Assembly: GCA_947471115.1 (NCBI GenBank)
Contig: CANIXX010000002.1
Location: forward strand, 1-46,211
Direction: 5' to 3'
From: Opitutaceae bacterium
Lineage (GTDB): Bacteria; Verrucomicrobiota; Verrucomicrobiia; Opitutales; Opitutaceae
Length of the DNA: 46,211 bases
Of this stretch, positions 1-46,211 are shown in pieces. A model generated the notes under the pieces. The model was not told the DNA's origin. It made no database searches and saw only the letters and a program-made list of their open reading frames with translations. The stretch's first letter is position 1. Each line of letters starts with the position of its first letter. Both the position numbers and the translations under genes were made by a program.

Positions 1-998
1 CGACGCACGCCCGAACGGCCGCCAATATCACTCGTTCCCAACACAACAATCTCAAGCTTACCCTGCATGTCTTCATCGATAACGGCCCCCATGATGACAT
101 GGGCGTCACGACCGAACTCCTCAGTCACCGCAGTCATAATCTCGTTCACCTTGGGCAACGTGAGGTCGGTGCCACCCACGATGTTGACGAGAAGCCTGTC
201 CGCCTTACGGGCGAATTCAGGGGTGGCACGCAAGGGACAGGACTTCACGGCCTCGATCGCTTGGGCGACCGCGTTCTCGCCGGTGCCGGCACCGAGGCCA
301 AAAAGAGTTTTCCCCCCACGGGTGTGGAAGGCCTGGCGGAGGGTAGCAAAATCCAAATTGATAAGCCCGGTGAGGAAGAGCATCGACCAAATCGATTTAA
401 CTCCGCGCCCAATCCACTCATCGGCGCGCGCAAAAGAGTCCAGTGCAGTTTCACCGTCCACGGCCTGCTGCAAAAGGATGTCATTGGGCAACGGGATAAC
501 AGCATCACACACCTTGCGAAGAGCGGCTAGGCCTTCTTCGGCCTGCTTGGCGCGACGGCCGCCCTCGAAAGTGAAGGGCAAGGTCACAAAGGCGATGACC
601 AGCGCACCGGATTCGGCAGCAATTTCAGCCACCGTTGGGGCTGCACCACTCCCCGTGCCACCGCCCATGCCGGCGACCAGAAAAACGACGTCACACCCCT
701 TAACAACCGCCGTAATCTTTTCGCGGTCAGCCTCAACCGCGTCATGGCCAAGATCAGGATCGCCACCGGCACCCAAACCGCGGGTCACCGATGAACCGAT
801 AAAAATCTTATCCTGAACAGGCGAGTTGGATAACGCCTGATGGTCGGTGTTGATCACCGCCATCTGGAGCCGGTCAAGGTTCTCCATCTTGAGGCGGTCC
901 ACGGCATTGGATCCTGCACCACCAACGCCAATCACCTTAATCGCAATCGTACGATCGGTGAGGATACCGTGAGCAAGGGGAAGTTCGGCAGGTGTCAT
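1..998 (-). CDS. ftsZ: Cell division protein FtsZ (partial; C-terminus beyond left edge)
   Basis: Minus-strand translation from ATG at 998 reads MTPAELPLAHGILTDRTIAIKVIGVGGAGSNAVDRLK...VVFLVAGMGGGTGSGAAPTVAEIA, the FtsZ GTP-binding signature GGGTGSG. Not in the ORF track because it is open at the window edge. Confidence 0.96.
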   Translation of the reverse strand, partial: MTPAELPLAHGILTDRTIAIKVIGVGGAGSNAVDRLKMENLDRLQMAVINTDHQALSNSPVQDKIFIGSSVTRGLGAGGDPDLGHDAVEADREKITAVVKGCDVVFLVAGMGGGTGSGAAPTVAEIAAESGALVIAFVTLPFTFEGGRRAKQAEEGLAALRKVCDAVIPLPNDILLQQAVDGETALDSFARADEWIGRGVKSIWSMLFLTGLINLDFATLRQAFHTRGGKTLFGLGAGTGENAVAQAIEAVKSCPLRATPEFARKADRLLVNIVGGTDLTLPKVNEIMTAVTEEFGRDAHVIMGAVIDEDMQGKLEIVVLGTSDIGGRSGVR

Positions 999-1019
999 GG
1001 ATTGGTCCACTTCGAAGGT

Positions 1020-2228
1020 TTAGGCGGAGGCGAACAGTTTTTGCACCCAGCCCGGAGTACGGGAACGGCGGCGCGGAGCGGACAATTCGGTGCGCGAACT
1101 GATTCCGTAGTGCAACAGTCCCAGAACGCTGGTGAAGGACGGATCACGAAGGTTTTCGGTCACCCAGCTCGGTGCCTCGCCCAAACGAACTTGAACGCCA
1201 AAAACGCGCGCGGCGGCCTCATCCAGCCCGGGCAAGTTGGCCGTACCTCCGGTGAGGATGATCCCTGCGGCGGTCTTCTCTGGCGAAAAGGCAGGCCCTA
1301 GTTTCTTGCGCACCACCTCAAACAGTTCGGTCGTGCGAGCCGCCGTAATCTGCTCGATTGAGTGGCGTGAAAACTGGCGATCGCCGATGGCGAAATCCCC
1401 ATTGAGCCAGACCTTCTCGTTGCGATCCTTGGTGGTCACCGTGCCTCGGCCAAACCGTAGTTTAAGCTTTTCGGCTTGTCCGTCGGTGACGCGCAGCCCG
1501 AGGCTCAAATCGTTGGTCAAATGGCTACCGGCAACCGGAACCACACCGGTGATCTGGGCACAGCCGTCGCGGTAAAGTACGAAATCCGTGGTGCCTGCGC
1601 CGACATCAATCACCAGCACGCCGTTCTGCTTTTCTTCGGCTGTGGCGAGCATGGCTCCCGATGCCAAGCTGGAAAGAATCAACTCGGCGACGCGGACGTT
1701 GAAGCCGCGAATGACATGGAGCTGGGCAGCGATCATGCTCTCAACGCCATGCACAGTCCAATAACCCGCCTCGAGGCGCTGGCCAACCAAGTGCTCCGGG
1801 TCGGGAACATTGCGACCATCCAAACGAAACGGACGGCGCAGGTGGTGAACGACCAAACGTCCATCGGGCAGTTTTTTCGCCTTCGCCAGACGGCAAACCG
1901 TATCGATGTCGGGGGCGCTAACGAGATTGTCCGCAGAGGAGACGTTCACCGAGGCTTCATTGTAAAACCCCTCGAGGTGACCGCCGGTCTGAGCGAGATA
2001 AACCTCATCGATGCGCGTACCGGCTTTTTGCTCGGCAGCCATTAATGCGGTATGGGTGGCCTCGCTGGCAGCGCGGAAATCCACCACCGCGCCCTTGATC
2101 ACGCCCCGCGACTGACATTCACCAACACCAATGATGTGCAGGGAGCCTTGGCTAAGCTCACCGATAAGGACACTGACTTTGGATGTGCCGATTTCCACGG
2201 CACCGATGAATTTGGTTCTAGAACTCAC
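1020..2228 (-). CDS. ftsA: Cell division protein FtsA
   Basis: GTG start at 2228 gives VSSRTKFIGAVEIGTSKVSVLIGE...; actin-like VIDVGAGTTDF and ILTGGTANLPG motifs; C-terminal amphipathic tail TPGWVQKLFASA. Overlaps the ftsQ stop by 11 bp. The ORF-track start at 2330 runs into ftsQ and is unlikely. Confidence 0.93.
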   Translation of the reverse strand: MSSRTKFIGAVEIGTSKVSVLIGELSQGSLHIIGVGECQSRGVIKGAVVDFRAASEATHTALMAAEQKAGTRIDEVYLAQTGGHLEGFYNEASVNVSSADNLVSAPDIDTVCRLAKAKKLPDGRLVVHHLRRPFRLDGRNVPDPEHLVGQRLEAGYWTVHGVESMIAAQLHVIRGFNVRVAELILSSLASGAMLATAEEKQNGVLVIDVGAGTTDFVLYRDGCAQITGVVPVAGSHLTNDLSLGLRVTDGQAEKLKLRFGRGTVTTKDRNEKVWLNGDFAIGDRQFSRHSIEQITAARTTELFEVVRKKLGPAFSPEKTAAGIILTGGTANLPGLDEAAARVFGVQVRLGEAPSWVTENLRDPSFTSVLGLLHYGISSRTELSAPRRRSRTPGWVQKLFASA

Positions 2229-3243
2229 GTTTCGAAGGAGAAGTATTACGGGAAGGAGCGAAAAAAGAGGGGGTGCTGGTTGGCGCAGCGGTTCTAAAAA
2301 AATTAAGACCCGAGCCCCGCTTCGGTTCATTCACGGGCGTGGGGGGTTCAAAGGAAATCGGCACCTGCTTTACTCCGAGGGAAAGGTTCACCGATTTGAG
2401 CTGCCCAGGTGCGTTCTGCCGACGAGTCTCTGCGATGATATAATCAAGGCGCGCCAATTGCTTGTAAAAACTGTCCTGCGATGAGCCAAACGTGATGACC
2501 TCGACCTCGGACGACTTTACTATGAGCGTGCGATCAAGCCCGAACCGGGCCAGTGAAACGACCTTGAATGAGCGGTACAACAACGGGGCATCGACCTGGG
2601 CGGTGCCCAGCAAGTCGGCCACCACATCCATTCCATCAATTCGCGAAAACCCAGCGCCCTCTCGGACCAACTTCACCCCGTCGATAAAGGGCAACGCTTC
2701 GGTCATTTCCACATTATACCCAAAACCCGAATACACCATTCCATCTCTTGAAATGACAAAAACCACCGGGCTGGCGTCGCCAATCCGCGCCATAATACGA
2801 GCCACCGGAGTACGCTCCTGCAGGGTCACCACCAGGATATCGGGGAAGCGGCGCTCGATGACGGCTTTGCTCACCTGACCACTCTCCTCCAACCGCCCCT
2901 TAAGCTTGATCAAATCGAGCTCCATCAGGCTGGCGGACTTGGCCAAATCCAGCGTCCGTTGAACCCAGGCTTTATCCAGCACACCATCGGTTCGCACCGT
3001 GAAATCACGCACCGGAACGCCCTTGGTGGGCGAAGTGATGCGTGTGGGATTGGTGTCCCACAAATGGACAAGCTCGTAAACACCCCAAGCCGATGCGGCG
3101 ACAAGCAACAAAACCCCGACGATGTTTCCGAAACCCAAAACCAAACGCTTCTTGCCCTCCCGCCCCATCGTGCGCGGTTTCACCTGCTGGGGAATATCTC
3201 TCCAGCTGCGCGTGCTCACGTTGGTGGAATTGGACTCGCTCAT
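2218..3243 (-). CDS. ftsQ: Cell division protein FtsQ/DivIB (POTRA domain)
   Basis: Single N-terminal TM (LVLGFGNIVGVLLLVAASAWGVY), POTRA-like region (FTVRTDGVLDKAWVQRTLDL...VSKAVIERRFPDILVVTLQERTPVA), position between ddl and ftsA. Confidence 0.88.
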   Translation of the reverse strand: MSESNSTNVSTRSWRDIPQQVKPRTMGREGKKRLVLGFGNIVGVLLLVAASAWGVYELVHLWDTNPTRITSPTKGVPVRDFTVRTDGVLDKAWVQRTLDLAKSASLMELDLIKLKGRLEESGQVSKAVIERRFPDILVVTLQERTPVARIMARIGDASPVVFVISRDGMVYSGFGYNVEMTEALPFIDGVKLVREGAGFSRIDGMDVVADLLGTAQVDAPLLYRSFKVVSLARFGLDRTLIVKSSEVEVITFGSSQDSFYKQLARLDYIIAETRRQNAPGQLKSVNLSLGVKQVPISFEPPTPVNEPKRGSGLNFFRTAAPTSTPSFFAPSRNTSPSKREF

Positions 3244-3244
3244 C

Positions 3245-4195
3245 TCAAATAGGGTTGGCTGACGCCCTTAAACGAAAACGCCGCACCGCAGGATTCACCA
3301 ACTCGCGGACCAACTCGGTGAAATCCATCCCGACGCAGCGTGCACTCATGGGCAAAAGACTGGTTTCTTTCATGCCCGGCAGCGTGTTAATTTCCAGTAA
3401 ATAAAGGGGGTTATTCACATTTTGCTCACACAGGATGAAATCAACCCGGGCGTAATCCCGGCAAGCGCAGGCGGCATAGGCGATTTCGGCGGCTTTTTGG
3501 GCTGCCAAAGCTAGCTCATCGCTGAGCGGCGCAGGCGCAAAGTACTGGGTCGCCCCCTTGGTGTATTTACTCGCGAAATCATAAACTCCCGATTTCGGCT
3601 TAATTTCCACCACGCCCATCGCCTTCCCTTGAATCACACCGACAGACAGTTCACGCCCAATAAGACGTTTTTCTATCAACCAATTACCATCTTTTATTGA
3701 GTTGAGTGCTTGCACCAAAACCGCGCGGTCAGTTGCAATGGTCAAGCCCACGCTGCTGCCCTGGTCATTGGGCTTAACGACCACTTGATCACCAAGGGCG
3801 GCGATGACCTCGTCCGCCGTGGGCTTCTGCGCGGCGGAGAAGCTTAGCCCGGCCGCCACGGTGATACCGCAGGCTGCGGCTGCCGCTTTAGTCGCATCCT
3901 TGTCCATCGTGAGAGCACTGCCCTCCGCATCACAGCCCGCGTAGGTCACGCCAGCCGCGTCGAGCAGGCGCTGCATGCCGCCGTCCTCCCCAAACGTCCC
4001 GTGTAAGGTCGAAAAAACCACATGCAGGCTGGGATCTAGTCCAGCCGGGATTTCATCGGCCTCCACCATGAACAGGCGCGTGGGAAACACACGGGCAAGC
4101 GCCATTGCGGAGGCTGCGCCCGAGCCGATTGAAACCTCACGCTCTGACGAGGTACCGCCGCACAGAACAGCAATGATTGGTTCACAATTTTTCAT
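3245..4195 (-). CDS. ddl: D-alanine--D-alanine ligase
   Basis: MKNCEPIIAVLCGGTSSEREVSIGSG..., ATP-grasp motifs VVKPNDQGSSVGLT and YLLEINTLPGMKETSLLP. ATG at 4195 forms an ATGA overlap with the upstream stop. Confidence 0.95.
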   Translation of the reverse strand: MKNCEPIIAVLCGGTSSEREVSIGSGAASAMALARVFPTRLFMVEADEIPAGLDPSLHVVFSTLHGTFGEDGGMQRLLDAAGVTYAGCDAEGSALTMDKDATKAAAAACGITVAAGLSFSAAQKPTADEVIAALGDQVVVKPNDQGSSVGLTIATDRAVLVQALNSIKDGNWLIEKRLIGRELSVGVIQGKAMGVVEIKPKSGVYDFASKYTKGATQYFAPAPLSDELALAAQKAAEIAYAACACRDYARVDFILCEQNVNNPLYLLEINTLPGMKETSLLPMSARCVGMDFTELVRELVNPAVRRFRLRASANPI

Positions 4196-6507
4196 AAAAC
4201 GTCCTTCCACTGTTTTCCATAGAGCAACACCTCGGGCTCCAGTTTTACTCCTTGGCTTTGCTCAACGCGGGCGCGAACACGACGAACCAACGCGATCACA
4301 TCCGCAGATGTGGCGTTGCCGCGATTAACAATAAAATTGGCATGCACCGCCGACACTTCGGCGTCCCCTACCCGCTCGCCCTTGAGTCCGCTCACATCGA
4401 TCAAACGCCCCGCTGAGTCGTTGGGCGGGTTTTTAAAAATACAACCCGCGCTAGGCTCACGCGGCTGCGACTTCTGGCGCTTTTCCTTATAGGCATCGAT
4501 CTGCTGGGCGATCGTTACGGCCTCGGACTGGGAAGCCGGTTTGAGTAACGCACCAAGGGCAATCGCTTCGTGTAATTCCGCGCAATGCCGGTAGTCCACG
4601 TGCATCTCGCTTTTTTTCAGTATGCGGAGCTCGCCGTCCAAAGTCATGAGCTTCACTTCCTCGACCACGTCGAACATCCAGCCGCCCATAGCACCGGCGT
4701 TCATGCGTAGCGCCCCACCCAGGTTGCCGGGAATTCCCTCCAGAAACTCGAATCCGACCAAACCTGCCTTGGCGGCGAGGCCGCACAGGTTTTTAAGCCT
4801 CAACCCTGCTCCCGCCCAGACCCGGCCATCGGTCTGAGGTTCAAAATTCTCCCACGCTGGCTGTCGCAAACTGATCACGAGACCGTCCACGCCTTCGTCA
4901 GGAACGACCAGGTTTGAACCGCGGCCCAAAACGATCACCGGAAGCTTGGCAGTTTTTGCAGCACGCACCAGCGCCTGTAAATCGTCGGTGCATGAAGGCT
5001 CGGCATACAGCCGCGCGGCCCCACCCAAACGCATGGTGGTTTTGGCCGCGAGCGGCTCTTCCCGCTTAACCGCAGTGTTAGCCGAAACTACACCACGCAA
5101 CAACGCCGCCGCCGTATCCCATTTTTGGACGTTTAACCTCGTGATCCATTCGCGCGCCATCGCATCGATATCACCGGCTCCCACAAAAACGACTAAGTCA
5201 TCGGAGAGTAAATCACGCGTTAACTCGTCCAGTGATGCTGCCGTCAAATCCGCATGATAAACCACGGGAAGCGTAGAAGCTTGCCGGCATAATTCGGCCC
5301 GCACATCCGCCGTTGTGCCACCGGCAATGGACACTTCACCAGCGCCATAAACATCGATCAGATAAACCGCATCGGCCTGAGCCAAGGCGGCGGCGAACTC
5401 GACTTTAAACTGGGCGGTACGGCTGTAGCGGTGCGGCTGGAAAACGGCAATCAACCGGCCACGCGCGCGAACGCGAAGACTACCGAGCAATGCACGAATC
5501 TCAGCGGGGTGATGCGCGTAGTCTTCGATCACGGTTAAATCCCCCGCAGTATATAACACCGCCTGGCGGCGCCGAACCCCGGGATATCCGGCGAGCGACT
5601 TGCTGGTTAATTGACTCACCCCCATCAACTGAGCCGCAGAGAGCGCGGCCATGGCATTGATGGCGTTAAAGTCGCCCACCGCGCGCACTTCGGCTGTGGA
5701 AAAACCATACAACCCCCCGAGGACAAGATGAGTAGTTGCGCCGAACTCGTCGGTAATAGAACCACGATAATCACCTGATGAGCCAAAGGTCATTGCCGGC
5801 CGAGAAAGCGTGGCGGCGATGCGCGTTGAAACCTCGCAACCACTGTTAACCAATACCGCCTGCTTCGTGCGCTCGAACAGGGCGCGGAATGTCGCCTCCA
5901 AATCAGCGGCCGTACGGTAATGGTCCGGGTGATCCCAATCTAGATTCACCGCTAAGGTGATCTCCGGCGAAAACTGGCCTATCGTGCCGTCGCTTTCATC
6001 GATTTCAGCAACCACCCACTCATTTTCACCTGCGGAAGCTGGCGGCAGCGCCTCCGAATTAAAAAGTCCGCCCAACACGTAACCGGCAGGGAATCCCGCC
6101 GAAAGCAGGGCTGCAACCAGCATTGCGGTAGTCGTGGTTTTTCCGTGCGAACCGCAAACGGCAACCAACTTGCGATCGCGAGTCGCCTCGGCGAGTAATT
6201 CGCCTCGCCGCACCATCGGTAAACCACGAGCCAGGGCAGTCACGCGCGCCGGATGCTGCAGGGAGATGGCTGAGGAAAAGGCGACTAATTGGCATTCTGA
6301 TGGAATTGCCCCAGGTGCCGTGATGACGACGCCCGCTCGCACCAATTGGCTACGCATGGCATCGCTCATCGAATCATCTTCCCCACTCACGCTAAACCCG
6401 CGTTGAAGAAGATAAATGGCAAGCGGGCCCACGCCCATGCCACCCACTCCGGCACAATGCACCGCGGTTACCTTCAGATCGAATAGTTTGGGTAGGACCG
6501 TGCTCAT
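4192..6507 (-). CDS. murC-murB: Bifunctional MurC (UDP-MurNAc--L-Ala ligase) / MurB (UDP-N-acetylenolpyruvoylglucosamine reductase) fusion
   Basis: One 771-aa ORF. N-terminal MurC: AGVGGMGVGPLA, CGSHGKTTTTAMLVA, YAHHPAEIRALL, FQPHRYSRT. C-terminal MurB: EEPLAAKTTMRLGG, VLGRGSNLVVPDEG, GFEFLEGIPGNLGGALRMNAGA, EPSAGCIFKNPPNDSAGRLID. Confidence 0.95.
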   Translation of the reverse strand: MSTVLPKLFDLKVTAVHCAGVGGMGVGPLAIYLLQRGFSVSGEDDSMSDAMRSQLVRAGVVITAPGAIPSECQLVAFSSAISLQHPARVTALARGLPMVRRGELLAEATRDRKLVAVCGSHGKTTTTAMLVAALLSAGFPAGYVLGGLFNSEALPPASAGENEWVVAEIDESDGTIGQFSPEITLAVNLDWDHPDHYRTAADLEATFRALFERTKQAVLVNSGCEVSTRIAATLSRPAMTFGSSGDYRGSITDEFGATTHLVLGGLYGFSTAEVRAVGDFNAINAMAALSAAQLMGVSQLTSKSLAGYPGVRRRQAVLYTAGDLTVIEDYAHHPAEIRALLGSLRVRARGRLIAVFQPHRYSRTAQFKVEFAAALAQADAVYLIDVYGAGEVSIAGGTTADVRAELCRQASTLPVVYHADLTAASLDELTRDLLSDDLVVFVGAGDIDAMAREWITRLNVQKWDTAAALLRGVVSANTAVKREEPLAAKTTMRLGGAARLYAEPSCTDDLQALVRAAKTAKLPVIVLGRGSNLVVPDEGVDGLVISLRQPAWENFEPQTDGRVWAGAGLRLKNLCGLAAKAGLVGFEFLEGIPGNLGGALRMNAGAMGGWMFDVVEEVKLMTLDGELRILKKSEMHVDYRHCAELHEAIALGALLKPASQSEAVTIAQQIDAYKEKRQKSQPREPSAGCIFKNPPNDSAGRLIDVSGLKGERVGDAEVSAVHANFIVNRGNATSADVIALVRRVRARVEQSQGVKLEPEVLLYGKQWKDVL

Positions 6508-7601
6508 GCGCCACGCGGTGAAGTCAGTGCCCCCAAATCGTCGATTATGTATTTAAGCGTAGCCGAGTGATCCAGGCGGTGCAGATGAGCCCGAATGCTT
6601 TGGCGCCTAGCATCATCCTTAAGTAACTCAAAGACCTCGCGGCTCAACTCGACGGTTTTATTTTGATCGATAACCAGGCCTGCGCCCTGTTGCTCAAACC
6701 AAGCAGCATTGGCCCGCTGGTGATCGTCTGCGGCATGTGGATACGGAAGCAGAATCGCCGCGGTTTCACAGCGAATGAGCTCGGCAATCGAACCCGCCCC
6801 GGCACGCCCGATCACCAGATCGGCTGCGGAGAGCAACACCGCCACCTGGTCACAAAAGGGGACAAAAACAGCGGCAACAGGGGCACGATCGGCCGCAGTC
6901 AGATTCACGACTTCCGCCACACCCTTTCCGAGGCCCGTCACGCAATAAAGCTGTATACCCGCATTGGCCAATTGGGGCAGTTCACGACGAGCCCAGTCGT
7001 TGAGCACAGTTGCGCCTTGGCTACCGCCAAAAATCGCCAAAACTTTACGGGCGGGATCAAGCCCCAGTTTTCGGCATGCCTCGTCACGCGGCAAACGAGC
7101 GATCTCACGGCGCACGGGGAGACCCGCATGCCGGATCACGTCTTGGGCCATTCCAGGCAAATCGATACCGGGCGGTAAATAAACCCGATTGGCGAATCGA
7201 CTAAGTGTGCGTATTGCCCGACCGGGGACGCGATTGGCCTCGTGTAATGCCACCGGTATGCCGCGCAACTTACCCGCCAAAATGATCGCGGCGGTGGTAA
7301 ACCCGCCAAAGCCAAAAATGCAGGCGGGGCGCAGGGTTTGCACGAGCCTCATGCCCACATAAAAGCCCTTGGTCTGCGACACGAGGAAACGCACCAAACC
7401 CGCAGGGGCGCAGGTGAACGGCGTCCCGGGAATCGGGACAAATTTTAGGTGCGGATACTTTTCGATAAGTCGCGCGTCCACCCGCTTCTGACTGATCAGC
7501 AGCGTGGCGCTATGCCCGCGTTCAGCGAGGCCTTCAGCCAAGGCGATACCCGGAGAGAGATGTCCGCCAGTGCCACCACAAGAAATAATGTAGTTACTCA
7601 T
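6504..7601 (-). CDS. murG: UDP-GlcNAc--MurNAc-pentapeptide-PP-undecaprenol GlcNAc transferase MurG
   Basis: MSNYIISCGGTGGHLSPGIALAEGL; LAIFGGSQGATVLND; DLVIGRAGAGSIAELI. Confidence 0.96.
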   Translation of the reverse strand: MSNYIISCGGTGGHLSPGIALAEGLAERGHSATLLISQKRVDARLIEKYPHLKFVPIPGTPFTCAPAGLVRFLVSQTKGFYVGMRLVQTLRPACIFGFGGFTTAAIILAGKLRGIPVALHEANRVPGRAIRTLSRFANRVYLPPGIDLPGMAQDVIRHAGLPVRREIARLPRDEACRKLGLDPARKVLAIFGGSQGATVLNDWARRELPQLANAGIQLYCVTGLGKGVAEVVNLTAADRAPVAAVFVPFCDQVAVLLSAADLVIGRAGAGSIAELIRCETAAILLPYPHAADDHQRANAAWFEQQGAGLVIDQNKTVELSREVFELLKDDARRQSIRAHLHRLDHSATLKYIIDDLGALTSPRGA

Positions 7602-8761
7602 GCGATTTCCTGAAGCGAGCGCCCTTCACGTTGTAAACCGGTGCGTGACCAAGTGCGCTGGGTATTGATAATAATGCCGACCAGCCCACCCATGAGCAGT
7701 AAATTTGATAAACCCGCACTAATAAACGGAAGCGACATACCTTTGGTAGGTAAACGACCAGTCACGACGCCGAGATTTATAATAGCTTGCAGACAAATCA
7801 TCAAAATCGTGCCCGCCACCAGCAGGTATTGAAAGAGATTGGGTGCACGCCGCAGATGCATAAATCCGGCGATAAAAATAATGGTAAACACTCCCACCAC
7901 TCCGAGGGTGAATGCCAAACCCAGTTCTTCGCCAATCACCGCAAAAATAAAATCCGTGTGCGCTTCAGGCAGGAAATTAAGCTGCTGACGCCCTTGCCCC
8001 AACCCGACGCCATCGGTGCCACCCACGGCAAAGGCCAGCAGCGATTGCCACAGTTGATAAGTGCCAGCCTGCTTGTTGCCCTCCACATCGAGGAAGGCGA
8101 GAAACCGACGGAGCCGATTTTCGTTATTTAGCACCAGCACGGTGAAACCTGCCACCGCCAATCCTAACGAAGGTAAAATGTAGCGCCAGCGGGCACCGGC
8201 TAGAAACAGCAGAATCAAACCCACGACCAAAATCAGTGCCGAAGTACCAAAATCCGGTTCAAGAAGAATAAGCCCAACGAACGCCACAATGATACCAATG
8301 GGCATCAAGAATCCGCGCTTAAATTCCGCGATACGCATCTGGTTAATTGCCAGATAATGCGCGAGGCAGAATATCATAGCGATTTTACCCAACTCGGAGA
8401 CCTGAAAGCGAATAGGCCCAAAACCGAGCCAGCGACGGCTACCTTTCACTGAAATTCCGATCCCTGGAATAACGACCAAGAGTAACAAGAAAGCGGCGAC
8501 ACCGCCCACAATCCAAACATGCCTGCGCGCGTACTCCAAATCGATACGGCTGACCACAAAAGCGACAAACGCCGCGAGTCCAACACCGACAATCTGCTTA
8601 TTAAGATATGAATACGGACCGCCTTTGAATGCGACCGTAGCGCTGAACAAAATCGACAATCCGAGGATGGCCAGCCCGATGGCGCAGACGACGATGATCG
8701 CCGCTGCGTTTAACGTGAAGCGCCCTCGATGCAGATCGGGAGCAGGGACATCATTAACCAT
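7598..8761 (-). CDS. ftsW: Peptidoglycan glycosyltransferase FtsW (SEDS family)
   Basis: Polytopic SEDS protein: YARRHVWIVGG, GSRRWLGFGPIRFQVSELGKIAMIF, LPEAHTDFIFAVIGEELG, TKGMSLPFISAGLSNLL. Confidence 0.95.
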   Translation of the reverse strand: MVNDVPAPDLHRGRFTLNAAAIIVVCAIGLAILGLSILFSATVAFKGGPYSYLNKQIVGVGLAAFVAFVVSRIDLEYARRHVWIVGGVAAFLLLLVVIPGIGISVKGSRRWLGFGPIRFQVSELGKIAMIFCLAHYLAINQMRIAEFKRGFLMPIGIIVAFVGLILLEPDFGTSALILVVGLILLFLAGARWRYILPSLGLAVAGFTVLVLNNENRLRRFLAFLDVEGNKQAGTYQLWQSLLAFAVGGTDGVGLGQGRQQLNFLPEAHTDFIFAVIGEELGLAFTLGVVGVFTIIFIAGFMHLRRAPNLFQYLLVAGTILMICLQAIINLGVVTGRLPTKGMSLPFISAGLSNLLLMGGLVGIIINTQRTWSRTGLQREGRSLQEIA

Positions 8762-8819
8762 CGAGGTGGCTTCCAGGAATTCGCGAATAACTCCGTTAGC
8801 GTTAAAGTCTGATTAACAC

Positions 8820-9731
8820 TTACTGGGCAATGGGTGCACTCGACTCCTCGACCCGGATCACTGGGGCATCGGTAGTAGCCGCGGCAGGTGTAATAAATGG
8901 CGACTCAACTGCAGCAGGCGCGGTCTCCAACAAGGGTGAAGTGAAGACTGGGGCAGCGGAGGGAGCCGTCACAGGGGCGGGAGCTTGTGCGGGTGCAGGT
9001 GCTGCAGTTTTGGGTGCGGGTTTTGCAATGGTCGCAGCTGGCTTGACCGTAGACGTCACGGGCTTGGCAACAGAGCTATGGCCACCGGGGATTTTCAACG
9101 ACTGGCCCACACGCAATTTGGTGGGGTCGGCAATGTTGTTGGCCGTGGCAATATCGCCGACCTTCACTTGGTATTTTTTAGCGATAGTGCCGAGCGACTC
9201 GCCTGACTTGACGACATGAACGGTCGCGGCTGTCGAAGCGGCAACAGGAACTACGGCGGACGGGATCAGCGGTTTGACGTCCATACCCGAGGGGGCGACG
9301 GCCTTACCGGGGATCACCAATTTTTGCCCCAAGCTCAGTGGCGAATCGGCGCGGAGGTTGTTGGCTGCGGTGAGTTGTTTCACGGTGACGCCATTTTTCT
9401 TGGCGATCGTCCAAAGGTTGTCCCCCTTGGCGACGGAGTAAGTTGCAGGAGCCGCTGCCAAAGGGGCGGTCGCCTCCACAGCCACGGGTGAACCGGGACG
9501 AGTAGGACTAAAGCGCACTGCCGCGACGTCGGCCGAGGGAGTTTCCGTGGAGGCACCAACAGGTGAAGTCCCCTCGGTCTTAGTTACGGGCGAATCGGCG
9601 GCGGCACCGGTAACGGGCGCACCTGCAACAGGTTTTTTACCGGTCGAACGGCAACCGGGAACCGCGAAGATACACACAAAAACGGCAGCATGGACGCCCA
9701 TGACTACGCCGAAGATTTTAACAAGTTTCAT
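8820..9731 (-). CDS. LysM-repeat protein (two LysM domains), probable lipoprotein
   Basis: N-terminal hydrophobic segment then FAVPGCRSTG (lipobox-like). LysM 1: YSVAKGDNLWTIAKKNGVTVKQLTAANNLRADSPLSLGQKLVIPG. LysM 2: VHVVKSGESLGTIAKKYQVKVGDIATANNIADPTKLRVGQSLKIPG. Ala/Pro-rich C-terminus. Confidence 0.9.
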   Translation of the reverse strand: MKLVKIFGVVMGVHAAVFVCIFAVPGCRSTGKKPVAGAPVTGAAADSPVTKTEGTSPVGASTETPSADVAAVRFSPTRPGSPVAVEATAPLAAAPATYSVAKGDNLWTIAKKNGVTVKQLTAANNLRADSPLSLGQKLVIPGKAVAPSGMDVKPLIPSAVVPVAASTAATVHVVKSGESLGTIAKKYQVKVGDIATANNIADPTKLRVGQSLKIPGGHSSVAKPVTSTVKPAATIAKPAPKTAAPAPAQAPAPVTAPSAAPVFTSPLLETAPAAVESPFITPAAATTDAPVIRVEESSAPIAQ

Positions 9732-9774
9732 AGGATGATAGATGGAATCGGAAATTGATTGGTTGCGACCGGTC

Positions 9775-11070
9775 TTAGTTAACGAAAGCGACTGAGTATT
9801 TATTCACCAGCGCGATAAACTGCAGTCCCCGGTCTTCATAGTTTTTAAACTGATCAAAACTAGCAAACCCTGGACTGAGTAAAATATTGTCGCCGGCAAC
9901 TGCCATTTCGGACGCTCGGCGGGCGGCTTCGGCGAGATCAACACAGACGGTGTGAGGCATACCGTTTACCCCAGCAAACGTAGCCATCACATTACGGGTC
10001 TCACCAATCAAAAACGCATGTTTCACCTGCGGCACCAGCCTGCGGACAAAAGCAGCCACGTCGCCACCTTTTGACTTCCCGCCTGCGATCAAAATCACCG
10101 GAGTACCAAAACCAGCAACTGCCGCCTCGACGGCGTGGAAATTAGTGGCCTTGGAATCATTCCACCACGTCACGCCGTCCTTAACCGCAACCCGTGCAAG
10201 GCGGTGCGCGCCGAGCCGGAAGCTCTGCGCTGCGGCATACAAATCAGTCTCGAGCAGTCCCTGACTCCGCCACCAAGCAGCTGCGAGAATGAAGTTTTCC
10301 TGCTGTGGGTAGTGGGCAAACACCGTGCCACGCAACAACACGTCTCCTGGCTGGCCTTCGGTTTCCACCTGCGCCTCGGCGGGCAAAGTCTGGCCCAATT
10401 TCACCGCGTGGCTCTGCACGCTGCTTCCAGCAAAAACATACCCGCCCACGCTGCGCTCAAACAAGCGCCACTTGGCATGAAAATAGGATTCCATGGTGCC
10501 GTGACGCTCCAAATGATCCTCGGCGAAATTAGTCCAAAGAGCCGCATCAGCACGGAAATGCCTGAGTGTTTCAGCCTGAAAGGAACTTACCTCGCACACC
10601 GCGATTGAATCCGGCGCCCCACCCGCTCGATCAACCACCAGCTGTGAAAATGAAAACCCAATGTTGCCGGTTGAATAGGCATCGCGACCGACCGAACGCA
10701 GGGCATGCGTGAGGAATTCAGTCAACGTGGTTTTACCATTCGTCCCTGTAATAGAAATCAATGCGCCACGCCAAAACAACGAAGCAAAGTCGAGCTCGGC
10801 TAAACACACGGAACCCACCGAGCGCGCCTCAGAAATCCAAGGATGTGTCGGCGGAAAACCAGGTGAATAGATCACCAATTGATGCGCAGTTGCAGCGGAG
10901 CCTCGGAATTCACTTAACGTTTCAGCCTTGCCGCCTTGGTCAAAAATCACGGCAGTGCCGCCGATTTTTTCGATCAGGTTGCACACAGCTCGTCCACTCA
11001 CACCACCGCCAAATACAGCGACCGGGTGAGCCAATAAGGGCTGAATAAATTCAGGTACGACGAGTGACAT
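9775..11070 (-). CDS. murD: UDP-N-acetylmuramoylalanine--D-glutamate ligase MurD
   Basis: MSLVVPEFIQPLLAHPVAVFGGGVSGRAV; SITGTNGKTTLTEFLTHAL; WWNDSKATNFHAVEAAV; ILIAGGKSKGGD. ATG at 11070 overlaps the mraY stop (ATGA). Confidence 0.95.
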   Translation of the reverse strand: MSLVVPEFIQPLLAHPVAVFGGGVSGRAVCNLIEKIGGTAVIFDQGGKAETLSEFRGSAATAHQLVIYSPGFPPTHPWISEARSVGSVCLAELDFASLFWRGALISITGTNGKTTLTEFLTHALRSVGRDAYSTGNIGFSFSQLVVDRAGGAPDSIAVCEVSSFQAETLRHFRADAALWTNFAEDHLERHGTMESYFHAKWRLFERSVGGYVFAGSSVQSHAVKLGQTLPAEAQVETEGQPGDVLLRGTVFAHYPQQENFILAAAWWRSQGLLETDLYAAAQSFRLGAHRLARVAVKDGVTWWNDSKATNFHAVEAAVAGFGTPVILIAGGKSKGGDVAAFVRRLVPQVKHAFLIGETRNVMATFAGVNGMPHTVCVDLAEAARRASEMAVAGDNILLSPGFASFDQFKNYEDRGLQFIALVNKYSVAFVN

Positions 11071-12182
11071 CAGCGGATTTTCAACGTTCCTAGTCCGGCA
11101 AGGGCGCACATGAGTGAGATAACCCAAAAACGCAGCACGACTTTTGTCTCCGGCCAGCCGGCTTTTTGAAAGTGGTGATGAATGGGGGCCATACGAAAAA
11201 ACCGTCGGCCCTCACCGTAGCGGCGGCGTGTATACTTAAAGAATCCGACCTGAATCATGACCGAGATAGCCTCGACCACAAAAACTCCGCCAACGATGAC
11301 CAGCGTTAGGGGCTGTTGCACCATGAAGGCGATCATCCCGATGAGCCCACCCAGCGCTAGGGAACCCGTGTCGCCCATGAACAACTCAGCCGGATAAGAG
11401 TTGTACCATAAAAACGCCATACCCGCACCGACCAGCGCGCCGCAAATCACGGCTAGTTCGCCGGTACCCGGCACGTGGCTAATGAGCAGGTATTCGGCAA
11501 TCTTCACGTTGCCGGCCGCATACGCCATGATGCCGTAAACCAACGCAACAGTGATGGTGCAACCAATCGCCAGACCATCGAGCCCGTCGGTGAGGTTGAT
11601 TGCGTTGCTGAATCCAACCACCCAAAAGAAAACCAATACAAAAAGAACTACGACCGGCATCGCAGTGAGAATGGGATACTTAATAAACGGGACCCATAAC
11701 TCACGGATTTTCTCCGAGCTGGTCGGATGCAGCACCAAGGCCGCCAAGGCGATGATGGTAATGAGCGTCTGCCATCCCATTTTCTCGCGAGAGGAAATGC
11801 CGTCCCTGTTTTTTTTGACCACCTTGAGGTAGTCATCGCGAAATCCAACCCCGGTTAGCGCGGTATAGACGAAAAGAGATACCAGAACCCAAATATTTGG
11901 TTGGGCCCAGAGAACTGTGCTAAAAAAAACTGATAAAAAGATCAGTAACCCACCCATGGTCGGGGTGTTTTTCTTATCGAATTTCTGCGCCAAATCCCCA
12001 GTGCGATCATCGTCGTAATGTTGCCCAAATTTGAGTGCGCGCAGCTTGCGAATAAGCCAAGGGCCGATCACAAAGCCGATCAACGTGGCCGTGCCCGCCG
12101 CCATTAGGGTACGCAGCGTAATGAACCGCAGCACACGCAGCGGCCCCCATATGTTTTCGTATTCGGCCAGATAGCTAAACAT
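11070..12182 (-). CDS. mraY: Phospho-N-acetylmuramoyl-pentapeptide-transferase MraY
   Basis: KKNTPTMGGLLIF; FSNAINLTDGLDGLAIG; LFMGDTGSLALGG; MAPIHHHFQKAGWPETKVVLRFW. Confidence 0.97.
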   Translation of the reverse strand: MFSYLAEYENIWGPLRVLRFITLRTLMAAGTATLIGFVIGPWLIRKLRALKFGQHYDDDRTGDLAQKFDKKNTPTMGGLLIFLSVFFSTVLWAQPNIWVLVSLFVYTALTGVGFRDDYLKVVKKNRDGISSREKMGWQTLITIIALAALVLHPTSSEKIRELWVPFIKYPILTAMPVVVLFVLVFFWVVGFSNAINLTDGLDGLAIGCTITVALVYGIMAYAAGNVKIAEYLLISHVPGTGELAVICGALVGAGMAFLWYNSYPAELFMGDTGSLALGGLIGMIAFMVQQPLTLVIVGGVFVVEAISVMIQVGFFKYTRRRYGEGRRFFRMAPIHHHFQKAGWPETKVVLRFWVISLMCALAGLGTLKIR

Positions 12183-12189
12183 CGGTGGA

Positions 12190-13590
12190 TTAGTGCGCGT
12201 CGGCCGTAGCCGAACCGCTTAAAATGGTTTCCAGTTTATAGCGGCGGCTTCCCTTGATGAAAACAGCACCTCGAAATGCGGCTAATCGCTCACGGACTGG
12301 ATCGAGCGTTGCAACAACCTCGACTTGTGAAGCAATCGCCAAATGAGCGAGCGCCCCCTCCCGAACCGATTCGGCTGCGTCGCCGATCACCATGAGCTGA
12401 TCTTGACGGCGCAACCGAATCGAACGGCCTAAAGCTCGATGATACATCGGGGACTCAACGCCAAGCTCCTCCATACAACCAATCACCAATAACCGCGGGT
12501 CACTTTCTGGGGCTACCGCATAAAACGCATCCAACGCATCCCCCATCGCGGCAGGGTTGGCGTTATAACAGTCGATATAAAGCAAGCGCCCGTCTTCGCG
12601 CCGAAGCTCGCCTCGCAAAGCGGCCGGTTGCCAACTGACAATACGCTCTCGAATTGTCTCAGCCTTCACCCCGAGCAACAACGCGGCTCGAATTGCGAGT
12701 GCTGCGTTTTGTGCCATGCCATCCGATACTCGGCGAAGAACAAAATTCAATGCTTTGCCCGAGACAGAATCACGCATTGCAATGAGCGTCTCCTCAGCAC
12801 ACTGAATGAGTGTGAAAAATGTGTTAGCCAACGGCTGGTCCGCCGCGATTGGCAAATCCGCACGGCCCATCCTCCACGCGTTTACGCGGAGGTCACGAAA
12901 TGCGGGGAATTGGCAGCAGGACTGAGGAAACAAAGCCGCGCCTCCGGTGCGAACAGCAGCCGGTAAAGCTGCCTTGGCCGTGGCAACCCCCTCCAGCCCA
13001 CCCAATTCCTGTAAATGCGCAGGCCCAACAAGGGTAATAATGGCGAAATCCGGCTCAATCATTCCGGCTAAAACTTCCATTTCACCCGGCCCGCTGATAC
13101 CCGCCTCGATCACCGCAAACTTATGCCGGCTTGGGTCCAAGCGTGTAAGAGTCAGGGGAACACCTAGGTGGTTGTTAAGATTACCTTCCGTTGAAAGCAC
13201 ACCGCCACGTTCGCCACCCAGTAAAAGAGCAAGAAGGTTTTTGGTGGAGGTCTTTCCGGCGCTTCCTGAAATGCCAATCACCGGCCCGCGGAAAAGCCTC
13301 CGATGCGCACGGGCGATGCACTGAAATGCGAGCATCGAATCGGCGACGACAAGCTGGGCCAATGCCAAATCAGGATTGGCACGAGTAACAATCGCGGCGC
13401 TGGCGCCCGCATTCTGGGCCGCCAACAAGTAATCATGGCCGTCCCTTTTCTCCGTGCGCAGAGCAATAAACACCTGCCCATTGCGCAATTGGCGCGTATC
13501 CGTGGTGAAGCTCGATAGCGGTGTATCCGGCAGGCACGTCCATTTACCGGAGGTCCAAGCAGCAAGTTGTTCTGGGTTAAAAACAGGCAC
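12190..13590 (-). CDS. murF: UDP-N-acetylmuramoyl-tripeptide--D-alanyl-D-alanine ligase MurF
   Basis: VIGISGSAGKTSTKNLLALLLG; GNLNNHLGVPLTLTRL; YIDCYNANPAAMGDALDAF. Confidence 0.94.
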   Translation of the reverse strand: MPVFNPEQLAAWTSGKWTCLPDTPLSSFTTDTRQLRNGQVFIALRTEKRDGHDYLLAAQNAGASAAIVTRANPDLALAQLVVADSMLAFQCIARAHRRLFRGPVIGISGSAGKTSTKNLLALLLGGERGGVLSTEGNLNNHLGVPLTLTRLDPSRHKFAVIEAGISGPGEMEVLAGMIEPDFAIITLVGPAHLQELGGLEGVATAKAALPAAVRTGGAALFPQSCCQFPAFRDLRVNAWRMGRADLPIAADQPLANTFFTLIQCAEETLIAMRDSVSGKALNFVLRRVSDGMAQNAALAIRAALLLGVKAETIRERIVSWQPAALRGELRREDGRLLYIDCYNANPAAMGDALDAFYAVAPESDPRLLVIGCMEELGVESPMYHRALGRSIRLRRQDQLMVIGDAAESVREGALAHLAIASQVEVVATLDPVRERLAAFRGAVFIKGSRRYKLETILSGSATADAH

Positions 13591-13596
13591 GGTGGA

Positions 13597-15204
13597 TCAA
13601 ACAGGGCGTTTAATTTTTTTAATCTCAATTAGCTCACGAACGACCTGACGATCATCAAAAGGACTCACGGTGTCAGCAAACTCCTGATACGTTTCATGTC
13701 CTTTACCCGCGATAAGCAGGCAGTCACCCGGCTTGGCCATGTCGAGAGCGAGGCTGATGGCGCGACGCCGATCCTCGATCCAAGTCATCTTGAGCGGTGC
13801 CGTAACGCCGGCCTGCATGTCATTGAAAATTTGCGTGAGGGGCTCTCCACGCGGGTTGTCAGCTGTGGCGAGAGCAAAGTCTGCATAGTCTTGGACGGCT
13901 TTGACCATCATTGGACGCTTGGCACGGTCGCGGTTTCCACCGCAACCAAACACAACCAACAGACGGCCTGGGGTAATCGTACGTAGCATCCCGAGCGCAT
14001 TGCTCAAAGCGTCATCGGTGTGCGCGTAGTCCACCAAAACATTGAAGGACTGGCCTTCCTCGATGCGTTCCATTCGACCTGGCACACCGGCAAAATTGCG
14101 CAGGCGCGAAAGCAACAGACTGGGATCACGGCCCAAGCCCCAGGCAGTGGCTAAAGCGGCCAACAGATTGCTTACATTGTAGCGACCAATCAGAGGTGAA
14201 TCGACCAACGCTTCCCCGTTGGGCCAGACCAGCTTGAAGGTGGTGTTTTTGAAATTAAGTGACACCTGCTCTGCCCTTACCTGCGCCGTGGCGTTTTCAC
14301 CGTAGGTCACCACATTGGCCCCAGGTACACTGTCGTGGATACAATCGACTAATCGGCCACCATAGGGGTCGTCGGTGTTAACAATTGCAACTTTTGGTTC
14401 GGCCCCGGTGTGCCCGGTGAAGAGACGAGTCTTAACCTCAAAATACGCCTCCATCGTCTTATGATAATCGAGATGGTCGCGTGTTAGATTGGTAAAAATG
14501 GCTGCACCAAAATTAAGTCCCAACACACGCTGTTGGTCGATGCCGTGCGAACTGACTTCCATCACAGCTTGCCTGCAACCGGCGTCGCGCATCTGAGCAA
14601 GCATGCCAAAGATGTCCAGCGACTCAGGCGTGGTCTTATAAGACGGCACGGTGCGAGCACCGAGGTCATAGTTAATCGTGCCGATCAAACCAACCCGGGG
14701 TCCATCGTTGAGCAAATGCTTAACCAGATGTGTTACGGTGGTCTTACCATTAGTACCGGTGACACCGACAACCTGCAGATCACGATCGGGGAATTTATAA
14801 AACCGCTGGGCTACGCGTGCGAGCGTGGCGCGGGCATCGGCCACTTGGATAAAAGTCACTTTGGCCGGAGTTGGGGTGGGGATCTTTTGGGTCACCACCG
14901 CAACCGCGCCACGGTTAACGGCCTCATCGATGTAGGAAGCGCCATCGGCACGCAGACCTGGGAGCGCGAAAAAGAGCGTGCCGGGAACAACACGACGACT
15001 GTCCATCACCAAACCCGAAATAGGACGATCGAGAGATCCCTTGACGGCGATCGCCTCTTTCTCACTGAGATAATCGGAGAGTTGGGGGGCCATTTTGAAG
15101 ACGCGGTTGTTGGTTGAATCAGTGGAATGACGCAGGGTCGCCGCTTGACGCGGTTGTTTGAACGCATGAATCAGCGCGTGATTCTGTGTGAGATAGCCGA
15201 TCAT
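13597..15204 (-). CDS. murE: UDP-N-acetylmuramoyl-tripeptide synthetase MurE (start either 15204 or 15093)
   Basis: VVGVTGTNGKTTVTHLVKHLL; MEVSSHGIDQQRV; FTNLTRDHLDYHKTMEAYF; VDYAHTDDALSNAL; GCGGNRDRAKRPMM. The ATG at 15204 overlaps the ftsI stop (ATGA); an internal ATG at 15093 begins MAPQLSDYLSEK. Confidence 0.94.
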   Translation of the reverse strand: MIGYLTQNHALIHAFKQPRQAATLRHSTDSTNNRVFKMAPQLSDYLSEKEAIAVKGSLDRPISGLVMDSRRVVPGTLFFALPGLRADGASYIDEAVNRGAVAVVTQKIPTPTPAKVTFIQVADARATLARVAQRFYKFPDRDLQVVGVTGTNGKTTVTHLVKHLLNDGPRVGLIGTINYDLGARTVPSYKTTPESLDIFGMLAQMRDAGCRQAVMEVSSHGIDQQRVLGLNFGAAIFTNLTRDHLDYHKTMEAYFEVKTRLFTGHTGAEPKVAIVNTDDPYGGRLVDCIHDSVPGANVVTYGENATAQVRAEQVSLNFKNTTFKLVWPNGEALVDSPLIGRYNVSNLLAALATAWGLGRDPSLLLSRLRNFAGVPGRMERIEEGQSFNVLVDYAHTDDALSNALGMLRTITPGRLLVVFGCGGNRDRAKRPMMVKAVQDYADFALATADNPRGEPLTQIFNDMQAGVTAPLKMTWIEDRRRAISLALDMAKPGDCLLIAGKGHETYQEFADTVSPFDDRQVVRELIEIKKIKRPV

Positions 15205-17078
15205 CGGTGACTGCCCTCCATGACCAGCAAATTCCGCCCTGGAACAATCACGGGTTTGATATCCAGATACTGGATAAGTTGCTCGGCGATATGCTTAAAA
15301 CTAGGTGCTGCCACGGTGGAACCATAGGCGATTCGGCCATTGGGAACCTTAGCGTCATCGACAATGACACTGATGACCACACGGGGGCGGCTAGCAGGGA
15401 AAAAGCCAACAAACGAACCCACGTGATTACGATCAGAATACTGTCCGTTAATGAGCTTTTGTGCGGTCCCGGTTTTTCCAGCGATCTCGAAGCTTGGAAT
15501 GGCGGCCATTGGGGCAGTCCCCTCCTTGGATGCCACGCCTTCAAGCATGCGGGCCATCTGCTCAGCGGTCTTCGTTGAAAGTACCTGGCGGCGAACTGAA
15601 CCCGTAAAACTGTAAACAGCCTCACCGTTATTATCGGCCACTTGACGAATCACCTGAGGGCGCATCAACGCGCCACCACTGGCGATCGTAGCCATGGCGT
15701 AATGAATCTGCATCGGGGTGGCCGATACGCTGTAACCTGCGGAGATACGCGTGATATCCACACCGCTCCATTTTTCAACTGGGTTAAGGAACCCCGAAAC
15801 TTCACCACCAAAGGGAAAGCCGCTTTTCTCTCCGAAACCAAAGGCCCGGGCATAACGGTAGAGCGTCTCTTCGCCGAGCTTCATACCGAGTTGAGCGGCC
15901 CCCACATTACTCGAATGGCTGATGATCTCGGAGACGGTTAATGGGTGATCGAAACGGTGATCATCCTTCATGAAGCGGCGTGGCTTGCCCTTGTATTCAA
16001 TAGAGTCGATAGAACAATCAAACCGCGATTCAGGCGTGACTAATTTATCATTTAGGGCACCGGCTGCCGCTACGATTTTGAAGGTCGAACCCGGGTCGAG
16101 GATATCGGTGATGGCAAGGTTGCGCATCGTGCCCATCGCCTCCTTGGAGAGTTCGTTATATTCGTTGAGGTTGAACGTGGGGTAATTTCCCAGTGCGAGA
16201 ACAAACCCGCTGTGCGGCTCGGTGACAATCACCGTGACCTTGGCGGGGTTGAACTTTTTGACGATTTCATCGATCTCCTGCTCAACAATGTGCTGGATGG
16301 CGGCATCGATGGATAGCCGTACCGTGTATCCAGCAGTCGGACTCACCTCGCGATTACGAAACTGGGCAAGCTCACGGCGCAGCCCGTCTTTTTCTGATTC
16401 GCGCCAACCATCCTGGCCTCGCAGATAAAAATCGGCAAACGCTTCGAGGCCTGCGGCGGGCTCACCGGCTTTATTGACGAACCCAATCAGGTGGGCAGCC
16501 AGTTGATTATGCGGGTAGGCACGCGTGTAGGTGCGGTTACCGTAGACACCTTTAATATTAAGGCGCCGGATCTGGTCATAGGTCGACTCCTCCACGGTGT
16601 CGCTGAGTTTTGCCCAACGGATCAATTTTTCACCGGAAGGTAACGTCTCTTCTGCGGTGCTATCGTCGGGTGCCTCCGAAGCAGCCGTGACAGACAATTG
16701 GACTGCAACGGGTTTAGCTGATGGAGCAGTGCGGGATTTGGTCGTAAGAATTCGCTGAATCTCGGACTGAGGCAAATTGAGCAGCTTGGCCAATTCAGGC
16801 CACTTGGACTCGTCAGCTTTAAGCAATGCCTGCGGGTCGACGCCTAGAACGATCAGCGAACGTGACGTCGCAAGACGATCGCCTTTATCATCAAGGATAT
16901 CGCCGCGCTTGGCGGGCTCCACAGTGATTTGCCGACGCGCACGGTCGACGTAACCCATCAGACGCTCACGCTCGAAAACATGCAGATCCAATAAGCGCAC
17001 CGCGATGCACCCAAAGCAGGCAACTACGCCGACTCCGAGTAAAACGATGCGATAATTGGATGCGAAGCCTTTCGACAT
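15201..17078 (-). CDS. ftsI: Peptidoglycan D,D-transpeptidase FtsI / class B PBP
   Basis: N-terminal TM; SxxK motif DPGSTFKIV, SSN in SHSSNVGAAQ, KTGT in IAGKTGTAQK. Confidence 0.95.
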   Translation of the reverse strand: MSKGFASNYRIVLLGVGVVACFGCIAVRLLDLHVFERERLMGYVDRARRQITVEPAKRGDILDDKGDRLATSRSLIVLGVDPQALLKADESKWPELAKLLNLPQSEIQRILTTKSRTAPSAKPVAVQLSVTAASEAPDDSTAEETLPSGEKLIRWAKLSDTVEESTYDQIRRLNIKGVYGNRTYTRAYPHNQLAAHLIGFVNKAGEPAAGLEAFADFYLRGQDGWRESEKDGLRRELAQFRNREVSPTAGYTVRLSIDAAIQHIVEQEIDEIVKKFNPAKVTVIVTEPHSGFVLALGNYPTFNLNEYNELSKEAMGTMRNLAITDILDPGSTFKIVAAAGALNDKLVTPESRFDCSIDSIEYKGKPRRFMKDDHRFDHPLTVSEIISHSSNVGAAQLGMKLGEETLYRYARAFGFGEKSGFPFGGEVSGFLNPVEKWSGVDITRISAGYSVSATPMQIHYAMATIASGGALMRPQVIRQVADNNGEAVYSFTGSVRRQVLSTKTAEQMARMLEGVASKEGTAPMAAIPSFEIAGKTGTAQKLINGQYSDRNHVGSFVGFFPASRPRVVISVIVDDAKVPNGRIAYGSTVAAPSFKHIAEQLIQYLDIKPVIVPGRNLLVMEGSHR

Positions 17079-17097
17079 GGAGTTAATTTTCCACCGA

Positions 17098-17508
17098 TCA
17101 ACGATAGTTGTTCACCACCCTGAAACGCACTGGGACGACCGTACCACTAACGACCGCTTCGGGTGAAAACACCTCGGCGTTTTTACGCGCCGCCAGTAGA
17201 CGCTCTGGGGATTCACTCACCCGAACCACTTGAGGCTCCTTGGGTAACACCAAGCCCAGCTTCCACTCGCTGTTGCGCCGTGCGAGCACGTCAATCGACT
17301 GCTCGGCCGTGATCTGGGTATTGAGCTCGGCGAGATGACGTTCGGACTCGATGATACGCTGTTCTAGCTGCTTGGTGTTATTGGCTGTAAGTGAAATCTG
17401 GTGACGCAGCCATACCGTGCCGAGGCCGATAGAGCCGCTGAAGCAGATCATGACCAGCGTATAAACAAGAAGCTGGTTCACGAAAGCCTGGGAGGAGTTC
17501 TTCTTCAT
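17098..17508 (-). CDS. ftsL: FtsL-like cell division protein
   Basis: Short bitopic protein with one N-terminal TM and a coiled-coil-like segment (NNTKQLEQRIIESERHLAELNTQI), located between rsmH and ftsI. Confidence 0.72.
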   Translation of the reverse strand: MKKNSSQAFVNQLLVYTLVMICFSGSIGLGTVWLRHQISLTANNTKQLEQRIIESERHLAELNTQITAEQSIDVLARRNSEWKLGLVLPKEPQVVRVSESPERLLAARKNAEVFSPEAVVSGTVVPVRFRVVNNYR

Positions 17509-17526
17509 TCTGAAAAGATGTTTGGA

Positions 17527-18447
17527 CTAGAGTTTACGAAGGGCCCGCAGCTTGGAGGAGCGGCTGCGGGGATTGGCGGCGATCTCTTCTGCGGAAGGAG
17601 TGACCGGGCGACGGAAAAGCAGGTCGGCGTGTTTAACCCGTAAGTCCTGCGGACGGTGGTCGTCCTCACCTTCGGGCAGACCGGCGAGGTGGCGGAAAAA
17701 GTTTTTGGCGATCCGATCCTCCAGCGAGTGAAAGCTAATCGTACACAGAACACCACCCGGAGCCAGACGCTCAAAGGCGGCAGGCAGCGCGCGCTCGATG
17801 GCACCGAGCTCGTCGTTCACGGCGATACGGATGCCCTGAAAGGACCGCGTGGCGGGATGAATTTTAGAATTGAAACGATCGCGAGGAGGAATGGCTTCAG
17901 CTATGAGCGTTGCCAATTGCGCGGTGCGCGCCAGCTGCCCCGTACCGCGCGCTGCGACTAGGGCCCGCACCACGTGGCGCCAGTTCTTTTCCTCGCCATA
18001 ACCGCGGATGGCCTGAACGAGAACCTCCTCGGCGACAGTCTCCAGCCACATTGAAGCTGGCACGCCCGAGCGAGGATCCATGCGCATATCGGCAGGCGCA
18101 TCATTACGGAACGAAAAGCCCCGCTCGACTTCATCGAGTTGAAAGGAAGAAACCCCGAAGTCGAAGAGGATACCGTCGAACTTACCAATTGGTAATTCAG
18201 CGAGATGCCCAAAATCACGGTCGATGAGCGAGAACCGCCCCTCAAACTCAAGACGCAGTACTTCGGCGCGGGGTTGTGCGGCTGGGTCACGATCAAGCGC
18301 GACCACATTGACCTCCAAAGCGGACTCCAAAATCGCCCGAGTGTGGCCACCGCCACCGAAGGTCGCGTCCAGATAGCGGCCGCCGGCCCGAGGTGCTAAA
18401 GCCTCGAGGGTCTCGCTTAACAAGACGGGATTGTGACCGGGCTGCAT
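17527..18447 (-). CDS. rsmH: 16S rRNA (cytosine1402-N4)-methyltransferase RsmH (MraW)
   Basis: [67 protein letters not shown]. Confidence 0.97.
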
Positions 18448-18472
18448 GGTATCGTAAATTGCTTCACGCTGC

Positions 18473-18694
18473 CTAGCGCGAGCCAGCGACCACCTCGCTT
18501 AAAGTGGGATGCATGAAGAGCGGGCCGCCCAACCAGACCGGTCGTGCGGCGTGAGCTGCGGCAAGATTACTCTTAACAAAACGGACGCAAGCAGCCGTGG
18601 AGGAACCCACGGATGCGACCAAACGCTGGCGGCGTCCGAGTCGGGCCGGAATTTCCAGCGAGCGGATCGGAAGAGGGAGACGGCGCGTTGTCAT
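18473..18694 (-). CDS. Small basic protein of unknown function (73 aa) between mraZ and rsmH
   Basis: In-frame ATG at 18694, 4 nt after the mraZ stop, same orientation; [73 protein letters not shown]. Fills an otherwise empty ~250-bp gap in a tightly packed operon. Confidence 0.5.
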
Positions 18695-18698
18695 AAAA

Positions 18699-19148
18699 TT
18701 ATATACCGAGACGGCGCATGAGATCGCCGAAATTCTCTCCAGCGGTCCGCTGCTCCACACGGGTCCAGCGGTCGGGGCTGTAGAGGCTGAATTTGGTGAG
18801 CGATCCCACCAACACCGCGTCCTTGGCGATACCGGCATGCGTCAATAACTCAGCATTGAGCATGATGCGCCCCTGCTTATCGAAGCCGAGGGTCTGCGTT
18901 TGCGCAAAAAACCGGGCGGCAAAATCCTGGCCTGAACCGTCGGATAATGCTATCGCCTCAATTTTTGAGCGTAACTTGGCGATTTCTTCCGGCGGCAATA
19001 CCGCAATGTACCCATCGGGATGCGGGGTCGCCAAAAACTGCTCTCCCTCAGCATGGGCAGCACGCCACCCCGACGGAATCGTGACCCGATTCTTGTCGTC
19101 TAGGGTGTGCCTAAAAAGGCCAGTGTAAGAATTGCCGAATTGCGCCAT
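18699..19148 (-). CDS. mraZ: Transcriptional regulator MraZ
   Basis: MAQFGNSYTGLFRHTLDDKNRVTIPSGWR...FFAQTQTLGFDKQGRIMLNAELLTHAGI, two SpoVT/AbrB-like MraZ repeats. The internal ATG is preferred because the longer ORF-track start overlaps the TGGG operator array. Confidence 0.92.
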   Translation of the reverse strand: MAQFGNSYTGLFRHTLDDKNRVTIPSGWRAAHAEGEQFLATPHPDGYIAVLPPEEIAKLRSKIEAIALSDGSGQDFAARFFAQTQTLGFDKQGRIMLNAELLTHAGIAKDAVLVGSLTKFSLYSPDRWTRVEQRTAGENFGDLMRRLGI

Positions 19149-19172
19149 GAAGTCACGAAAGGGAAAGCCCCT

Positions 19173-19206
19173 CCCATTACACCCCATTTCAACCCACTCC
19201 CCCCCA
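19173..19206 (-). promoter_or_regulatory. Putative MraZ-box array: four TGGG repeats at exact 10-bp spacing
   Basis: Minus strand 5'-TGGGGGGGAG TGGGTTGAAA TGGGGTGTAA TGGG-3'; plus-strand CCCA at 19173, 19183, 19193 and 19203, 25-58 bp upstream of the mraZ ATG. Confidence 0.82.
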
Positions 19207-19241
19207 CACCGGTCAAGATAACTCCATAAATTTTAATATAA

Positions 19242-19270
19242 AATCTAACACTCCAGTGTAAGCGTGCCAA
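19242..19270 (-). promoter_or_regulatory. Candidate sigma70-type promoter for the dcw operon
   Basis: Minus strand TTGGCA (19270-19265) - 17 nt - TAGATT (19247-19242), upstream of the MraZ-box array. Confidence 0.5.
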
Positions 19271-19416
19271 TTGTAAGGACAGTGTAAGACGCACTAAGTC
19301 ATAACGATGGCTCGGACTGAGAATCTGAGGCTTCGAAAAAAAATAGAGTCTACGTAATTTCCCACTCGTTGAACTTGGTGAAAGCGCTTTGTGTTCTCCG
19401 AGATATCAACCGAATG

Positions 19417-19569
19417 CTAGTAGACTGTAACATGAATCTTGTCGGATTGAGTTCTGACGTAGCGCGGTGCTTTAGCCCGCAGGTTTGAACAAATTTCCAT
19501 CGCAATCACCGATGCGGGCTGAAGCACCGCTACTTTTGATCCGACAACTCAAATGTTACTGCCTACTAG
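19417..19569. repeat. 153-bp imperfect inverted-repeat element (MITE/REP-like)
   Basis: Left arm CTAGTAGACTGTAACATGAATCTTGTCGGAT...GTAGCGCGGTGCTTTAGCCCGCA; reverse complement of right arm CTAGTAGGCAGTAACATTTGAGTTGTCGGAT...GTAGCGGTGCTTCAGCCCGCA. Confidence 0.78.
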
Positions 19570-19831
19570 GTTTTTGATCACTCAATCCACCCGAAACGTC
19601 GTGGACCCTCCAAGTTTCTCGGCTACAGAGCGTAACTTAGAACATTGCCTGATTTTCAGTTTCAACGATTCGGTTTCTTTTCGATGGAGTTCGGCAACAA
19701 AACGTGTCGAAGCAATGGGGTGAGGTTGTATGGACTTTTTTTGCACCTCAAAAAGAAGTAAGCGACCCCGCGTTCAATATGGCGTGAGCTTTTGCTTGTC
19801 AGGCTTTCCCAGCGCCGCCTATTTCTCACCG

Positions 19832-21478
19832 ATGAAATACATCTTCGTGACGGGCGGAGTGGTCTCGTCGTTGGGCAAAGGCCTCACGGCTGCCGCACTC
19901 GGTGCACTTTTGGAGCTGCGCGGTCTAACCGTGCGCATCCAAAAGTTCGATCCCTACCTTAACGTCGATCCAGGCACTATGAGCCCGTTCCAGCACGGCG
20001 AAGTTTATGTGCTGGAGGACGGTGCCGAGACCGATCTCGACCTCGGCCACTATGAGCGCTTCACCAGCGGAAAACTCTCCAAGCTAAACTCCCTGAGCTC
20101 CGGCCAGGTCTATGAGAACGTCATTTCCAAAGAGCGCCGCGGCGTTTACTTGGGCAAGACCGTGCAGGTGATCCCGCACGTCACCAACGAGATTAAAGAG
20201 CGCATCTACGCCGGCGGTAAGGATGTTGACATCCTCATCACCGAAATAGGCGGCACCACCGGCGACATTGAGGGGCTCCCGTTTCTCGAAGCGATGCGCC
20301 AGTTTGCCCTCGAAGTCGGGCCTGACGACTGCATTTTTATTCACGTTACCCTCGTGCCTTACCTTAAGGCGGCCGGAGAACTTAAGACTAAGCCCACCCA
20401 GCAGTCCGTCGCCAAGCTGCGTGAAATCGGTATCCAGCCCGACATCCTCGTCTGCCGCTGCGACCACCCACTTGAGGCCGGCCTGCGCGACAAAATTTCA
20501 ATGTTCTGCAACGTCCCGGTCAAGGCCGTGATCGAGTGTGGCGACGTGGATTCGATTTACGAACTTCCACTCGCCCTACAAAAAGAGCGCATGGATGACC
20601 TAGTGGTTGACCTCTTCGGGCTCAAGAATCCAGCCCCCGAGAAGAACATCTGGACCGAGATCGTGCGCCGCATCAAAACCCCCGCCCACGAGGTGAAGAT
20701 CGGCGTGGTCGGCAAATACATCGAGCTCCAGGACGCCTACAAATCCGTTTACGAGTCCATCACCCACGCAGGCATCGCCAACAACACCCGCGTTAACATC
20801 GTGCGCATTGACGCCGAGGATCTGGAAAAGAAAAACGGGCTTAATATTCTCAAGGGGCTCGACGGCATTCTCGTCCCGGGCGGCTTCGGCGACCGTGGCA
20901 CGGAGGGCAAAATCGCGGCGGCTAAATACGCCCGCGAAAACAAGATTCCCTACTACGGTCTCTGCCTCGGCCTGCAAATCGCAGTCATCGAGTACTGCCG
21001 CAATGTCCTCAAGTTGAAGGGCGCCAACTCCACCGAGTTCGACGCCAACGCGCCGCATCCGGTGATCAACATCATGGAGGAGCAGAAGAACGTCATCGAT
21101 AAGGGTGCGACGATGCGCTTGGGCAGTTACGAGTGTGCTCTCACCCCCGGTTCCCACGCAGCTAAGGCCTACAAAGCCACTCACGTGCGCGAGCGCCACC
21201 GTCACCGCTTCGAGGTTAACAACGCCTACGTCGGCCAACTCCAACGTGGCGGCATGATCATCAGCGGCATCAACCCTCGCCGCAATCTGGTCGAGATCAT
21301 CGAAATCAAGGATCACCCTTGGTTCGTCGCGGTGCAGTTCCACCCCGAGTTCCAGTCCAAGCCCAACAAGGCGCACCCGCTCTTCGCCGCCTTCATCGGC
21401 GCTGCCCTCAAAATGAAACCCGCCACCAAGGCCAAGCCCGCCAAAGCCGCACCAAAGGCAAAGAAAAAGAAGAAGTAG
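19832..21478 (+). CDS. pyrG: CTP synthase
   Basis: ATG at 19832: [73 protein letters not shown]; glutaminase [21 protein letters not shown]-terminal Lys/Ala-rich tail. Confidence 0.98.
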
Positions 21479-21483
21479 CGCGC

Positions 21484-21591
21484 AGTGAGTAGCGGGTAGC
21501 GAGTAGGTTCGGACGCCAATACTCGCCACCCGGCTACCCGCGCCCGCTTCCCCTTTCGTTTCCGACTACTCGCTACTCACTACCCGCTACT
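21484..21591. repeat. Inverted arrays of 7-bp tandem repeats (GTAGCGR / CTACTCR heptads)
   Basis: Left AGTGAGTAGCGGGTAGCGAGTAG (21484-21506); right CTACTCGCTACTCACTACCCGCTACT (21566-21591). The reverse complement of the right arm matches the left arm with one extra heptad. Confidence 0.75.
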
Positions 21592-21599
21592 GCCATCCC

Positions 21600-22397
21600 A
21601 TGCCCCTTTTCGATCCTAAGCGCCTTCTTGTTCTCGCCGGTCCTTGCTCACTCGAAAATGAGAAGGTCGTACGCTCGGTGGCCGAAAAACTCGTCGAGCT
21701 GCGCGCCCGTTACCCCGAGCTCAACTTGGTATTCAAGGGATCCTTTGATAAAGCCAACCGCACCTCGATTACCGGCGGTCGTGGCACCGGGCTAGAAGAG
21801 GGGCTCGCCCTGCACGCCTTGGTCAAAAAAGATTACGGGCTGCCCTGCGTGACCGACGTCCATGACGCCGGTCAATGCGCCCAGGTCGCCGAGGTTTGCG
21901 ACGTCCTACAGATCCCCGCCTACCTTTGCCGCCAGACCGATCTGCTCCTCGCCGCCGCCGCCACCGGCAAGGTGGTCAACGTGAAGAAGGGCCAGTTTCT
22001 CTCTCCCAACGACATGGTGCACGTGGTCGGTAAATTGAAGCACGGCGGGGCCGCAGAAATCTGGCAATGCGAGCGCGGCGCCACCTTCGGTTACAACAAT
22101 CTGGTGGTGGACATGCGCACATTCCCGATCATGGCGCGCAACGGGTATCCAACGATTCTCGACGCCACCCACAGCGTTCAACTTCCCGGTGCCGCCGGCG
22201 GCAAAAGCGGTGGTCAACGCGAGTTCGTGCCCACGCTCGCCTTCGCCGCCCTCGCGGCCGGAGCTGACGGCCTTTTTCTCGAAACGCACCCCGATCCAGA
22301 CAACGCCCTGTCGGACGGCCCCAACATGGTGCCGCTCCCCGAACTCGAAGCGCTACTCGCAAAGTGCCTCGCCTTCTGGAAACTCGCCCGCGCTTAA
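21600..22397 (+). CDS. kdsA: 3-deoxy-8-phosphooctulonate synthase (KDO-8-P synthase)
   Basis: [92 protein letters not shown]. Confidence 0.97.
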
Positions 22398-22468
22398 GCG
22401 CCCTGCACCGGCTCATCATTTGACCGTCTCCAGACGCGCTCCAACCTCACCCTAAAACCAAGACTTTG

Positions 22469-24064
22469 ATGGACACCTTCCTCATCGACGTGCCGATTCC
22501 CTCCATGGGCGCGACCGTCAGCGAACTCACTGTTATCGACATCAAGGTCGTCGCCGGCGCGCGTATTTCCAAAGGCGAAAAAATCGCCGAGTTGGAGAGC
22601 GATAAATCGGTTTTTGAGTTTGAGGCGCCCTGCGACGGCGTGATCGAGATGGTGCAAGCCCGCGCGGGGGATATCCTGCCCAGCGGCTCTCCGTTCCTGC
22701 GTATCAGCACGACGGACATTTCGCTTAAAAATCTTCAGGTTAAAGCCGGAGCCGCCACGCCTGTTGTCGCAGCTATTTCTCCCGTGAAGTCCGCTCCTGT
22801 TACGGCAGTCGCGCCCGTTGTGGCGCCAGCAGTTGTTGCCGCGCCCGTGCACACGGCCGCTACTCCGGCAACTGGCATCCAATGGACGCCTCGCGCTGCC
22901 AAGCTCGCCAAAGAGGCAGGTCTCGATCCCGCCAGTATCGTAGGAATCGAAGCCACCGGCCCCGGCGGGCGCGTCTCAGGCGATGACATCAACCGTTATC
23001 TCGCAAACCGACCTTCAGCGTCGACTTCGGGGGTCTCGACGCTGAGCTCCAAAAGCGGTACTTCGACTTCGGCCTCTACCGAGACCGTTTGCATCGCCGG
23101 CATCGGGTATGCAGTCCCCAAGAACATCCGTGCCACCAGCGATATTTTGAAGGCGTTCCCTGGGCGCACTGAGGCGGAGATGCTCAAGCTTACGGGCATC
23201 AAAGAGCGCCGTTACGCCGACGCCGACGCTTCGGCGACCAGTCTCGCCGCCATCGCCGTCAACCACGCGTTGGCGCAAGCCGGCATGACTGCGGCGCAGA
23301 TCGACGGCATCATTCTAGCCACCATCATTCCCGACCAACCCGTGCCCTCGATGGCAAGTGCATTGGCCAAGCACCTCGGCTGCACCAAGGCGCTCGCCTT
23401 TGACCTCAACGCCGCCTGCTCCGGCTGGCTCTACGCGTTAGAAGTCGGCCGCGCCTTTATCCGCGGTGGCACCGCCAAAAACGTCATTGTAGTCACCGCC
23501 GAGCTGCTCTCCCGCATCACCAATCCCAACGACCACGAAACCGCCTTCCTGTTTGGAGATGGAGCAGGTGCTGCCATCCTTACCGATGCGCCCGGTGGCC
23601 ACCGACTACATCGCATGGCGCTTTCCGGCGATGCGGCGGCATTCGAAGCCATTCAGCGTCCCGGTGGCGGGGCGCGCCAACTCATGCCCAACGTCGACGG
23701 CAGTGACCGCGGCGATTTTTTCCTACAGATGGATGGAGGCGCTGTCTTCAAGAGCGCGGTGATCGCTTTCGCCAACGAGATCGAGAACGCCATGACGCGT
23801 CACGGCCTCACGCCGGCGGATATTTCCTGGATCGTGCCGCACCAGGCCAACGAGCGCATTCTGCGTGCCGTGGGCAAGCGCGTAGGCATTCCCTTCGAAA
23901 AGTTCGTCGTGACCATTGCCAAGTACGGCAACACCTCGGGCGCCTCCGTTTCGATGGCGCTGGGCTGGGCGGCTGAAGAGGGGATTTTCAAGCCGGACGA
24001 CAAAATCATCTTCTGCTCGGTCGGCGCCGGCCTGACCTTCGCTGGCGGCCTGCTGGTCTGGTAA
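22469..24064 (+). CDS. Fusion protein: lipoyl domain + peripheral-subunit (E3)-binding domain + beta-ketoacyl-ACP synthase III (FabH-like)
   Basis: Lipoyl domain MDTFLIDVPIPSMGATVSEL...AELESDKSVFEFEAPCDGVIEM (DK lipoylation site); Ala/Pro/Val linker; PSBD TPRAAKLAKEAGLDPASIVGIEATGPGGRVSGDDINRYL; FabH with AFDLNAACSGWLYAL, FLFGDGAGAAIL, WIVPHQANERIL and KYGNTSGASVSMAL (Cys-His-Asn triad). Confidence 0.93.
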   Translation: MDTFLIDVPIPSMGATVSELTVIDIKVVAGARISKGEKIAELESDKSVFEFEAPCDGVIEMVQARAGDILPSGSPFLRISTTDISLKNLQVKAGAATPVVAAISPVKSAPVTAVAPVVAPAVVAAPVHTAATPATGIQWTPRAAKLAKEAGLDPASIVGIEATGPGGRVSGDDINRYLANRPSASTSGVSTLSSKSGTSTSASTETVCIAGIGYAVPKNIRATSDILKAFPGRTEAEMLKLTGIKERRYADADASATSLAAIAVNHALAQAGMTAAQIDGIILATIIPDQPVPSMASALAKHLGCTKALAFDLNAACSGWLYALEVGRAFIRGGTAKNVIVVTAELLSRITNPNDHETAFLFGDGAGAAILTDAPGGHRLHRMALSGDAAAFEAIQRPGGGARQLMPNVDGSDRGDFFLQMDGGAVFKSAVIAFANEIENAMTRHGLTPADISWIVPHQANERILRAVGKRVGIPFEKFVVTIAKYGNTSGASVSMALGWAAEEGIFKPDDKIIFCSVGAGLTFAGGLLVW

Positions 24065-24232
24065 GGAAAAGGCGTGTGGGTGGCGCCGGTTTCGGGAATT
24101 GCACTTGGATGCGGTGAGAGCCGTCGCAGAAGGACCACTGGGGTCTTTGCCCGATAAGCCCACTTCGTGATTGTCTTCCAGACTAGCTTGGTCGAAATCT
24201 GCACACGCTTTAATCCTGCAACCTCCTTATTG

Positions 24233-24916
24233 ATGGCCAACTCGTTCCCCTCCTCGGGCGGCAACCGCCCCGGTTACTTTCAGCGTCGTAACAACGACCC
24301 TTTTGCACACATCCGCCGTAACTCGCGGATCAAAGAGCCAGAAATCCGCGTGATCAGCCCCGAAGGCAAACAGCTCGGCATTATGCAGACTGAGCGTGCC
24401 TTGGCCTTGGCTCAGCAGTTCAATCTCGACCTCGTCGAAATGGCTGCGACCGCCAAGCCGCCCGTCTGCCGCATCATGGATTTCGGCAAATACATTTACG
24501 AAGAGCAAAAGAAGGCGAGCCACGCTAAGACAACTGCCACCAAGCTCAAAGAAATCGAATTCACGCCGCGTATCGCAGGCGGCGATTTCCTCACCAAGAT
24601 CCGTCACGCCGAGGAGTTCCTCGATCACGGCAACAAGGTGAAGCTCCGACTGAAGTTCCGCGGCCGCGAAATGGCGCACACCGAGATTGGTTTTGGCGTC
24701 ATGATGAAGGCACTCGCCGAACTCGAAGGCATGGGCCACCCCGATTCCACCCCGCGCCTGATGGGCAAGCAGATCAACGTCATGTTGACCCCCCTACCAA
24801 CTAACAAGCGCAAGCGGAAATACACCCTCGAGAACGACGAGCAAGCGATCGACGACACCGGCTCCGACCACGGACACGAAGAGTCCAACGACGACGAGGT
24901 TCCGGCAAAGGCCTGA
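24233..24916 (+). CDS. infC: Translation initiation factor IF-3
   Basis: IKEPEIRVISPEGKQLGIMQTERALALAQQFNLDLVEMAATAKPPVCRIMDFGKYIYEEQKK; KLRLKFRGREMAHTEIG. Acidic C-terminal tail. The start codon is uncertain (ATG at 24233 preferred). Confidence 0.95.
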   Translation: MANSFPSSGGNRPGYFQRRNNDPFAHIRRNSRIKEPEIRVISPEGKQLGIMQTERALALAQQFNLDLVEMAATAKPPVCRIMDFGKYIYEEQKKASHAKTTATKLKEIEFTPRIAGGDFLTKIRHAEEFLDHGNKVKLRLKFRGREMAHTEIGFGVMMKALAELEGMGHPDSTPRLMGKQINVMLTPLPTNKRKRKYTLENDEQAIDDTGSDHGHEESNDDEVPAKA

Positions 24917-24930
24917 GCCAGTAGCCGGGT

Positions 24931-25980
24931 ATGATTCGGTTACGGTATACGTCCCTCATGAGCGCGGCTTTTGCCGCGCTCATTTTGTTGGTGGGCTCAT
25001 CCGCTCTGGCTGGTAGCGCGGCGAGCAAAACGACCATCAGCGGAAGTGGAAGCACCATCCAGGTTGCAGGCATCGGCTATTTGGACGCCCGCGCCTTTTT
25101 CACGCGTTTCGGCCTAAAGGCGGCGTGGATCGAGCGAGGCCAATCGATGCGCCTGCAATCCAGCGTAGCCCGTATCGAGATTGAGGACGACAAACGTGAT
25201 GTTAACGTCAATGGCCTGCGCGTGCTCATGGGTGAACCGGCGGTGGAACGTGACGGCACCCTTTACATCAGCCGCATCGACGCCGAAAAGCTTTTCCTTC
25301 CGCTGCTCAGTCCGTCTTCAGTAGCCAGCCCCGCACCGCCGGCACTGCGCGTAATCGCTATTGATGCCGGTCATGGTGGCCAGGATACCGGCACGCAAAA
25401 CAAGGCATTCAAACTGGACGAGAAAACCTTCACTCTCGACGTAGCTATGCGGTTACGCGCCCTTTTGGTGCAACAAGGCTACAAGGTAATCATGACGCGC
25501 ACCGACGACCGCTTTGTAGAGCTGCCGCGCCGAGCTGAGATAGCCAACAAAGCAGGCGCCGACCTGTTCATCAGCATTCATTTTAACGCGGTTGCCGGCT
25601 CCCCCACCGTACGTGGCTCGGAGACTTATGTGATGACCCCACAATACCAACGCTCCACCAGCAGCCCGAAACGCGATGCCAGCGATAACGTCCGAAACCC
25701 AGGCAATCTCAACGATCCATGGAATGCGCTTCTCGGTTACCATATGCACAATCAAGTCATCGATTCGCTCCGTGGAGAGGACCGTGGATTTAAGCGCGCC
25801 CGCTTTGCCGTGCTAAGGTTGGTCAACAGCCCAGCAGTACTCATCGAAGCCGGTTATTTATCCAATAACGACGAAGCGCGTAGGATTGCCACCCCCGCCT
25901 ACCGCGCCGCTTTAGCCGAGGCATTGGCCCAAGGTGTTCGCGCCTATGGATTGGCTATCACGACCACAAAAACACGTTGA
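24931..25980 (+). CDS. N-acetylmuramoyl-L-alanine amidase (Amidase_3) with N-terminal copper amine oxidase-like domain
   Basis: VIAIDAGHGGQDTGTQN; DLFISIHFNAVAGSPTVRGSETYVM; VNSPAVLIEAGYLSNNDEARRI; N-terminal signal sequence and YLDARAFFTRFGLKAAWIERGQSMRLQ region. Confidence 0.92.
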   Translation: MIRLRYTSLMSAAFAALILLVGSSALAGSAASKTTISGSGSTIQVAGIGYLDARAFFTRFGLKAAWIERGQSMRLQSSVARIEIEDDKRDVNVNGLRVLMGEPAVERDGTLYISRIDAEKLFLPLLSPSSVASPAPPALRVIAIDAGHGGQDTGTQNKAFKLDEKTFTLDVAMRLRALLVQQGYKVIMTRTDDRFVELPRRAEIANKAGADLFISIHFNAVAGSPTVRGSETYVMTPQYQRSTSSPKRDASDNVRNPGNLNDPWNALLGYHMHNQVIDSLRGEDRGFKRARFAVLRLVNSPAVLIEAGYLSNNDEARRIATPAYRAALAEALAQGVRAYGLAITTTKTR

Positions 25981-26091
25981 GCACACACTCGCCTGACAGG
26001 GTGCGTGCTCGAGCGGAATCGATTCACATCCGGTGTAACTTGGGCGCCGAGCCCCAGCCAATACCGGCCCCCCATTAACAGACCAAGCCCC

Positions 26092-26616
26092 TCAACGCGC
26101 TATCTCAACCGAAGTCACGCGCCAAGAGGCGGAAAGCTGCGAGGGATTGGCCCGGTTACTGGCTAAGGAAAACTGCTCAAGCCCTAGGTAAGGAGCGCGT
26201 TGAGCCAACGATTGATAAAAGGCTATCAGCGCAGCCATGTCGGAATTACGGGACGAAAACTGCACCGAGTGCACCGCGAATTGACTGGAGCGCACGGTGC
26301 GGCTGTCGGATACGTCGTAGTTAGAAAGCCCTGCCGAACGGGCCAGCGTATTCAATTCCCCCTGCAAGCGAACGCTGTCGAAACTCCTCGACGGGTCGAG
26401 ATGCTCGACGGCCAGCGTCGCCTCCTTCTCGATACGCTCACGTTGCAACAACCAGCGCTGCTGAACATCCAAGTCCGTTGATGTCACCTGAATCGCGCGC
26501 ACCTGAGCAGCCACGCGATCACCCACGCCGGACAGCCAAATAGCCGCACCGAGCAGGGTAAAAACCAGCAGCAGTATTTTTTCGCGCAGGAGCCGACTAA
26601 GGAAATAAGCTTTCAT
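26092..26616 (-). CDS. gspM: GspM-like type II secretion protein
   Basis: Small bitopic protein with one N-terminal TM, downstream of gspL. Assigned mainly by position and size. Confidence 0.6.
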   Translation of the reverse strand: MKAYFLSRLLREKILLLVFTLLGAAIWLSGVGDRVAAQVRAIQVTSTDLDVQQRWLLQRERIEKEATLAVEHLDPSRSFDSVRLQGELNTLARSAGLSNYDVSDSRTVRSSQFAVHSVQFSSRNSDMAALIAFYQSLAQRAPYLGLEQFSLASNRANPSQLSASWRVTSVEIAR

Positions 26617-27797
26617 GATGTGGCCTCCGGAACCGTTGGCACCGGTACGGGATCCGGTGCGGTTTCTTTAAATGCCTCAGGTCGAAAGATCACCACCAGC
26701 TTGAAGGTCGAAACTCCGTCGCGACTGCGCGGGTCAACCACCTCGGCCTTTTGGCAACCGGAGAGCTTATTAAGCGCGGAGCGAAACACGTCGATATCCC
26801 CCGAAGCGTTCGTCTGCGCTTCAACCTCCAGCTTATAAAGCCCGCTGCTCACCGCGCGTATGAATTGGATCGTCTCGGGGCGAACATCATTAACCAGCGC
26901 CAACATCTCGAAGGGACGCAGCCGTTTATTGGAAAGCTCTTCAATGCGCGTCGCCAGCGACTGCGAGGTCATGATTGCATCGACAATCGGCTTTTGCCTA
27001 GCCTCCAGCGCCAAGCGGCGGCTTTGCCAGTACGAGGAGCCCACCAGCCCCAGTTCAAGCAATGCGGATAACGCGATGGCCGCCGCGCAACCGAGGAACG
27101 TGCGCCACAAGATAACATCCCGGCCGTGGGCACGGCGCCTGGACTCCAGTTCGCCCTTGTCGCGTACATCGAGTGCAGCGACCTCATTCGAACCAAAACG
27201 CGACTCCAGCGCACCTGCGCGGAAAACGAACTGATCTTGTGCCGAAGCCAGATCGAACACCGGTTCGGAATCCAGTTTTACCACATGTAATTTCTCGGGA
27301 AAGGAACTCAACAGCGTCCCAAGTGCTGCGTCACGGTCGGCTTCGGTCGGCTCACCGGGCAGCGACTCGACCCGCACCTGTGAGGGCATCCCGCTCGCAT
27401 CGGCAAAATAAAGTCCCGTCACACTGCTCGCACCAGCCACCACCACTGCAGTAGCGGGCAACGGGGCGGAAACACCATTAAGAACCGTAACGAAGTTCGG
27501 GAAAACCACTTGGGCATCTGCCCAACTTACCACCTCATCAGCGGTAAAACGCTTTCGGTATGCGGCATAGATCAACACGCTATTCGCCCCCAATTTCCAG
27601 TAATGGCCGTAGTAAAGTTGCGTTATCGGAAAGGGCGCAAGTGCCTCAATGGCCAACTCTGCTTGAGCCGCCACGTCAGCGGCGCTTACCCCTTGGGCCA
27701 CGGGCACTGAGCGGACAAAAAACAACGCGTCGGCCACCCGCACAATGTGTCGAGGCGGTGCGGCGGGTAAAAAGCGTTTAAACGAGGTAAGGCTCAT
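26613..27797 (-). CDS. gspL: GspL/PilM-N-like type II secretion protein
   Basis: Cytoplasmic N-terminal region, central TM (TFLGCAAAIALSALLELGLVGSSYW), periplasmic ferredoxin-like C-terminus (FIRAVSSGLYKLEVEAQTNASGDIDVFRSALNKL); position between gspK and gspM. Confidence 0.65.
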   Translation of the reverse strand: MSLTSFKRFLPAAPPRHIVRVADALFFVRSVPVAQGVSAADVAAQAELAIEALAPFPITQLYYGHYWKLGANSVLIYAAYRKRFTADEVVSWADAQVVFPNFVTVLNGVSAPLPATAVVVAGASSVTGLYFADASGMPSQVRVESLPGEPTEADRDAALGTLLSSFPEKLHVVKLDSEPVFDLASAQDQFVFRAGALESRFGSNEVAALDVRDKGELESRRRAHGRDVILWRTFLGCAAAIALSALLELGLVGSSYWQSRRLALEARQKPIVDAIMTSQSLATRIEELSNKRLRPFEMLALVNDVRPETIQFIRAVSSGLYKLEVEAQTNASGDIDVFRSALNKLSGCQKAEVVDPRSRDGVSTFKLVVIFRPEAFKETAPDPVPVPTVPEATS

Positions 27798-28966
27798 GCA
27801 GTCGGTTCAGCGGTAACAGCAGGGGGAGGAACAGCACTATCGTTTTCACGGATTTCGAGAAACGTAAACGGGTATTTGAGATCGGTAGGCTGGCCGGAGG
27901 TTTTATCCGCCGTGGTTGCTCCTTTAGAATCAGCCTTCTGTGGGGTCTTTTTAGCGCTGGCTGCGGCAGGACTCGCTGCGGTGGATGCGCTGCTAGATGA
28001 GCTGGCAGGGACGACCTTGGCGCCACCCTCCGGTGACACCACCGCCATCAAGCGAAAAGAAGACAAGCCTTGCCGAACCGTCACGGTAATACGCAGAGCA
28101 TTCACCTTGTACCCGTAGCCTAGTTTCTCCAGTTGCCCGCCCGCGACTGCGGCGACGCTGCGACCACTTTTGAAAAACCCTGGGCCCTGGCTTTGGTACA
28201 AGCCTGCTCCGGACAGGAATTCGGACACCCGTTGCTGCTGCTGCGCGTCGATCGTTTCCTGGGCCAGTAAGGGCTCGAGTCGATTGCCGTTTAGGTTGGG
28301 GGAATCGAAATCATAAAGCGAAAACGTGTCGGTGAAACGTTGATACAGCGCCGTGGGTAAACCCGTGGCCTCGTCAAAAAACACCTGGCGCACGCCCTCG
28401 ATTGCGGCCAATTCGGTAAACGAGCGCAGCGACCGTCCCGGAGGCGCGAAGGGCAGCGCCGTATTTTCGTAATCCTGCAAGGTCGGTGCGCCAATCGCGC
28501 TAGCCGTGTGATCCTTTTGAATCCAACCCAACAGTGAATCCGTGAGGCGTTCGGCGTCGATTTGGGGCACCTGCCAGGACTTGAACAATGCGATGAGCAT
28601 CTCCGCCTTCACGGATGGAAGTGGTAACTTGGCGCTCTCGTCCTCCAGCGAAACCTCCACCGTGCGGCCCTCGGCAGGCGTGTAACCGGCAAAGCCGAGC
28701 GGATCGCCCCAGCCTTCCGCCGGACCGTGAAGCCCGTCGCCGACCACACGGAAGTCCTCCAGCACGGCAAGGGTCGTCTCAAGAGCTGAGTAGGCTTCCA
28801 TCCGCAGGCGAGCTGCATCGGCCTCGCGGATATCCACCAGCAGGTCGGTACCCGCTTTTTCGATGAACAACAGCAGGGCCGAGGTGGCGAATACCAGCGT
28901 GACGAGCACGATGAGCAACACGGACCCACGTCGGCGAAGGAGTGGAAATCGAGAGGCGCGAAGCAT
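27794..28966 (-). CDS. gspK: GspK-like minor pseudopilin
   Basis: MLRASRFPLLRRRGSVLLIVLVTLVFATSALLLFIEKAGTD (GspK-type N-terminus), LTDSLLGWIQKD, and the GspK-like AAIEGV segment. ATG at 28966 overlaps the gspJ end. Confidence 0.82.
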   Translation of the reverse strand: MLRASRFPLLRRRGSVLLIVLVTLVFATSALLLFIEKAGTDLLVDIREADAARLRMEAYSALETTLAVLEDFRVVGDGLHGPAEGWGDPLGFAGYTPAEGRTVEVSLEDESAKLPLPSVKAEMLIALFKSWQVPQIDAERLTDSLLGWIQKDHTASAIGAPTLQDYENTALPFAPPGRSLRSFTELAAIEGVRQVFFDEATGLPTALYQRFTDTFSLYDFDSPNLNGNRLEPLLAQETIDAQQQQRVSEFLSGAGLYQSQGPGFFKSGRSVAAVAGGQLEKLGYGYKVNALRITVTVRQGLSSFRLMAVVSPEGGAKVVPASSSSSASTAASPAAASAKKTPQKADSKGATTADKTSGQPTDLKYPFTFLEIRENDSAVPPPAVTAEPTA

Positions 28967-28967
28967 G

Positions 28968-29609
28968 TTAAAAGGCCGGGATTCCTTGGGTTCCTGCGGG
29001 CAAGACAATCAACACCTCCTGCGAACGAGTGTGATAAGTGAACTTAAGGCGCAGCCGCTGCGGGGCGTCGTACCCCCCTTGGGAGTTACGTCGAGGAGTG
29101 GTTTCGTTTTTCCAATTCTTAAAATCCGCGTCGTAATAATCGTACCCTAGGCCCGTGACCAAAGGCGAAACCACGGTCTCACGTGGGGGCTGTTCATCAA
29201 AACTCTTTTCAACCCGTGAATGCCACAGAAACAAAAGGCCTGCGCCCTCGCGCACCGATAGCGAACACACCACTTCAGGCAAAGGTTGTCCCGGCCAGAC
29301 GAATAGGCGGCTACCCTCGAAGAGTTCAAATGTAAGCAACGTCTCAGTCATGCCCGCCTGGGTGCGAATCTCCGTCATGGTAAACGGTGTGGAATCGGCG
29401 GAGGCGGCTGGAGGTCGAGCCGCGGCGCGCAGTTCATGCTGCAAAAATCGAGTGACCGCCCGAATATGCTGATCGAAGAGCCGTAGGTCGGTGTTACGCC
29501 CCCATAACTCGCCCATCGAAAAGATAAACGTGTTGAGTCCCACCATGAGCAAGCCAGTCAAGGCGAGCGCAAGTAATGTCTCCAACAGAGTGAATCCACG
29601 GCGCTTCAT
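28968..29609 (-). CDS. gspJ: GspJ-like minor pseudopilin
   Basis: MKRRGFTLLETLLALALTGLLMVGLNTFIF prepilin N-terminus. Confidence 0.82.
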   Translation of the reverse strand: MKRRGFTLLETLLALALTGLLMVGLNTFIFSMGELWGRNTDLRLFDQHIRAVTRFLQHELRAAARPPAASADSTPFTMTEIRTQAGMTETLLTFELFEGSRLFVWPGQPLPEVVCSLSVREGAGLLFLWHSRVEKSFDEQPPRETVVSPLVTGLGYDYYDADFKNWKNETTPRRNSQGGYDAPQRLRLKFTYHTRSQEVLIVLPAGTQGIPAF

Positions 29610-30067
29610 TTGTTCACACTCTCCTGCAGCTTGAGGATTCGATCGCGAGAGGCGGCGCGCAGGGTAGCTCGGTCGGTCGCCACCGACCAGGTCGGCCGTA
29701 GCAGCCGGAAAATCTCTCGGATTTTTTGGGCGTTGGCTGTGTCATGGCCGGCGATTTCACAGTCGAAAGTGACAGCGAAGAGATCGGCCTGTGAGGTCGG
29801 TTCGATGGTCGCCGTCCAGTGTACCGCGCGGCCGTCAGCTGCCGCAAATTCACCGCCACGACGTGCCAATTCAACATCGGCCTGAGCGAGCAACTGCGCG
29901 CGCGCAAACTGAACCTCTGGATCGCTCACCGTGGCCCTGCGAGCAACCTGGTAACCGTTAAGCACATTGACGTAGGCGGTGCCCAAGACCACCGCCGCCA
30001 TGGCGAAAAGCGCCAGGGCCACCAGTACCTCCAGAAGTGTAAAAGCTGAGAGACGCGTGCGGTTCAT
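29606..30067 (-). CDS. gspI: GspI-like minor pseudopilin
   Basis: MNRTRLSAFTLLEVLVALALFAMAAVVLGTAYVNVL prepilin N-terminus; ATGA overlaps on both sides. Confidence 0.82.
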   Translation of the reverse strand: MNRTRLSAFTLLEVLVALALFAMAAVVLGTAYVNVLNGYQVARRATVSDPEVQFARAQLLAQADVELARRGGEFAAADGRAVHWTATIEPTSQADLFAVTFDCEIAGHDTANAQKIREIFRLLRPTWSVATDRATLRAASRDRILKLQESVNK

Positions 30068-30585
30068 CGGTCAGCTAGGGGCGTAAGCATCGGGGCGCAC
30101 GTCCACGGATCGATTTCAAGCACCCGAGTTTGGGTGCTGCTCTTCAGTTGCACCCGAAATGGCGAACACGTCCCATCACCATAAAATGTAACAAAGGGCT
30201 GAGTATGGGTTTCAACGAGCTCACCGGCGATGAGGATGGCCGAATACGTCGACGGCGATTTCGGTGGTAGAAATTCAATCTCCGCGAGTTGAGTGGTCGC
30301 GAAGGGCATGCGGGTTTCTGCGGCCAAAGAGGTGAGGATAAATTCACGCGACTTTTTATCGAGGCTCAGGCGTACCGGCTGATTGTTCAGCAGGGCCTGC
30401 TTACGCGCGGCCGCAGCAGCCAACCAAAACAACTCGTCAGGGGTTTTAGGGCGATCACCGAGCAGCCGAGAAGTGCCCACCACTAACACTCCAGTGAGCA
30501 AGGCGATCAGGGCGATCGTTACCAACACTTCGAGCAGCGTGAAGCCCGTCCGGCCAGCGGCTATTCGCGGAATGGATACAGACAT
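30064..30585 (-). CDS. gspH: GspH-like minor pseudopilin
   Basis: GRTGFTLLEVLVTIALIALLTGVLVVG prepilin N-terminus. Confidence 0.8.
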   Translation of the reverse strand: MSVSIPRIAAGRTGFTLLEVLVTIALIALLTGVLVVGTSRLLGDRPKTPDELFWLAAAAARKQALLNNQPVRLSLDKKSREFILTSLAAETRMPFATTQLAEIEFLPPKSPSTYSAILIAGELVETHTQPFVTFYGDGTCSPFRVQLKSSTQTRVLEIDPWTCAPMLTPLADR

Positions 30586-30619
30586 AGAATCGCGCGCCGG
30601 TTAGCCAGAACGGAGCGGA

Positions 30620-31066
30620 TTACCAATTACCGATATCGTCAGCGGTGCCCTCGGTTCTGTCCGGCCCCTTGGAGTACAGATCGTAGCTGTCCTTGTTTTT
30701 CAAACCGGGGAAGCGGTAAACGTACGGCTCCTGAAATGGATCGAGCGGAAGCTTGCCACCGGGACTCTCAATGTACGGTCCTTTCCACGAGTCGGCGCGC
30801 GCTGCAGGTGCTGTGACGAGAGCCTGTAAGCCCTCAGCGGTTGAAGGATAACCACCCGTGTCAATACGGTAGGCGGTCAGCGGAGTCTTGAGACTGGAGT
30901 TAACAAACAGACGTGCGATGTCCTCCGTTTTGGTGCCAAAAATGCCAGTGATCTTGGTGACAGCGAGGCCGACGAGCAGGCCGATGATCGCCAAGACCAC
31001 GAGAATTTCGAGCAGGGTAAACGCACGATGGGAAGCGCGCAGGGATTTATGGAGAGATGAATGCAT
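30620..31066 (-). CDS. gspG: Type II secretion major pseudopilin GspG
   Basis: ATG at 31066: MHSSLHKSLRASHRAFTLLEILVVLAIIGLLVGLAV; GGYPSTAEGLQALVTAP; WKGPYIESPGGKLPLDPFQEPYVYRFPG...YDLYSKGPDRTEGTADDIGNW. Confidence 0.95.
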   Translation of the reverse strand: MHSSLHKSLRASHRAFTLLEILVVLAIIGLLVGLAVTKITGIFGTKTEDIARLFVNSSLKTPLTAYRIDTGGYPSTAEGLQALVTAPAARADSWKGPYIESPGGKLPLDPFQEPYVYRFPGLKNKDSYDLYSKGPDRTEGTADDIGNW

Positions 31067-31137
31067 AGGAAAAACGTTAAGACTAAGACTGCTGAGCCAA
31101 GTTGCGAAAGAGCATCGCAAAGGCGACGCGAAAGAAG

Positions 31138-31213
31138 TGGTGCCCCCGCCCGGACTTGAACCGGGATAGGCGCTTTAGGAAAGCGCTGCTCTATCCAGTT
31201 GAGCTACGGAGAC
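31138..31213 (-). tRNA. tRNA-Arg (anticodon CCU), with encoded CCA
   Basis: Minus-strand GTCTCCG TA GCTC...GAGC A GCGCT TTCCTAA AGCGC CTATC CCGG TTCAAGT CCGGG CGGGGGC A CCA: cloverleaf with 7-bp acceptor, loop TTCCTAA (CCT anticodon), T-arm and genomic CCA. Confidence 0.94.
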
Positions 31214-31306
31214 GTTATCCTTTACCTGAATCGATCTTCAACGTGGAGACTGGATTGTAGGTTGACAACCTTTGGCTTCACCGGTTTTTCTCTTCCTCTT
31301 TTTCAA

Positions 31307-31501
31307 ATGAGCACGACCGAAAACACCCAGCAGAGCCTTACGCCTGAGCAGATTCCGTTCACCACGCCCCAGGCTTTGCGCAACTACGTAACTGACACCG
31401 GCAAGATCTTGCCGCGCAAGTACACTCACCTGTCCGCCAAGCAGCAGCGCGCGGTTACGAAGACCATCAAACAGTCCCGTAACAACTTGCTCGCCCTTTA
31501 A
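31307..31501 (+). CDS. rpsR: 30S ribosomal protein bS18
   Basis: MSTTENTQQSLTPEQIPFTTPQALRNYVTDTGKILPRKYTHLSAKQQRAVTKTIKQSRNNLLAL; the S18 core LRNYVTDTGKILPRKYTHLSAKQQR is clear. Confidence 0.92.
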   Translation: MSTTENTQQSLTPEQIPFTTPQALRNYVTDTGKILPRKYTHLSAKQQRAVTKTIKQSRNNLLAL

Positions 31502-31527
31502 GCGAACTGTTGACCACTCGCAGCGCA

Positions 31528-31555
31528 GGCCGGAGCTAATCACTCCGGCCTTTTT
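31528..31555 (+). terminator. Intrinsic terminator after rpsR
   Basis: GGCCGGAG-CTAATCA-CTCCGGCC followed by TTTTT. Confidence 0.82.
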
Positions 31556-31561
31556 CATGCC

Positions 31562-32578
31562 ATGAGCACGTCACCAACCGCCCGTATCTACCGCCCCACC
31601 CCTCGCAACTTGGCGTTTTTGGCCAACGTACTCGCTCGCGGTGGTATCGTCGCCGCTCCCACTGAAACCGTCTACGGACTGGCGGCCGACGCGCGTAACG
31701 CCAAGGCCTGTCGTGACGTTTTTCGAGCCAAAGGTCGTCCGGCTAACGATCCGCTTATCGTCCACGTTAACTCGCTCGATCAAGCAGGTGAAGTCGCTGC
31801 GCTTAACGACGCCGCTCGCTCTCTCGCCAAAGCATTCTGGCCCGGCCCGCTCACCCTGGTGCTCCCCAAACAGCCCGGAGTACCCGCAATCGTCACTTCA
31901 GGACTAGAGAGCGTCGCGGTACGCATGCCCGCACACACGCTTTTTCGCGAGCTCATCGAGCGCAGCGGTTGCCCTCTGGCAGCACCGAGCGCCAACCCCT
32001 TTGGCTACATCAGCCCCACCACGGCCGCGCATGTAAGAGATGGGCTTGGCCAGCGCATCAAGTACATCTTGGATGGCGGATCAGCCCAAATTGGCGTCGA
32101 ATCCACCATCCTCGATCTTCGCAATCCCAGCAAACCTGCGATCCTTCGACCCGGATCCATTTCACGAGAGGCGATGGAAATGGTGCTAGAGCGTAAAGTT
32201 GCAGCCTATACGCGAAAAGCGCCCGCCCACACCGCAGCCCCCGCACCTGGAATGCTCGAACGACACTATAGTCCTCGTACTCCTCTGACCTTGGTCGACA
32301 AACTCGCCCCCGCCTTTTTACACAAACTGGCCAACAACGAGGCCGTGCTGTTTGTCCACCAGCCGAGGCTCAGCCAACAGACACCGAATGTCTTCTGGCT
32401 GGCGAATCATGGGGAGGAGCTCATGGCAGCGGCGCACAACCTTTTCAATCAACTGCGCATGCTGGATTCAGGCGGCTGGACACAAATCCATGCCGAACTT
32501 GCTCCCGGCAGCAGTGCTCTGGCACTGGCCATCAACGACCGCCTTAGCCGTGCCGCTGCCAAGCGCGGCCCCGCCTAA
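31562..32578 (+). CDS. tsaC: Threonylcarbamoyl-AMP synthase (Sua5/YrdC/YwlC with C-terminal Sua5 domain)
   Basis: GGIVAAPTETVYGLAADARN; KGRPANDPLIVHV; FWPGPLTLVL; PLAAPSANPFGYISPTTAAHV; GVESTILDL; PGMLERHYSPRTPL. Confidence 0.94.
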   Translation: MSTSPTARIYRPTPRNLAFLANVLARGGIVAAPTETVYGLAADARNAKACRDVFRAKGRPANDPLIVHVNSLDQAGEVAALNDAARSLAKAFWPGPLTLVLPKQPGVPAIVTSGLESVAVRMPAHTLFRELIERSGCPLAAPSANPFGYISPTTAAHVRDGLGQRIKYILDGGSAQIGVESTILDLRNPSKPAILRPGSISREAMEMVLERKVAAYTRKAPAHTAAPAPGMLERHYSPRTPLTLVDKLAPAFLHKLANNEAVLFVHQPRLSQQTPNVFWLANHGEELMAAAHNLFNQLRMLDSGGWTQIHAELAPGSSALALAINDRLSRAAAKRGPA

Positions 32579-32582
32579 CGCA

Positions 32583-32616
32583 AAAAGAGGCGGATCGTTG
32601 CCGATCCGCCTCTTTT
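32583..32616. terminator. Bidirectional intrinsic terminator between convergent tsaC and BY-kinase genes
   Basis: Perfect 15-bp stem AAAAGAGGCGGATCG-TTGC-CGATCCGCCTCTTTT with A-tract and T-tract arms. Confidence 0.92.
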
Positions 32617-32639
32617 CTGGCTGCCAACGGGTAATTAAC

Positions 32640-34862
32640 TTACCGCTCGGGGGTAGCATCCTCTTTGGACATCACCACATAGTAATCCTTGTACGACTTG
32701 TCATAGTATTGGGCATAGTAATACCCCGACACGGCCAGATTGAGGCCGTTAAGGACCGCACCAAAAACCGGCACGTTGGATTCCGCCAATTTCTTGGCGC
32801 TAAACTGGGCTGCCTTACGACGGACTTTATTAAAGAAAACCGTAAAGACCGAACCATCGACCAAGGGCAAAACGATCAACGCATCACTCACCGCAGCCAG
32901 CGGAGGCGTATCAAAGAAAATGCGATCATAGCGCTTACGCAGATCGGCGATCATTGACTCGAAATTCTTGCCATTGAGAATCTGGGTCGGGTTCTTGGCA
33001 CGGCCACCCGTCGTGATCACATCGAGGTTCGGGTGGACACCACGCACAACCACATCATCGATAGTCGCCGTTCCCGCGCAAATATCGATGACCCCTTTGC
33101 GATTCTCCAAGCGGAAGGACTTGTGAACGTTGGGCTTTCGCAAGTCGCAATCAATGATCGCAACCCGCTCACCATGCGCGGCAAATGTAAGGGCCAAATT
33201 CGTTGTAGTAAACGACTTACCCTCACCAGGTATGGTGCTAGTGACCAGAATACACTGGGCATTCTTGCTCTCATCCTTGAGCCGCAGACTCGAATGCAAG
33301 GTAAGAAACGCCTCACAAACTTGACGGTCGGCATTGTTAATGACGATCTGCGCCTTATCCGGCTGCTCCATCTTCTTAATTTGCGGAATGATACCAATCA
33401 GTGGAAGTCCAACAACCGACTCGATATCGAACGAACTCTTAACGCGGTCATCGATAAAGGCGACGAAGAAAGCGAAGGCCAAACCGAGTCCGAGACCACC
33501 GACAAACCCAAGCCCGAGGTTGAGTGAAATTTTGGGTGAAACGTAATCACTTTCCTGGGGGGGAGCGGCCTTGTCCACCACACGCGCATTCTGAGTCTCC
33601 ATGGTGGAAATCATCGTGGTGTCGCGCATACGCACGATGATATTTTGCAGAAGCTGCTCGTTAATAACCAACTTGCGTGAGCGCTCAGAATACTCAACGG
33701 CAGCACGATCCAACGCCATCGTCTCCGTGCTGGCTGTAGCCAAAGAGGCCCGCGCCTGCTCATCATTACGGCGTGCGCTTTGGTAGTCAGACTCAATGGT
33801 CGCGGCCGCATTGGTAATCGCCTTACTCAACTCGCGCTCGGCCTGTGCCAGCGAGTTCATAGCCTCCATCATTATGGGGTGTTTTTCACGATAACGATCT
33901 CGTAGCTGGGCAACCACTATCTTCTTTGCCGAAACATCATTAAGCAGCTGGCTTATAAGAGGTTGAGCAGCAATAAAGGATAACTGTGTAAGATCGCCTC
34001 CTTCGGCTTGACGCTCCTGTACTTGCTTCCACCGGATGCCTGCATCCTTAAATTTGGCGTCCGTCGAAGTCACGTAAAGATTCAGGGCCTTGAGCTTCTC
34101 AGTGACGATATCCTTACGCTGGTCGAGAGAAACCATGTTGTTGCGCTCGAGATAGGACTGAAGCTCGTTAGCCAAATCCTTGACGGTGCGCTCCTGTTGC
34201 TCGGCGCGAATTTTAAGCTCCTCGACCGCCTTCATCGACTCATCGATGCGAACGCGGGCGTTGTAGGCGATGAATTCATCAACAAACAGATTGGCCACTT
34301 TAGCCGCGATCTGACGATCAGGGTGCCGATAGACGACATTGATCAGCAAGCTGAGACGCTTAGGAACGATTTTTCGGTTATCCCCTAAAACCTCCAACGG
34401 CGTAACTGGATCGCTCCCCTTGCCCTTTTCGTAAGGCGCCATGAATTGGCGCATGTCTTCACCGGTGATGCGTTCGGCCACCTTCTGGATGATGGCACCG
34501 CTGCTGAGTACCTCAACCACCGTATTAAGATCCTCAGTACCACGAACTGTGTTATCCACCACGGCCTCGACGTTTTTCATCACGGTCGGGTCGCTACGGA
34601 AGATCTGCACGCTGGCCGAAGATTGATAAATTTTGGTCTGGCTGAAGGTGTAAACCAGAGCCGAAGAAAACACGACGAGGAACACCACGATGATGTACCA
34701 CATGCGCTCACGCAGAATCAGCGCATAGTCCTGAAATCCTCGCTGCATCGAGCTTTCGCCCCCATAACCTACTGCATCATAGCCTCCGTACCCGCCACCA
34801 TAACCCTGGTCGCCTGAACCACCACCAGTTTGCCCTGGCGAGTGCTTAGAATGTGAATCCAT
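32640..34862 (-). CDS. Wzc-like polysaccharide co-polymerase / bacterial tyrosine kinase
   Basis: Wzz domain with TM segments; Walker A TSTIPGEGKSFTTTNLALTFA, Walker A' VAIIDCDLRKPNVHK, Walker B IFFDTPPLAAVSDA; C-terminal Tyr cluster GYYYAQYYDKSYKDYYVV; N-terminal Gly/Tyr-rich tail. Confidence 0.92.
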   Translation of the reverse strand: MDSHSKHSPGQTGGGSGDQGYGGGYGGYDAVGYGGESSMQRGFQDYALILRERMWYIIVVFLVVFSSALVYTFSQTKIYQSSASVQIFRSDPTVMKNVEAVVDNTVRGTEDLNTVVEVLSSGAIIQKVAERITGEDMRQFMAPYEKGKGSDPVTPLEVLGDNRKIVPKRLSLLINVVYRHPDRQIAAKVANLFVDEFIAYNARVRIDESMKAVEELKIRAEQQERTVKDLANELQSYLERNNMVSLDQRKDIVTEKLKALNLYVTSTDAKFKDAGIRWKQVQERQAEGGDLTQLSFIAAQPLISQLLNDVSAKKIVVAQLRDRYREKHPIMMEAMNSLAQAERELSKAITNAAATIESDYQSARRNDEQARASLATASTETMALDRAAVEYSERSRKLVINEQLLQNIIVRMRDTTMISTMETQNARVVDKAAPPQESDYVSPKISLNLGLGFVGGLGLGLAFAFFVAFIDDRVKSSFDIESVVGLPLIGIIPQIKKMEQPDKAQIVINNADRQVCEAFLTLHSSLRLKDESKNAQCILVTSTIPGEGKSFTTTNLALTFAAHGERVAIIDCDLRKPNVHKSFRLENRKGVIDICAGTATIDDVVVRGVHPNLDVITTGGRAKNPTQILNGKNFESMIADLRKRYDRIFFDTPPLAAVSDALIVLPLVDGSVFTVFFNKVRRKAAQFSAKKLAESNVPVFGAVLNGLNLAVSGYYYAQYYDKSYKDYYVVMSKEDATPER

Positions 34863-34879
34863 GGAGAGAAACTTAAAAG

Positions 34880-35491
34880 TTAAAGAATGCGCTCTGGTAC
34901 AAAAACAATGTCGTTTACGAGCAACGGCCACGTGTTACTGGAGCGGCCCTTAATAAGGTCGTCAGCATCGATGACGTAGGTGTCCGACTTTCCGTCAGTA
35001 TTGGTCCGCGTTAGTTTAACTTGAGTGCGGTTAGCCAGACGGCTAAATCCGCCCGCTCGCGAAACCGCATCCAACAGCGTCAGCCCCTGCTCTTGGGGAA
35101 ATAAAACTGCTCCAGGTTGATTAACTTGGCCGATCACGTTGACAGAGCGCTTCGCGTATTCGATCACCACCACGTTGATCTGCGGGTTGACCAGATAATC
35201 ACGAGCGTAGAGTTCGCGAATCAAATCCTCGGCCTGGCGCAGGGACTTGCCCTTGACGTCTACCTTGCCGATGAGCGGTAACGTGATTGAATACTCCTGT
35301 GACACCCGCACGGCCCGCTTCAAGTTTTCCTCCTGAAAAATTTGCACATCAAGGAGATCCGATGGTTGCAACAAATAATCCAATACCGCTGCGGCGGGCA
35401 CAGACGCAGGCTTGGGCTCCTCGGCCAGCGCAGGAATGGACAGCAGGAAGGAAAACCCTGCAAGGAGTGTAAATTTGATCTTGGTCAACAT
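34880..35491 (-). CDS. Polysaccharide export protein (Wza-like, Poly_export/SLBB)
   Basis: Signal peptide; YLLQPSDLLDVQIFQEENLKRAVRVSQEYSITLPLIGKVDVKGKSLRQAEDLI; SVNVIGQVNQPGAVLFPQEQGLTLLDAVSRAGGFS. Confidence 0.92.
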   Translation of the reverse strand: MLTKIKFTLLAGFSFLLSIPALAEEPKPASVPAAAVLDYLLQPSDLLDVQIFQEENLKRAVRVSQEYSITLPLIGKVDVKGKSLRQAEDLIRELYARDYLVNPQINVVVIEYAKRSVNVIGQVNQPGAVLFPQEQGLTLLDAVSRAGGFSRLANRTQVKLTRTNTDGKSDTYVIDADDLIKGRSSNTWPLLVNDIVFVPERIL

Positions 35492-35507
35492 AGGCTAAGG
35501 CTTAAAA

Positions 35508-35549
35508 AAAAAGACGGAAGAAGATCATTCGATCCTCCTCCGTCTTTTT
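35508..35549 (-). terminator. Putative intrinsic terminator downstream of the beta-barrel gene
   Basis: AAAAAGACGGAAGAAGATC-ATTC-GATCCTCCTCCGTCTTTTT: 19-nt arms with two non-Watson-Crick positions and an A-run on the plus strand. Confidence 0.75.
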
Positions 35550-35569
35550 AAATGGTCAAGCTACTCTCC

Positions 35570-36709
35570 TTAGTAGCGAGCAGACAGGGACAATGAGACC
35601 ACGTTGTTAACGAACTCGCTGGAAGCCAGATCAGCCTTCTGCGAGCGATTCACGTAGCTGATGCCAGCGTTGAGGTACTCGTTGATCGTGTAAGTAGCTC
35701 CGAGAGAGGCCTCGATGTAGTCGCGGGTTTCAGTGGTGTACTCCATCATGCGATAGGACAGGCCGGCATTCAGACTCCAGTCGACCGTGATCGCACTGCT
35801 GGCACCGAGGGTAAGATCGGTCGTCTCGTAAGAGGCACCGCCCGAAGTAGAATTCGCAAAGTCACGGTTAAAAGCGAGGGTGAGTTGGGTTTTTTCCGAG
35901 TAGGCGTAAGCCAAGGACGCTTTGCTACCGACCGAACCATCCTCATCAGGGCCGACGTTGCCGTTGCGGGTATTGTAGCCGACGCTAAAAGCACCGGACA
36001 GCTTGGGCGTGAAGGTGCCGCGAGTACCGACGTTGTAATAAAACGCGTCGAAGAGATCAGCATTACCAGCACCAATGTTGCCCGACAATTCAGTATGGGT
36101 GTAGGTCAGACCGGTGCTGACGTCCAACTTTGGTGTTAGTTCGTAGTAGACGTTAACAGGAACCGAGTAGCTCTTCTGCTCCGTTGCAGCGCTCGATTTG
36201 TAATCGTAGCTGGCGTAGCTGACGCCAGAGCCGAAGCTGATCTTCTCGGAGTAGCGCAGTTCACCATTGATTCCGGCTGCCGTGTCATGGTGCTCAAGGA
36301 GCGTGGTTTGGCCAATGTTATCAGGCGTAGGCTGGTCCAGTTCGGCAAAAGAAAGATTGGTATTCAGTTTCACCCGCTCAGAGGCGTAGGCTGCAGTGGC
36401 TCCGGCAGCGAACAACTGGTTGTTGAGCTTAACGTTGTCTGAATAGCTGGAGAGCGTGGAGTTAGCGAAAACATCGCCACTCACTGCGGAGTCCTTGCCG
36501 TACTTCAGGTCAAACCCAGGGGTGACGACGAAAACGGTATCGCTGAGCTCTAAGCCATCAGCTGAGAGCAGCAAGTTGTCGTTGTAGGCGACGCTGGAGG
36601 TTGCGGTAGCAAAAAGCTCGGCGTTATCACCGATCGCCAAAAACGGAGCTGCAAATACAGCGGATCCCATACCTCCTAGAATAACAAGGTGTTGTACTGT
36701 TTTTTTCAT
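35570..36709 (-). CDS. Outer membrane beta-barrel protein (exopolysaccharide-locus associated)
   Basis: Signal peptide; alternating amphipathic beta strands; ends in a C-terminal aromatic (SLSLSARY). Adjacent to wza/wzc homologues. Confidence 0.75.
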   Translation of the reverse strand: MKKTVQHLVILGGMGSAVFAAPFLAIGDNAELFATATSSVAYNDNLLLSADGLELSDTVFVVTPGFDLKYGKDSAVSGDVFANSTLSSYSDNVKLNNQLFAAGATAAYASERVKLNTNLSFAELDQPTPDNIGQTTLLEHHDTAAGINGELRYSEKISFGSGVSYASYDYKSSAATEQKSYSVPVNVYYELTPKLDVSTGLTYTHTELSGNIGAGNADLFDAFYYNVGTRGTFTPKLSGAFSVGYNTRNGNVGPDEDGSVGSKASLAYAYSEKTQLTLAFNRDFANSTSGGASYETTDLTLGASSAITVDWSLNAGLSYRMMEYTTETRDYIEASLGATYTINEYLNAGISYVNRSQKADLASSEFVNNVVSLSLSARY

Positions 36710-36943
36710 GTGTATTATTAAACCAAAAGAATTAAAAACTTAAATAGTTAGCGCCTGAATGCGAGCTACTTCCGCAGCTTGTATCAACCCAATCAAGGAA
36801 GTTAGATGCCTAAAAATAAGCCGAATGCAAGGATTGTGCTGAAACTTTTTGTGCCAAGGTTCTCGCTGGTAAAAAGTCTAACAACCAGACGCACCAATAT
36901 CCCGATTGCCTCCGATTAGGGCTCTCTTCTTGCTCGCTCACTC

Positions 36944-38611
36944 ATGTCAGCAAAAGATCCTGCATCAAATAGTCTAAAGCTGTCTTCATCTCGCAGCTCG
37001 ATCAACGCGCAGGGCGTGCGCCGCATTGCGCCCTTTTGGTTCCGGCGGCAGGGCAGTGGATGGCAAATTCAAATTTACTGGAAACGCTTCGCCATTTTCA
37101 CCCTAATCGCCGGTCTGTTAGGATGGATTGGAACCGCAGCGGCAGCGTATTTTTTCGTAAAATACAACCGCGGCTTCACCGATGTACGGTTTACCGACAT
37201 GCTCCTTTTGCCTAGCCGTTGGCATGCCTACGAGGTATCTCGGGGCGACTTCCTTGTATCCAAGGCCCAAGCCGAGTTAAAAAAGCAAAACTACCGCGAG
37301 GCCTTTGGGGACCTTCGACTGGGGCTGATCAAATCCCCAGCCAACAAAGAGGGGCGTATGCTACTCGCCCAATTTTATGCCCTTTGGAAACGCCCTGACC
37401 TGAGTCGCACCACACTGCTCGACGGCTTCACCTACCACAAAGAAGACCCCGAGTACCTCAAAACCCTCTTTGCATTCCTTCTTCAACAACAAGATGACAA
37501 TCAGGTTCTTAAGTTCTACCACGAGCTTCTCGATAACAACGAAGCAGTGACCCCGCTTAATCAATTAGTAGCGCTGGCGGCCGCCTCATCCTGTTACTTT
37601 CGAGGTAACTACGATCAAGCCGAGTCGATCCTGCGCCGCTACCAGGTCGAGTCATCTCGCGATGGACGCCTGTTGCTGGCGCGAATTAACTGGGATCGCG
37701 GAGCCAAGGATGTGGCCCTAGATCAGGTCAAGTCACTGGCCAACGAACGCCCTGATGACGTTGAAATCTATGCCCTCACTATCAACTACTTGCGTGAACT
37801 CGGTCGAGACAACGAGGCACGCCGTGAGAGCTTCTTACGCACCCTCGCCAACCCCCGCAACGCCCGCGCTCGAATCGACCTGCTTTACGCCTACCAAAAG
37901 GAGGGCGACACGGCCTCTCTTCGTACTAACGTCGAGGAAATTTACCTCGATTTCAGCAATGATCACTCCGCTTTGCTCGCCTTGGCCGACTTCGCAGCCA
38001 ACACCGGCGACCCCCAGCTCGCCCTCCGTATTTACGATCACACTAAGTCCAATAACCTCAACTGGGACGGTGCTGCCCTGATGACCGTGGAGGCGTGCAT
38101 CGTGGCCAAAGATTACCAAGGCGCGCTCACGTTAGTCCGCGATCTGTTAAAGGAAAACCCCGAATGGGGTAAACGCTTCTACTCGGTGTTTAACGGCCTG
38201 CAATCCATCGCCCACTATGGGCTGGGCGATGCCGAGGCTGGACAACTTTTCCTTAACAACTTCCTCAAACAGGACAACGTACGCGCCGACAACCTCATCG
38301 CCGTTTCAAAGCGTTTGCTGTCCGTCGGTGCCAAAGCCCAGGCGCGCAAGGTACTCGATCAGGCCGTGCAGGCCGACGCGCTCAATCAGGCCGCTCTGAC
38401 CAGCTTGGTGCAGTTGGATCTCGAGTTAAACAACTCAGCCGCGCTTGCCGCCAACGTCCGCAAGCTCCTCACCATGCGCAAGCCCTCGCAAGCGGTGCTC
38501 AGTGCCGCCTTCGCCGAGTTGGGCAGCGACCTGTTCCTGTTCTCGCCGGAGCGCACCGGCCTGCTTCAAGACTTACGCGCCGCGCTCACGGTCACCTTGC
38601 CGACCTCGTGA
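36944..38611 (+). CDS. TPR-repeat membrane protein
   Basis: N-terminal TM (FAIFTLIAGLLGWIGTAAAAYFF) followed by helical tetratricopeptide-like repeats. Divergent from the beta-barrel gene. Confidence 0.7.
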   Translation: MSAKDPASNSLKLSSSRSSINAQGVRRIAPFWFRRQGSGWQIQIYWKRFAIFTLIAGLLGWIGTAAAAYFFVKYNRGFTDVRFTDMLLLPSRWHAYEVSRGDFLVSKAQAELKKQNYREAFGDLRLGLIKSPANKEGRMLLAQFYALWKRPDLSRTTLLDGFTYHKEDPEYLKTLFAFLLQQQDDNQVLKFYHELLDNNEAVTPLNQLVALAAASSCYFRGNYDQAESILRRYQVESSRDGRLLLARINWDRGAKDVALDQVKSLANERPDDVEIYALTINYLRELGRDNEARRESFLRTLANPRNARARIDLLYAYQKEGDTASLRTNVEEIYLDFSNDHSALLALADFAANTGDPQLALRIYDHTKSNNLNWDGAALMTVEACIVAKDYQGALTLVRDLLKENPEWGKRFYSVFNGLQSIAHYGLGDAEAGQLFLNNFLKQDNVRADNLIAVSKRLLSVGAKAQARKVLDQAVQADALNQAALTSLVQLDLELNNSAALAANVRKLLTMRKPSQAVLSAAFAELGSDLFLFSPERTGLLQDLRAALTVTLPTS

Positions 38612-38677
38612 GCGGTTAACGGGAAGGGGCATCGGCCCCCCCTTCCTAGGCCTCTCGATCCTCCCCCGCGCTCGGGC

Positions 38678-39772
38678 TCAGCCGCCTAATACAGCGGCCA
38701 AGGTCGACAGCAGCCGCTCGTTTTGAGCCGACGTGCCCACGGTTACGCGCAACCACTCCGGCATGCCGTAAGGCCGCATCGGCCGCACGATCACCCCACG
38801 TTTTTGTAGCTCGATAAACACCCGCGCCCCGTCGCCCACCTTTACCAGCAAAAAGTTCGCCACACTCGGCACGATCTCAAGCCCGAGGGCGTTGAACCCG
38901 CTCTCCAGCCGTGCCAGTCCCAGGCGATTTTCGCGGGTGCATTTTTGGATAAACGCATAGTCGTCGAGCGCTGCCAACGCTGCCGCTTGGCCGATCGCAT
39001 TCACATTAAACGGCTGCCGTACCCGGGTGAGCAGCGCCGCCAACTCCGGCTCCGCGTAGCCAAACCCAACCCGCAACGAGGCCAGCCCGTAGATTTTGGA
39101 AAAGGTGCGCAGGCACACCACCTTGCGGCCTTCGCGGATGAGTGCGCGCAGGTCAGGAGGGTTGTCCAAATACTCCGCATAGGCCTCATCGAAAACAAAC
39201 ACCACGTGCTCGGGCAGGGCGCGCGCGAACGCCAGCAACTCCGCCTCAGTGTTGGCCGTTCCCATCGGGTTGTTCGGGCTGGGCACAAACACCAGCTTGG
39301 TGCGCGGGGTCACCGCCGCAGCCAGCGCCGCAAGATCGTGAGTGTGGTTAACCAGCGGCACTTCCACCGGCTTTGCGCCGAAAAGCAGGGTAACCAATTT
39401 ATAAACGGCAAACGACGGATTGCCCATAACCACCTCGTCGCCCGGCTGCAAAAACACATGCCCGAGCAACTCAATCAGCTCGTTAGAACCGTTACCGATC
39501 ACAAATTGGTTGGGCTCGAAACCGTAAATCCTCGCCAGCTTTGTGCGCAACGCCACGCAACCGCCGTCCGGATAGAGCTCACTTTGCTCGATCGCCCGCA
39601 GCGCCGCCGCTTTGCCCAGCGGCGAGGGGCCGAACGGATTCTCGTTCGACGCGAGTTTGATGATCGTCGCCGGGTCCATCCCGAGTTCGCGCGCGACATC
39701 CTCGATCGGTTTACCCGGCTCATAGACCGGCTGCGTGAGGACGGAGGGATTAACGAGGGTTTCCAGCTTCAT
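38678..39772 (-). CDS. hisC: Histidinol-phosphate aminotransferase
   Basis: ATG at 39772; IIKLASNENPFGPSPLGKAA; FVIGNGSNELIELL; FVPSPNNPMGTANT; FVFDEAYAEYLD; CLRTFSKIYGLASLRVGFG. Confidence 0.94.
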   Translation of the reverse strand: MKLETLVNPSVLTQPVYEPGKPIEDVARELGMDPATIIKLASNENPFGPSPLGKAAALRAIEQSELYPDGGCVALRTKLARIYGFEPNQFVIGNGSNELIELLGHVFLQPGDEVVMGNPSFAVYKLVTLLFGAKPVEVPLVNHTHDLAALAAAVTPRTKLVFVPSPNNPMGTANTEAELLAFARALPEHVVFVFDEAYAEYLDNPPDLRALIREGRKVVCLRTFSKIYGLASLRVGFGYAEPELAALLTRVRQPFNVNAIGQAAALAALDDYAFIQKCTRENRLGLARLESGFNALGLEIVPSVANFLLVKVGDGARVFIELQKRGVIVRPMRPYGMPEWLRVTVGTSAQNERLLSTLAAVLGG

Positions 39773-39818
39773 GAAGCGCACAGCCAAGCCGATCCCGCCT
39801 TCGGGCAAAAGCCTTTTG

Positions 39819-40418
39819 TCACACCACGCGGCTTGGCACACGGACCACCTGCATGCCCGCCGCCAGCGCCGCGCGGATACCCGGCTCGGCATCCTCAAAC
39901 ACCAAGCACTGCGCCGCCGGCACGCCCATCTTCTGCGCGGCCAGTAAAAACATATCCGGCGCCGGCTTGCCCCGTCCCGGCGCGACGTCCTGCGGCGTGA
40001 CCACGATTTTAAACAGCTCGGTCAACCCGGCCGCCCTGATCGCCGGTCCGGCGATTTCGGGCATACCGCCAGTAGCAATCGACACCGGATGCGTGAGCGC
40101 CATACGCCGGGCAAACGCCACCACCGGGACTATGTGCTCAACCTTGGTCAACCGCTCCAAAAACATCCGCTCCTTGGTGTGCTCAACCTGCACTGGGTCC
40201 AACTTGAGTCCATAATGCGCCCCGATCAGCTCAGCCACCCGCACCGTGGGAACCCCGCCGAAGGAATAAAACAGATCCTCATTCAACGTCTCGGTTAACC
40301 CGTGCACATGGAGAGCGGCGTCCCAAGCCCGATAGTGCAGCGGCATGGTGTCGATGAGTGTGCCATCGAGATCGAAGATAAAGCCGGCGAATTCACCAGA
40401 AGGGATATCAAGTTGCAT
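39819..40418 (-). CDS. HAD-superfamily hydrolase (beta-phosphoglucomutase-like)
   Basis: FIFDLDGTLIDTMPLHYRAWDAAL; VSIATGG; GKPAPDMFLLAAQKMGVPAAQCLVFEDAEPGIRAALAAGM. Confidence 0.9.
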   Translation of the reverse strand: MQLDIPSGEFAGFIFDLDGTLIDTMPLHYRAWDAALHVHGLTETLNEDLFYSFGGVPTVRVAELIGAHYGLKLDPVQVEHTKERMFLERLTKVEHIVPVVAFARRMALTHPVSIATGGMPEIAGPAIRAAGLTELFKIVVTPQDVAPGRGKPAPDMFLLAAQKMGVPAAQCLVFEDAEPGIRAALAAGMQVVRVPSRVV

Positions 40419-40475
40419 GCGTGCGGCAGATATTTCGCGACTCCACTGCCAGCGCAAGCCCAGTACCGATCAACC

Positions 40476-41546
40476 TTAGCGCAGTGAAACGCCACTGCTT
40501 ACACGGCGCTTCCAGCGCAGCGCCACCGCCACCAGCGCAATCAAGGCAGGAACCTCAACCAGAGGCCCCACCACCGCCGCGAAAGCCGCCCCTGAAGTCA
40601 GCCCGAACACGCCCACCGCCACCGCGATCGCCAACTCAAAGTTGTTGCCCGAAGCAGTGAAACCGAGCGTTGCGGCTTTCGCGTAATCCGCCCCCGCCTT
40701 CACGCTCAGCCAAAAGGTCACCGTGAACATGGTAGTAAAATAAACCACCAACGGCACCGCGATGTGCAGTACGTCGAACGGCCGCGCCAGCACCTGCTTC
40801 CCCTGTAAACTGAACATCACCACGATGGTGAACAGCAGAGCGCCGAGGGTCACCGGACTGATCGCCGGCAGAAACTTTTCGTCAAACCAGGCCTGCCGCT
40901 CCGGCCCGCCGCGCCGCAGCGTGAAGCGCGTGAGCCAGCCGGCCAGAAATGGAATCCCCAGGTAAATGAACACACTTTGCGCGATGCTGCCGATGGTGAT
41001 GGCCGACAAATCAAGCACCCCCAAATCCACCCCGACCAGCGGCGGCAGGATTTTCAAAAACAGCCAGGCCAGCGGTGCGAAGGCAAAAACCTGGAACAGC
41101 GCGTTGGCCGCCACCAGCCCGGCGCAATACTCGCGACTGCCGCCAGCAAGATCGTTCCAAACAATCACCATGGCGATGCAGCGCGCGATGCCCACTAGCA
41201 CCAGGCCGGCAAAATACTCCGGCTGGTCGCGCAAGAATATCACCGTCAAGGCGAACATCAGCACCGGCCCAACCAACCAGTTTTGCACCAGCGAGAGGCC
41301 GAGAACCTTTTTATCGCGGAACACATCGGGCAGCTCCTCGTAGCGCACCTTGGCGAGCGGCGGATACATCATCAGCACCAGGCCGATCGCGATCGGCATC
41401 GAGGTGGTGCCCACGCTCCAGCCGGTGAGCGTTTCAGCCAGCGCCGGGGCGAACCGCCCGAGGGCCACGCCGAGCACCATCGCGGCAAAAATCCACGCCG
41501 TCAGCCAGCGGTCCAGAAATGAAAGTCGTTGGGTCAGGTTGCTCAC
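40476..41546 (-). CDS. acr3: Arsenite efflux transporter ACR3
   Basis: [39 protein letters not shown] (conserved ACR3 Cys); about ten TM segments. Confidence 0.92.
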
Positions 41547-41671
41547 CGCCCACAGTATTCACAATAAGACCCCAGAGCGAACAGCCTGAAAGATTCGAAC
41601 CGCGCCCCGCCCTTCCGCAAAAACTCGCGTGGAAGGGCCGGTGCGAATTCACCTCCCCAAAAACAAAGGTG

Positions 41672-42913
41672 TTAATCTCCGCTGTCGGCCCCAACCCGGG
41701 CTTGTGCCAGTTTATCGGCATGCAGCGCTTCGGCTGGGAGTTTGAACGACACCCCGGCGGCAACTGCGGCAAAGGCAAAGGTGCCCCAAAGACAACCCGA
41801 CAACCCAGCGAGTTGATAGAGAACACCCGAAAGCAGGCAACCCACCAACCTTCCACCCGCGTTGGCCATGTAATAAAATCCCACGTTGAGCGCGACTTTA
41901 TCGCCATCGGTATAGTCTAAAATCAGGTAGGAATGCACCGCCGAATTCAGCGCAAACACAGCGCCGAAAACCGCCAATCCGCCCACAATCACGATATTCG
42001 CCGGCCCACCGGCCCCCAGCGCCAAGGGAATGGCGCCGGCCACGGCAGCCAGAGTCAGCGCGCCTGCCACAGCCGTGCCGCGTGCGGGTGCCCGCCCACG
42101 CAGCAGCACCGGCGTAGCGGCCTGTACGATCCCGTAACCAATCACCCAAAAGGCCATAAACGCCCCCACTTGCTCAAAACTCCAACCGAGCACCCCGCGC
42201 AGGAAAACCGGCGCGCCCACCACGAACCAGATGTCGCGTGCGCCAAATAAAAAAAAACGGGCCACGCAGAGCACGTTAATATCGCGGCTTTTCGAAAACA
42301 GATCCGTAAATGCCGCCTTGGTCTTGGCCTTGCCTAGCTCCCGGGGCAACGACGCCCAAGAACCAAGCCAGACCAACCCAAGCACACCAGCCATAATCCA
42401 AAGCGCCCCAGCAAATCCCACGGTTGTGAGCAACAACCCACCCATGAAAAAGCCCACGCCCTTGAGCGCATTTTTGGAGCCCGTGAGAACTGCTACCCAC
42501 TTAAAAAGCGTACCCTTGGCGTCCGCGGGAACGAGCACCTTGATGGCGCTTTTGGAGCTCATCTTGGTGAAGTCTTTGGCGATGCCTGAAAGCGCCTGCG
42601 AAACCATCACCCAGGCCACCGAGCCGAGTTCCGGCCAAGCTGGATTCAATAACGCCAGCATGGCCAACGCGCCCACTTGCAACCCAAGCCCCGCCACCAA
42701 GGTGAAGCGCAACCCCAACCGCGACGCCAGCCACCCCCCCAACAGGTTGGTTACGATTCCAAAGAATTCGTAGAGCAAAAACAGGAACGCCAAGGTCACT
42801 GGCGCGTAGCCCAAATTAAAAAAATGAAGCAACACCAGCATACGCAAAGCCCCATCGGTGAGGGTGAAACCCCAATAGGCGCCGGTAACCAGAACGTAGT
42901 TCCTTAAGTTCAT
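41672..42913 (-). CDS. arsJ: ArsJ-type MFS transporter (organoarsenical efflux)
   Basis: MNLRNYVLVTGAYWGFTLTDGALRMLVLLHFFNLGY; ALSGIAKDFTKMSSKSAIK; adjacent to GAPDH and acr3. Confidence 0.9.
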   Translation of the reverse strand: MNLRNYVLVTGAYWGFTLTDGALRMLVLLHFFNLGYAPVTLAFLFLLYEFFGIVTNLLGGWLASRLGLRFTLVAGLGLQVGALAMLALLNPAWPELGSVAWVMVSQALSGIAKDFTKMSSKSAIKVLVPADAKGTLFKWVAVLTGSKNALKGVGFFMGGLLLTTVGFAGALWIMAGVLGLVWLGSWASLPRELGKAKTKAAFTDLFSKSRDINVLCVARFFLFGARDIWFVVGAPVFLRGVLGWSFEQVGAFMAFWVIGYGIVQAATPVLLRGRAPARGTAVAGALTLAAVAGAIPLALGAGGPANIVIVGGLAVFGAVFALNSAVHSYLILDYTDGDKVALNVGFYYMANAGGRLVGCLLSGVLYQLAGLSGCLWGTFAFAAVAAGVSFKLPAEALHADKLAQARVGADSGD

Positions 42914-42939
42914 ATTTGATCAAAATTCGGCCTTTTAAG

Positions 42940-43020
42940 CAAAGTCGCCGGGACTCCGAGGGCACTAAGACGCCCCAAGGAAACCGAGTCCTTACATCCT
43001 TAGAGCCTTTGCGACTTTGC
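42940..43020. repeat. 81-bp inverted repeat in the arsJ-gapdh spacer
   Basis: GCAAAGTCGC (42940-42949) and GCGACTTTGC (43011-43020) are perfect inverted repeats, with nested GGACTC/GAGTCC. Confidence 0.7.
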
Positions 43021-43031
43021 GCTAAAATCCG

Positions 43032-44048
<1,017 letters not shown>

Positions 44049-44071
44049 GATTTTTCCTTTTTCAAAATGGG

Positions 44072-45201
<1,130 letters not shown>

Positions 45202-45251
45202 CCTTTTGTCTGCCCTGATCGGCGGTCGGGGCTATAAGCTTCAGGCTACAA

Positions 45252-45282
45252 AAAAGGCCGGACGTATTTCGTCCGGCCTTTT
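45252..45282. terminator. Bidirectional terminator between aqpS and the DEAD-box helicase gene
   Basis: AAAAGGCCGGACG-TATTT-CGTCCGGCCTTTT, perfect 13-bp stem. Confidence 0.9.
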
Positions 45283-45295
45283 CTATCTCCAAATT

Positions 45296-46211
45296 TCAAC
45301 GCGAGCCGCGCATCAGGCGGCTCTTCGGCTTGGCGAGCGGCGCAGCCTCGGCAATCGCCTTCTCGTCGAACAACGCCGAATAAACGTAAGGAAAACCCTC
45401 CAGTTTTTTGCGCTCGATGGTTGCGCCGATGAAGCGCTCTATCGAGCGGGCGTCGCGCACATCTTCCTCAGTCACCAAAGTAAACGCGTCGCCTGTAGCC
45501 TGGGCGCGGCCGGTGCGGCCGATGCGATGCACGTAATCCTCGGCGTTTTCAGGCACGTCGTAGTTGATCACATGCGACACGCCGGCGATGTCCAAACCGC
45601 GAGCGGCGATGTCGGTGGCGACCAGCACCTCAAAGCGCCCGTCCTTAAAGCCCTGCAGCGCCTCAACACGTTCGCGTTGGCTGCGGTCGGAGTGGATCAC
45701 ACCGACGGTGTGTTTTTCAGCCAGCAGGCGGTGGGCGATGCGGTCGGCCCCCATCTTGGTACGCGTGAAAATAATGATGCTCTTAAACTCGGTGCGGCGC
45801 AGCAGCTCGATTAAGAGGTCGAACTTCTGGTTGGCGACGACCGGATAAAAGGCGTGGGAAACGGTCTCTGCAGCCGAGCGGCGCTGGCCGATCTTGATTT
45901 CGACCGGGTCTTTGAGCGCCCAACCGGCGAGTTGGGCCAGTTCGGGCGGCATGGTGGCACTGAAAAACAGAGTCTGGCGAACTTGAGGGCAACGTTGGAT
46001 GATGCGCTTCACGTCAGGCAAAAAGCCCATGTCGAGCATGCGATCGACTTCGTCGAGCACGAGAATTTCCACGTCGGCCAGACTGGCGGTGCCTTGCTCA
46101 AGGTGGTCGAGCAGACGGCCGGGAGTGGCGGCGATCACGTCCACGCCACGGGCCAGATCGTCACGTTGTTTACCATAACCCACTCCGCCGTAAACCACGG
46201 TCACGGTGAGA
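45296..46211 (-). CDS. DEAD-box RNA helicase (RhlE-like), N-terminus beyond right edge
   Basis: ATPGRLLDHLEQ; VLDEVDRMLDMGF (motif II DEVD); FFSATMP; VATDIAARGLDI; DYVHRIGRTGRA. The frame stays open to the window end. Confidence 0.93.
   Translation of the reverse strand, partial: LTVTVVYGGVGYGKQRDDLARGVDVIAATPGRLLDHLEQGTASLADVEILVLDEVDRMLDMGFLPDVKRIIQRCPQVRQTLFFSATMPPELAQLAGWALKDPVEIKIGQRRSAAETVSHAFYPVVANQKFDLLIELLRRTEFKSIIIFTRTKMGADRIAHRLLAEKHTVGVIHSDRSQRERVEALQGFKDGRFEVLVATDIAARGLDIAGVSHVINYDVPENAEDYVHRIGRTGRAQATGDAFTLVTEEDVRDARSIERFIGATIERKKLEGFPYVYSALFDEKAIAEAAPLAKPKSRLMRGSR

Follow-up and report, generated by a model that had tools for sequence, protein, structure and literature searches.

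A lipoyl-armed ketosynthase III from Opitutaceae as the probable E2 of an atypical 2-oxoacid dehydrogenase assembly

A 46,211-nucleotide stretch of DNA from an Opitutaceae bacterium (GenBank assembly GCA_947471115.1, contig CANIXX010000002.1), referred to here as the window, encodes a 531-aa protein in which a lipoyl domain, a peripheral-subunit-binding domain (PSBD) and a ketoacyl-ACP synthase III (FabH) are joined in one open reading frame. Judging from sequence comparisons, we consider that this fusion serves as the E2 in an atypical 2-oxoacid dehydrogenase assembly, with a ketosynthase III in place of the CoA acyltransferase, and give this reading a probability of roughly 0.8. In the textbook picture, acyl-CoA is both what a 2-oxoacid dehydrogenase complex releases and what ketosynthase III uses to prime fatty acid synthesis. 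If our reading is true, both enzymes are merged here: fatty acid synthesis would begin independently of CoA, lipoic acid would gain a new role, and branched primers would stay separate from the acetyl-CoA pool. A search of the open-access literature found no paper joining a lipoyl domain to FabH. The combination is a variant of E2 and of ketosynthase III, and the resulting 2-oxoacid dehydrogenase complex may belong to a new class.

Results and Discussion

Architecture of the fusion protein

The gene occupies positions 22469-24064 of the forward strand, as do all elements of the protein described below, with an ATG at 22469 and the stop codon at 24062-24064, and its extent is supported by the open reading frame, Pfam, NCBIfam, homologues and their alignment. 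The lipoyl domain (Biotin_lipoyl, PF00364) covers aa 7-79 (22487-22705) with a Pfam score of 47.3 bits against a cut-off of 22.1 and an AlphaFold2 confidence mostly between 80 and 95. It carries the predicted lipoylation site Lys46 (22604-22606) within an ESDKS motif, and this lysine, already read as intact from the sequence, proved to be invariant in an alignment of 24 fusions and is present in all 20 Fibrobacterota loci read. Attachment of biotin instead of a lipoyl group was rejected, as the three biotin-type carriers of the same genome display AMKI, SMKM or AMKM motifs. A flexible Ala/Pro/Val-rich linker of variable length (aa 80-139, 22706-22885; pLDDT below 50 at aa 95-134) leads to the PSBD, a putative E3/E1 binding domain (E3_binding, PF02817; aa 140-174, 22886-22990; 31.6 bits, cut-off 23.7) with AlphaFold2 helices at 141-149 and 171-180, and a second, Ser/Thr-rich linker (aa 175-205, 22991-23083; pLDDT below 50 at aa 184-203) connects it to the FabH domain.

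This last domain (aa 206-531, 23084-24061) is spanned by the beta-ketoacyl-ACP synthase 3 model NF006829 at 307.8 bits, above its NCBIfam cut-off, with the Pfam matches ACP_syn_III (311-384) and ACP_syn_III_C (443-531) both above their curated cut-offs, and its best Foldseek matches are FabH structures (TM-score on target 0.93). Pfam found no PF00198 CoA acyltransferase domain in the protein. The catalytic residues Cys317 (23417-23419; C112 in E. coli), His458 (23840-23842; H244) and Asn488 (23930-23932; N274) are invariant in the 24-sequence alignment, so that the sequence-only reading, which had named these three residues and the three domains in a single open reading frame, is borne out by the alignment as well as by Pfam and NCBIfam. 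In the AlphaFold2 model (mean pLDDT 80.4) the lipoyl, PSBD and FabH domains are confidently folded and the linkers between them disordered; such linkers would fit a swinging arm, as expected.

Distribution and ancestry

The domain order was followed across genomes, as the sequence-only reading had suggested, and was encountered in Opitutales, in Fibrobacterota and in one Sumerlaeota metagenome-assembled genome (MAG). Our panel for the order Opitutales comprised 56 genomes, namely the window's own and relatives from its genus, family and order. The fusion is present at full length in 12 of the 12 other genomes of the genus, with 81-93% identity across residues 1-531, and likewise at full length in most other Opitutaceae genera of the panel. 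A Rariglobus MAG (locus L018) carries it too. Fused or as neighbouring genes, the lipoyl-FabH system occurs in nearly all Opitutaceae sampled, and one genome from a different family of Opitutales (G042) has the fusion too. Among 390 Verrucomicrobiota genomes, matches were obtained in 21, all of them Opitutaceae. A frameshift or chimeric join was dismissed on the basis of the uninterrupted order in all 12 of these genus genomes and in further Opitutaceae, single-contig assemblies among them, and an assembly artefact on the basis of the conservation of the fusion in many independent assemblies.

Outside Opitutales, a pattern scan of bacterial genomes retrieved fusions from Fibrobacterota and one Sumerlaeia MAG with 36-39% overall identity, and 26 of 121 Fibrobacterota genomes encode a fusion of this kind, with scores of 468 bits or more against 302 for the next best match. 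The PSBD is replaced by a short linker in all six non-Opitutales forms aligned, and a Pfam scan of three Fibrobacterota/Sumerlaeota forms gave no PSBD match.

The lipoyl-linked FabHs from the three phyla form one clade (support 93/99), in a tree in which long branches meet and outgroups are limited, and with this caveat an independent fusion in each phylum is not favoured. The partner E1 proteins introduced below likewise group as a single clade in a tree of their own (support 100/99, small outgroup). One clade of Opitutaceae (G015, G018, G029, G030, G033 and relatives) encodes lipoyl-PSBD and FabH as separate genes that overlap or lie tens of bases apart. Because these split forms nest inside the fused Opitutaceae forms, split genes were rejected as the ancestral state, and a secondary origin by later fission is the preferred, tree-based explanation.

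The partner E1 component

The window had been noted to hold neither an E1 nor an E3 gene, with partners expected elsewhere in the genome. This holds: E1 matches lie on contigs C1, C61 and C298 and E3 matches above cut-off on C61 and C108. The relevant partner was located on C298, where an E1-alpha-beta fusion is cut off by the contig end. The assignment originates from the six fusions outside Opitutales (five Fibrobacterota, one Sumerlaeia), in which the upstream gene abuts the fusion gene in six of six cases; four of these genes were scanned and display E1_dh, Transket_pyr and Transketolase_C, and the remaining pair match this E1 as well. Across the Fibrobacterota loci the fused E1-alpha-beta is found directly upstream in 19 of 20, the twentieth starting at a contig edge, and the gene on C298 is its homologue. 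A thiamine-diphosphate motif was recognised in the E1 by regular expression.

The fusion and E1 genes are apart from each other in Opitutales, where their link is one of co-inheritance. Close homologues of the C298 E1 (at least 471 bits; next group 271) are present in 35 of the 56 panel genomes, and the same 35 encode the lipoyl protein or its FabH; the remaining 21 have neither, without exception. As the panel genomes are kin, these are not 56 independent events, and the informative cases are G042, which belongs to another family and has both, and G021 and G022, which belong to the same family and have neither. In one genome (G027) the E1 and a lipoyl-PSBD mini-protein (L125:5300-5770, reverse strand) are retained and the linked FabH is lost.

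Carrier accounting points in the same direction. Besides the fusion on C2, the lipoyl-type carriers of the window's genome are a PDH-type E2 on C1 and a SucB-type E2 on C61. Because its two PF00198 acyltransferases lie on C1 and C61 only, the third E1, on C298, appears to have no evident lipoyl acceptor other than the fusion; at 93.5% completeness and 318 contigs a missing gene is possible for this genome alone. Two is also the number of PF00198 matches in most fusion-bearing Opitutaceae, and no PF00198 E2 was found in G042 (96% complete) or in the Fibrobacter MAG G060, both of which encode the E1-fusion pair. Homologues of E3 and LipA were found in 12 of 12 genomes tested.

An altered CoA-binding site

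In E. coli-type FabH, CoA is contacted by Thr28, Trp32, Arg36 and Arg151 (PMC4606726). In the fusion, the first three are replaced by Arg233, Glu237 and Leu241 in a degenerate segment at 23165-23191, and Arg151, the adenine-stacking residue, by His356 (23534-23536). Thr28, Trp32 and Arg36 are all replaced in 38 of 38 lipoyl-linked FabHs, and Arg151 in 32 of 38, which are all 32 Opitutales forms. Ordinary FabHs (n=36, mostly from the same or related genomes, after exclusion of one distant FabH-like protein and four remote paralogues) retain Thr28, Arg36 and Arg151 in 36 of 36 cases each and Trp32 in 34, with Phe in the other two. Cys112, His244, Asn274, Asn247 and Arg249 (E. coli numbering) are kept in lipoyl-linked and ordinary FabHs alike, and the Cys/His/Asn triad is complete in all 38 lipoyl-linked FabHs and in all 20 Fibrobacterota loci. 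The 20 loci, five of which are already counted among the 38, also show the loss of Trp32 and Arg36, with Thr at position 28 in one.

In place of Trp32, every one of the 32 Opitutales forms has Glu, and the six others have Tyr. As the change is thus milder in the Fibrobacterota and Sumerlaeota forms, with a still aromatic residue at 32 and Arg or Lys at 151, exclusion of CoA is best supported for Opitutales, and in the other two phyla the residue pattern points to a clear loss at some CoA-site positions only.

Proposed mechanism and acyl substrate

In the mechanism that we propose, the substrate is a 2-oxoacid, most likely one with valine, leucine or isoleucine as its origin. The dedicated fused E1-alpha-beta would remove CO2 from it and transfer the remaining acyl group to the lipoyl arm by reductive acylation, giving acyl-dihydrolipoyl-Lys46. 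From the arm, the acyl group would pass to the FabH cysteine, Cys317. Malonyl-ACP would be decarboxylated and condensed there via His458 and Asn488 to a 3-oxoacyl-ACP, with which the synthesis of iso/anteiso fatty acids begins. E3 (dihydrolipoamide dehydrogenase), presumably docked via the PSBD, would reoxidise the arm with NAD+, and the acyl carrier role of CoA would be bypassed. A relay from E1 over the lipoyl arm to the ketosynthase without acyl-CoA had been put forward in the sequence-only reading; the abutment and co-occurrence of the E1, the genomes lacking an acyltransferase E2 and the loss of the CoA residues in lipoyl-linked FabHs only now lend it strong sequence-level support. It is likewise probable that we are dealing with a further kind of 2-oxoacid dehydrogenase, with a ketosynthase as E2 and an acyl-dihydrolipoyl primer donor, which unites keto-acid oxidation and chain initiation in one machine and bypasses acyl-CoA. 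The role of such a complex would lie in branched-chain lipid synthesis, in Opitutaceae as well as in many Fibrobacterota and at least one lineage of Sumerlaeota.

Cultured relatives are rich in iso and anteiso fatty acids: iso-C15:0 accounts for 33-49% in two Lacunisphaera species (PMC5303756), Rariglobus, Oleiharenicola, Nibricoccus and Horticoccus have iso/anteiso forms among their major fatty acids (PMC12193912), and ai15:0 is the dominant fatty acid of Chitinispirillum, a member of Fibrobacterota (PMC4814513). Branched-chain keto acids are therefore favoured over pyruvate as substrate, on circumstantial grounds. Branched fatty acids do not require the fusion protein, because Opitutia that do not belong to the fusion-bearing set have them too, for instance Puniceicoccus (PMC12193912). 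Our reading accounts for iso/anteiso-rich bacteria that possibly manage without an evident branched-chain E2.

The identity of the acyl group is also where the strongest competing explanation enters, namely that the relay runs as proposed with acetyl from pyruvate and yields acetoacetyl-ACP for straight-chain synthesis. The solved structures nearest to E1-beta are bacterial pyruvate dehydrogenases, followed by 2-oxoisovalerate dehydrogenases; these top matches speak for acetyl, although the nearest solved structures do not part pyruvate from branched-chain E1s, and straight-chain C16:0 is found in these bacteria as well. However, an E1-alpha/E1-beta/E2 set is encoded separately on C1 of the window's genome, every fusion genome examined additionally encodes an ordinary FabH, and Chitinispirillum obtains acetyl-CoA via ferredoxin oxidoreductase and pyruvate-formate lyase (PMC4814513). 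Most fusion-bearing Opitutaceae, moreover, are without an apparent dedicated branched-chain E2, yet their relatives are rich in iso/anteiso fatty acids, and most Opitutales fusions have Val at position 87, where the E. coli residue is Phe. We thus regard an acetyl-fed relay as improbable, while still the most serious competitor.

Considerably less probable is that acyl-ACP or another carrier feeds the FabH domain, with the lipoyl and PSBD segments acting only as a tether to a dehydrogenase complex or in regulation. Loss of the CoA site would fit any non-CoA donor, and an E. coli FabH structure with acyl-ACP (9ka6) is among the Foldseek matches, but this explanation leaves the invariant Lys46, the strict co-inheritance and abutment with an E1-alpha-beta that needs a lipoyl acceptor, and the genomes with E1 but without an acyltransferase E2 unaccounted for. 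To a similarly small, if anything slightly smaller, degree we credit a FabH domain that acts as a transacylase from the lipoyl group to ACP or CoA without condensation. Acyl-CoA:ACP transacylase is a known side activity of ketosynthase III, and such a role would also account for the E2-like position of the domain; the His/Asn pair for malonyl decarboxylation is nevertheless invariant, and the family score is that of a beta-ketoacyl-ACP synthase III. That a FabH of the ordinary type, working with acyl-CoA, was fortuitously joined to a lipoyl segment that is now vestigial is very improbable, since the known split versions, one with FabH lost, are outweighed by conservation across three phyla, the invariant lysine, the altered CoA site, the partner E1, and split copies whose halves stay adjacent and whose FabHs likewise lack the CoA residues.

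Comparison with known systems

Read as a ketosynthase-bearing E2, the fusion shares with the E2 subunits of PDH, OGDH and BCKDH an N-terminal lipoyl domain, a flexible linker and a PSBD, together with the pairing with an alpha/beta-type E1 and an E3 in the genome. Unlike them, it has a ketosynthase III instead of PF00198, and the Fibrobacterota/Sumerlaeota forms also lack the PSBD. With FabH it has in common the fold, the Cys-His-Asn triad, the ACP-side Arg249 and, by prediction, the reaction with malonyl-ACP, whereas the replacement of Thr28, Trp32 and Arg36 (in Opitutales also of Arg151), the lipoyl arm in cis or next door and the dedicated E1 set it apart. Lipoyl-bound intermediates with a non-CoA acceptor are familiar from the naphthyridinomycin and quinocarcin starter pathways, in which a lipoyl-bound C2 unit is passed to ACP. 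To our knowledge, these systems have no ketosynthase III fusion and belong to specialised rather than membrane lipid metabolism. In the classical branched-chain route, described for Chlamydia trachomatis, the Bkd complex provides acyl-CoA to FabH (PMC6167442). As proposed here, amino-acid-derived 2-oxoacids serve as iso/anteiso primers in that route too, but it consists of two enzymes linked by free acyl-CoA, in contrast to a single lipoyl-armed ketosynthase without CoA acyltransferase. For enzymology and engineering, the fusion would offer a ready-made lipoyl-fed ketosynthase.

Gene neighbourhoods and further observations

In the window, the fusion gene comes after pyrG (CTP synthase, 19730-21478, forward strand; Pfam, NCBIfam), which is also found in other Opitutales loci, and directly after a gene of the DAHP-synthase family (21600-22397, forward strand; PF00793), separated by a 71-bp gap and named kdsA-type by eye; such a kdsA-type gene precedes the fusion in most Opitutales loci read. 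The E1 gene stands ahead of kdsC-type and lptB genes in the two Opitutales genomes checked, directly upstream of kdsC-type, lptC/lptA-like and lptB genes at L196:4928-9543 and L127:13488-17958. To judge from these gene assignments, both halves of the putative system sit in LPS-related or envelope-lipid gene neighbourhoods.

Downstream of the Fibrobacterota fusions, radC, a large ORF and an acyl/phenylacetate-CoA ligase-like gene were observed. The ligase-like gene at L034:9151-10470 (forward strand), scanned together with the radC of this locus, has the flexirubin ligase FlxY as its best model, below cut-off, and similar ORFs lie at L035:12486-13790, L038:8726-10006 and L045:11449-12753.

Several Opitutales (L182, L185, L186, L188) encode E1-alpha/E1-beta/E2 three-in-one polypeptides of 1036-1071 aa, and their bearers include family members without the lipoyl-FabH system; G027 also encodes a polypeptide of about 1045 aa (L182:1772-4906, forward strand) that holds E1-alpha, E1-beta, lipoyl and acyltransferase parts together. 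Elsewhere in the window, a type II secretion/pseudopilin run (GspG, GspH, GspI, prepilin-type, GspK-like; several below curated cut-offs) occupies 26613-31120 on the reverse strand. The infC (IF-3) ORF at 24167-24916 (forward strand) is listed with a GTG start about 50 codons before the IF3 domain, and its true start probably lies further in.
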